This document shows, in pieces, positions 1-64,000 of a DNA stretch of 64,000 bases. This DNA comes from Dysidea avara (lineage: Eukaryota; Porifera; Demospongiae; Dictyoceratida; Dysideidae): positions 2,417,001-2,481,000 of the forward strand of contig NC_089284.1 of assembly GCF_963678975.1 (NCBI RefSeq). Reading direction: 5' to 3'. A program made the position numbers and the translations under genes. Numbering within the stretch: the first letter of the stretch is position 1; each line of letters starts with the position of its first letter. Under the pieces are notes generated by a model. The model saw only the letters and a program-made list of their open reading frames with translations, had not been told where the DNA came from and searched no databases.

Positions 1-647
1 AATTGTGTGATTGAACAATGTGTAGATGGTGAGCAAGAGGAGATGGACAAGGCAATGAAGGTCATTGAACCAGTTGCTAAGGAATACATAGAAAAATGGA
101 AGAAGGAAAATAAGGAACAGGTAAGGAAATAGTTAGCACACAGGTGCTGTGACCAAACTTTTTGATTTAAATTGCAAATTTGTTTGAGTAAGTTTCACAT
201 GGGTTGATGCACCATGCATGACTTAGGGCTGCTCGGCAGACAAACTGTAACAAACTGTTTGCTCTGCTACATGTACACCATGTTCTGATTGACAATCCTA
301 TAATCCCAACAGTTAATTGAGGACCTTAAAAACCAGGATATAACTTTTGTTGGTCCCAAAGTTACTACATTTTGTAAATTGCACTTTTAGTAATAGCTTT
401 TTGTGTGTTTTAGGAGGTGTACTTCTTCTATGCCGGTACTGGGGATGGAAGTGATGATGATATTGTGCAATCATTACGTCAATTTGCCAACCTGGCAGAC
501 ACCACCCCACTACTAACTATCATAGACATTCCTGAGCAGACAGTGTATGTGAGTGATACTACAGACATGACTGAAGCTCTCATTAGAGAATACCTATCCA
601 AATATCTGGCTAAAACATTGGATGGAAAACCACTCCGTTCAACTTAG
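1..647 (+). CDS. NXN: Nucleoredoxin-like protein, C-terminal two exons (5' end outside window)
   Basis: Two exons, 1-120 and 414-647, with a GTAAGG donor at 121 and a TTTTAG acceptor ending at 413. The join is in phase and ends in TAG. The encoded 117 residues match the C-terminal region of nucleoredoxin as I know it: a lysine-rich helix (PVAKEYIEKWKKE), a strand like VYFFYAGTGD, then NLADTTPLLTIIDIP and a closing helix ending LRST. Nucleoredoxin is a thioredoxin-fold oxidoreductase that, in vertebrates, binds Dishevelled and dampens Wnt signalling. The catalytic CPPC-type motif lies upstream of the window, so activity cannot be judged. The family call rests on the spacing and the PLLTI-D core. 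Another tryparedoxin/nucleoredoxin-like paralogue is possible. Confidence 0.8.
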
Positions 648-860
648 TTTTTGGTGTTACTATTCTTGTTTGATTGTGTTAATTAACTACAGAGCTAACT
701 AGACAGTTTGTTAGTAGTTCTTTTTTTTTAACTTGGTATGTACAAAAATTTTATTAGTAAAATAATCACTTATGATTAGTTCGCTTTAAATAGAAATGAA
801 GAAGATGGACTGGAGAGAAGTGGGGAAGTATGCTAGTGCATGTAGTGTGATACCTATTTT

Positions 861-3800
861 ATGGCTGCGAGAAGCTGTACAGCCGTACATTACAGAAGAC
901 CGTACAACGTGCAGGAGACGATGAAAGCTATCTGTGCCCCGAGAAGAATGAACCGAATTCATCGCTTGGTCTTTTGCCTCTTTGGCGTTTCCTTCCTACT
1001 CGTGCTGTGGATGTGGCATGCCTACCTGCCTGGTGACAAGATACGCTGTAATTCTCCTGACTGTTGGAAGCAGTACGAAGCGATCATGGCTAACACGAAA
1101 GAAGAAAAGAAAACGTTTCGGTCACCACTGGCCAATATAAGAGGAGTAGTATTGGGCGGGGTTGAAAGGAGTGGTATCAACTTGCTACGTACTGTGTTGA
1201 ATGCACACCCAATGCTGGACTGTACTCATGAAATATCCTTGACAAAGTGGAAAGAGTATGACATGACAGACCATGAGGTGCTGTTAGACATTGCCAAAGC
1301 AATCAAAGAAGAACTACCGGATGACAACATTTGTGTTAGAGCAGACTTTGATTATATAGACATAATTTCAAAGATTCTTCCCAATGCCAAATTTATTGTC
1401 GTCGTCAGGGATGGTCGAGCAGTGGCACATTCTTTGACATCGCACACCGGCATGTATCCTGACTTTGATTCTGCATTAAATGAATGGAGCAAGTCTCTTA
1501 CCATGATGCTTGATAACTGCTATGGATTGGGTAATGAAGTGTGTATGATCATGATTTATGAGAAGCTGGTCGTTGATACAGAGGTGTGGATCAAAGCGGC
1601 ACTCAATTTTGCTGGTCTACCATGGAATTCAGATGTACTGAATCATAGTAGTATCACAGAGGATGATTACTATAACAAGTAAGGAACCACTGAATACAAT
1701 ATTTAAATGTTGGTAGCATGGTAATCTATTGGGAGGAATGCTATGCTTTTATACATGTATAGTGCTTCACTATAACATGTCACTGACTGGCTTGTTGACT
1801 TTTGTGTAGTCAATAGCGTAAGTTGCCAATTATCAGTAGGTACCAATTATTGGCACTTGTAAAGTGCACAGACTACAGAGTATATAGAAGCTACCCAGTA
1901 ACACTGTACTGTTGTACCCTCTAAAACATCAGTATTTATAGTTCCTAGCTCGAAGCTATGCTGGCTAACAATGGAATTGCATAAACAATTTTGTATCGGA
2001 AACCTGTATGTTTTTGTGTCTAACCTGAATATATCTCAAAACAGCTGGCTTCATCTTCCTAAAACTTCTGTGAAATGGAGTTATTTAAGGACTGTATATC
2101 GCACAAAATGTACCAGGGAGGTGCTGATAAATTCACACAGTCTGCCGATAATTGTGACTGGATTTTGGAAGAACGATCAAATCACATATTAGAAATTTCA
2201 AGATAAACTGTTTAAAGAATTCAAGTCAACATAACTTTCCAAGGATAACAAGCACACGTATGAAATTTACTCAAGAGATGCATCAGTATATTACTTTTCA
2301 GACCACTTCCAGCACTTGTAGTTACTTGTAGAGTTTCCTGCCAAATAAAATAGAAAATCTGAGCAGTTGCATGAGCAAAGTAGTATCACGAGTACTAACA
2401 ATGGGGAGGAGGATGGGGGGTGGGCAAGTAATAGACTTCAAAATGCAGGCAGACCACAATTGAAGTCCAAACACAAGGTTACCGTACAGCGTAATAATTC
2501 GATGGGGGGAAATTTTGACGAATTCATTATTGTCAAATATTTACAAGGAAAATTTTGACGAATGTGCTGACTTCAGTATTCTAATTAACCAGTCATGTGA
2601 GCTTTGACGAGGAAAAATTTGACGAATTGCAACAATTCGCCAAATTCGTCAAAATCCCCCCCCCCCCCCCGTTAAATTATTACACTGTACGGTACAGGCT
2701 ATGCTGGCTTCTTAGTGGCTGATATCAACAGAAAAAAATGTTTAGCCAACATTATTAGGCCATCCACCAGTAAACCACTGATTCTTGCCAAACCAGGCCA
2801 GTGATAAAATATCACCCTAAAACCTGCCTTAATGTTTCCTCACAGCGACGCAGCACTATTGGTTGAGTAAAATCAAGCCCAAAAGAGCCTTCAGATCGAC
2901 CACAAACGTTTTTGTCAAATTGTTACAGATATTTTTATTTGATGGAATTTTCTACTGCCTGCCTGTTGCGTTCAGTCAAGCATAGCAGAAAACTGGGTAC
3001 AGCTACAGCCCTACTTCTTTCACAAAAACGTTTCAAGAAGAAACCTTTGGCACATTGATAAACATATAATTTATGCTCTATTGTCTTGCCTTTTATCCTT
3101 CTGTACCAGTGAAGGCTCTTCATCGATAGTAGGGCTTCCATCCACAGGTGTAGCTACATGTTACACAACATTATGCAATTTAATATAGCACGCCTGTGGA
3201 CATGTATTGTAGACATTGCAGCGCTGAGTGAGCTGTCAGAGACAAGTGTTTGTACTTGCATGAACGTTTGCTGTGGTCATCACTGTTCACTACAGGCATG
3301 GATCCAGGCTTCTAAAAGGGGAAGTTCCACTCTTAATGGTAGACTCCCCAGCAGTGTGTTTCACTGTTAAATCTTACCATTTAGGCCATTAGAGATGCAA
3401 CTGAAACCTTCAGCAGTTGCTGAAATAGCTTTAGAAGATAAAGACGATAGTTATTTTAGAGACTAATAAACTGATTTTAGTTTATTAAATTGAAGAAAAA
3501 CTTGTCAGCAGAGCCTCCCTCCCTGGATTCGCCCCTGCACTAGCTGCTTCTCTGGTTCGCTTCATCATTATCCAGACTGGTAGCATGCTATCCTTCATGG
3601 GTTTCTTTGTGTTTTTCACATGATGTGTCAAGCAAACCACATAATTTATACGTAGCTATATTATACTATAGCTAGTAAGTGCTACTAATGCCATGTAAAC
3701 AAAGTTAGTGAGTGAATCTTGTTTTAAGTTAGATAACTTGAGTGAATACAGTTTAGTGATAACTGTAGTGTGTTATAGTGTTAGATAATCGGCAAAGATT

Positions 3801-5431
3801 TGCTGACTACTTGCGTACCATATTTCCTCGTATAAAAGCCTGGGCTTTTATTTCCTTCCCAAGACATGCCAACTCTCACACATTAGGCATGAGTCTCGCT
3901 CTTTAGCTAGTAATCTCACGCTCTCACGCCTTACTCTCTGTTTCTCACTCTTTCAGCTTAGTTCTCACGCCTGATCTGTCTTCACACTTATCCCTGTGCT
4001 TAAAGTAGAACAAGTGAGCTAGCCCTGTGCTTAAAATAAGATTGTTGGAAAGAAGGTGTACGTGCTTCGTTTTCTTTAGGTATAAAAATAGATCATATGC
4101 TATATTGTACCTTATGATATCAAAGACTCCACACTATTTATGGTAACTTAAGGTCTACATTTTTTTGAAATGGGCGACCTTTCAACTTGAAAATGATTCA
4201 AATGGGTTCTGAGATAGTAGATTATTGATTATTTCGTGTGTCAAGATAATCCAGGAAGTCTGAGCTAAGGAAGAAGTAGTACTAGGAAGAAGGTAGTCAA
4301 AGTTGAAGTCTACTCATTAATCAGCATTCATGCACTGTTTATTAGTCTATTATATTAGCTATACTGTACTATAGGAGGCAGTCAATGCATCTCACATGTA
4401 TCTAACAGCAAGTATTGGGAAATAAATTACAGGTGCTTACTAAAACGGCTGTAGCTTATGAATACAATGATGTACAGAGTTAAACTTGCACCATTGTGTT
4501 CACCATGGATAGGGGAATCGATTGCTGGGTAAGTTATGCCATTTGTTTACATCATGGTTGAAACTATAGCACATGATCAATCTTTCTTCACTGATTTTGT
4601 CTTTACGAAAGATGATACTCATGTATCCATTGGTCTTCTGCAAAAAGACTTTCACGTTCCTCTTGAGTAGGCAAATAAGGCCAGGCAAACTTGATTACTT
4701 GTTTCTCATCCCTAAAAATTTGGATTTCCATAAGGGCGCCATGATGGGGGGTCATTTTTCATTATTCATTATAGAAAATACTCCAAATCAACCTGTCTGT
4801 TACTATAAAGGTTAGCTAAAACCTTTTAAGAACTAGTACTTACGTTTTACCACCATTTCTGAGGTGCAAGTGACATTTGCTGTGCTGTAAAATGATAGTC
4901 AGCCCTCTTAGCATCAAAATATGTGTACACGTGATTGATAACAGCAATAATGAAATTAGAGGTGGTGGGGTAAAAAGGGATGCGAGCGCTGGGATGAGAA
5001 ACAATTAATCAAGTTTGCCTGGCCTGAGATGATATTCAGGTTTTTATTGTTAGACTCTTTCTTTGCAAAGAACAGAACATTTAAACAATTACAGATTTAT
5101 AAAAATAATATGCAAGTGTTACCCATTGTAATCAATGCTTTATACTAGGTTTGCACGATTTCAGATTTTTTGCACATCCAGTCACATAATGGTGTGACAG
5201 TTTCTTAATATCCTGTGTATTAGTCTTATTGTCTATTTGTACAATGCATAGATACTACATAACTACCTTTAAAATGTGCTTATTGATAGGTTAGGGATGA
5301 TCCATGGTAGACTAAAAGAGCCCATCCATTCTGACTCTATTGATGAGTGGAGACCAAGCGTGACCGAAGAAGAAGCACAGAGACTATTTGCGTTGGCACC
5401 GTTACTGAGAAAACTGGGATACCCACAATAG
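861..5431 (+). CDS. Divergent protein-tyrosine sulfotransferase (TPST-like, copy A)
   Basis: Exons 861-1678 and 5290-5431 (donor GTAAGG, acceptor TAG) join in phase to 319 aa. It has type II Golgi membrane protein layout: a short N-terminal tail, a hydrophobic segment at about residues 37-56, then a lumenal sulfotransferase domain. The 5'-phosphosulfate loop is VERSGIN (101-107) instead of the usual PRSGTT, and RDGRA (183-187) is kept. The disulfide cysteines (C121, C158) and the catalytic-base glutamate (E124, in CTHEIS versus the usual CGEETR) are present. The substrate-side arginine after that glutamate is missing, and the domain is about 35 residues shorter between the two cysteines than in copy B. 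The last exon encodes the family C-terminus (helix ending LRKLGYPQ). It lies head-to-tail with copy B and shares its intron position, so it is a tandem duplicate. It may have altered specificity or reduced activity. In-frame ATGs at 921 and 948 are alternative starts. Confidence 0.85.
2480..2693. mobile_element. Foldback MITE in TPST-A intron
   Basis: An inverted-repeat element of about 214 bp starts with TTACCGTACAGCGTAATAAT and ends with its near-complement (ATTATTACACTGTACGGTA). Each arm carries a G or C run (poly-C at about 2656-2670) followed by AAATTTTGACGAAT-type sequence. It is non-coding. It resembles in style the GGCGAA/TTGACGAA foldback elements at 36.3, 59.2 and 62.9 kb. Confidence 0.7.
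4678..5035. mobile_element. MITE with ~35 bp terminal inverted repeats in TPST-A intron
   Basis: The left end (AGGCCAGGCAAACTTGATTA) and the right end are inverted copies over about 35 bp, ending in TTGTTTCTCATCCC on the inner side. The interior is about 290 bp and non-coding. It lies in the large TPST-A intron. Superfamily not identified. Confidence 0.7.
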
Positions 5432-5633
5432 AAATGTGTTATTAAATCTATATCCTTTGTACATTTGGTGATAATCATTAGTTGATTGGTGTGCTTTTAA
5501 TTTGTGTAGTGGGCGGGGTGACGTCATTGTGTGTTATGATGGGCGTTTAAAAGAATTGTGACGTACGGAACTGGTGATGCATCAATATGTGGTATTATAA
5601 TAGACCGTCAATTGCTTCAGTTTGCTATGAAAA

Positions 5634-7600
5634 ATGATGGCAGGAATTCGAAGATGGAAACTATTTCTATGCCTTTCCTTCAGTGTCGTCGCTCTAATAC
5701 TTCTATTTGGAGAAACGAAATTTAGCTTTTCGTCGATACGGATCCCTGCATGCTTACAACAACCACAAGTTCAGGAGAAGATTCGATCCGTGGTGGTTGA
5801 TAGTGAAGTTAATGCACAGTTAATTGTAAAACCAGTGATATTTGTTGGTGGTGTGCCTCGCAGTGGTACCACGTTGATGCGAGTCATGTTGGATGCACAT
5901 CCAGATATTAGGTGTGGGGAGGAGACCAGAGTTGTTACACGCCTCCTAGCTATGAGATACAACTGGGAAGTACGGGATATAGAGCGGAGACGTCTTGATT
6001 CAGCTGGTCTCAACATGTCAGTATTGGACGATGCCACAAGAGCATTTATATCTCAAGTAATCGTAAACCATGGGCCACCAGCAGAGTATTACTGCAACAA
6101 AGACCCACTGAATTTTAAATACCTTAAAACACTGATAAGGATGTTCCCAAATGGTAAATACATACTGATGATTCGAGATGGCCGAGCTGTAGCACATTCA
6201 ATAGTAACTCGCAATGTGACCATCGGTGGAGTTGATACAAAGAGCCTATTGTCTGCTGTCTCATTTTGGAACAAAGCACTAACAACTATGTTGGAGCAGT
6301 GCAATGCTATTGGCCATAATAAGTGCTTATCGGTCTACTATGAGAAGTTGGTTAAAGATCCAGAGTTCTGGATGAGGAGGATATTGAGATTTGCAGGAAT
6401 ACCCTGGCATAAAAATGTCCTTCGACATCATGAGCTTATTTCATCAAAGGAAATCTCCCTGTCCAAGTAAGCAGTGGGAGTAGTAATAGCCATTTCTAGT
6501 GTTTAACTATAGAAAGTCATTTTCAACACAGTGTCAAGAATGTTATCATTACTGTATTGCATATGAATTATTTTTTTGGAGGGGGGATAGCTTTCAGATG
6601 AATCTTTGATGTAAAGTATACGTTTTTGCTGACTATGAATTGCACAAGTTACTGTAAACCAGGAAAAATCCGTCGTCAAATATTTTTCGTCACTGGCTAT
6701 ATCGGCAAAAATTAGAACTAATTATTTTTAACTATACGAATAATTTATGCATACAAATATTAACGTGCAAAAAAAATTTTTTTGCCGATTATGCCAACGA
6801 CAAAAATGTTATGTCGAAATTTTTTATAAGACAAAATTTTCCTAATTTTTGTTAGCTATGTAAATGTGCCATAACCATCAAATTCAAGACAGAGTCACAA
6901 TAGCTTGGATGAAAATGAAACATTTTTGAAGTGGTAATTTTCTTGGGATGCGATTATACCAACTCTGAGCTTAATCCATTGTAGGCGTCTTTGAGATATG
7001 CACCTTGAGATTTCAATTTATTTTTCTTAATTAGCTTTGGGAGTGCATGAAAACTTGTCTATGAATCTTCAAATTTTGGGAATGATGCAAGCATGCTCCA
7101 CTTTGTTCGAATTGGATAAAGAGCTATTGAGTTACATGATTTTCAAAAATTGTATGTTTACCAGGCAAACTGCTCTCGGAAGCTAGGTTACATGATAGTA
7201 AAATGCTTACAATCAAGATACTCTAATAGAACAGTCATACTCTAATAGGACTTTCAGCAAACTTATTGCAAACTTCTATACCAGTGCAGCCATTTCTTGG
7301 TTGTCATTTCACATCTGTCACACTAGCCATCTTTGGAAGCTACACTCTGTATAATCATCTGTTTTCTATTAGCTCGTAACTATAGAAAAATACTTACATA
7401 TGAACAACGTGTGTAGGACATGCTGTTCAGGTTTATTAGTGTGTGCCATTGTTGGTTTCAGGATGGAACCATCCACCAACCAAGTAAAGGAGCCCGTAAA
7501 CAGTAAGGCTATTGACAAGTGGAGACATGACATACCAGAAGAAATGCAGAAAAAGATGTATCGAACTGCTCCTTTGTTAAGCCAGTTGGGCTATAGCTGA
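5634..7600 (+). CDS. TPST: Protein-tyrosine sulfotransferase (TPST, copy B)
   Basis: Exons 5634-6466 and 7462-7600 (donor GTAAGC, acceptor CAG) give 323 aa. TPST transfers sulfate from PAPS to tyrosines of secreted and membrane proteins in the trans-Golgi. The sequence shows a single N-terminal membrane anchor (about residues 8-26), the PAPS loop PRSGTT (75-80), CGEETR with the catalytic Glu (E97), CNKDP with the partner cysteine (C154), the 3'-phosphate segment RDGRA (181-185), and the C-terminal SLSK / STNQVKEPVN / LLSQLGY blocks. All key motifs of the human enzymes are retained. It ends soon after the LGY block, without the longer vertebrate tail. ATG 5634 is directly followed by a second ATG (5637), and either could be used. 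Confidence 0.93.
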
Positions 7601-8282
7601 TAGTACTATATTTTGTATGTCTAAAATCAATTTAGCACATTTCTGTAATCTTGTGCTAATACTTTTTTTTTATCAGTTAAATAACAATAAGCTGCATCCT
7701 TGTACAGTTTATCATCACAATGATAAAGGTATCCCAATGCTAGATACCGTATAGGGTTACATGTATTTTTGAGTCAGACACTAAGTACATTCATTCTACA
7801 TGGTACAGACACATGTCTTTATGATTCTTATACTCTGTACAGTCAAATCTATTAGTATGCTATTATTTATGTTATTTCCTGCTCCATCCTCAGCTGGTAT
7901 CCATGCATCTCAGTTCCATACTAATTAAATGCATATTAAGCTGGGTAGGCTAAGTGCTTTGTAGTTACAGGATTATATTAGATATATTAAGGCATTAGGC
8001 CTGCAAAAGTGAACTTCAAGATTAAAAACTTAACATTTATACATTGTCACACTTTGTCTTGAAGAAGCAATACAAAAGTTACAACTTCTGTAGGAAGATG
8101 ACAGACATTTTCTTTAACTTGATCTAAAGTATAAAATGGGCGCAAATTGTGGAATTTTTTAAAGTGAAGTAGGGGGTATATATGTTGTTAAAACAAGAGA
8201 TGTATTTCAGCATGGCTCTGTATTCTAGTAGTCAAAACACTATACTCTAATAGAACATTCATAAAGGAACAATTTCAAAATG

Positions 8283-8410
8283 GCATTGTTCTATACCATA
8301 TGCGTATTTTGTACCATACGTTATATATACGCGTATGGTACATACCATATGCGTATACGCATACGGTACAACCATACGCGTATGGTACGGAAAATCGTAC
8401 CATCTGAGTA
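8283..8410. repeat. Palindrome cluster (TACCATACGCGTATGGTA type), left copy
   Basis: About 130 bp built of overlapping imperfect copies of an 18-bp perfect palindrome rich in TACG/CGTA. It begins TGTTCTATACCATATGCGTA. The same 20 bases open, in inverted orientation, the cluster at 11098-11222, so the two may be ends of one 2.9 kb element or two inverted insertions. Confidence 0.65.
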
Positions 8411-11097
8411 TAGGCTATAGCTAACCTGCTTTGTATATAATATCAAGCAGAAGGTTTTTACACTGTCGTACCTATTGACTATGCTGGATGGCACTCTGCT
8501 TTCATTTCTTTTTTGGCGGAAGAGGGAGTGGGAAGGGGCCCGGCTAGTCTTTTAGCAGTTTCTGTAATTCAGTCAAGATCGAGCTAGCTAGGTATATATA
8601 CCTCTATATAGAGCAATCATATTTTGGTCTGATTAGCTATTCTATTCTCTAGAGCTGAGATGTATTTTGTAATTAAGATATAATTTGCTTTACTGCATGA
8701 TGCAAACCTACACTGTTAAAACTGAGGTGGTCATAGCACACTTAACCAGCAGCACACCCTTTGGGTGCAGGCACACTTTCAGGATATAGTGTGTGAAGCA
8801 CACAAGACAAGCAGTGTGACTGTATATTGGTGTACATGGCATCCTTTATCATTTAGAGGTAGTAGGATGTATAGAAAAGCATCAATTTTTATGTGCTATA
8901 AATAAACTTATTTTGTGCTAAGCCATTACACTGACACACTACAATAAAATGTGTATTCGTGCATAATTATGTGGTATGCCCTAAATGTGCTGTACATAGC
9001 ATGTACTCTTGTGGTGTATGTGGAGATGATGGTCCACATTTGTCCATTAGTTAGTAAATATGAACCCATTTGTCCATTCAGTAGTTAACCATCATCTCCT
9101 ACACATCACATACTTCGCTGAAGTATGTGTGATTTGCACAAAAACACATTTATTGTAGTGACAGTTCAAGTCGATGAACAAAGCCAGTATGTTTGTATCA
9201 ATAAAGTAACCAATTTGCATCAACCAAGAATAAAACTCTTGATTAACATTAACTCATAGAATTTCCATTAGATTAATCCAGTGAACAGAAAAGATAATCA
9301 GTGGGGGCCCATACATATCTTAAGGTAGCTTCAGCTGAGTGAAATTAAACCCACAATCAAACTTCAGGCTTGGTGATATAGGTTTATTATACATTTTGAA
9401 ACAATGTTTCGGATTGGAAAGCAGTAAGTTGCGGACTGACTAATAGTGTTGTGTACTGTTTGTAGATTGTTGACATTCCAGGAATGTTACACCAATTGTG
9501 AAATTGCAGATGATGTAATATTTCACAATAATACTATGATGAGTGGTTGACTTTGATAATAAAGCTGTCACATTCTACCCTTCCACTCCTGAATGCACAA
9601 GTGCTTTTTTTCTCCACAGTGGAAATGCTATATATTACTTTGAAAGTACACAAGCTGGTATACTATATAGTAATGTATATTCTTTAGAATAGTCAAATTA
9701 ATTATCTAGCTGTTGCATAGCAACCATATACACTGAAAACGCATTGTAAATTTTAATTTTTATTTCTTCTTCCACGCAGTACATTGTGGCTGCAATTGCT
9801 ACACATATATTACTTCCTATTGGATTCATGATCCATTGTTTAATTGATATAATGAAAATTCAAAAATCAGGCCATTATATAATGCTACTCCTCCTTCATA
9901 CCTGTAATAGAGTTTATGATGTAATGTAATGATGTGACATGATGTAATAATTCATTATGCATATACTTGTAATATTAATATTGTGTGCAGTAGTTGTAAG
10001 AGTTATAGTTGTTATTGTGTGCTTTCAATTATTGATGAATAATATTATATACAGTGGTCTGTTCTGCTTATAAAAGATTTGCCCAAGAGCCTACACTTCC
10101 CTACAATTATAGAACAATACCCACAATATGTGATAGCAGCCATATTAATTAATTTTCATCCATTGGAAAATATAGCCAATTTTTTACAGTCACATATATG
10201 TATATTATTTCATTAAATGTTTTATTCTATTGTTGTTACATAATCTATTGTTTAGCTTTAATTTGTTAGTACACTATAGCTTCCACTTAAAAATGGATAT
10301 TTATGCCTGATGGCACACACTAAAGGAGTGTTGAGCAGACAATTTTAATCAGATGAGCTCGAGAAGTACAATGTAATGATTGCTCAAACAGAGGAAGATC
10401 TGGAGAATTCTGATACAATAACATCGAGGGAGGCAACAAAGAGATTTTACTGTAGAGAAAGCAATATTCCAGTTTGCAAATTTAATGTAAATCTAGCTGT
10501 AGCATAGCATTATTAACATAATTAATTGCATGTGCAACAAATTCTTTTTAAACTGAATCTTTGCTATTGAATGAGGTGTGTACATTGCCTACCGAGGAAA
10601 ACATAACATGGCAGAGATTTTATGGTGAGTTTATGAGTTCTAATGAATATTTCAGTAATGAATGTATGTATATATATATATTATCTGGCATTGTTTAATT
10701 GTTAAGTGTGTTGTAACCACTCACTACTTACTGTGGATGGGACATTGTGTTTAGCTACTCTTATCTGAATGTATAGCTATACTCTTTAAAGTTAACAACA
10801 TCCATGTTAATTTGTGCTGTAGGTCCAGTGTGATGAATGTGAGTGGTGGTACTACTTACAGTATGTACAAACAAGAAAAGTATGCAAACATAAATTGGAT
10901 CCTCAAAAGAAGAAGAGTGTATATAATAGATAAAGATGCAAAGACAGTGAGGGGCCATGTTGCACAACTGATAACACTTACAAAGTTCATTTGTCAAGTT
11001 GTTAGCTTTGCACAAGCAGTGCAAAGCTAGAAATGCTTGTAAAGATAGCCCATTGTAGCTAGGTGATGGCAAGGCTAGAAGACACTGAGAAAAGGTA

Positions 11098-11222
11098 TAA
11101 TACGCATATGGTACGTACCATACGCGTATGCCTATACCGTACGCGTATGGTACGGAAAATCGTACCGTACGCGTATGGTACATACCATACGCGTACGGTA
11201 CAAAATACGCATATGGTATAGA
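11098..11222. repeat. Palindrome cluster (TACCATACGCGTATGGTA type), right copy
   Basis: About 125 bp with at least four tandem copies of the TACCATACGCGTATGGTA / TACCGTACGCGTATGGTA palindrome, including GGTACGGAAAATCGTACC, which also occurs in the left cluster. It ends with the inverse of the left cluster's first 20 bases. Non-coding. Confidence 0.65.
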
Positions 11223-11689
11223 ACAGCATTAAAATGTAAAGACTCTTAAAATCTAAAGAATAGTTTAGCAGTTAAATCTTGAGATAATTGGAGAATTTGG
11301 ATATATATTTGAATCATTTCACTACCACCTGGCTTACAAGGCCATAAACCATAATAATGACATTTAGGATAACAGGTTATACTATTCATGAATCTATCCT
11401 TGTATATGCATGATGTGATCTTTGACATAAAAGCATGGTTAAAAGAATTGACAATTTGAAGCACACTTATAATGCATGTTTGTCAGACCTGCATAAAAAT
11501 GTATATAGGATTTCACATTGTATGCAATCTGCTTGGCTGGTGGGTGATGACCAGCTAAGGGAATACAGAACTATGTGGAGTCATCTTTAAGTTATAGTTG
11601 CATTGTACATATACTGCATGGGTGGTGATTGACTATATATTCCAGATCAACATGTAGTGATTGTGATGCACTGCAATTACATGTAGCTA

Positions 11690-14600
11690 TTAACTTATAT
11701 ATTGCATTAGTTGTCCTCTCATCTGATTGGCTAATTCATCAGTTGCCATATTTCCGTGTCGTTCCATGATGGATAAGAAGGTGTCAAAACTTTTAGCCTG
11801 GCCAATCTTAAGAGAAGTAGCTATCTTTCTAAGTACTAGTGAGGATGCTTCTGATTGTCCTCTTGCTTGCTGTATTGCCTCGTCATCCTCAAAGCTTATT
11901 ATACCTTCACTGACAAAATATTTGCTCAGATTTTTTATGGGCAGAACATTTATCAAACTAGCATAGTGCTTAGTGAACACTTCCAACTTTCTTTCAATAC
12001 CTACATACAAGTCATAAATACTTTAAATTTGGTAAAGTGAACATATTTTACTTCACCTGCTACAGTGGTACTATCATCTAATCCAGTTGATAGTAGATCT
12101 CTGTAGTAGCCAACTAACTGATCGGTCTCACCTGATGCAGAACAAAAAATGGTGTTTCCATAATATACCTCATCAAGAGTGATGTGGAGTTTAGTACACT
12201 TCGGACAGGGAACTAATAAGACTGGTCTCTTCTTCACTGCTGGCATGAATACCTTCATAATTTTATCCAACATCATCTTGATGTCACTAATCAGTTCCTT
12301 CCTCTCTTCAGCACAGTCCAAGTCATTTCTGAGTGGCATTGTGATTGTTAACTGGATACTTTCCTTCTCCACACATCGACTGATGTAGTATTTTTGGTGT
12401 GCCCCTAACTGTAGTTCTACCAAACCATGCCTGATCCTAGAAAGTGGAGTACTCAATACAATACCATTATATTGTGATATTTTACTCACCGTAACAGTCG
12501 ACTATTTTTCTCTACATTACGGCAGATACAATCAGCTATCAACTGGTTTAGGAGACTGATTGGAACAAAACCACTGGAAAATTTGAAGTAAATAATCCTC
12601 TCCTGTTTGGTGTTAGGAGGGTGTCTCCCAGCATTACAATTAAGAACAAGAGAAGGCACAATGAAAGTGTCACCACTTTCTGGCAGTGATGGGTAACCCT
12701 CTTCACTGAACCATGCTTCTTTAGTGATGCGAGCTATCAGATGAAAGTGCAACAGAATATCCACTACTTGTTGTTTAGCAATTTCAATTGTGCTGGGGTA
12801 ATCTGAGTGGAACTTGTCTAACATGTGTTGGATAAGGCTCTCATGAAGAATGCCATATTCAGTGAGCCGCTTCCATGACTCATCAAACCCTTTACCTCTT
12901 TTGTATGAATAAGCAGTCATGATATAGCTGAAGAGCTTAGCAAGCCAGCGTGGAGACAATATCACAAGATTCTTTAATGATTTAACTTCGCTGAAGTACA
13001 AGATGACGCGCTTCTCATGGAAGTATTTCAACACACCTTCAAACTCTGAGCTGTTTTCGGCTATAGAAAATGTACTTTCTGCAATAACATCAGCCATGTG
13101 GGATTTGGATATTACCTGCTCTTTGTGCTGCAAAAACGCACGTTCAATTTTGAGGAAAAAAATTGGTTGCTTTATTCTCAGTGAAGTGGCCGCTTTGACA
13201 GCAACACTCTTTAAACGTTCTATTTCTTCATCCCTACACTTGTTGCTGATAAAAAAGCAGAATTGATTTAGAGCATCCTCAATGCCCTCACCCATACCTA
13301 CTAAGTGTTGAGCATAAGGCTTGTCAGCAAGCTCCTCTATAAGCTGAGGCAAAATCATTTCCTTGGCAATCTTTCGAGCAACTTTGATGTCAGGATGAAG
13401 CTTATCAATGTGAGTACCAGCTAGTATAATAGGCGGATGTAATGGAGACAAGTCTACCTCAGTTCCCTCTACTGAACACATTGAATCAACTACTTGTATC
13501 CAGTAGTGAATACTGGAGATGTTGGTATGACATTCTGGGGGTGGAGAGGAAGTTGCACGGGGAACAATCACATCCATCAGCTTTACAGATGCATTGAATG
13601 TTATTGTTACTACCCCACTCTGTGAAATGAAAACAGAGTGGGTGTTATGGTAAATAATTTGGCCGGGGAAATCCCACAATGAGAGATTTAGACAATCTGG
13701 ATTATACATCTGGGAACGGTTGGCAAAACCTACCTGCATGTCTTGTGGGCGTGGCTCAGGAACATCTTTATGAATAGCAGCAGGAGGTGGGGCACTCTCA
13801 GAAGCAACATATCCACTGTAAGACAATGCCTTGGTCTTGACTGGGTTCAGTGGCATCATTTTTTTCACAGCATCAATTCTGCACTGGTCAATAAACTGAT
13901 GATGCAGGATATCAACTCTGTCAGAGTGGCTGATTTTGGTCCAGTTTTTGCAGTAAATTTTGCACACACCAGTATCAATTCCTTCAGTAGCAGATTGCCC
14001 TTCAATAAACTCCTCACCAAGAAATGACGAGATGAGACAAGTCTTCCCAGTGTTTTCTGCACCTACCAACAACAGTTGTAGATCCCGCGACTGAGCTACT
14101 CCTTCTTTCATGGCTAGTGAGAATGCAACCTTAATACTGCTATCATCAAGATAATGACCTGGGTAAGGAAATGCATGGGCTATATCAGCACATTAACCTT
14201 ACAGCATAACAACAGCTCACTTGATACTATACTGGTAATCCACTTGCTGACTTGTGATATTGGGGGACGTTTCTCTGGACGATCGTTCAAGCATGAAATT
14301 ACCAGCTGTTTTAGTGACTCATCACTTATCTGACCAATGTAGTGCTGACGCTTCTCAATTTCACTTAAGTCTATTCCAGTACCAGGATAAGGAATTTCTG
14401 TGTAGAAAAATGGTTCTGGCCATCTTTGGGTAATCATGTGACACATTATACAGCCAAACGAGAACACATCTGATGCAGTTGATCTTCCATAAAAATTATC
14501 CATGCCCAATACCTCTGGAGAAACAAAAGCTTTTCTTTTTTCCATTCTTCCATGTGTTCCAATCACCTTTACAGCCATGAAGTCGCAAATTTTGGCTACC

Positions 14601-15079
14601 AAGTTATTAGTCAAGACAACATTGTTAGAATGCAGGTTACAGTGTATCATCTCTTGAACATGGAGGTAATGGACTCCTCTACTGACATCTTGTAATATTG
14701 ACAACTTAACAAACATGGGAATAACGTCTGGATAACTCTCCAAGAACACAGTGAGGCTATATTCCATCAATTCTGTCACCAGTACCGGTAGTACAGTTTG
14801 CTTACTGGGATAATACACCCCTAACAGTTTCATCACATTCGGATGGACAAGATTACTGTAAAGCAAACATTGTTGCAGAAAAACTTGTTTCAAAAATTCA
14901 GCTTTATTTGATGATAAAGGTCCAGGATGCAACTCCTTAGCTGCGCACGTGATACCATTATGCTGTACCGCAAACGTTCTTCCAAAGGCCCCAGAACCTA
15001 ACTCACGATCAGCAAGTTCCACACCAGTTAGAATCAAATGCTCAAGACCTCGCTTCAGGTTGTTATTAATACTTGTCAT
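11690..15079 (-). CDS. Pseudokinase-Roc-COR-CARD protein (ROCO family)
   Basis: Four exons read leftwards, 15079-14221, 14158-12490, 12436-12057 and 12000-11690. They are separated by introns of 53-62 bp and join in phase to 1072 aa. Domains in order: a protein-kinase fold (about 20-285), a Roc GTPase (about 312-600) with P-loop GAENTGKT (319-326), WDFPGQ switch II (DFPG at 449-452) and THID (535-538), a COR domain with a PCPKC metal-like knuckle (about 600-960), and a CARD-like death fold (about 970-1072). The kinase keeps the glycine loop (GSGAFG, 28-33), the Lys of CAAK (48), the catalytic-loop Asn (153) and the Asp of DFM (166). It has HCN (146-148) in place of HRD and DFM in place of DFG, so it is probably catalytically weak or dead. 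N-terminal kinase, ROCO core and C-terminal death fold parallel the DAPK1 layout, but this kinase looks TKL/TK-like and there are no ankyrins. A role in innate immune or cell-death signalling is inference. Confidence 0.87.
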
Positions 15080-15218
15080 CGTATCAATATAGATTATCTC
15101 GAAAATCTATGGTATCCAATGTGCCGCCAAACTTTGCATTCTAACTTAGAGCGCAGGGCTTAAGATTACACACGCTAGCGCTAGCGTTTACGATTGATAG
15201 CCTTTTCACGGTGCAAAA
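15080..15218. promoter_or_regulatory. Divergent promoter, ROCO gene / TANGO2
   Basis: Only 139 bp separate the two start codons, which point away from each other, so both 5' UTRs and core promoters must lie here. The centre holds a perfect 16-bp palindrome, ACGCTAGCGCTAGCGT (15172-15187), GC-rich against an AT-rich surround, a plausible factor-binding site. Confidence 0.65.
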
Positions 15219-18200
15219 ATGTGCATTTTGTTCTTCGATTTTCAGCCAACCTCCGAAGCCAGTGATTACAGATTTATCCTAGCTTCAAACAGAGATGAGT
15301 ACTTTAACCGACCTACCGATTTAGTCAATTTCTGGGACGACAATTCGAGCATTTGTGCAGGTGAGAGAATCAAAAGTGTATCTTTCATGCTAGCCTAGCA
15401 CGAAGCAGCAGCATGGACGCGTTCATTTTTGTGGTAACACTGTTATCACGAGTTTCTACATAGTCACATTTGTTAAATAAAACTATTAAAGTATAAATAA
15501 AATTATTTAAGGGTCATTTCTTTAAACTCTAGTACCCTGTACTTTGCTAGCTTATACTCTGGTATGCATGTGGTTCCGTTGTTTGTGCGTGTGCATGTGT
15601 GTTTGCGGTGTTGTAAGCTAAGAGCATATGTGTGGCCACTGTTTTGGTGATTTTCTGTTTTTCATCGGAAAATTCCAAATGTAGAGTGTGGGCTGGTCAT
15701 TACCATTATCCATTTTCACTAGTACCTGCCACAATATAGCCAGCTAGACTTATTTTCATACCTCCAGGGCCTAATACTCTCTGCATAACAGGAAATTTGC
15801 TGAACTTCTCTAACTCAACATAGCTAGTTTGGCAACCAACATGTTACATATAGTCGTCCTTTGTCACATGATCAGTTCCATTCGAGGATCAATTTCTTAC
15901 TTGCAAACTTCATTCCATTAATCTTTCACATTCCCTAGGCTACTATGCACAAGGTAGCTGCTGTATTAGTGCAGCAATCTTGAAAACTGAACTGCACATC
16001 AATATTTGGTTAATCAGATGAAATAATGCTTTAATAATGGGGAAATATGTGTGGCAGTAAAAATACATGCGGGTGCTGATGAAAACAGAAAATCATTAAA
16101 TAGTGGCCTAAGAAGACATCCTATTAAAGTTCACACTACATATATCCACAAATTTTATGTGGTGGTTGCCGAATTTTCTCTGTGATTGTCCATACATATA
16201 GCACAGTCAAATTCCGTGAAACTTTGGTGCCATGTTAGCTCTGGCTTGTATGTAGAGAAAGGAATCAAATTTCAAATTCTTACTACACCTTAGTTAGACA
16301 AGTGAATCTGTTTGGAAGCCCATTGATTTATGTATGGAGTATTAATGACGAAACGCTAATGACAATCAAACATGAGGAACAGACCAGTAGGTCACTTTGT
16401 ACACAAATGACATGTTGGTGAATTACTACCATAGCCAGTTTAGGAAGGTGACATTATTATATGATACTTAATTGTGCAGACTTGTTTGGCCTCACCAATA
16501 TTACATTGATTTGATCTTACAAACATGCCTCAAAGTGACCCAAACCATTTTCAGTAAGTTTCAATTTTTTTAAATTTATTGTTTCAGTGATGCATATATA
16601 ATTAAGTGATACCTTCAGAGAAGCACAACTCAATAATGGCTATTGATACGGCAAGTTAGATCATGGACGCTGCTTTGGCTTATGATGCCAATTGAGTCCA
16701 GTGAATAGTAACACCCAATATGAGATCCACTATATTTTGTACTCTTTGCTTGAGTCCTACATGTGTCTTTTTATGTACTGCAGGAGATACAATGTGTACA
16801 TTATCTGGAGAGGGTGTACATCACCATTACAACTGCCATGCACGTACACATTTTAACACTTTAGTCATATGTAGCTACAGTATACATTACAATGTAGAAG
16901 GGATTTAAAAGTACACTATTATGGCTTTTGTTTCATTGTTTTGGTGTTTTGACTATATAGGTTATATTTTTGACCTACTTGGCATGACCATTATCATGAA
17001 TGTATAAAATGGCGGTTATCTTAGTGTAGCATTCAACTTTTCCATCACAGGTAGAGATCGACATCCAGTGAGAGGTGGTGGAACGTGGCTCGGTGTATCT
17101 ACCACTGGGAGAGTTGCAACACTCACAAATGTCCGTGTCTGTAATAGTGATATTAACTACAGTGCACCATCAAGAGGTATTACATCTAAGTGAATACAAT
17201 GGAACAGCTATTATTTGCAAAAAAAAGAAAGATTGCTCTATTAGAGTATTTGAATGTTTCTATTAGAGTGGGTGTTTGTTTTATTAGAGTAGTTTTAATC
17301 TGTTTCACCATTTAGCTATGCTTTTCCGTACACTGTAGAATTATGAAAATTTCTGAACATTATGTAGTCCCTAAGGAGTTCAGATAACTGGGGTCTCATT
17401 GTAGTCTTTGAATTCCATTCACATAAGTAGCCAGTGAAATATCCCCTGATGTTGTTTGCTGGTTGGCTATCTGAATTGTCTTCCTTTATTCAGCATTACG
17501 TTGTTGTAATTTTGCTCTCATTTGTTGTCATGGCATGAGCTAGATGACCCAATTTGTTGTTACAATAAAACCTGCTGCTAAAAATCTGTTGCAGCGATTA
17601 TAGTATGTCGTGAGAATATGCTTTTACAAATTTTGCTTTTCACTAATGAAGTGTTTCCGTAATCAAGATACATGGTAGTGTGTCGTGTGGCCCAAGAAGC
17701 CAGTGCACCACACCGTGAGTATATTGACAGGAAGAAAGAAAACGTGATTTTCACACATATGTAGCTCTGTGATCCCTTATCCGATTGGAACCAAATTTGC
17801 TACAGAAGTTCCCACCAGGAAAGGGAGTCTACATACCAAATGTGAAGAAATTGCCCCAGCCATTTCCGAGATATGAGCAGCCAAAGTTTCATTTTAATTT
17901 TTTCGTTATTTTCTTCTACTTCTTTTCGCATGCTTTGCAAAATCTGCCATAAAACACCAATATGTGCTCCAATCAGGCTGAAATTTGGCACATTTGAAGG
18001 GCTCATTAAAGCGGATCTCATTAGCAAGTTTGGTAGGAATCCAATGAACATTCACGGAGTTATGACTGATTATTTGCATAAAATAAGGTAAAACTTCTGT
18101 CACACCTACAAGGTAAACTCCTTGGAGGAATGAGTTGAAAACCTACTAGTCCATTACTCCATTATATAATATATACTAGCACTGGTACCTGCCCTACGTG

Positions 18201-21200
18201 TAGGACTTTATTGCCCTGATCACACTATACTTCAGTATAGTTCATTTGATATAACTATCGTACGATTCATAATTAACATGCATTGCTATGTAGATAGAGT
18301 AACCATTGTAGGAGTACCTTTTTGTGGTTTGAAAGGAATCGAGATAAAGACCATGGAAATATGACACTCACAATTATGCAATCAAGTTTCGTGAATAAAA
18401 AATCTATTAATTTTCATGTCTACCAGGTAAACCGCTTAGCTGAAAACCAGTATGTAGATGGAGTAATCATCATAGAAAGTCCATGGAGTAATATAGTAGA
18501 ATCAGAGTAAAAGTCACCGAGTTATAATGTGAGATCCAACTATGTGTAGCAAGTGTGCAATCGAGATACTCTAATAGTACAGTCACCCTATTAGAGCATT
18601 CAGTTTGTATGCAGTTGCTTACATAATACTTCTGTGTTCTATTATTACAATAATGGTAGTTTTTATTAATTTGATGCTGTTTTTGTTGATGAAAAAAGCT
18701 GGCACAGGACTTCATAGCTACCAGCAACTGTGTACACTGTAGATAAACTGGATGCTGCTGGAATGGAGAGCTCAACTACGAACAAGTCACACTGTCAGGA
18801 ATTCATCTAACCCATGAGAGTTCAGTTACATACCAGTTATCTGGTTAGGCAAACAAGCCACCCAGTAGAAAGTTGAGCTACAAACAAATCACCCTGTGGA
18901 GAGTTTAACTACAAGCAGGCACCCTGTAAAGAGTTCAACTACATATAACTAGTAGAGAGCTACAAACAAGTTACCTGTAGAGAGTTCAGCTACAAACAAG
19001 AGTGTTCAACCACAAAAAGTCACACTGTAGAAAGTTTAGTTACACCCTGTGGAGAGTTCAATTACAAATAAGCCACCATGTAGCGAGTTCAGCACATGCA
19101 ATAGTCTTTTATTATAGAGAATTCAGATAGAAATAAGTTAACTGTAGAGAGTTCAGCTACAAGCAAATCATACAGTAGAGAGCTCAGCTACGTAAAGTAC
19201 ACTGTAGAGAGTTTAGCTACCAATAAGTCACCCTGTATGGAGTTAAGCTACAAATAAATCCCCCTCTAGAGAGTTCAGCTACAAACAAGTCATCCAGTAC
19301 AGAGTTCAGTTACAAAAAGTCACATATAGAGAGCTCAGCTGCGAACAGGTCAAAGTTCAGCTTCAAACAAGTCACCCTGTAGAGAATTCAGCTACAAACC
19401 CAAGTCACCCAATAGAGAGTTCAGCTACAAACAAATCACCCTTTAGAAAGTTCACTTACAAGCAAGTCACCAAGTTGAGAATTCAGCTACAAACAAATCA
19501 CCTGTAGAGAGTACCAACAAGTCACTCTGTAGAGAGTTCAGCTACAAGCTAGTCACCCGGTAGAGAATTCAGCTACAAACAAGTCACCTGTAGAGAGTTC
19601 AGCTACAAATAGGTCACCCAATAGAGAGTTCAGCTACAAACAAGCTACCCAGTAGAGAGTTCAACTACAAACAAATCACCTGTAGAGAGTCCCAACAAGT
19701 CACTCTGTAGAGAGTTCAGCTATAAGCTAGTCACCCGGCAGAAAATTCAGCTACAAACAAGTGATATAGTCCAAAATTGCAACAAGTTGAATAGTTACAT
19801 TCTGTTGGCCTGTTGAGAAAAGTACAATTGAAGGGACCAATGGCAAAAGTGGACAAGTGCCATTTGAAAATTTAGGTGACCACATGGTGGGCATTAAACA
19901 CAATTTTGGGACATGATTGAATTATTGTAATATTTGCTAAAAATTGATTTGAGACTGCCATAAACTTTTAAATTCTGTTGTTTACTTAGTGACAACATTA
20001 TTTACATGGTTATAACAAGCTGTTCTAATTTTTAGAAAATGGAAAATCTAAAATGGCACGTGTCCCCCTTTTCTACCTTCAATTATAAAAAAATGTATGT
20101 TCAACTCTACAACTGCTTTACATTTTGTTTGGAAGTAGTAAAGAAAAAAGAAGCCCCAATCCTGGCCATAGGCCAGCTTTGGAGTATACAAACACAAAAT
20201 AAAGTGATATCTAATCCAAAACAGCCAAGCTGCAAAAAAGACTGCAGCCCTAAAAAGCGATGGTGAAAAAAGATGTGAAATCCAAGGTGGCGGCCAAGAA
20301 ATGGCTGTGATGGTAGGTAAATGGCAAAAAATTTAATAACGTCAATTCAGGTGCCTCTACTAGGACTCGGCAACAAATTCACCTGAATTGTTGTTATTAA
20401 ACTTTTTGCCGTTTACCTACCATCACAGCCATTTCTTGGCCACCAACTAGGATTTCACATCTTCTTTCACCATCGCTTTTTGGGGCTGCACCCTTTTTTA
20501 CAGCTTGGCTGTTTTGGATTAGATAGTTATAATCCAGTGGAAAGTAGAGTAGTAAATATCAAACACTCTAATAGAACATACACTATTTTTTGAAATCTTG
20601 TAGGAAACTTGGTGAGTAACTACTTGCTAGGCAAGGCTGGTACAACAGAAGATTACTGTGCTAACTTGATTGCTACTGGTGATCAATACAATCTATACAA
20701 TCTACTAATGACAGACTTCAGGTACTGGCACCGTGGTGTCAATACCGCTCATTTTACACTATGAACATTTCAGCATTTCAGATGCCAAGATGATGTATTA
20801 CACAAATCAAAAAAATGGTGGTGTAGTAACCATTAGTCCAGGTAGGAGGAAGAGTAATTATGTGTCTACTATTCTGTAGTCATTTATGAGTTGTTGTTTT
20901 TTTTAAAAACTTAATTGAGCACTTGCCAATATGTACAGATAGTGAGTATCAAACTGACATTTGTAAGATGTCTTGTTACACACTCCTTTTCTAATGGGAG
21001 GTTCTGTAGAAGATTTTGATATCAGAAAGCAACTACAAAGAAATTTTAGATTTTTAGATAAGCACTTACTAAAATTATCAGGTATAACATCACTGCAGTA
21101 GCCTATTTGTGTGAGGTGTGCACCACATTAAGTTGCACAAACTACTAGGATTAGTTTGGCTTGTTTTAGTGATTTATAATGTCATGCATATGATCATTGT

Positions 21201-23691
21201 GCTGTCTGAATGCAAGTGTTTTTGTGACATTCCTTACATAACTGTCATACAGTACTCTAATTGGTACTGTATGGAAATACAGTATTCATCATCACTTTGA
21301 TCCATGCAATATATACTTGAAAAGTGTTCCTCCCATTATCTGGTATGGTATGCCATCTTACAACACTACTGTGTGTCTTGATAAACAATCCCACCCTGTA
21401 ACAACATACCAGATGCACTGTGTTGTACATTAGGTATCTATGGTTTGAGCAATGCAAGGCTTGATTCACCTTGGAAGAAGTTGCTTTATGGAAAGGAAAA
21501 ATTCACAAGTATTGTGAAAACTCCAAACATTTCTAAAAGTGATTTAACCGAGGGCCTACTAGATCTACTCGGTGACACAACCCGGTAGGGAAGTATTTTT
21601 TTGTTCCAAGCACTGGATCCATAATGTATATGATTTAGTTTCTATCCAGATCCCAACTTGCCTGATACAAAGTGGGATGATGTATCAATGGAGAATTTGA
21701 GTGCCATATGTGGCCATATCCCTGGCTATGGTACCAGGTCAGTGTCTGCATGTATTCCCACACAGTGGGAGTAGTTTGTGATTTGTAGTGTATTCTTAAC
21801 ATTTTAAATCAAGAGTGTATTAAATTGTGGTATATAATTACTAATGTGTTAATATCGGGATTATTGACACTGCAATAGAATAAATACATAGTAATTCATC
21901 ATCATGTAGTGCTATCCAATACAGTTTAGTATTTATACTGAAATTTGTAACTATGAACTGATGAGACCATGTTAGTTACAGAAAGTATGCACTTTGCAGG
22001 ACCTACCGCGTACATGTATGTACAAAATTAAAAATTTTTTAGATTTTATGGTTGCTTGGCTGTCCGCCAAATTTCACCCTCAATTATATTTCACCCTCGA
22101 TTATCAGGATTTGCTCTAATAAGCAACCTGTGTGAAAACTAAAAATAAGAAAATACAATAGAAATAAAAGCAACAGTTACATACGTCAAAAATTTGTGTA
22201 TAGCTCAGGCAAATCAAAATGAATGTGTATACTAATGAAGCTTGTAACTCAAAGCAACTATGTAGGAGTTTTATTCTATTCTAACTAGATTGTTTTTTTT
22301 GCTTTTGTTTCACTCCTAATATCACATGTCTTTGGATACAAAATAGTGTGAGGTAATAATGTGAAATACTCAAATAAAATATGGTCCCAGCATACTATCA
22401 TACAGTACAATAGTAACTGTATATTAGCACTTTCTCTCAAACCAGCTTCACAATACCTTCATGGCACCTTGGCTGTGATGAGTAGTTAGAATCAAGTATA
22501 TGTACCATTTTTCTTTACTATATTTATTGAACATCTTGTGTTTGTTAGATTGTGAATTGGTAAGTAAATGATACAGCCTGCGGTTAGTAGTAGCACCGTC
22601 ACAAGTACATGACATTACATGGAATCCAATACACTGTAACCGTTAAACTGCTTTGTGAATACTGAGTCATCAGGAAACTGAGTATAAGCAAATTTTAAGT
22701 TGATGTCTTCTTATCATTGTAAACAAAACAGATTTTGCCTATGGTAGTTCACTCATACTATCTGATTCAAAGTTAGAATATCACAAAAGGACATTGATAA
22801 TGTCACCCAAGTCCACAAAACTAACTAAATTTTCGGTACTTGTATTGAAGACAAGTCCTTCTGTAATGCGCATCTAATCAAGAAACAAACCAACCAAATT
22901 CTTGTGGTTTGGAGTGTCAATCAATCTAGCATACTTTCTCAGTGGCAGCTGAGAATCCAGCACCAGTAGAATTAAAGTGAGTGTAATCTCATAAAGTGTG
23001 TTCAGATGGTAGACACAAGCATTTTGAATCATTTTATAAGCTCCACTACTACAGTGGTACAGGTATAGACTACCATTTTATTACAAGTGAGTGCCATCAA
23101 GCTCCTTTGCCACTCCTTAATGCTTGTCATTGTTGCCTCCCAAACTTATAGCAATCGCTAAGTCTTCCTCCAGAATGCCAGGGCTAAACAGTTAGGTAAT
23201 GGAGGGAACGCATTCCTAAAGCACAATAGCATGTAAGCCATGACATGGAGAGCTGGGGGAATCCCCCCCCATAGAAAATTTGAAAATTCAACCCTCATAT
23301 TGAATCTGAAAATGATTTCAATACAATTGACGCTTGTACTAGAGTGACTGCTCTATTAGAATATCTCAATCTTGATGTTTATATAATAGGGTGGTCCAGG
23401 TTCTGGTTATGCCCCTGCCTTCTAGACAGCACCACCTACAGCCACAGCTGCAGTTACTTGTTTCAATGTATATTCTGCAGTGTCAACTGTCAATATACTC
23501 CAGGACTGTAATGCATGATCAACTTCATCTGTTGTATACATGTGTTGTTCTCACATAGGACTCATAGTGTCATACTGATAGACAAACACAATCATGTCAC
23601 ATATGTGGAGAAGACATTAACTAATCCAGAAGATCCCCAGTTACCTTCATCCACCAAGTCCATTGAATTTGACTTTTGTACAAAATCATAA
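15219..23691 (+). CDS. TANGO2: TANGO2 / NRDE-family protein
   Basis: Seven exons, 15219-15360, 17051-17176, 20604-20721, 20774-20841, 21434-21571, 21650-21737 and 23559-23691, join in phase to 270 aa (human TANGO2 is 276). Recognised blocks are the N-terminal MCILFFDF, the family signature ASNRDEYFNRPT, RGGGTWLGVST with TLTN, GIYGLSNARLDSPWKK, the PGYGTRTHSVILID block and a strand-like end near FDF. TANGO2 proteins have an Ntn-hydrolase-like fold, and the N-terminal Met-Cys is conserved. Loss in humans causes a metabolic crisis disorder, and roles in heme or lipid handling are debated. For exon 5 I chose the donor at 21572 because it keeps the frame. A second GT at 21585 gives the wrong phase. 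Intron 2 (3.4 kb) carries a minisatellite-bearing repeat and a large foldback element. Confidence 0.92.
17662..19765. repeat. Minisatellite-bearing dispersed element (copy 1), TANGO2 intron 2
   Basis: A unique-looking head (17662-18540) contains GTGTGGCCCAAGAAGCCAG and a stretch of about 800 bp. It is followed by the GATACTCTAATAGTACAGTC motif and about 900 bp (18840-19765) of degenerate tandem units near 30 bp, with a core like GAGAGTTCAGCTACAAACAA plus GTCACCCTGTA. A shorter copy with the same order of parts lies at 51.8-52.5 kb in a TUFM intron, so head and satellite tail appear to move as one unit. Confidence 0.75.
20209..20524. mobile_element. Long-armed foldback element, TANGO2 intron 2
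   Basis: A palindrome of about 316 bp. The left arm starts ATCTAATCCAAAACAGCCAA and the right arm ends with the complement. The arms are about 150 bp each, with few mismatches, around a short spacer near 20365. It should form a near-perfect hairpin. Non-coding; probably a MITE. Confidence 0.8.
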
Positions 23692-26567
23692 CACACCAAC
23701 ACTGTAATTCAATAATGCACATGTATAATGATGTTATTAGAGGTGTGATTGTAAGCATGTTATGCATTGGTATCTGTTATGAACTTTTATATTCCTCCAT
23801 CAAAGAGGACCTTATCCTCTCCAATGTGGACTGCATGATCTGCCTGTGGTGGGTCAACTTTCATTTATTCAAATATGACTCAAAAGTTGACTAATGGTCA
23901 ACATCAATAGCTCTTCCTTATATGTAGTTTTCTTTGATCATGATACCTACTTCACAATAACAATTACTAATTGTTGGGGCACTGAAAATGATCAGGTGAG
24001 TAGTAAAGTTTTTTCTTTCTGGGATAAAGTACACAGCAAGCCAGTTGTATCACATGGTTTTGACAGATCACATGATGGCCATGTCAGGATCTTAGGCCAG
24101 AAACCAATAGCTGATCTTATACATGCAAACATGTAGCTATAATACATGCACACAATTGACAAATCTGCCCATAGGTATAGTCATGTGTATGTATGGGCGT
24201 TCCATGTCCAAATGAACCATAAACATCAGGCTGAGGAAAGGTTGACAGATTTCAATAGTTTAAACGAAGGGCATATAACTGGACTACATGTGTTTGTACA
24301 AGCTTTTTGAGTGAGGTCTGCACAGCTAATGTTATGTTAGCCGTGTCGTACTCAATGCACTCTAAAACGTCATATTCAGCATCCGTGTTTTCCCTGCTAC
24401 TATTGGTGCTCACATTGATGCTGTTTGCTCCTGAGAGTTTCAACATTTTTTCATTGTGACAATGTCTTGTAATCCAAGTGGATTAAACAACTGTACATTA
24501 CAAGAACCCAAGTTTACCTAGTCTCGTTTTCTAAATAGTACTCTCCACTCTCAAAATTGTTGCTAAATCTGATTAGATCTCTGAAAGTGAATTTCTTAGC
24601 CAAAGTGGCAGCAAAATACCCTCTGATTGAACTCAGAAAGCCTCAGGCTGATTTTTGCTGTTTTAAGAATGAAATACCCTAACTAATGTTCAATCTCTAG
24701 TAGCATAAGTTTTTAAATATTTTCTTGGAAGACATCCACCCAGATCTATAGTTTTACTAGTGTCTGGTTACATCCAATGCAATGCATATATGTGTCCTAT
24801 TCAACAGATTCAACTTATGCAGTGCATTACTATTAGAATAATTGTGTACACATGAGTTACACGTGGTTTTCTAGATTTACGACACTCACAGTTAGTCATT
24901 TAAGGCTGTGTCATTAGGTGAAACCATATTCTAGAGTTTGATGCACAGTAGTCTGGTTGTCTGGCAACTATTTGAACTTTTATAGTTGTGAAGCATAGCC
25001 AGAGACTTTCACATAGTAACCTAGTTCCCAATCCTCCCAAAGACTGGCACATCTGTTAAGTCTGTTATATGTATTGGCAGCATAGATTTGTAAAAGCTAA
25101 GGTACCTGGGGTTTATAAATCTTGACAGTATAGGCATATATACAAAACATTTAGCTACGTTGATTCATAGGTATGGATGCTTGTACGTTGGTTATATCAC
25201 CTATAGTCATGTGAACCACCGGCTTTTTAGCCTCAACCCTGAATCACAATCATAATCAGCTGTAGCTATATAGACTCTAGTAACCTCGGCTATCAAGAAA
25301 CTAGCCACATGGTTACTGTAAACATGGATATATAGAATGGTTTGGCTATTTTCTCTCTGTCCACAATTTTTCTCCTATCTCCAGGACATTAATTTTGCTA
25401 GTCAAAAACTCTAATAGAGCAGTCAGTTACTTACTGTAGAATAATCAATTTAGAATGTTTGAGGGCCATGGCCAGGTGCATGAGCTTCAATTGTGGATGA
25501 ATTGACAGAGGTGACTTTGGAGATTTGTAGTTCACAGCCTTTCAGGACAAATATCTCAGTTGCTCTTTCATGTCAAGCGCAGAAAGATTTGACCAGCTTC
25601 AAGCATTACACGAAGTGCCACTCAACCAAAATTAAATTCTGACAAGTCACTTACTTTTGCAGCTCCTGCAGCCAAACAAAGATAGCTGCAGGTCTGAGAT
25701 TTTGCATACAAATGTGAAATGTGTAGTCTAGACCTCTACAAAGCAGGAATTTTCTTTAGTGAGTTAAAAAAAAAATTGTGTCTGATCTGATGGAGGTTGA
25801 AAAGTGGTGGCTATATATGTAACATACAGAAGATCTTGGGAAGTGCATATCAAGACTTCAATAGAGCAGTCACTAACTACTCTAATAGAACATTCAGAAG
25901 AGACGTAAAAGTTAGCTCTGATTTGGAGATATGTAAACATAATCAAGTGCATTGGTCTATTTCACTCTTCAAGTACACATGTATAACACCAGAAAATCCC
26001 CTCAGATTCAATCACAATCTTCCATGTCACCATGCAGTTGACAATTATATACTTTCTAAATAAATTATTACAGCCACCGCATAATAATGTCTATAATAGT
26101 AGTATAACTCTACCTTTGAAGTACCAGCCAAATCTATTGCAGTTCTACAAAGCTAAGGTGATGTTCCGCAGCATTTGCAGATGGAAAATATTGGGTGACA
26201 ATTTTTTTCATGAGCAGTGACACATTCTCTCCACATACAACCTCACAGATGCAGGTCAGATCCAACTTATCCTTTAATGTACAGTGACTATGGACATTCA
26301 GTGTACTTGAAGACACTGTCAGAGCATTGGAGAAGGGACTTGGTCTATTAGTAATTGACAAACTGTGGGATAAAATGATTCAACAAGGAATTATCCCAGT
26401 CCACGAACTGCACAAAGGTAGCCCAATACTGGACAGGTGCTACAAGGTTATGGAAAAGATCCTCGGATCTACCTGGAGAGATAGGATTACTGGTGGTAAA
26501 CCTATTGACCTGCGTGTAGTTTTAACTGACTGTTACATAAATATGGAAATAATATTAACTACATGTG
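23692..26567. other. Spacer between TANGO2 and ZNHIT3, no supportable gene
   Basis: AT-rich sequence with scattered short open frames. The best are a minus-strand frame at 24252-24446 and a plus-strand frame at 26327-26593 (containing KLWDKMIQQGIIPVHELHKG). Neither matches a family I know, and neither joins convincingly to other exons. CTCTAATAGAG-type motifs occur near 25407 and 25878. The 26.3 kb frame could be a relic of a transposon or an unrecognised exon. Confidence 0.45.
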
Positions 26568-29500
26568 TTATGTTATTGTGTCATGGTCCATAGTAGATTG
26601 GTTACAGATTGCTAGACACTGGTCAGCAAACTCTTTGAAAACTGGAAACTGCATTGCTATCTTCAGTTGGTTTGGGGGTCTGGTGTGCCCATCAATCTCC
26701 TTTATCACATCTCTCAACTCTTTGTTTTGTAACATCTCCAGCATCTTCTCTGAATGCTCTAGTAGACAACACACAAAACAATACATCATACATACATTAA
26801 AAGTAAAAGACCCTTCTGCGGAATTCCTAAACATACACTACTCTCAAAGTTGAATGACTGTAAGCATGTACTATATGAATCACTCATCACAAAATATTCT
26901 CTACTTCTTCAGCAGCTTAGCACAATGTGTAGCTCAAAATTTGCCAAGGAAAAATTTTGACAAATATAAGGACTTGCTATGATTCGTCATGAAATGTTTT
27001 TTTATGTACAACAATTCTGTTAACAGTATACATGTCTGTTGCATTAATGGTGTAAGCCAATTTTATACCAGTAACTATAGTATGTACAAGTTGAGCTGGA
27101 CCCTGAAAAACAGCTTAAAAAATTAAGTGGATTTTTTTCTCATTAGCAAATGCCAGCACAATTACGTGAGGTTCTATGGCTACTTTGCCAGTTCAAAATA
27201 TGGTAAGACTAGTTTTTGAATATGATGTGAACAGTTTTCCTTATAGGCATTGTAATGACTGCTTGGACCTTGTAGACTACCAGAAATTGTGTATCCTTTT
27301 GTATCAAAAGAAAGTGTGTACGAACAAAATGAAGAGCAGACTTTGTTAAGAGAATTTCTGTAAGGTAACACCATTGACAAACTATAAAACAGTTAAGAAG
27401 ATACTGTTGCTTGTGGTTTAAATAGCAGAGAAAAGTGATAATTAGTGAATTATAAAGAAAGAATGAATTTCAAAATATACAGAATTACAAAATTACAATG
27501 ACATGTTTTAATAACACAAAACCTGATTTAAATTCCTGGTTTTTAGAAGCATTGTAAGACTACATTTATAAAAAGTACACAGTGTACACACACACACTCA
27601 CACACATTTTTGGAAAAAAACAAAAAAAAACAATTTCAGAAAGCATGCAGAGGTATGCTGATCACAATCTTTTCAAATTTTATATTGATTGTGTGTGTAG
27701 TGTAGTGTAGTGTGTGTAGTGTAGTGTGTGTAGTGTAGTGTAGTGTGTGTAGTGTAGTGTAGTGTGTGTAGTGTAGTGTAGTGTGTGTAGTGTGTGTAGT
27801 GTAGTGTAGTGTAGTGTGTGTAGTGTAGTGCGTGTACAACTGCATCATTGCTAGTCATGGTGTTTGCAATTATTAGGACAGTTATGGATTCCTCACTTTT
27901 TGTCATATAAAAAGATTTTATCAAATCCGGTGTGGATGGTTTAACACTAACTGTAGAGTGTTGAGTAGTTACAAACACCAACTTGACAATTTCTTTACTT
28001 GGTTGCTAGTTCCAACTAACCAGGTCAAATATGCAGACATCAGAAATGTGATTATTGTCATGCAAAGATCACTGTCATATAGCTACTGTTAGCATAGAAA
28101 TTTTAGTCTAATTCTGACTAGAGAGAGAAAGAGAGAGAGAGATCAGAGGTAGCAATCTAATGTATACATTTAGGAACACACTTTTATGAATGTGCTTGAC
28201 TGCTCTATTAAGGTATTTACTAGAGTAATTGATTTTCAGCTGTTAGCTACATTCCTAGCAAGGGGTCCACAACTCAGAAATTCCTACACGAGATATCAAC
28301 TCCACAAGATCTTTTCAAAAAAAAATGTAGTGCCTAGAATACTTTTAAATCATGTGATGTTTAGTATTTGGAAATGGATGGAAAATTTGTTTCAAGTTAA
28401 GATTTCAAATTTCAAAATAGTAGCAAAACCCTCTAGAAACTAATTATGGTGTGATCTCATTATGAGGGTACTTAGCTACCCTCCCCCCCCCACCAGGGTC
28501 ATCAGAGTAACAGTGTTCAGTCCTGAAGGCTGGGGCATGCTCCCCCTTGTAATGCTACAATTTTGGGCTGCAATACTGTGTGCAAGGTGTACCTAGCTAG
28601 CAGCTACCTGACAAAACTGGACACTGACCAAAAAGCACCTCTTTAACAACCTTACCATTTGAGTCTATTAATTATGAGATAAATGTTTCCAAAGTAGGCA
28701 CAAAGAGAAACAAAGCTAAAGCTTGGTTTAATACGGACAAATTGGATATGAACTATGAAGCTGTTCTAAGTGAAAGACAGGTTAGATAGATAAGTGTACG
28801 TTGTTTCTATTAATGGATGCCATTGTAAATGCTAAGTATTGCATATTCACTACTTTTAGTTTTGGTTCAAAAGTTTATTATTTCAGCCAAAAAAGTGGTG
28901 AGGCCAGAGGTCGCACCTACTCTGACACCCTTGCCCCCACCACCTTGTACAATTTACGTCCAACAGCTTACATTGTCTTGTTCACGGTAAAAAAAAAGTC
29001 AACCTTTCTACTTGTGGGCCATACGGTTCACATTTGATGACACTTTGTAGATTAATACTCCCCAGGGACATCACAGTTAACTGAAAGTGGTAAGGCTCAG
29101 GTCTGGGGAAATGTCCCTACCAGGAATAATAAAGAAAGCAAATTTTGGGCTGTAGCTAGCACTGTGTGCAAGCCGGTTAGTTAGCTAGCTACCAAATATA
29201 ATAGGACACAGCCAAATAACACCTCCTTAAAGCTTATCACTTGAGTAATTAAGAGATAAACTGTTTCCAAAATAGCTACAAAGCCATATTATTTTTAGAG
29301 ACGCCTAACACGGACGAAGTCAACATGAAGCTGTTCTGAGTGAAAAACAGGTTATTAAGCTATTATTGCATGTTCACTACTTTTGGCTTTGGCTATACTT
29401 CATCCAGTTTGAAAGTTTTTCATCATCAGCCAAAAAGTGGTGAGGCTCTGGCCTCACTGGTCACACCTAATCCGATGCCCTTGATACCCGCTAAAGATAC

Positions 29501-31252
29501 ACTGTGCAGGCTCTTTAGAGTGACTATACTGCCACCAAAAATTCGGTAAGTGGCCCAAACAGTCCTTATTTGATCATATTGTACAGCTAACAGCTTACTT
29601 AGCCTGTTTAAAACATCTTCTGACAACTGATCTGACTCTTCATCAACTATCAGCTTCTCTGACTGTTCTGGAGGATGGCATGAGTAGAGTGGACACATAA
29701 ACAAATTTTATTATACTTGGTGGAGTAGCAACAGCTTCTTTACTGCAGGACTGCTCCTCTTGTTTGGCACAATGCTCAGAAGCTACAGGGTATGATTTGT
29801 TTATGGGGACAGTTTAGGTATAGTCATATAACCCCTTTCTGGCTCCTCTACTTTATTAATTTAATATTCATGGTACTGTATCCAAATAAATTGGGACTTG
29901 TTCATGTAATAAGTTTAAGCTTAGCAGTGGATCAATATCCTCTATTAAACTGAATCCTCTCAGAAAGAGATTCACTGGAAATGTGGTATGCTCTAATAGA
30001 ACAACCAAATATGTACATTTGAATGGCTATGTTGAACAGAAAAGTTACAAGAACAATTTAGGACTTAAGAAATTATTTTCAAAATACAAGATGTAGTGTA
30101 ATCCAGACCATTAGCAATAAGGATCCAACATCCTTATTCTAATGATTCAGGGCAAATAATAAAACCTCTAATAATTTCTCCTTACTGGAGGGCAGACAAA
30201 GAAGGCAAATCTTGCAAGAAATGCATAACCATTCATCTTATTTTCATCCACAGTAGGTATCATTATCCTAGTATTCCGATAACTGAGAAAGTCCGTAACA
30301 AAAAAAAAAGTTGTGTACAAAATCACCTAAAACTAACTACTCTAATAGAACATTCGTTAATTTTTCAGTGTACAGTTAACTGATTGCTTTGATAACTAGT
30401 GTTGAGGTTTCACTGTAGTTATATACATAAAGCCAATTGGGGGTAGAACAATCACAGAGTGCTCTGTTTCATATTTTAATCTTCTTGTCCTGTTCTATGA
30501 AAGAGCTATCCTATCCTTAAAATCATCAAGAATGAATCCGGTATCTCAAGGGGGTGTCACTCTAATAGCCACTGATTTGTGACTGCCATCAAAGCAAGTC
30601 AGTGCACAAGCAAGGCCAATTTCAAGCAAAGAACAATGATCAAGTTGTTTTCTCAGGATGGTCAAAGCTGCGTAAGTAGTGCACGATAAATGGAATCAGA
30701 TCAAAAGCCAATAACAAAATTCAAGCTTTGACCGCAGTTGCAGATCATGGTTGGTACAGTAGTGACACCCCTACATCTCACATACTGTAGCAAAGTAGAT
30801 TGCTTACGACCTCTTTTTGGGACTCAATTAAGAGACTATAAGCCTGGTAGTATAACTAGTAGCTTACACTACACATTAGTCACATTCTATACATCTCTCA
30901 CGTATCCGGAGCGTATAACGGTTATAGATAAGGCATAAAGCCTGTGATCACTAGTCCTGCTCATTACAATAAAGAATTATCTAACCTAATTTTAATAAAA
31001 TCGTCATTTATTTACAGAGTTCGTCAACACTACTTCATTAGGTATATTACTGTAACCCATAACACATAGGTATGTCGTGAAAGAGTGTACGGTACGTACC
31101 TTTGTGCTCCTTGTAACACGTGGCTGAGCAGCTGTAGGTATAGTGAGTAAACGGAGAGTGCAGCGAACACACCTCAGCACTTACTATTTCACTAGACAGA
31201 CTGGGCACTTATATTTGGATAGGCTCTCCTTGCATATCTCACAATTGGCCAT
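26568..31252 (-). CDS. ZNHIT3: Zinc finger HIT-domain protein 3-like
   Basis: Exons read leftwards: 31252-31185 (starts MANCEICKE, then KYKCPVCLVK), 29782-29717 (SEHCAKQEEQSC), 29667-29599, and 26758-26568 with stop. The first half gives the CxxC...CxxC...C...C pattern of a zf-HIT domain. The last exon matches the ZNHIT3 C-terminus: a short helix, LRDVIKEID, then AMQFPVFKEFADQCL. ZNHIT3 works with NUFIP1 in box C/D snoRNP assembly. Exons 2-4 join in phase. The exon 1-2 junction does not (exon 1 ends in phase 2, exon 2 needs phase 1), and the expected finger cysteine before SEHC is absent. A small exon may therefore be missing from this model, or there is a sequence error. A 2.8 kb intron (26759-29598) holds repeats. 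Confidence 0.78.
27691..27836. repeat. GTGTAGT microsatellite, ZNHIT3 intron
   Basis: About 145 bp of alternating GTGTGTAGT and GTAGT units. It opens long spurious frames on the minus strand (HYTTLHYTT-type peptides). Confidence 0.9.
28560..28960. repeat. Dispersed repeat, first of two direct copies, ZNHIT3 intron
   Basis: It shares ordered blocks with 29140-29490: a TGTGTGCAAG segment, ATGAAGCTGTTCTRAGTGAAA, ATTGCATRTTCACTACTTTT and AAAAAGTGGTGAGGCY. The copies are diverged but colinear. No coding potential seen. Confidence 0.65.
29140..29490. repeat. Dispersed repeat, second direct copy, ZNHIT3 intron
   Basis: The second copy of the repeat at 28560-28960, in the same orientation. It ends about 100 bp before the donor side of the third ZNHIT3 exon. 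Confidence 0.65.
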
Positions 31253-31323
31253 TTTCATGTGAACATCCAACAAGCGATAATAAATTCCCACAATCGAAAA
31301 TCTTGATTCCAAAGTATTTCATA

Positions 31324-31336
31324 TTTATTGTTTATT
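31324..31336 (-). terminator. Candidate poly(A) signals of the disordered-protein gene
   Basis: Two AATAAA hexamers on the minus strand (31329-31324 and 31336-31331) lie about 200 bp after the stop codon and only about 70 bp before the ZNHIT3 start codon. They mark a tight head-to-tail boundary between the two genes. Confidence 0.5.
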
Positions 31337-31540
31337 TCACATTGTATTCACAATAATTTACTACTTTAACAGACGGAGATTGTTACGTATTTACAGCTGC
31401 GTAAGATGTACATAGTTACTGAAAAATGAAAATAGAGCAGAAATGCTATAAAGGTAACTGAGCTTTACAGTTCGTGTTGGCAGTGTATTAGCTACGTACA
31501 TTTAAAAAACAAGACGATGGACAAAAAAACATATCTCCAC

Positions 31541-34500
31541 TCAGTTGGATTGCTTCTTAAATCTCAGCTGAAAGGAAAGAATGATAATTTGGAGTGTGCT
31601 ATAAATACCAGCCTTCTTACCTCTTAGAATCACGTAAAGAATTTCTACGCTTTAGCTTAAACTCCTTCATAAATTCTGGCACCTCTTTGTTGGCTGTACT
31701 GACATTCTTTCTTCTGCTACTTGGTGAAGATGTAGTGGTAGTAGTAATAGTAGTAGCACTAGCTCCTTGTCCTGTTCGGGTTGATAGCATGCTACGATAG
31801 TTAGGTTTGTCTGATGACGTCTGCTTGTCTATTTTCACTGCAGCGGATTGCTACAAGGAAATAAATAAATAAATCACATGATAATAGCACTCTACTGTAG
31901 TATGGTAAACATGATACTGTACACACAACAGTTATATGTACCTCTTTAGTGTCATCAGTAGGCGAGGGTGTGCGTTTTTGTTTTCTCTTTTCTAACAATT
32001 TTCGTTTCCACTCAGGAATGCTGTCTGGAGTGGGACTTGTGACTGAAGCCTCACGGCTTGTCCTTTCCACTGACAGCTTCTCTGTCTTCTTCTGCTGTGC
32101 TAAATCTTTCTTCCATTTGGGAACAGAGTCCTCTGAAGAGGTACTAGCAGTCCTTGAAGTGGTAATGACTTTAGAAGAAACAGCAACAGTCTTTTTGTCT
32201 TTACTTGCAGTAGTTGTTTTCACTGGGCTTGCTTCAGCTTCCTTGGCGGGACTCTTCTCCTTATCCTGGTCCCCTGAGGGTCGTCTAACATCTTGTCGAA
32301 CTGAGCTAATGGTTACCTCTACTGAGGGCTTCTTCTTCAATTCTGGCTTTGAAGAGGATGTGCTGGGTTTAGTTGTAGCACTTGGAGACTTCAAATCTTC
32401 TAACTTTGGTTTGGGGGAAAGTGGTGGCTTGTCTTGTAAAGGACTTGGTGACTTACTCTTTTTGTCTCGCACTTCTTTGGGTTTTTGTTCCTCTTCATCC
32501 TTTTCTTTCTGCTCTTCTTTTTTATTGTCCACTTTCTCATCATCTGTTTTCTTTTTGTCATTATCAACCATTTTATTATCATTCGTGGTGGTCTCTTTAG
32601 CATCCCTTAATCTCTCTCTACGACTAACATAAGATGTAGTGGTGGTAGTCTCTTTGGAGGATGACAATGGTGGCTTCTTCAGGTCAGTAGTATGCTGTCT
32701 CCTCTCCTTCAGTTTCTTCTTCCACTCTGGAATATCTTCTTCTATGGGAGCCTTCTTTGCTACACTGCTGGTTGCAACTGTTGATTTCTTCAACTTGATA
32801 TCAGCAAGTGGTTTGGATGATTCAGTTGAAGCACTCCTTTTTGGGCTATCTTTTACTCCCATTTGCTTCTTTTCTTTTTCCTTTTCTTTCTCCTGTAAGC
32901 GACGCTCTTTACGCCGCTGTGCTTCCAACAACCATGCTGGTTTGTCTTCAGTTGGTGGCTTTTTGTCTTCCCTAGATGGTGTGTTCTTTTTCTTATCAAC
33001 AGCAGCTTTAGCCAACTCTGCACTGTTCTCACGGTGAATTCCAGATGACTTTGGTTTTATTGGCTCATCTTGTTCTTCGTCTATAGTTGATTCCTTGGGT
33101 GGGAATTCCTCCAATGCAACCTCACTAGTGCTGTCAATCTTTTTGTCACTCAATGGATCAGCAGTAGTGTCTTCAATACTGACTGGCTCATTTGAGGATA
33201 CATCTGGTATCATAACAAAGTCATCAATACTGAAAGAGCTCTTTTCTTTTGTCTCCTTGTCCAGAGTAGACACAATTTCTGAGTCATCAAATAACAGTTC
33301 GTCATCAAACAATGATGATCTTTCTTTCCTTTTCTCAACATCTACCAGCAAATAACCACCAGATACTGCTGATTCCTTCATCACAGAGTCTTCATCTGGC
33401 TTCTGGTCAATTTGGAACAACTCTTCCTCAGACTTGGACCTCTTGCCTTCAAAGATAGATGTTGACCTCTGCACTTGTGCTTCATCATCAAACAGTGGTG
33501 AGCCAGGTGATGTTGGTTTCTTAAACAGTTCAGGAGATGGAGATTCCTCTTTGGTCTCCTCTGGCTTTGCAGCTTTTTCTTCAACTACAACCTCCTTGTC
33601 TTCTTCAACAGGCTCCTTGTCTTCTTCAACAGGCTCCTTGTCTTCTTCAACAGGCTCCTTGTCTTCTTCAACAGGCTCCTTGTCCTCCTCAACAACTTTC
33701 TTCTCTTCCTCCTCAAAACTTTTCTTATCTTCATTTTCTATAGAAGGCGATGGGGTTGATGGTGACTTAGGTTTGCCAAACAATGGGGACTCATCTTCAT
33801 CAGCTAAAGGAGAAATAGGCTTCACTTCTTTTGCCTTCTTTTCAGCTAACACTGTACTTGGTGACTTGCTGAGATCCAAGATTTCTAGGCTTGCATCTTT
33901 CTTTTGTGACTTCTTTGTAGTTCCAAACAGTTCATCATCCTCGTCGGACTCTTGGTCAAACAGTGATCCACTCCTCTGTACTCTTGTGGTTGGTTCCTCA
34001 CTGGCAAACAATTCATCATACACTGTTTTCTTGGCAGTGATGGTTGCAGCAGTAGTGCTATCTTTCTTTATATCAACGTCTCCAAACAGTTTGTCATCTT
34101 CATCAATCTCTTCAAATAATGGTTTATCATTTTTAGCAGTAGCAGCTACCTCATAGTCATCAAATAAATTCTTTTTATCTTCAGTGGTCTTATCAGTTTC
34201 CATTGCTTCTGTCTCCTTGCCCTTTGCAGTGGTGGAAGCTACTTCATAATCATCAAATAAAGACTTCTTTTTGTCCTCTTTAGTGTCACTAGTCTTATCA
34301 ACCTCCAGTACTTCTTCTGTGGACTTCTCTTCCTCCCATAAAGAAGCTTTTTTCATTGTTGTGCTGTCTTCTTCAGAAGATGTCTTCTTACTAGCATCTT
34401 CTTTTACTTTGGTCTCCTTCTCCTCTTCCTTTTTAGCTTGAGAGCTACGAGCATTTTGTTCATAGCTGGTAAGCCTGTCAGCAATGCCCGACCGTTTTGA

Positions 34501-37500
34501 ATAAGAGCTTTTGGGTGGGGCAGTCTCCACTGGTTTCTGTCTCTCGAAGAATGCCTTTCCTGCTAAAACACGTGATGGGCTCTTTAGATCATCAGAACTA
34601 GATGTGTTACGATCTCGCATGTTCGGTTTTGCAGCAGTTATTTCAGGTTTCTTGTGAGGTGTTGGTTTGTTAGATGGTTTGGTACTTCCTATGCTATCAT
34701 CCCCAGAAGCCTTAGCATTGGCTGCAGCATCCTCTTGTGAGTACTTCTCAAAGATTGCATCGATATCAGCTGAACCTAACAAGACAGATCGATGGCCAAA
34801 CAGTGGAGGAGGATCCTTGTACAAGGAGCTGTCCCTTTCACCTGGTGTCTTCTCTCTGGTTGGTGGAGTAGCTCCCCCTTTGTGTGGGGTAGAGGTTTTC
34901 TGAATACTGGAGTTACCGTGTGTGGATGGCCCAAACGATTTGCTGGGGGAAGCAATGGTTCCACTGCTGCTAACTTCAGAAATATCCTCAGATAAGATGC
35001 TATCTTCCTCTCCTGTAGTTGATGAAGAAGCAATGGCTGGCTTTGCTCTGACTGGTGGCTTTTTGTTACCACCACCGCCAATTTTCAGTCCAAACTTTTT
35101 GCTGACCTTTGGAGAGCCTTTGATTGAGTCGTCATCTGAGCCTTTCCGCTCATTGAAACTTCTGCGTCGGAACAGAAAGCCACCAGTTTTTTCTTCCTTT
35201 TCATCTGTGCTTGGTTTAGTAGGAGTTTTAGGCTTCGGTTTAGTGACCGGTGGCAGTTTTGGTGAATCACCATCAGCATGCCTTGATTTGCCAAAACTAC
35301 GACGTGGACCATGCTTCAGTGCACGAGCCAAGCCAGCCAATGGATTGCTAGACTGCTCCTTCAACTTGGCAATAATCTATGTGATAACATAACAACATAC
35401 ATAATCCACTCTGCATACAAAACACACAACACCATCACTAGTTACAATAGATCACCCACAAAGAATCAGCTTAACACAACACTGAACATGTAAAACATAA
35501 CCGAACAATCACAAGCCAACTACATAAACACATATCCATTACTATAAGCCTAACAGCCCATTCATCTCATTAGGTGACCGTTGACAATACAACATGTTTT
35601 GAATTTCTTAACAAAAGGTAACAATGTAACAACAGCTAGCTTACTTGTCTTTGCCGTTCATCTGGTGACAGTGCCAGGATCTGCTCTTCAGCATCTAGAG
35701 TAGCAGTACCACTGGACAACTGATAACCACCATAACCTGATAGGGAAGAACAATACATTACTGATTGATTCTCAAAAACATGTAGTGGTCTGGAATATAT
35801 ATATATATATATAAATATATATAAATATAGTGGGACACAACCCTCTAAATGATAGGAAGAATAACTATACACCTCTGTTTCAGACACCTTAGGATCATTT
35901 ACTAGTGTAAATACAAGATAAGTGTCCTGATTCCAGGGGTATACATCTATCGTATACAATAGTGGAACCTGTCTAAGCTGGTCACTAAATTTCTTGCCCT
36001 AAATGGGCAGGTAACTGCTTTAAACAGGTAACAAAATTCTCTCTATACAGGTCACCATAATACAAAGTCATCAAGGTGTCAACATGTTAGGGTGTTTTCA
36101 CTGCTGCAGTCCTACAATTCAAGTGCTTTCTGTACAGACTTATAGAAGGTCCAGCTACACACTAAAAATAGTCAATTTTCCTGGCTGACAAGAAATAAGA
36201 ACAATACGGTAGTCAACCCCCTAAAATGTTTTGCATTCCACCATCTGCAGCAAATTTACACTAGAATAATGGCAATAGCCAAATAACTGACAAACAATAT
36301 ACTGTGTAGAGGAAAACTTTGGCAAATTTAAGCTAAATGTTTAGCTATAAAGATGCTAATCTCAGGCGCTACGACTAATTGGTGAGTTAAACTTCAGTGA
36401 ATTTGTAGAAATCGCTAAATTCGCCATAGTTCTCCCCCACCAAAGTTTCCCTCTATACGGTAGTGGCACCTTTTCAACAAATACTAAATTTCTTTTATAA
36501 AATACTGACTGCTGAAATTCCTATCAGTAGTTGTACTACTATTAGCCTGTATATCATGAGCTAGTGAGCTATGAATCACTGAATTCAGTACTGTACATAA
36601 AAATAATTCCAGATTGAAATGAGATAAATAGGACATTTGTATATACAGTAGATCAGTGGCACAAGCACGTAAAAAATTCATATTTACAGATTCCAGACAG
36701 GCGAGCTTTCATAGCACTACACAACTGTACTAACAACTGCATGATAATATCTTTGCAGATTAGAATGAAAATTTGGTATATATACCTTAAATTGATATTT
36801 AATAAAAGATGGTGATGAAATTTTTGAAATTCCCACAGACATTAGGCAGAAGTGACAATTTATTTTTTTTTTTTTGCAAAAATTGACATTAACATTACAC
36901 ACACACACACACGCTTACTATTACTCCTATTTGTCCTAAGATGGCTCTCAGACTTGGAGACAGCCAGAGAAGGTCGACACTGAGTCACATTAGCTACTTT
37001 ACCCGGTAACCTCCGCTGTTGGGCTCTTGCCAAAATGGCACGATCATATGCAGCATGTGAATCTAGCCGGCCACGTGATTCCTAGAATAACAAAAAGATA
37101 ACAAAGAGGTTCAAGAGCTCCAAATCAAGAGAAAAAACATCTTGTAAAATCCATATAACTCACTTAGCACTACCTCTTTAATAAGGTAGCCGCATTATAT
37201 ACATGCAGTGGTAATATCCCAAACAGGTGTACTTCATGAACTCATTAATACAGCCACATCATTATAGTGGCCATGTCAAGTGAGTCCCCAGCACAAATAA
37301 GGTGTACTATATGATGAACGGCTCTCATAATGGAGGCTGTGTTATTGGGTAGCACTTTGTAGGAGGCCCCATTGATAGTGCTACATATATACACACTTCA
37401 CTGAGTACTCAAGCAATAACAAAATACATCAGTTTAGCAAAGCTTATTCTGCCATATAATATATGTAGTTTACTTGTAGTACACAAAACTGGATTGGGAA

Positions 37501-40500
37501 GGACACACACACACACTCACTATATAAACATACTATATACACTGTGTACGTGCATAACTATATCATGACACACACGCACGCACACACAAGCCTACGAGGC
37601 AGCAGCTTAGATGGTAATCGAAAGGTTCAAGGTTCGATGCCCGATTATGCCATTGTTGTTTCCTTAAACTGTGCTCACAGTCTACCTAGCTGTTTAAACA
37701 GGGACCTGGTGGCCGGGTTTCAACTGGGCAAATGCAAACTGTCCATGTCTCACACAGCGGGCAAAGGTCCACTTTGAGACATGGTACAGCCTCTTGCAGG
37801 TTACTAGTCTAGGATTTGCCTACCCTGACTCTTAGCACCCAAGTAGCACACTGTTGGTTCATTGGGCAGGCGTGGTTGCACCAGCACAGTAGCACACACA
37901 CATACACCAACATGGTCAATTTGTCAACTTACAACTTCATCTAGGTCAAAATCTGGATCAACAATCTGATGGAATTTCCGCAAGCTGTCCATGTTAAGAA
38001 CAATCTCAGTAGGATCCTGTGAGAAAACAAACATCACATCACATAAATCAACTTTGGCAAAGATACTAAAGAAACGACCAATTCTAGATTTCCTGAATTT
38101 AGATTTCAGTAGTTATAATATTGCTACCATTAGCAATTTTAAGTACCTCACATGCACACCTGTGCTACTTTTAGCAGTAAGATCAGCTAGCTCAATGGTC
38201 TACAATTTCAATGCAGTAGCACTTAGCTTTTCGGATCCAAACAATATAAGAATGGTAAACCAGTTATGACTACAACGTATCATAGAAATAACAACTCAAA
38301 TAGCTGTACAATAGACTGCGGATATATACACACTACATAACTATGCATCATTACACTGTCTGTGACAAATACACGATAAAAACAATGTTTACAATAACAC
38401 AAGCTGTCTATTAAAAGCATCATTTCATGTATACATAGTTCCTAGTAGATACACTACCAAACAGAAGGCTTCGGAGACATCTAATATATCCACACTACAA
38501 ATATCCTATCAAGGTATCATAATATAATGCTATCCTTGTCATACTATCCTCCAGCAGCTGAAAATTGGTCTGGCTTTACAGCTCTTTCCTAAAGAAGGTA
38601 GCACAATTAGAACTACCAAGACAGATAAATTAAGGGTGCTCGCGGCTATTTGAAGCCATACAACATGCATTTTTTGTATTGTTGCTAATACTCACATAAT
38701 GTATAAAATGAATCCATATGCTACTTGCGTTGGAAGTGCTTCTCTTTCTCTTCAACACAAACCAAACAGAATTCTTCTAGCCTATACCATTTTATAACTA
38801 TGCGTAGTTCTTTATGAAGCGCTTAAATCGAAACTAGTCCTCCATTTTTCGCAGTAGCGCACAGGAAACCACGTTGAACAAACTTCAGCTTATAACTCAC
38901 AACTCTATGTTTAGTATTAGTACACAGCGTACATAGAACTTAAGTTAGTACTAAAAGTGTGCTACACCATTCAAAACCTCATGTTCTCGGTGCCGTAACT
39001 CATGAAGCCATAACGCTACGGACAAAATCTAAACATAGACCTCTGGAGAATTTATCAGCGAATCTCCCTACAAACTTTGAAGCCTTCACGGGTATCACTC
39101 AAAAACTAGTTTTATTTTTAGTAAACATGTGTAAAGATTGCGTGCGCCCAACGTTATTGATACAATAACCACACAAATTCCTATTGACCGCAATCACCAA
39201 CTTTTCAAAATAACATGTCATAAACGCTGTTCTAAACACAAAAAGCTCTGTTTTCTCTTCTTCACACACAGGAACAGCTTCTTGCTCCGCCTGGAGTCTC
39301 CAAGTCGCTCTTGGATAGGTTACGCTAGGCACGCCATCATCATCAGCTTGTAACGCCTTGTGATTCCAGCTGGTAACATTGTCCCCTACATAAGCAGCTT
39401 ACAATTACAATACTAACTACCAGCATACCCTATCACTCGAGAAAACAAGGCACGAACGCATGTTGCCTACAAGCGAAAAGTGCGTTCACACTTGTTGCCT
39501 TAAATAACACTTACTTTTAAATTAATTCATAACTGTTGATCCATAAGACAATCATTTGCTAACACTTCAGTGACGATTCTAAAGCGAAATAACATGCTAT
39601 TCTTCGAGCTATTCTTCCTCGTGTTCTCTGGTGCAAAACATGTCCACTTAACACGGATACTACAAGTATGCGTAGTAATGCCAATTATGATGTAATAGCC
39701 GCATGTGGTTTCTGGGCTGGCACTTAAACGGCTTCAAATATCAGCGAGCACCCTTAATCTGTCTGAGTAATCGTGGCTTAAAATATTGTTAAGATTGCTT
39801 TGACAGGCAGGCTGGAAAAAAGAGAGGGTTATTTTGCTGACCACAATTAATTCCACTTGCTCAACTGATATCAACACAGCCTACACCACCCTAGTTACCA
39901 TAGTAACTGTTGGATGAATACTTATGAGTTCAAAGTAACCTCTAGGGTTACCTAAAACATATCAAGTTACATGACAACAAACTCCTGTTTCACAAACACT
40001 AAGTGAATTACAAATAAAACACCCATTTTGGTAAACACTAAAACTTTATCCATATTTGTAAATACACAGCATACATTCAGGCAAATTATAAGTAATTACT
40101 TACAGGTCCTCTGTCATTGTCACTGTCATCACTGTCACCATGGGTTGTCACTGAAACCTTTACATCCTAACAAGTAGACAGGCCAGATTGAGACATCATA
40201 CTGAAAATGTATTAACGGTCTTACCATTGGTTTGTTTTCTTTGTCCAACTCTTCTGCACTACCAAATTTCTGAGCAAGCTTTAGAGGATAAGAAAGTATA
40301 GCATTATAGGAACACACACCATGCACACAAACATGAAGACTCAAAATATGAGCATGTCTTTGAAGCGAGTAATGACTTTCATTTATGGTGAGAAGCCACC
40401 TAACAATCAATACAACCAAACCCATTTTCCCCTTTCATCAAATTAGACGCACAATCAAAATACTATCAGTATCCTAAAATGCTATAAGCAGTTTCATCAC

Positions 40501-41145
40501 CCACTCACAAATGCCAATGTCCTAATTACAATCTGTAGTTATCAACAAGCCATCATTAAAGTCTCCCACAAGGCTCAGTCAACCATGTCATTCCACATCA
40601 GACAAAGGAACACAAATTGACTAAGTTTAAGTTCTGGTTGTTAACTAACTTGAAGCAACATGGACAACCAATTGGAGTGCTAGACACTGCAATTAAACTA
40701 TCCCTGATGTCACACCAGGCTTCCTGCTTGCGTTTGCCTTAATTAAATCATTAATAAATTACATTAAATTAGGTCACATGTAAATAGCATTGTGTCATGC
40801 AGTAAACTGCAACGCGGCTCTTACCCTAGCTACTTTAGGGCCGTCAATTTCTTCCTGTTGCTGATGCGCCCGTCTCTTCACCTATTAATGGACATATGAA
40901 TATCGTAAATACGACTAGCTCGTTATCAGCTGATTATGTATGTGCATTTTTTATGAGCACAGGCATACACAATCGCTTATCTATCCGTCACTTTACGTTA
41001 AGATAATATAGCAATTGACTTACGGTGGGTAGTTAGATACTAAGTTATTGAAGTGCGTTAGACCCCCAAAGAAGGTTACTCTCTAATTCATGCGCATTGA
41101 CACTGAAGTAACAACAGTGAAACTTACTGCACGATCAGTCTCCAT
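31541..41145 (-). CDS. Large disordered, charged protein with PxWK-type motifs (unidentified, cytoskeleton-regulator-like)
   Basis: Ten exons read leftwards, 41145-41128, 40881-40825, 40278-40225, 40157-40104, 38016-37933, 37081-36925, 35736-35645, 35376-31942, 31850-31621 and 31562-31541, join in phase to 1400 aa. Five small 5' exons (18-84 nt) encode a Lys/Gln-rich start, an acidic patch and a short folded-looking stretch (MDSLRKFHQIVDPDFDLDEV). The 3.4 kb exon is low-complexity: Ser/Thr/Lys/Glu-rich, with many acidic LF motifs (LFDDYEVA, DDELFG, PLFGKP), four copies of a 7-residue EEDKEPV repeat, and several W-K boxes (IPEWKKKL, VPKWKKDL, IPEWKRKL, PAWLLEAQRRKERR). The tail has VPEFMKEFKLKRRNSLR. 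The boxes recall animal actin/capping-protein regulators and the LF motifs recall FAM21, but I cannot assign an orthologue. The C-terminus depends on which of two adjacent acceptors is used. The other gives a stop at 31565. Confidence 0.75.
33594..33690 (-). repeat. 21-bp coding tandem repeat
   Basis: Four near-identical 21-bp units (CTTCTTCAACAGGCTCCTTGT type on the + strand) encode the EEDKEPV heptad repeat. Near identity at the DNA level suggests recent expansion and possible length polymorphism. Confidence 0.85.
36301..36464. mobile_element. Foldback MITE (TTTGGCGAA family), copy 1
   Basis: Termini are GTAGAGGAAAACTTTGGC and the inverse CCAAAGTTTCCCTCTATACGG. The interior (AGCTATAAAGATGCTAATCTC) is shared, in the same orientation, with 59163-59364. 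It lies in an intron of the large disordered-protein gene. Confidence 0.75.
37588..37903 (+). mobile_element. tRNA-derived SINE-like element (copy 1)
   Basis: The head contains a polymerase III box-B-like run, GGTTCAAGGTTCGATGCCC. The body includes GGGACCTGGTGGCC and GAGACATGGTACAGCCTC. An AC-rich tail borders it on both sides. The body matches, in opposite orientation, the element at 44966-45300, and the 3' part matches 58258-58486. It lies in an intron of the disordered-protein gene. Confidence 0.7.
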
Positions 41146-41279
41146 TGTCAATAAAGTTCAACGCGTCGCAAGATCACAAGCATACGCCCTGATAACAGAC
41201 TATGCTGCCACTCGCTTGAACAACTTCAACTACACACAACGAAAGCGAACCCAAGTCCGGATCACGTGTCACCTATCAA
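41146..41279. promoter_or_regulatory. Divergent promoter, disordered-protein gene / PPIE
   Basis: 134 bp between two outward-pointing start codons. It must hold both promoters and 5' UTRs. No TATA box obvious; CACGTG-like ATCACGTGTC near 41262. Confidence 0.6.
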
Positions 41280-42194
41280 ATGGCGAACAAGCGTCTGGTC
41301 TACGTTGGCGGCTTATCGGAAGAAGTGGACGAGAAAGTTCTCCATGCCGCCTTTATACCATTCGGTGATATTACAGACATCCAGATACCCCTAGACTACA
41401 GTACCCAGAAACATAGAGGGTTTGCTTTCGTTGAGTTCGAGTTGTCTGAAGATGCCGCAGCTGCAATTGATAACATGAACGAGTCTGAATTGTTTGGTCG
41501 CACCATTCGAGTCAACATTGCTAAACCAATGAAACTGAAGGAGGGTAGCGCTAAGGCAGTGTGGAGTGAAGATGCTTGGTTGAAGAAATATGCTGGTGTT
41601 AGTACAGAGCAGAGTGGTGATAATTCGGCTAGTGGTTTAGCTGATGAGAACAACACTGAGACTGATGAAGGTAGTGGGGAGCCTGCACCTAAGAGACGTA
41701 AAGGCAATCCAAAAGTGTACCTGGATATAAAAATTGGTGATCAAACGGCTGGGAGAATTGTGATTGAGCTACGTGCCGATGTTGTACCAATGACTGCTGA
41801 GAACTTTCGTTGTCTTTGCACTGGAGAGCAAGGTTTTGGTTACAAGGGATGTCTGTTTCATCGTATCATTCCACAGTTCATGTGTCAGGGTGGGGACTTC
41901 ACAAACAACAATGGTACGGGTGGAAAATCTATTTACGGAAACAAATTTGAAGATGAAAACTTTGTTCTAAAACATACCAGTCCAGGTGTTCTGTCTATGG
42001 CAAATTCTGGACCAAACACAAATGGCTCACAGTTTTTCATATGCACAGAGAAAACAGATTGGCTCGATGGCAAGCATGTAGTATTTGGACACATCACAGA
42101 TGGGATGGACATTGTCCGTAAAATGGAGAAAGTTGGCACACAAGCAGGCAAAATTAGCCGTCCAGTCTTAATCACAGACTGTGGAGAATTATGA
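41280..42194 (+). CDS. PPIE: Peptidyl-prolyl cis-trans isomerase E (RRM + cyclophilin)
   Basis: A single uninterrupted exon of 304 aa (human PPIE is 301). The N-terminal RRM (about 5-85) has RNP2 LVYVGGL and RNP1 RGFAFVEF. A linker of about 55 residues carries a Lys/Arg patch (APKRRKG). The C-terminal cyclophilin (about 140-304) has the catalytic and cyclosporin-site set: [16 protein letters not shown], the GTGGKSIYG loop, [15 protein letters not shown], and W in [15 protein letters not shown] is a nuclear cyclophilin found in spliceosomal complexes. The whole human architecture is kept. It lacks introns although all its neighbours are split. It is transcribed divergently from the disordered-protein gene and convergently with EXOSC9. 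Confidence 0.96.
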
Positions 42195-42656
42195 TAGTAG
42201 CCTTTTCTATTTGTAGTTTTTAAAATACATCACTTGATACTACAACTATGAATAATAGAAGTTTTGCAGGTATACCATAAATTGTACATATCAACTAAGT
42301 ACCAGTCGTTCATGATAGCTACCACATATGTACTTTGCTTTCTTACCTTGCAACGAAATAAAGAGTTTGTAACGCTCTTCACCCAGTTCTTTCGCTTGCC
42401 AACAGAGATATCCGTGTCGGAATGAAATACTGCATGAGACATGCTTCACTGCTCGTAGTAAACCTCGCTGCCAAGCTTCTCGCTTCGCTCTTAGCACAAA
42501 GCAACTTTGCCTGAAATCAATATCGTATTTTCTAGCGGAATGGTCGCGGCTTCATTCAAATTATACCGCTCAGAGTTTACACAAGGCTTCGTCAGTTGCA
42601 TGGCTTCTTGTTAAAATTGACTGCAACCACAACAAAATTTATACTACATACTAACA
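42195..42656. other. Convergent 3' spacer between PPIE and EXOSC9
   Basis: 462 bp between the PPIE stop and the EXOSC9 stop. It contains an AATAAA at 42357-42362, a candidate PPIE poly(A) signal. A minus-strand open frame at 42291-42497 has no recognisable domain and is probably shared 3' UTR. Confidence 0.5.
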
Positions 42657-42803
42657 TCAGTATTTGTTCTTTCCTTTCTTTTTTCTTTGCCGCTTTCTTG
42701 ACGTACCCTCCTTTGGCACAGTGTGAGGTTGATTTTCCTCTTGTTGTCTAAAGAGAAGCAGAGATAAGTTAATAAACAACCTCTCTCCTCCCCCCCCCCC
42801 CCC

Positions 42804-42853
<50 letters not shown>

Positions 42854-44934
42854 GGGACATATCGACATACAGGTAATCACCATGTTGTAACAATGTGTGG
42901 TCTTAGCAGGTTAAATTATATACTACATTATGTGATAATTAATGGGCCAGTATTGCCTTTTTATAACCAACCTGCTGATTGGCTTGGACATATCATCAGG
43001 ATTTAAGATAACCACATCATCTTCTTCACTACCACTATCGATTGTACTGGGAGTAATCTTGTTGTCTGGAGGAGCAGAATCTACTATCATTAAATCTTCA
43101 CTGTCACTGTTTGATGGTGGCTCCCATGGATTAATATCCTGTACATCTAGAACAGCCGTATGAGCATCCTAAAGGAATTTATAAACAACATAAATAAAAT
43201 CTTGCAATTTCTACCAGCTTTCTGATGCCTTCTTGTACTACTTCTTGTGCTTCACTCAGTTCATTCTGTTGTTTAGACTCAGTAGCATGGTCCATAATAT
43301 CACCATTGTGACTGTGTATAAGAGGTTAAGATATATCAACAAGTGCCGGAATTGCTTTTTAAAATGAGGATACTTTGTCATACTCCCAGTTGTTTCAATA
43401 ACACCAGTTTGTATTCCACCGAGAGGAGAGCTATACAATGTGCACCATAGCAACAACAGATAAACAGAATAGGATACAGCATGCGTGGGTAGATTATGTG
43501 GGATAAACACTGCATAAATTATTCCATCCTATGGTCAAGGCTTGTTGACTACTGGCACAACACAAGAGAGCTCCTACACACAAACCTTAACGAGCCAGCT
43601 TGCTTCAACAACGCTTCCTGTGAATAAGATAATAAAAATGGATACATGCCCTGTAGAACTCAGTAATAATCACGTACAAATAAAAATATTATTGTTTTTT
43701 TGTACAAAAACAAGAGGGAGAGGCCCTGTGTAGTATATGTATTTCATTGTCATCTCAAGTTGCTAATAACACAACATCACTAACTTGATCCCTGGCGTGT
43801 ACTTTGAAGGGTTGGCTTCAATGAATTCGATTAAGCTAAGTCTTGCCTTTCATATTGAATAAATGAGCAACAACTAAAACATGTTCCATGACTTACAGTA
43901 CAACTGAGGACTCCCCAGGATGACTGTAATTTAATACATCTGCTCAACCAACTGTTAAATATACACACTATCAAATTTCAAAGTGGCCAGCTCAAAGCCA
44001 CATAGTAACTCCAATGTAACTAAGGTAATGATGGGAATACTCACAAGTACAAATGAGTCTTACAACATCACTACTAGCTTTTGGGTAGAATCAAGAGAGC
44101 TGTTTGTAATACTAAGAAAAAAATTTCAATACAATATTTACAGAAATGTGTTTCAATTCACTTATTTGGTAACAGAATATTGTTTAGGATTGTTTAAAAG
44201 TCTGGCCAACTAAATAACAAGCCATTGAAGAGTGAGGTAGGAGTACGCACAAACAATGACCTGAATAATGGCTGTGTGCGATTTGCATTTGCTAGCAGCA
44301 ATTTCAAAACAGCGGATGATTTGCTCGGGAAGGATGGCAACACCGCCCGCCAAGTGTAGGGCACAGATCTCTTTGTGTTCGTTGACTCCAACAATTAGTC
44401 GACCATCCATAACTTGTTCTTCCTTGTCTGTTGGATCAACTAGTAGATAATCCCTGTTGATTGAATACAAATACATTGAATTATCCTCCATTCTAGACCA
44501 TCTCATGCCATGTGGTGCTCCACTTTTTGATACTTGTACAGTAACTGATACCAGAATAATCTAACACTGTTTGCTACACCTACGTCCAATGAACGTCAGA
44601 TTATAGAGGTTTCAACATAAATCAGTAAAACCTGGGCATCTCTTTTAATAGACCACTTCATACATAGCGGTCTCACAAATAATTCACATCATTAAGACAT
44701 AGAAGTTGTTGTTGTTTACACGTTCTTAAATAACACTATCAATAAAGATTGTAATAATTGTGGCATAAAAGGAAAAACAGTTTGCAAACAAAATTACACA
44801 TTAATGTATGTAAATTTATTTTTAACAGAAAATTACCCCAATCCAAGCTATCACATCAAGGCACGCAACACATTAAAACAGTAATAATTGATGATAGGTG
44901 ACCAATTTGTGGTGCACGGAACACATGTAGAGCC

Positions 44935-44966
<32 letters not shown>

Positions 44967-47900
44967 GTAAAAGCAAAGCAAAAGGCAAAGCCACTAAGCG
45001 GTAACGCTGCCCAGTAGCCAGCACTGGGGCACCTGTGCGCTACTCAGGTGCTATGAGTCAGCACAGGCATGCCCTCCTGGGGCAGGACTAGTAACCCGCA
45101 GGAGGCTGTACCATGTCTCACAGTTGAAGGTGTGGGCACTTAAAGTCCCACCTGGACCTTCAACTGCTATATGAGACATGGACAGTTGAGCATTTGCTTC
45201 CCCAGTTTACACTTGGTACCCATTGACGATACAGCTGGGTGGGCTGCTTCTTCAGTTGGCACCAGGCCACCAGGTCCCCATTTTAACAGCTGGGTAGACA
45301 CACACACACGCACACACAATGAGCAGTGTGTGTCAACAACATACTAAATTGAAAATGTTATAATAAATGTCTCACTATCTAATCTACTTTCCAAGTTACT
45401 ACTACACTGGACTGGACACTCCTTTAGTGTGCTACAACATTGCATGCTGCTGTGCACTTGAGTGGACTTTATAAACTAATGAATTTGTTCAAAGAATTGT
45501 GGGGCCTTGTGGCGATGAAAATTTGCTTTAAGGCCATAAAAAGTCCCCCCAACTGGTTATTGGTTGTGGTCTGTCAAGCAGCTGATGTAGGCAGCCAGCC
45601 TTGGTAATTAGGAAATGGTCATTCATGACAACAATGTTGACCAATATTATGACCACAAAGGTATTTACTGTAAAATGTATAGAGCGTTCAGTATGGCAAA
45701 GTGCACTCATATAAGCAGGCATACTAGAATTAAAATGTGAGACCTTTATTGAGTGTGTGTGTGTGTGTATGCGTGCGTCACACACATTCACAACTGAACA
45801 CAGCAAACATGTTGGTGGCACAGCCACAGTGCCACCAACAACTGTAGGCATATTCCATATCAGTATAAATCACAACTGAACACAGCAAACACTTTGTCAC
45901 AAACCTACCCATCACTAAAGAAAGCAAACGTCACACAGAGAGGCAAGTGGTACACACTCAGGGGTATCGGCACTCTTTCAGTCACTGGATGCTACAGAAC
46001 CAAACAAAACTTTATACATCATCTCACAGTCTCCTGGCAGTGCTAACAATAGTAATCTCTTGTCCACTGATGCTTACATCGGGACGTCTATAGACACAGA
46101 AAGACATGCGACCGTTCAGACTGAATAATCAATTCCTACTTAAAGTGTTTCAAGGCTGTAATCGTTGCTATGGAGGCACAATCAATCAAGTTGCCGCAAT
46201 GGTCCAAAACATTCACATAGACTCGTATCTCCCATACCTGTAGAACACCAGTTGGGCCCAATTATAATCAATTGTACAACTACAATACCAAATATGGCAA
46301 CCCACAAGCAGTTGTTAATGTAATCCACTCAACCACATGGTTTACAATGTTTAATAGTAACAATGGCAACACTACAAGCTGTAACTGTCCATCCACATAG
46401 ACCACCTTTAACCTTACCCATTGTGTAAAGGATCTATGCCTTTACCATGACATTTATACTAGTCTACTCTCAAATACCGTACACATGCACACCAACCCTA
46501 TAACCATTTAATTAAGAATTAAGCAGAAAAAATCATGGTCAACAGTGGTGTTAGAACAACTCTATAATGAGCACCTTAGTATATAAATATTTAGAGAGTG
46601 TAGGGTGTATTTTTACTGTTCTGCATTACAGTTGATAGGCTGCAGATTTCATTGTATGTGAACTTACTGTGGAGACCTTCAAATATGAGATATTTCAGTA
46701 TACATCATTTAAAATGTGGCTTCAACTGGTCATTGTAAGTTAGTATAGACAACATTCACAGCACAAGGACAATCTAATAATCACAAAAACAACTCTGTGC
46801 CAAAAACAAACAAAAACTGCATGTAACATAATCCATGCTCACACTGCAATAGCATATACATCGTGAAAAATCCACTACCACCATATAAGGCTAATAAACT
46901 AAGAGTAATTGTTCTGCAATAGCTGTTAGAGTGAAGTCCAGTTCCCATGCAACACTAGACACAGGGCTACACTGATTAGTTAAATCAGGTTACAAACATG
47001 GTAGGGTTGCCACATCTCACACACAGGAAACATGGACTAACAGACAGCTACAAGCAAAAACATACAACATGAAGGATGAGAGAAGAATGAGCTCAAGTAC
47101 CCTTCACTCTGAAATAATGTTACAAAATTGTATTTTAATAAAATAATAACAAATAGAAACTGGGGGGGCTTCTTCCTTACTCAGACCTTTTCTCCCGTGA
47201 CAATGCAGAGAGATTCAAGGTCGACGGCTCGGCTGTCACGAATCGTCCGCTCCAAGAGACGGCATACCTCTACACCAACTTGAGAATTCCTACCAACAAA
47301 ACATGGTGTATATATATATATATATACATGTGTTAAATCATATTAATAACTTAATACAGGGAAACCTAGCTGCTGCCATATTAGAACATTTTTGGTGAGA
47401 CTGGCTGCAGATAGAACAGCTGTTGATAAATGGCAACACATATGGAGAGAGCTCCTTCATGTTTCTCTACTTATTAGTTAGATCATTAAGGGTGACTGTT
47501 GCTAGTTTTGATATCGTGTGCTTTGTTGACATTCTGGAACCAATTTTTATTACCTCAACATTTACGCTTGTACTAACACACACTCACACATGCATACGAG
47601 CACACATTCAGAGTTGCTGATGCAAAACTAAAACAAACTGTTGGCATTAATTTTAAAATTCATCTGATAAAGCCAGTTGGTTCTACAGTTTCAGTTACAG
47701 TTTCAGTTACAGTTTCAGTTACACATACCATTTATCAGCCACTGCTTCTGCACACATACAAACTGTGTACAGTGTAATAGGTACACACTAAAACAGAAAT
47801 AGAAACTACCAGGTTACCCCAAACACACATAGACATTTTTGAACAATAGGAAGCAATATATCATGATTACCTTAATTTAAAATTTCATTAAAATATACAT

Positions 47901-50118
47901 AATACAGACCTTGGGAGCCAGGTTTTAACAAATCTTATTGAGCAAAGTGAGGTAAACCCAAAATTGGATTACACCTGTAGTGTAATACCTTGTCATAATG
48001 ACATCACTTACTGACCTCATTACCCCCAGCACACACAAGTGAGTCAGTGCTGCTGTTAGCAACAAATTTAACAAAATCATTTTGATTAAGATCACATCTG
48101 GTGTACTAAATCAAACCCTTCCCTAGTTCCCTTTTCAGACTACATTTTATCCTGTAGCTTTCACTGTTTCAATCAGAAAAGCCCATGTGGTTTCTAGGCA
48201 AACGTGACTACTATTCAACTATGGGACTGTGTAGAAATAATCCTGTTATGTTAATAATCCATGTTTGAACAATCATCTCTTTATAAGGTGCTTAAATCTA
48301 CTCCTTTCCTTTTGCATAGTGGCCAACTGGTACAGTAAAAGCTCTATAACCTCACGCTCATGCGTGACATGAGCTGTTTTCACAGAAAGTCATATTGGTA
48401 CAGCAGTAGATACTAGGGAATACCAGGACTGCATAAGCACATGCAATGCTTTTGTTTCCGTGCTAGCACAAAAAAAAAATTAGATGGAGGAAATTACATC
48501 AGCAAGTGTTTTTTTATTGTTTTTTTTTTAGATTCAACGTTAATTCCACACTTGTGCACACAACTAAATTACTAGTAGTGGGTGTAAGATGCAGGAAGAA
48601 GATATTAATATGCTGCCAGTTAGTGACTAATTAGTATGTATAGCCATTACTGTGATGGTGATGACCTCCTACCTGTATAGCATATATAAGTACAAGCATA
48701 ATTATCTCAATAGAAAATTGCAATATTTAATAACAAAACATGCTACTGGGATTTGTAAAGTCAAAATAGCAAAATTGCTAAAATCTAATTTATAGCCAGT
48801 AACAATTTTATTAGCAATATTGCACATTAACAGTGTCCTTTATCTGTCATGAAATGGACTGATTATACTCTGATTGAAGGAAAGAATGGATCGTTTTTCT
48901 CTAATACAAACTCCATACTTTTAACATCATTTTGTATTTTCAATCCAGTCATTGCAAGCACTAGACATGATCAGACATCATAGAACTTGGTAACTCTTGA
49001 TGAATTGCTCTATATGGTAACAGCATGATGCCGCTGTTTAATTGGAACCAGGACTGGAATGCGAACTTCGTGATTGGCGGATTTTGTATTGTTGTAAGTT
49101 GCTACTTACTACAGTGAAACCTCAGATATCTGGACCCCCTGGGACCAGGAGTGGTCCATAAGTCTGAAAAGTCCATATCTCTGAAACTGTGTATAAAAAA
49201 TCTTAAAATAACAAAAATAATTTTTTTTTTAATATCAGTATTTTCAACTACCCTAATAGTCACTACTCTAATAGAGCAGTCATTTCTGTAGTTCAGTTAA
49301 CTGAGAATCCAGATAAGTGAGGTCCAGATAACTGAGGTTCCACTGTACCATTTGTTGCAAAATTGCAACCTAGCACCATTTTAACTTTGATACCATCAGA
49401 TAACGCCTCCAGAACAAGAGTTAATAAATAAATCAACTTACCTCCACAGGATGTGCACATTAATTTTATAACATATTAAAATGTATGGGTTAACAAGACA
49501 TGTGTTTTGATATCGCATACTCAAAACCATGGGTATAAGGGTAACCACTGTATGAGCAATCATACAGTGTAACCAAGAGTTTGTCACACAAAAAGTCTTG
49601 AAGTAAACAAGTAAGGAATTTGTGCAATGTTGTAGGTCCCCCCACCTTACAATTAGGTAGGGGGCATATTGTTTAGGTGGATAGGTGCATTACAATTGAT
49701 AAAACTGACCTGCCCCCAACATCAAAGGAAGGTGATGCTAGTGGTGTAAGTTCTACTTGAAAGAACAACACTCCCTCGCGTGGGCGGTAACTCTTAGGAG
49801 CTACTACGTCACATGCCACTCGCGTGAGCACCCTGTAACAGTTCACGTGAAATCAGGTAAAAGTTTTTTTGTTTTTTTGGCAAATTGTCTACCTGGTATT
49901 CCCAATACGTGCCTCCACCATCCCAGGGTTATCGTTATCGATGCATATATCGATATCTCTGTAATCGTAGGCGTCCCGCTTGTCTAGTCTCTAGACAACG
50001 AAGTTTAACACAATACGCACCTGTTGACGTTATAAGCTCACACGATTCTCTCTGTGATGGACTCTTGGATAAATTGTCCTTCATTGTTGCTCAACGGGGT
50101 AGATTTGCCGCGAAGCAT
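42657..50118 (-). CDS. EXOSC9: Exosome complex component RRP45
   Basis: Twelve exons read leftwards, 50118-50044, 49990-49893, 49832-49710, 47289-47187, 46237-46140, 46087-46048, 45991-45909, 44453-44261, 43846-43785, 43311-43215, 43168-42972 and 42747-42657. All are in phase, giving 419 aa (human 439). It is an RNase PH-like ring subunit of the RNA exosome (RNA 3' processing and decay; not itself catalytic in animals). Family blocks in order: TPLSN at the start, RLDKRDAYDYR, TRVLTRVACDVV, PREGVLFFQVELTPLASP, DLESLCIVTGEKVWEIRV, RPDVSISGQEIT, PLSVYHLPLCVTFAFF, DYLLVDPTDKEEQVMDG and NEHKEICALHLAGG. An acidic linker (SEEDDVVILNPDD) and a Lys/Arg tail (KRQRKKKGKNKY) close it, as in the long animal form. 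The small exon 43846-43785 is the least conserved and rests mainly on phase. Confidence 0.93.
42790..42851. repeat. Poly-C and (AC)n microsatellite, EXOSC9 intron
   Basis: A run of C (42790-42803) followed by about 22 AC units, in the short intron before the last EXOSC9 exon. It is probably length-variable. Confidence 0.9.
44966..45300 (-). mobile_element. SINE-like element (copy 2), 5'-truncated
   Basis: Read on the minus strand it starts CTACCCAGCTGTTAAAATGG and carries GGGACCTGGTGGCC and GAGACATGGTACAGCCTCC, matching the element at 37588-37903. The tRNA-like head is missing. It is bordered on both sides by (AC)n. It lies in an EXOSC9 intron. Confidence 0.7.
49112..49345. mobile_element. 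pogo/Tigger-like MITE (copy 1), EXOSC9 intron
   Basis: 234 bp flanked by TA on both sides. The ends are CAGTGAAACCTCAGATATCT and the inverse AACTGAGGTTCCACTG, with further inner inverted blocks. The CAGT-AACCTC terminus and TA target sites fit the pogo/Tigger group as known in animals. The interior holds the CTCTAATAGAGCAGTCA motif. It matches 53137-53375 in inverted orientation. Confidence 0.8.
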
Positions 50119-50170
50119 AGTCACTCGATTTGATTTGCGTGTGTCATAATTCAAATAATTATCAGTAAAA
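50119..50170. promoter_or_regulatory. Ultra-short divergent promoter, EXOSC9 / TUFM
   Basis: Only 52 bp separate the start codons of the two outward-facing genes. Leaders must be extremely short, or each transcript must start inside the other gene's first exon. The sequence is AT-rich with no clear TATA box. Confidence 0.65.
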
Positions 50171-53100
50171 ATGGCTGCATTGGCGAGCTGCAGAAAAGCA
50201 TTATTTTTCAGAGGTATTGTCAATATATGTTGATCACTAGCTGATGAGGCTTGTGAAGAAATTTTACGTATTTGTTATTATCCGTGTTGCGTTTGTGCAG
50301 GCTCCGTGTTATCTACAGTAGGATCGTCTTTATTGCGCAGTCGATTTCAGGTGAGCCGCGTGTGTAGTTAATAATTTCCAATGGTGCCATCTACAGTGTA
50401 ACTAGATCACTAAATTTTACTACATACTGTGTGCACGTGGCTTGTAATTAGGCGCCTGTTATATTTATTTTGATCAAATACTTGCTCTATGTTATTTTTA
50501 GACGGATAGCTTTCGGCTGACTGCAAGATGGGGACCAGGTAAAGAACTGTAAGAATTTGTGCCTTGTTAACCACAGTGATTTTGCAGCTTTGATACGTTG
50601 CTATGCTGCAGAGAAGGCTACTTTTGTTCGCTCAAAACCACACGTCAACATTGGAACTATTGGGCATGTTGATCATGGCAAGACAACTCTCACCGCTGCT
50701 ATTACCAAACGTTAGTTTATGTCCTGTAAGCAGAAAAAGCAACACATAAATTCTTTATCAGCCTGTAGTATATGCCCCTTAAACCATATACATGTTGGTA
50801 ATAGGCTGTAAAAATGTAAATGAAGATGTTGTAACATTTATTTACTGATAAAGTGATTTCTCTGGACTGAGCTATGTTGGCAAAAAAAGCCTTCAAAATT
50901 TCTTCCCTTCAAAAGTAGTTCTTCCACCTTGCCATAGTGAGATATTCTGTATTGCTATAGACTTGGCTAATGCTGGGATGGCAAAGTTCAAGGATTACGG
51001 TGACATTGATAATGCACCAGAAGAACGGAATCGTGGCATCACCATATCAACTGCTCACATTGAGTATGAGACAGAGAATCGTCACTATGGGCACATGGAC
51101 TGCCCCGGACATGCTGACTACATCAAGAACATGATCACTGGTTAGTTGTTTTTTAATCGTACAACATAGTAAATTGTTATGGATTCTAGGTACGGCACAG
51201 ATGGAGGGTGCCATCTTGGTGGTAGCTGCTACTGATGGGACCATGCCGCAGACCAAAGAGCACTTACTACTGGCCAGTCAGGTTAACCAGATATAATGTA
51301 ATGTGTGTCTTTCTACTATGTGTCTCTTTCCTACACTTTTGTATTAGATTGGTGTTAAATCGCTTGTGGTTTATGTTAACAAGGCTGATGTTGTGGATGA
51401 TCCAGAAATGTTGGAACTGGTGAGTATCAGATATTGTTATTGAATAAAATAGTTGAGTTTAAATTTATCTCAGGGATAGTTGTGGAGTGTCTTACACTAA
51501 AAGTTGCTAGCAAACCGGTTCCTGTCAAGTGTATAAATCTGGTTGCTCTATTACACTATTATGAAATACTCTACTAGAGCAGTCACAATTATTCCATGGC
51601 CTACTGAAATATCAGATGCTGCAGTGTTTTTGAGGATAATAGTTATTCTTTGAGAAATGACTGATATTTTTAGGGGTATGGATCACTGGTACCAACAGCC
51701 TATAATATTATTACCAGTAGCAAGTAAAATTTTTGTGAATGGAACGTAAATTACAAATATGGTGCTCTTTGGCAACTGTTAATACCAATCATCATCAAGA
51801 CACACGGTAGTGTTGTGTGGCCCAAGAAGCCAGCACGTCACACCGGTGGGTTATTGACAAGAAGAACAATAATGCGATTTTCACGCATTCATATCTCTGT
51901 GCTGCCTTTATGAAATGAGACGATTTTTGCTTAGAAATGCCCTCCATCTTCAGTAGTGCACTTACCAAATATGAGCAGAATTGCTCCAACTTCAAAAATG
52001 GGCTTTTCGTGATTCTTTTTTGTCTGCACACTTAAAAGCCTATAAATCACTAACCTGTTGTTCAATTGCCACAAAAAATAACTACAATCTGCTGTCACAT
52101 CTACAGGGAAAGCCAAGAAGCTGACAAGGATAGGTTAACTATTGAACCTAACAATTACTTGCCATACCTTCCAGACAAACTGCTCAGCTGAAAATCTGTG
52201 TACAGATTAATTGGATATAAAGCCATCGAGTCATAATACAACAACTTAAGATACTTCAATAGAGCAGTCATCCTAATAGAACAGTCAGCTGAGATGTAAA
52301 TAACTTTGTTAGAACATTCAGCTAATTTACAAGTCACCTTGTAGAGAATTCAGCTCTTATTATAAGTTACCCTGTGGAGAGTTCAGCTGTATTACAATTA
52401 TCTCTTCAGCTGTGTAAAAAGTCATCCAGCATTGAGTTAAGCTACATTACCAAGTGATTCAGTAAAGATTGCAGCTACATTAAAAGTCTCCCTATAGAGG
52501 AACTATTTTTAGGATTCTCCAAATGAAGGAAGTGCCAGCCAGTATTTGTAAAGTAATATTACATTTGGTAACAGTAGTCATGGTGCCTTTTGAATACACT
52601 TGTCTATAAATTTTTCTTATTGGTTGTAATTGCTAGGTGGTTTCACTTTGTTCATCTATTACAGGTTGAGCTAGAGTTGAGAGAGACATTAGCACAGTAT
52701 GGATATGATGGGGATAATACTCCCATTATCATTGGCTCTGCTCTGTGTGCCCTGGAGGTGAGCATCATGTGATCTCCACCTTATGTAATGTGATGTCACA
52801 TGTTCAATTACAACATCACATTGTCTCACATGATCCTGTAGGGTAAAAGTCCTGAAATGGGGTCAGAATCAATTTCCAAGTTACTTAAGGCTGTGGATGA
52901 GTGGATACCCATGCCAGTACGAGACTTGGACAAACCATTTCTTATGCCAGTGGAACATGTATACACTATACCTGGTCGTGGTACCGTGGTGACTGGAAGA
53001 ATTGAGAGAGGGAAGATTAAAAAGGGTCTGGAAGTTGAGATTATTGGACAAAATGCCAAACTCAAAACCACAGTCACTGGTAAGCTACTGCATTTTACAG

Positions 53101-54885
53101 ACGCAGAGCTAGGGGTTTTAGTAGGGATTGACAGTACAGTAGAACCTCAATTATCCGGACCCCACTTATCCAGATTCTCGGTTAACCGAACTACGGAAAT
53201 GACTGCTCTATTAGAGTAGTGACTGTTCTATTAGGGTAGTTGATTATACTGAAATTTTTTAAAATGTTCTTTATGCTATTTTAAGGTTATTTATACACAG
53301 TTTCAGTAATACGGACTTTTCAGACTTATGGACCACCCCTGGTCCCAAGGGGTTCGGATAACTGAGGTTCCACTGTACCTTAATTTTTCCAGCTTTCTTT
53401 ACTCAGAGGGTTTAGGCTGTGGGCTAGTCTGGCGTAGCTGACCCGTGCGTGTAGCGCGAGGGTCTGGTGACAGCCGCATTCAGTACCTGTGCAGATGGAA
53501 TGCAATTAAATTTGAAAATATGCGCAAAACACATGGACAATTTCCAGTAACAGAACACGACAGCTACTGTACTTGCACTTGAATGATGTCTATTTCCTCT
53601 ACAAACCCTTAAATTTGTGCTGGTTGTGTAAGAAGCTCGCCATAATCAGTGGGAAAATCGGGAATAACGTCATAGAATGTTGTTAATTGGTCACTAAGTG
53701 ATCTGATTGGATGCACCAGTTTTTCGTAAGGCTGGCACAGGTACTGAATGCGGCTGTCACCAGACCCTCGCGATACGCGCGTGGGTCGGCTACGCCAGAC
53801 TAGCTGTAGGCTAGCAACCAAGTGACAGTGTCATAAAGAGTGTGCTCTACTGGCAAGGAAAAGACAAACAATGAAATCCACATACTGGGTTTTTAAATGC
53901 TTGTTTGTATTGTGGATACTACAAAATACTCTTATGCTTTCCACGGTCACTTAGTAGGAGAAAAAAATTTACCTTGCTTTCACAATTTTGTTTTCCATGA
54001 GAAACAACATAGTTAAGTTGAAGAAGTACAATCGGTACCGTTAATTTGGGGGAAGGGCTTATGATATCAATTTGGTTGGACACAAGTAGTGTCCTAAAAC
54101 ACAAGAGTTGGTCAGCTGAATTGTGAACAACTTGTTCTTGGTATTGCCATTTTAGGTTTGGAGATGTTCCACAAGCACCTTGACCGAGGTGAAGCTGGTG
54201 ACCAGCTGGGAGCACTGCTGAGAGGCATCAAGAAGGAGGAGGTGAAGAGAGGGATGGTGATATGTGAGCCAGGGACTGTTGATGCTCACACTAAAGTTAA
54301 AGCTCAGGTGAGCAGTATAGCTGTATGCCAAGACACTTGCCAACATTTTTAAAAATGTTTTTGGTGGACAAGCGAACTGTTAAAATATCATTTGGAAATC
54401 CTTAGCACATAAACTGACTTGGACACTTTTTGGTCCCAAGGTGTCATGTTTCCCTGTGTTTCATTACCTCTTATAGTAAGACCATACATTGCTGATGTCA
54501 TTTCTCACATGTTGTCCTGTGTCAACTTACACGTTAAATTTTCATGTTGCATAATGATATAGCTTTGTGTGAGCTCATATGTACTACCCACAGCAGCAGT
54601 GACATTACATTGATTTCACTACAGGTGTACATTCTTACAAAACAGGAAGGAGGAAGACACACCCCCTTTGTGACCAACTATCAACCACAGATGTTTACCC
54701 GAACTGCCGACATTTCTGCCACCATTGAACTGCCTGAAGGCAAGGAGATAGTTATGCCTGGAGATGACACCGAATTGATCATGATGTTGAATCCAGCAAC
54801 ACCCCTGGAGGCCAGCCAACGTTTCACGCTCCGCGAAAGTCATAAAACTATTGGTACTGGAGTTGTAACACAAATCATAGCATAA
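50171..54885 (+). CDS. TUFM: Mitochondrial elongation factor Tu
   Basis: Eleven exons, 50171-50213, 50301-50350, 50502-50538, 50588-50710, 50961-51140, 51190-51281, 51348-51419, 52665-52757, 52842-53079, 54156-54307 and 54625-54885, in phase to 446 aa (human 452). An Arg/Ser-rich presequence without acidic residues until about residue 32 indicates mitochondrial import. The GTPase motifs are [11 protein letters not shown] (G1), RGITIST (G2), DCPGHADY (G3), NKAD (G4) and GSAL (G5). Domain 2 has [17 protein letters not shown], and domain 3 ends [16 protein letters not shown], both typical of EF-Tu. It delivers aminoacyl-tRNA to mitochondrial ribosomes. Introns carry a pogo-like MITE, a foldback element and a minisatellite element. 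All functional motifs are intact. Confidence 0.96.
51788..52505. repeat. Minisatellite-bearing dispersed element (copy 2), TUFM intron
   Basis: It has the same order of parts as 17662-19765: a head with GTGTGGCCCAAGAAGCCAG, AATAGAGCAGTCATCCTAAT, then 6-7 degenerate units around GAGAGTTCAGCT. It is much shorter than copy 1 in both head and satellite. Confidence 0.7.
53137..53375. mobile_element. pogo/Tigger-like MITE (copy 2), TUFM intron
   Basis: 239 bp between TA dinucleotides. The left end is CAGTAGAACCTCAATTATCC and the right end is GGATAACTGAGGTTCCACTG. It is the inverted counterpart of 49112-49345, with TGACTGCTCTATTAGAGTA in the middle. Confidence 0.82.
53424..53803. mobile_element. 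Foldback element with ~75 bp arms, TUFM intron
   Basis: The arms start CTAGTCTGGCGTAGC and share GCGAGGGTCTGGTGACAGCC and GCATTCAGTACCTGTGC in inverted orientation, around about 220 bp of unrelated sequence. The arms are GC-rich relative to the surround. Confidence 0.8.
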
Positions 54886-54934
54886 AATCAGCACTGTTTG
54901 TTCAACATCTAATACATCAGATATCTAGCAGTGC

Positions 54935-54940
54935 AATAAA
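54935..54940 (+). terminator. TUFM poly(A) signal
   Basis: An AATAAA 50 bp after the TUFM stop codon, in the 265-bp convergent spacer before the NOS stop codon. Confidence 0.6.
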
Positions 54941-55150
54941 TACTGTTCTGAATATGCATACAAAAGCAATGTGTATGAAAAAAAGCATAATGATAACGAA
55001 AAAGAGGGGGGGAAAGTGAAAATATTATAATATTCTACTAAAAAATAGTTTCAAAGGTATAAACCAAATCAAATTCTAAATAGTATTGTACACATCTTCA
55101 GAAAAAAGATACAAAATAATCTATCGAGTGTCATCATAGAAACCATTTTT

Positions 55151-58100
55151 TTATGTTTCATCTCCATTGCGCAAGAGCAAGGAGTCTGGGGGCTGGACTT
55201 CTTTACTAGGCTGAATCAGAGCATGATGTGCCGGTATCTCCAATTCAGAATTTGTGAATGTACGAATCGGCTCAGATGGCTTGCGCCTCATTGGTTTGGG
55301 CCAAGGCTGTGAACTGTAAAGGAAAAAAATTCACAGATAAAGACATACAAGATGGGCCAAAATGATCACTTAAAAAGTGTCAATAAATATTTGTCACAAC
55401 TTATTTGGTGTTAGGTACATACAACAAAGTAGGAACAATTTAACAGGTCAAGTTATTGATTGATTCTGAGTGTTTATGAGCTTGTTATTCACACCTATTT
55501 CACAGTAAATTTTTAAAAAATACCAAATGCCATGATGCACACCAGTACATCATAGCATCACCTAGTGCAGTCTCTACACACGTACAGACATTGTGAGAGC
55601 CTAAATGGACTAATAACTACTGTCTATACTAGTAGTCTATGCTAGCTCATAAACGTCATATACTGGAACGCTTTCCATACAATCTGGCTTGTGGAGTTCC
55701 TGGTGTCATCGGAGTTCCAGCACCAGACACAAGCACTGTCACTGTGGGTCGCCTGACAAGAGATGTCCTACGGTTCCTTTCGGCTGCCTTCATCTGCATG
55801 GCACGGCTGCCACCATCTGTTGAGTCTTCCCGGATCACAGGCTTGAAGGTAAAGAATTGTTAAAAAATGGTATCTGTTATATCAAAACTCACCGGCAGCT
55901 GTTCACCACCAGGCCCATCCATAGCACTCACAAGAATAGTCCAAGCCCTAATATGGTAACAATAACACACATGATCACTAGTATATATTGTCACTTGCCG
56001 TTTGGCAGCAGTTCTCTTCTGTTGAGTCACTTCAGCAGTTCTCAGAGTGACACCAAAGATGTCCTCATGGTACTGACCATTCTCCTGAAAATTGCAACAA
56101 AAAAGTTTAACACCTCTCTGAACATACAGGTATATACACTGTATAATAATTTTAAAATGAAGTAGGGATCTATGCAATAAAAGTAGTGAAGCAAGAGATG
56201 AATGATGGTATTACAGTATAGCTCAGTGGGAAAGTCCCTACTTTGGCATTGAGCAAAATAATTGTTATAGCTAATGTGCCAAAGTAGGGACTTTCCCACT
56301 GAACTATGCTGTAATACCATCATTCATCTCTTGTTTCACTACTTTTATTGCATAGATCCCTACTTCATTTTTAAGTTAACAATTAATACTAGTTTGCTTA
56401 GTTTTTTGCTGTAGCACAGCTAGCTACAATGTAACTTGTGACTGTTCTATTAGAGTATCATACTTGGCTGTTGTAGTGAAAATGTTCGGATAACTGAAGC
56501 CCATTGATTTATATAGAGCTTTGTTCAACTACTCTAATATAACAGTCATTAACTGTAATAGAATGCACACTGATGATAAAATACTCTAATAGAACAGTCA
56601 CATTTAGCATTTGGATAATCAAGGTGTGCAGCTAGCTAGACCAATAAGGGGTGAGGTGATCTTGTTTACTGTTAAGTAAACAGCTAGATTGTTAAGAGGT
56701 GTGGTCCCCGTACTCTATTGCTATTAGTCCACCTAGATCTTAATTGATGGACATGGTCACAAACCTATCGCGAACGGGATCTCAATCACGAACTTGCAGA
56801 TATCTAGCTAGTATATTGCCAGGACTGAAGCGCTTCTGAAATCCAGCTCTGAAATAATTCTGTGGCGTCTATATATGTTGCTGAAAGAAAGTGTTGATAT
56901 GGAAAATTAATGCCTCGATATGGTTTCGTTGGATGAAGAAGGCAAGCAGCCTGATTGAAGATAAAAGACAAGGAGCAGAGGGCCTACACTCGTCAGAACC
57001 CCAAAAGTCACATACATCCCACTGGTGAATTTGTTGTTGTGGCATAAAATGGTGCTTCGTTTGGCCTCTAGCCTTGTGACTGTGGTCAGTGAGGCAGTGA
57101 GACTAAAATTAGAGTTTTGGTGATTTAAAAAAATTCTATATCTGGCAAGCTGTAAGTGTTTTGTTATATTTTATATACTAGTACTATTCTGTAAAAGTGA
57201 TTTTTGTCACGTAAAATGTCTCTAGGGTGATTTTTAAAGGCGAAATTTTGGGCGGTGCGCAAAATTTTCTGGGCGATCCCTACTTAAACGGTACTACCGT
57301 ACCGTTTGATAATGTGCTCTGCATCCCACCAACTAGGTACCCATCCAGCCAATATGTATGCAAGGTCCAATCTTTCACAAACCCTTCAGCAAAAATTTCT
57401 GTGATAGTAAAGAAACTTCTTGCAATTCAAATTTGAATCTTACACACAAAACCCACAGTATCTTTTGATACAGTACAGTACATCACCAGCAAGTTCCTCA
57501 CCTTCATCTTGTCCATGTATTCCCTTGCTTCACTGGATGACATGGCAGCATTGTCCACCATGATGTTCTGGTGGTCAGTAGCAGTCATAATAGTACAGTA
57601 TTATGTGTTTGCTCACCTCAATTGTCCTGAACACATCACTGGCCATGGATATGTCTCCACAGATGTAGAAGTGAGCCTGTGACTCCATTAGCAACTGGAC
57701 AATCTCATCAGCGTTCTTCTTCAACAAGTCTTGTACATACGTCTGTAGAAAACAAGATGTATTTACGAAGATTTTTTTTTAATAACATATGACTTGTGGT
57801 TCTCCTAGCTTGCATCTGTATATGTACTTCCAACATAGCATTTGTCTCCATAAAAGAAGGCTCCAAAATTCTCAACTACATCTATCTTAATATTTCAATT
57901 TACTAACTTTTTCCATCACTTCTTTGTCCCGCGAAAATGCAACATGAAAGTTGTCCAGGGCTCCACTCATCTTTGCCTTCTCTAGTTCCTCCTTGTAAAT
58001 GTGGTCCATGCGAGAATTGCGGCAGCCGAAGTAGAGGATTGCCTTGCCATATACTTTCTTCCTATTCCTGGCTGCTCGGCGAGCAATTGCATGTAGTTCT

Positions 58101-58819
58101 CCTACATCAGAAGCGGAACGTTTTGAAAAGCTGCCATCATCTTCATCATTGTCTAGATTAATTGTCAGAGTGTTTGGCTTTCCTACCAAGAAATATTCAA
58201 TCGTATAAAGATCATGTTTCATCAACTTTCATGCCATGCACACATGCATATATGCACATAGCCATGCTAGACGGCCATGCATACCCAGTGAACCAGCACT
58301 GGGACACCTGTGTGCTACTCAGAGGCTGAGAGTCAACATAGGCAGCTGGGTAGGCTGGAACAATGCGAGTAAAGTTTCTTGCTCAAGGAAACAACAACAA
58401 CACCAATTTGGCATAACTGGGCATTGGACCTGGAACCATTCAATTATCAGGCTGATACTCTAACCACTTTGCTATGCTACCTCTCAGTACACACACACAC
58501 ACAAACACACGCACGCACCCACACACGCTACCTCTCAGTACACACACACACGCGCGCGCACGCGCTACTTCTCAACACACACACACTACACTACACAAAC
58601 ACACCAGTAAAACAGTCACAAATACACGTACGGGCTGAAGCTCTGGCAAACTCATCTTCTGGAATAACATTAGCATGAGTTGGAGTACTAGCAATCTGGT
58701 GCTGCTCAATTTGATGTTCTCTGTGTTGCCAGAAGCTGCGGAATGGAGCAATACCAGTCCCTGGTCCAATGAGAACAATTGGAGTCTTCGGGTCATCTGG
58801 CATGTGAAAGTTACGAGCC
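55151..58819 (-). CDS. NOS: Nitric oxide synthase, C-terminal reductase region (5' part outside window)
   Basis: Exons read leftwards, 58819-58632, 58182-57908, 57742-57617, 57567-57502, 56084-55893, 55841-55681 and 55313-55151 (stop). All joins are in phase. The sequence covers the NADPH-binding half of the reductase: [63 protein letters not shown], then [12 protein letters not shown]. That last motif distinguishes NOS from cytochrome P450 reductase and methionine synthase reductase. An insert rich in Asp/Ser (about 60 residues) separates the ribose loop from FGCR, longer than in vertebrate NOS. After TLRT the protein runs on for about 150 residues (RRTSLVRRP and two PG-rich stretches), far longer than the vertebrate tails I know. 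A 47-nt GT...AG segment inside exon 56084-55893 would shift the frame if removed. The oxygenase, calmodulin and FMN parts lie beyond the right edge. Confidence 0.88.
56151..57288. mobile_element. Composite foldback element, copy A, NOS intron
   Basis: It begins with a 224-bp palindrome (56151-56374; arms AAAATGAAGTAGGGATC, ATGAATGATGGTATTACAG) and ends about 900 bp later at GATCCCTACTTAAA, the inverse of the opening. The middle has TGACTGTTCTATTAGAGTA and CACTGGTGAATTTG-type sequence shared with copies C and D. No open frame. Confidence 0.7.
58258..58486 (-). mobile_element. tRNA-derived SINE-like element (copy 3), NOS intron
   Basis: Read on the minus strand it opens GGTAGCATAGCAAAGTGGTT, close to a polymerase III box A, with a box-B-like GGTTCCAGGTCCAATGCC about 45 bp on. 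It continues with the CTACCCAGCTG and GAGTAGCACACAGGTGTCCC blocks of the family at 37.6 and 45 kb. It is followed by an (AC)n tract at 58488-58605. Confidence 0.75.
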
Positions 58820-59162
58820 CTACATGTTATAGAGTGTATAAATGTACAACACGAACTGACATTTCAATAACAGTAAGAATAAGATGTTAAACAATGTGCT
58901 AAAAGAACAACAAACAACTAGAACAAACATTTGATTTGCTTGGATATTGTGTGCTAGTATTCAAACACATATGCAACTAAGCTTTTAGAAATTGTAGTTT
59001 GGTATTCGTGACCAGAATTTAGTAAGCTGTTTTCAACTACACTGGTGATTAAGTGTATTTCCTCTGTATGTATTTCCAGTTATGAAGGTAATTACAGTGT
59101 ATTTGAAGTACTACCATGGCATTTTAAAATAGAGAATTACAAACTGAATCACAAAATAACAT

Positions 59163-59364
59163 ACCATATAGAGGGAAACTTTGGTGGGGGTAAACTTTGG
59201 CGAATAGCCAGCTAAATTGTATTTGGCAAAATAAACTTTGGCGAATTCAGGCTTTATCTTTAGCTATAAAGGTGTTAATCTCAGATGCTATGAGTAATTG
59301 GTGGGTTAAACTTTCACAAATTTGTAGCAAATTGCCAGATCGCCAAAGTTTCCTCTATACGGTA
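59163..59364. mobile_element. Foldback MITE (TTTGGCGAA family), copy 2
   Basis: Termini are ACCATATAGAGGGAAACTTT and the inverse CCAAAGTTTCCTCTATACGGT. The interior AGCTATAAAGGTGTTAATCTC matches 36301-36464 in the same orientation. Confidence 0.78.
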
Positions 59365-59629
59365 TTCAAACTATTCACAAATTTTCGTTCATTGTATTGA
59401 GTTCTACAAACTATTGCTTAGAATCCCTAAGACACCAGGCATAGATGCTGTAATATTTCACAATGAAGTTTAATTTGTGCATTTTTGCTTTACAAAAGGG
59501 CTACTGTTACTACAACACTTTGTACCATCCTGATTGTTTGGGTAAGAGATAATTCTGGACATACCACAGTATTATAATGATGTGCCCTGGTCAAATCCAA
59601 TATATGAATATTAACTAGTATATCCAAAA

Positions 59630-59836
59630 TTTAAAAATGAAGTAGTGATAAAAGTAGTGAAACAAGAGATGAATGATGGTATTACAGCATAGCTGGGAAA
59701 GTCCCTACATTGGCATGTTATAACAATTGTTCACTGCCAAAGTAGGAATTTTCCCACCAAGCTATGCTGTAATACCATATAATTACATTTCTTGTTTTAG
59801 TACTTTTTATTGCTTGAATGCCTACTTTAATTTTAA
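59630..59836. mobile_element. Composite foldback element, copy B (5' palindrome only)
   Basis: A palindrome with arms AAAATGAAGTAGTGATAAAA / ATGAATGATGGTATTACAG and their inverses, followed to about 60050 by sequence shared with copies A and C. No matching 3' terminus found. Confidence 0.7.
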
Positions 59837-60683
59837 CGTACTAGTATTTTTTGTTGTTGTAGCATACAGCAGCTATACACGTGTGACTGTTCTATTAGGG
59901 TGATTGTTGTATTAGAGTATTTTGAATGCCTTACTAAACATAATGACTATTCTCTATTTTCACTGTGTTATCATTCTAGACCAACAAGAGGGTGAAGGTA
60001 TCATGTTTGAGTAAATAGATCACTAAGAGATGTATTTCCACACTTGGTCAGCCAAGATCGTTAACCCTTAAACCCACATAGATGTTTTTTATAAAGCTCA
60101 ACATTATTACAAATAGATGATTACGTGATGGCTTCTAAACTGATAGCACATTAAACTTGTCTAACTACATTAGTCCAAAAACCACCTGTATCACTGGATA
60201 GTATATTAATTGGGCTACTTAGACAATGATGAATAATCGTAACAACATTCACTCACTTGTTATAATGTGCTGAAAATTGATGTCTGGTTCCCCTACCTTG
60301 TGAGCCTCTTGTGAGCGCATGGCCTGGCAGCCATTTTTATAAATGTCTAACTCACGTGAGCTTTATATGCTGTGATTCTCCAATGAATGGCGAAGCTACT
60401 GTAGGACACCTGGTACTTCATGATAGGTTCAAGACCATACTATGCTCATTAACCCTTACTCATTATTATTCAATAATCATTATGTGTCCTCCTCCACAGA
60501 AATCTTTAGTAAAAGGCGCGAAAGATTTACTGTAATTTTTAGTAACAATGCGCTGAAAATGGATACACTGATAAATTGGCTTTTGTGCATGGCTTCAAAG
60601 TCAAACAGAGTGCTGCAACTATCAAAATTGTGCCATTGTATTGTGTAAGGAATACAATAGTACTAGTATATTAAAAATTATTA

Positions 60684-62003
<1,320 letters not shown>

Positions 62004-62569
62004 CAGTACTACCGTAGAGTCAGGTTGTTAAGAGCATACATATTTCTCATGGTTAACCATGGCTGATAAATGCACGTAACCTCAACATGAGACAAAGCTA
62101 CACACAAGAAGAAAAGCAGGAAGCATCGAAAAATTTGTGCCTCCTTGAGTGCTTACGTCTTCTTTGAGGTCTCCCTTCACTGTGTATACAGCAAATCAGC
62201 CTTGTGGATTGCGATATACGAAGGATTTCACCCAGAAATGGAGTCAAATATCCTTATACACTGGCATGGTGACCACGAACTACTCTATTATAACATACAA
62301 TAGTGGTTCTGTGTTAAACACACCATAATTATTTATTTGGCGTATGTGCCTTACAGACAGTATGATTTTTACAAAAGTTTTCTCCAAAAATTATAAGCGC
62401 ATGTGCTTAAAACCCGACTCTACAATACCGTAATGTTTGATATAGGGATTTACCCTTCCACAAAAGCCTGGGGTCAAAACTCACCGAGAAACAATATGTA
62501 TGCAATTAAAACAAGCATGCCAATACATACCTTCAGAAAATGATTATAACTCCCTCCCAGTACACTGTA

Positions 62570-63652
62570 TCAAGCTGAAATAAACACTAGTAGTGTAAGT
62601 GTCTTAGAGAATTTTGTGGCATCAAATACGCTGCTCAATGGTGTCAATAAGAAAAATTAACACCTTGATGTAATTTCGTTGCATGAAGAAAATGACTGAT
62701 TGAAGATAAAAGAAAAGACAAGGAAGGTGCAGAGGGCACACACTTGTCAGAACCGCAAAAGGTACATGCCACTGGTGAGTTTGATATTGTGGCGAAAAAT
62801 GGTAGCTGTGTGCTGCTTTGTTTGGCCTCTTGCCTTGTAACTGTGATCAGAGGAAATATTCCAAGTTTTGGTGGCTTTTAAAACTTCTATATCCATGCAG
62901 CCATCTGTAACTACCGCATAGTAAAAAACTTTGGCAGTAAAAAGTGTGACGAAACCCCTCTGTTGAAAAATTGGCGGAAAAAACTTTGGCGATTGAAATA
63001 ATATTTGCCAAAGTTTTTACTGCCAACGTTTTTATGTGCGGTACGTAAGGATAACGACAAGGTGTCAACTCATCAGTTAAGTAGTGTAGTAAGTGTATAG
63101 GTAGTTAGCGTTGTTGTCAGTTGTAGCAGTACTTTTGTAGCTACCGATCTAATGACGTGGTTATCTCCTGCGATGCAGAGAGCAACCGTATTTACTTTTT
63201 CAGTGAACTCCAGTAGCAGAGGTTATCAAAGTATTTGGCCAAATCTATCGTGAGACGATGAACTAGCTGACGTGCGAACGGGAAACCGGTCGGAAATTCT
63301 ATCCTAAGGAGTGCTTACAACAGTGGGACAAATTCCTATGAAGATCTCCAAAGTCAGCTTGATCTTTATTGCGTGGTGGTACGAGCTGACCTTCATCTCA
63401 AGTTCTAGTTACTCAATGTGCTCGTGTGATAATCTAAAATAATTGGTGAAAAAAAGTTTGGCGAATTGAACGCTATTCGTCAAATTTGTCAAAGTTTTTT
63501 TACCACCAAAGTTTTTTACTATACAATAGTTTTTAATGCTGTATTTATTATTCCGTAAAGGTGATTTTTGTCTTGTAAGATGTCTCTGGGATGATTTTAA
63601 AGGTGGAATTTTAGGTAGCACACATCATTTTAGGGGTGATCCCTACTTAAAA
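62570..63652. mobile_element. Composite foldback element, copy D (3' part), with a nested MITE
   Basis: It shares with copy A the blocks TTCGTTGCATGAAGAA, GATTGAAGATAAAAGA, GCCACTGGTGAGTTTG and the end AGGGGTGATCCCTACTTAAA. The TTTGGCGAA MITE at 62912-63044 sits within it. No intact 5' palindrome seen. Confidence 0.6.
62912..63044. mobile_element. Foldback MITE (TTTGGCGAA family), copy 3
   Basis: About 133 bp with inverted ends TACCGCATAGTAAAAAACTT and its near-complement (CGTTTTTATGTGCGGTA). TTTGGCAGTAAAAA and TTTGGCGATT form the inner arms. A partial relative follows at about 63427-63531. Confidence 0.72.
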
Positions 63653-64000
63653 TGTTTGATATTTTCTACAGTTGAGAAAATACAAAATGCTACCTCAATG
63701 AAACATTCTAATAGAGCAGTCATGTAAAGTGAATCAAATATTCAAAAGTAATCCAGCTAGGGATTAATGCTACAAAGAAATAACAAGAAACCATGATGAA
63801 GTACATATGCACTAAAGCTGAAATGAATAGCAATTTTACCATCCAGTTATCCTGAACAAAATCTTTCCACATATCTTATGGATAGTGACAACATCACTAG
63901 CCATAAAAACGTTGTATATCCTATCATGAACATGCTAGTACTTTAGAATAGAAACAAACATAACACTCATATGAAAATTAAGTTTGTAGTAACATTAAAA

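Follow-up and report, generated by a model that had tools for sequence, protein, structure and literature searches.

A gene in a 64,000-nucleotide stretch of the Dysidea avara genome (the window; contig C13, positions 2417001-2481000) encodes a ROCO variant that is neither a DAPK1 nor an LRRK. An apparently TK/TKL-like kinase domain that has lost the catalytic Asp precedes a Roc GTPase, a COR region, and a C-terminal domain with a predicted CARD fold, and the gene belongs to a family of such genes in this genome. The reading we favor, with a probability of roughly 60%, is that the product would act in the manner of RIPK2, as a scaffold or sensor that works without catalysis and is switched by its ROCO module, with the pseudokinase at its N-terminus and a CARD that signals to caspases. 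If this is true, animals have placed a ROCO GTPase, a module known from LRRK2 and DAPK1, directly between a kinase fold devoid of catalysis and signaling through CARD and caspases.

Gene structure and domain composition

The gene occupies positions 15079..11690 of the minus strand, and a splice model with four exons and without an internal stop gives a 1078-aa product (Table 1). A preliminary description of this DNA had proposed a 1072-aa product with three short introns; the introns were recovered, all GT-AG and of 44, 53, and 56 bp, and the length of the product is corrected. Pfam HMMs matched the N-terminal region as PK_Tyr_Ser-Thr (aa 24-278, E 7.3e-29) and Pkinase (E 1.1e-28), followed by Roc (E 1.2e-10, best stretch aa 321-361) and COR-A (aa 624-796, E 9.9e-10, 38.9 bits against a cut-off of 35.3). 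The Roc domain contains the motifs GAENTGKT at 325, DFPGQ at 455, THID at 541, and SNK at 597; the first corresponds to the P-loop and the second to switch II with its DxxG, and THID and SNK likewise count as Roc motifs. A Roc GTPase followed by COR in the Pfam order, together with the P-loop, DxxG, and THID motifs, places the gene in the ROCO family.

The C-terminal domain was examined by both sequence and structure. A Pfam scan of this domain itself returned neither a CARD nor a Death match, and a PDB sequence search with the domain alone gave seven matches, all with E 0.4 or worse. Its AlphaFold model had a mean pLDDT of 94.7. Foldseek with this model gave no match under E 0.001; the top fold matches were Apaf-1 CARDs, and the matches listed were almost all CARDs. 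A relative of the domain elsewhere in the genome (L015, 40% identical) scored 26.5 bits against the Pfam CARD cut-off of 23.9, and among the four relatives of alignment A1 that were scanned for CARD, one scored above the cut-off, two were weak, and one had no match. The C-terminus is thereby predicted to have a helical death fold of the CARD type. Thus the order of kinase, Roc, COR, and CARD given in the preliminary description, including an intact-looking Roc and a CARD-like death fold at the C-terminus, agrees with the HMM searches, the Roc motifs, and the predicted fold.

Table 1. Features of the ROCO gene, in window positions
Feature	Position	Strand	Basis
Exon 1 (start codon and kinase-like domain, aa 1-292; Pfam kinase match aa 24-278)	14203..15079	-	splice model and Pfam
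Beta-3 Lys48 (CAAK), kept	14936..14938	-	splice model and kinase alignment
HCN in place of HRD, aa 146-148; catalytic Asp replaced by Asn148	14636..14644	-	kinase alignment
DFM in place of DFG, aa 166-168	14576..14584	-	kinase alignment
Intron 1, 44 bp, GT-AG	14159..14202	-	kinase/Roc gap similarly short in paralogues
Exon 2 (Roc GTPase and COR-A, aa 293-848)	12490..14158	-	splice model and Pfam
Roc P-loop GAENTGKT, aa 325-332	14040..14063	-	motif reading
Roc switch II DFPGQ, aa 455-459	13659..13673	-	motif reading
COR-A, aa 624-796	12648..13166	-	Pfam
Intron 2, 53 bp, GT-AG	12437..12489	-	splice model
Exon 3, COR-B-like region, aa 849-975	12057..12436	-	position after COR-A and paralogue conservation, without Pfam match
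Intron 3, 56 bp, GT-AG, phase 1	12001..12056	-	splice model
Exon 4, predicted CARD (aa 976-1078) and stop codon	11690..12000	-	predicted structure and fold matches

The degenerate kinase-like domain

The substitutions of HRD by HCN, without the catalytic Asp, and of DFG by DFM, without the Gly, that had been read from the DNA beforehand were confirmed at aa 146-148 and 166-168. In addition, the position of the alphaC Glu, which we assigned by comparison with Src numbering, is presumably occupied by Gln70, whereas all seven relatives in the kinase alignment have Glu at this position. The beta-3 Lys48, the DFG Asp166, and Asn153 of the catalytic loop are retained. By these motifs, the domain is a pseudokinase in the sense of a kinase fold that has lost the HRD Asp and/or the DFG or beta-3 Lys. 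The earlier proposal that the ATP-site elements are kept and the catalytic Asp is gone is therefore correct for the Asp and only partly so for the elements; with the alphaC Glu replaced as well as the DFG Gly, the ATP site has suffered more than that description implied. Since Lys48, Asp166, and Asn153 remain, the domain may still bind ATP or have some activity left. Nearly all of the best 60 of 1875 PDB sequence matches were TK/TKL kinases such as LIMK1, Src-family kinases, and IRAK4. A structure model of the kinase built from eight sequences had a pLDDT of 46.6, below usable quality.

A family of kinase-Roc genes

The genome searched comprised 550.8 Mb in 108 contigs and contains at least 150 COR-A places and at least 150 places related to the window CARD. 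These counts are lower bounds, since the window's own COR-A is absent from the 150 COR-A places listed. Of the 150 listed COR-A places, 24 are followed on their own strand by a listed CARD-like match no more than 5 kb downstream, and for none does such a match lie on the opposite strand. The coordinates of kinase, Roc, and CARD matches were then compared for 21 of 134 kinase places and 29 of 82 Roc-COR places. A kinase exon adjoins Roc at ten or more loci, with a CARD downstream at nine and an apparently in-frame caspase at one (Table 2), so that the one-off architecture implied by the preliminary description no longer holds. Kinase, Roc, and a downstream CARD were placed on the same strand by coordinates in the window and at C11:438-441k, C11:471-474k, C12:19.92M, C3:17.33M, and C9:26.24M, and by reading of the sequence at C8:32.10M, C14:10.34M, and C11:523-528k, where the kinase is truncated.

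Table 2. Kinase motifs at the ten loci where a kinase exon adjoins Roc
Locus	HRD position/DFG position	Reading frame	Other
Window (C13)	HCN/DFM	open in what was read	
C11:438k (L059)	HRD/DFG	broken in COR-A, COR-B, and CARD in the assembly	
C11:471k (L060)	HRD/SFE	open in what was read	
C12:19.92M	HRD/NFR	in-frame stop	
C3:17.33M	HRN/DFV	open in what was read	
C3:17.28M	HRD/DFV	open in what was read	apparent caspase instead of CARD
C9:26.24M	HGD/DFN	open in what was read	
C8:32.10M	HCD/no DFG	N-lobe in different frame	
C14:10.34M	HAD/NFG	stop after NFG	
C11:523k	HRD	breaks off after catalytic loop, remainder missing	

The intact HRD/DFG pair is absent at nine of these ten loci, L059 being the sole exception. 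The motif losses differ among the loci, and the paralogues would constitute a natural set for asking what role a kinase fold plays after catalysis has been lost. At all five loci that were open in what was read (the window, C11:471k, both C3 loci, and C9), the kinase is degenerate. A stop, frameshift, or truncation was encountered in what was read at five of the ten, which indicates that some members of the family are pseudogenes or carry assembly errors. The TGA in the CARD match at C9 is probably the stop codon of that gene, because CARD residues 1-98 read open.

Two kinase matches with altered motifs were left out of the ten-locus count, one (L066; HCN, no DFG) located 9 kb from the nearest Roc-COR and the other (L064; HRN, GFG) 22 kb away. 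At three further Roc-COR loci (L067, L070, and L073), no kinase was present in the upstream DNA read, and the genome contains about 14 more Roc-COR loci, of roughly 49-65% identity, beyond those read upstream. On C2 (L070 with L035) and C5 (L067 with L041), a Roc-COR-CARD locus shows no kinase over the 1.4-1.5 kb read upstream of Roc; a kinase match is located 22 kb upstream on C2. Other Roc-COR genes are built differently: judged by eye, L017 and L026 have ankyrin-like repeats upstream, and downstream matches include Death (L009, E 1.3e-6) and CARD (L026, E 1.2e-7; L017, slightly below the cut-off). Between 5.80 and 6.16 Mb on C8, open frames of 738-990 aa each contain two to three matches to the window kinase and are possible tandem kinase proteins.

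The window protein could instead be a kinase that is catalytically active despite its unusual motifs and is regulated by GTP, with a CARD that serves localisation only. Atypical kinases that lack a canonical HRD or DFG exist and work, and the good scores of the kinase fold and the three retained residues are compatible with this idea, as is the presence of both HRD and DFG in one paralogue, L059. Against it, the window gene has substitutions at the catalytic Asp, the alphaC Glu, and the DFG Gly alike, the intact motif pair is missing at nine of ten loci through differing changes, and L059 is itself encoded by a gene with broken frames in the assembly. We therefore consider an active kinase unlikely.

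Selection and divergence by domain

Pairwise dN/dS values against the window gene, obtained with sets of partners that differ from domain to domain, were 0.08-0.17 for COR-A (eight pairs), 0.11-0.25 for COR-B (seven pairs), 0.16-0.36 for the CARD (seven pairs), and 0.21-0.33 for the first half of Roc (five pairs). Of seven kinase pairs, six gave 0.25-0.46 at a dS of about 1 to 1.6, and dS was saturated in the remaining one. COR-A is under strong constraint. When kinase and COR-A were compared at the same locus, the respective values were 0.33 and 0.12 at C11:471k, 0.46 and 0.10 at C9, and 0.29 and 0.17 at C3:17.33M. As its dN/dS is the highest of the domains yet not near 1, the kinase is the fastest part of the protein and not a neutral one.

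These values bear on a second alternative, that the kinase exon is a decaying leftover and that the selected unit is Roc-COR-CARD. Such decay could account for the high dN/dS of the kinase relative to the other domains, for the stops, frameshift, or truncation in several kinase exons, and for the Roc-COR-CARD genes without a nearby kinase on C2 and C5. However, the kinase dN/dS against the window stays well short of 1 at considerable dS, the window kinase exon is fully open with canonical splicing, and measured to L066, the window kinase (dN 0.50) has evolved only slightly faster than that of L059 with its HRD and DFG (dN 0.46). Decay of the window kinase thus appears improbable, to about the same degree as an active kinase.

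Change within the kinase is unevenly distributed. In the recent pair L059/L060 (C11:438k/C11:471k), dN was 0.04-0.08 in five of eight kinase regions and 0.15 in the N-lobe, while the activation segment had a dN of 0.96 and a dS of 0.84, and the alphaG region, which is partly unalignable, had a dN of 0.79 with dS saturated. The divergent activation segment of L060 is not a frameshift artefact: aligned with L059, its DNA shows point changes and gaps rather than a shifted copy, with well-kept sequence on either side. The dN/dS of the whole kinase in this pair was 0.79 (bootstrap 0.51-1.14), which is no proof of positive selection. Since this segment is high in dS as well as in dN, its replacement or a conversion of its flanks would explain the pattern as well as positive selection would. 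The highest dN was located in the activation segment or alphaG in five of six pairs, which have sequences in common; the exception was L062/L065, with its maximum in the N-lobe (0.28) and a dN of 0.24 in the activation segment.

A sister gene with an apparent caspase in place of the CARD

At C3:17.28M, no CARD follows COR-B among the CARD-related places listed. The COR-B exon at this locus ends in a phase-1 donor, AG|GTAACT, as does that of the window gene, and an acceptor (TTTTGCAG) approximately 332 bp past the donor opens an in-frame ORF with a caspase domain. The first part read matched Peptidase_C14 with E 5.8e-18, and a genome search located the full domain at C3:17275515-17276201 on the same strand (E 1.4e-55) in a 402-aa open frame, as one among 89 caspase places listed in the genome. 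Judged by splice phase at this single locus, where the predicted intron spans ~332 bp, the gene apparently fuses a caspase in the place of the CARD. Such a sister gene would make a direct test of Roc-COR gating of CARD assembly possible. A dense caspase array is present at C9:3.10-3.50 Mb, with 31 of the 89 listed matches, some of which may be parts of one gene.

The apparent fusion also bears on the direction of signaling. CARD proteins without an effector, such as ARC and ICEBERG, are known as inhibitors, and the CARDs of both are among the fold matches of the window CARD; the window protein could likewise be a decoy that inhibits rather than activates CARD-caspase assembly. We regard this as quite improbable, since an apparent caspase at the CARD position in a sister gene points to activation and not to inhibition. 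Least probable is a gene model that fused neighboring kinase and Roc-COR-CARD genes, which was set aside: intron 1 of the window gene is GT-AG and in phase, and a similarly short gap between kinase and Roc matches recurs at many loci (34-54 bp at the window, C12, C9, the two C3 loci, and C11:438k; 57 bp at C11:471k; 44-47 bp at C8 and C14).

Comparison with known proteins

The window protein resembles DAPK1 in having a kinase ahead of Roc-COR, no LRR, and a C-terminal death-fold domain. DAPK1 carries ankyrins, whereas no ankyrin match was found in the 1078-aa window protein at E up to 1, the kinase ending at aa 278 and Roc starting at aa 321; the window kinase is also degenerate and, by the best PDB matches, appears TK/TKL-like, and the predicted C-terminal domain is a CARD. 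Membership of DAPK1 was rejected on the absence of ankyrins between kinase and Roc, the absence of a Death match, and the CARD fold. With LRRK1 and LRRK2, the gene shares Roc-COR plus a kinase but differs in having the kinase first, and membership of the LRRKs was rejected because the kinase precedes Roc, none follows COR, and no LRR was matched. Both contrasts, with DAPK1 (no ankyrins, a CARD for Death) and with LRRK (kinase first), had been drawn in the preliminary description and are upheld by the Pfam matches, fold matches, and domain order. A gene of the LRRK order, judged by eye, is present in the same genome (L006). In the relevant part of PMC6337361, DAPK1 represents the third ROCO group, the only one with the kinase first, and combines a calmodulin-dependent kinase with a Death domain; GTP on its Roc controls the N-terminal kinase domain, which is a precedent for regulation in this order, and the LRRKs have the kinase after COR and LRRs before Roc. 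The section of a broad survey on ROCOs with an N-terminal kinase mentions neither a combination with CARD nor a degenerate kinase.

By analogy, the closest functional parallel to the window gene appears to be RIPK2. This protein has an N-terminal kinase fold and a C-terminal CARD with no Roc-COR between them and with its catalytic motifs kept, whereas the window gene has Roc-COR between kinase and CARD and has lost the catalytic motifs. The kinase activity of RIPK2 is described, in the part of PMC6120666 concerned, as dispensable, with RIPK2 in a scaffolding role. In Trichoplax, ROC-COR is reported in combination with CARD and with death domains, and unlike in the window gene, no kinase is named in that combination in the pertinent section (PMC4104024). 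Aplysia is reported to have ROCO proteins that carry TIR or Death (PMC9334734). The sponge Amphimedon has 357 NCOA6-clade TRADD-N proteins, most of which contain death-fold domains and some a kinase or caspase domain (PMC8195603); this expansion is built on TRADD-N, and the section that describes it makes no mention of Roc-COR. Kinase-like domains in immune receptors are described in parts of two papers on plant tandem kinase resistance proteins (PMC11153570, PMC10260399). Since those proteins differ from the window gene in architecture and kingdom, the analogy is functional only. The idea of a decoy has been applied to plant tandem kinase resistance proteins.

ROCO-CARD proteins and kinase-first ROCOs are each known. 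A literature search conducted mostly outside subscription journals, and on parts of the texts, found no description of kinase-Roc-COR-CARD, with a degenerate kinase or otherwise, or of the caspase variant. The Dysidea avara genome is reported at 575 Mb in 15 chromosomes with many NLRs, and COR appears in the legend of the NLR figure, in the relevant part of PMC12909245.

Proposed mode of action

The occurrence of kinase-Roc-CARD at nine loci and of an apparent caspase for CARD at the tenth favors a death or immune adaptor. This agrees with the innate immune or cell-death adaptor suggested in the preliminary description, which had not named the RIPK2 parallel. In the scaffold or sensor that we favor, the pseudokinase would bind a ligand or partner without phosphorylation, perhaps through the fast-changing face formed by the activation segment and alphaG. 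Binding would shift the nucleotide state or the dimer of Roc-COR, and the CARD thus exposed would nucleate or join a CARD assembly and recruit a CARD-bearing caspase or adaptor, leading to cell death or an immune response. The working mode would be that of RIPK2, a kinase fold as scaffold plus a CARD, with a ROCO switch inserted between the two and with the CARD, or in one sister a fused caspase, as output.

A broader proposal is that these genes are lineage-specific animal receptors in which a diversifying pseudokinase acts as an integrated decoy or sensor, a ROCO switch replaces the NACHT/NB-ARC ATPase, and a CARD or fused caspase provides the output, in parallel to NLR inflammasomes and the apoptosome. 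We offer this tentatively and consider it rather doubtful, if somewhat less so than an active or a decaying kinase.

Other features of the window

A TANGO2 homologue (PF05742, E 2.5e-15; 15219-15398, plus strand) lies head to head with the ROCO gene and begins 139 bp from its start codon (15079, minus strand), and a shared promoter is possible. Directly downstream of the ROCO gene, positions 11100-11215 contain a palindrome-rich repeat of TACGCGTATGGTAC-like units, which translations around 8.2-8.5 kb resemble. Two sulfotransferase-like genes (Sulfotransfer_3, E 2.4e-20 and 1.3e-49) are located on the plus strand at 846-1682 and 5631-6470. A Lys/Glu/Ser-rich open frame of 1191 aa (31804-35376, minus strand) had no Pfam match at E 0.001, and a long array of short-unit repeats at 61300-61700 has open frames on both strands.
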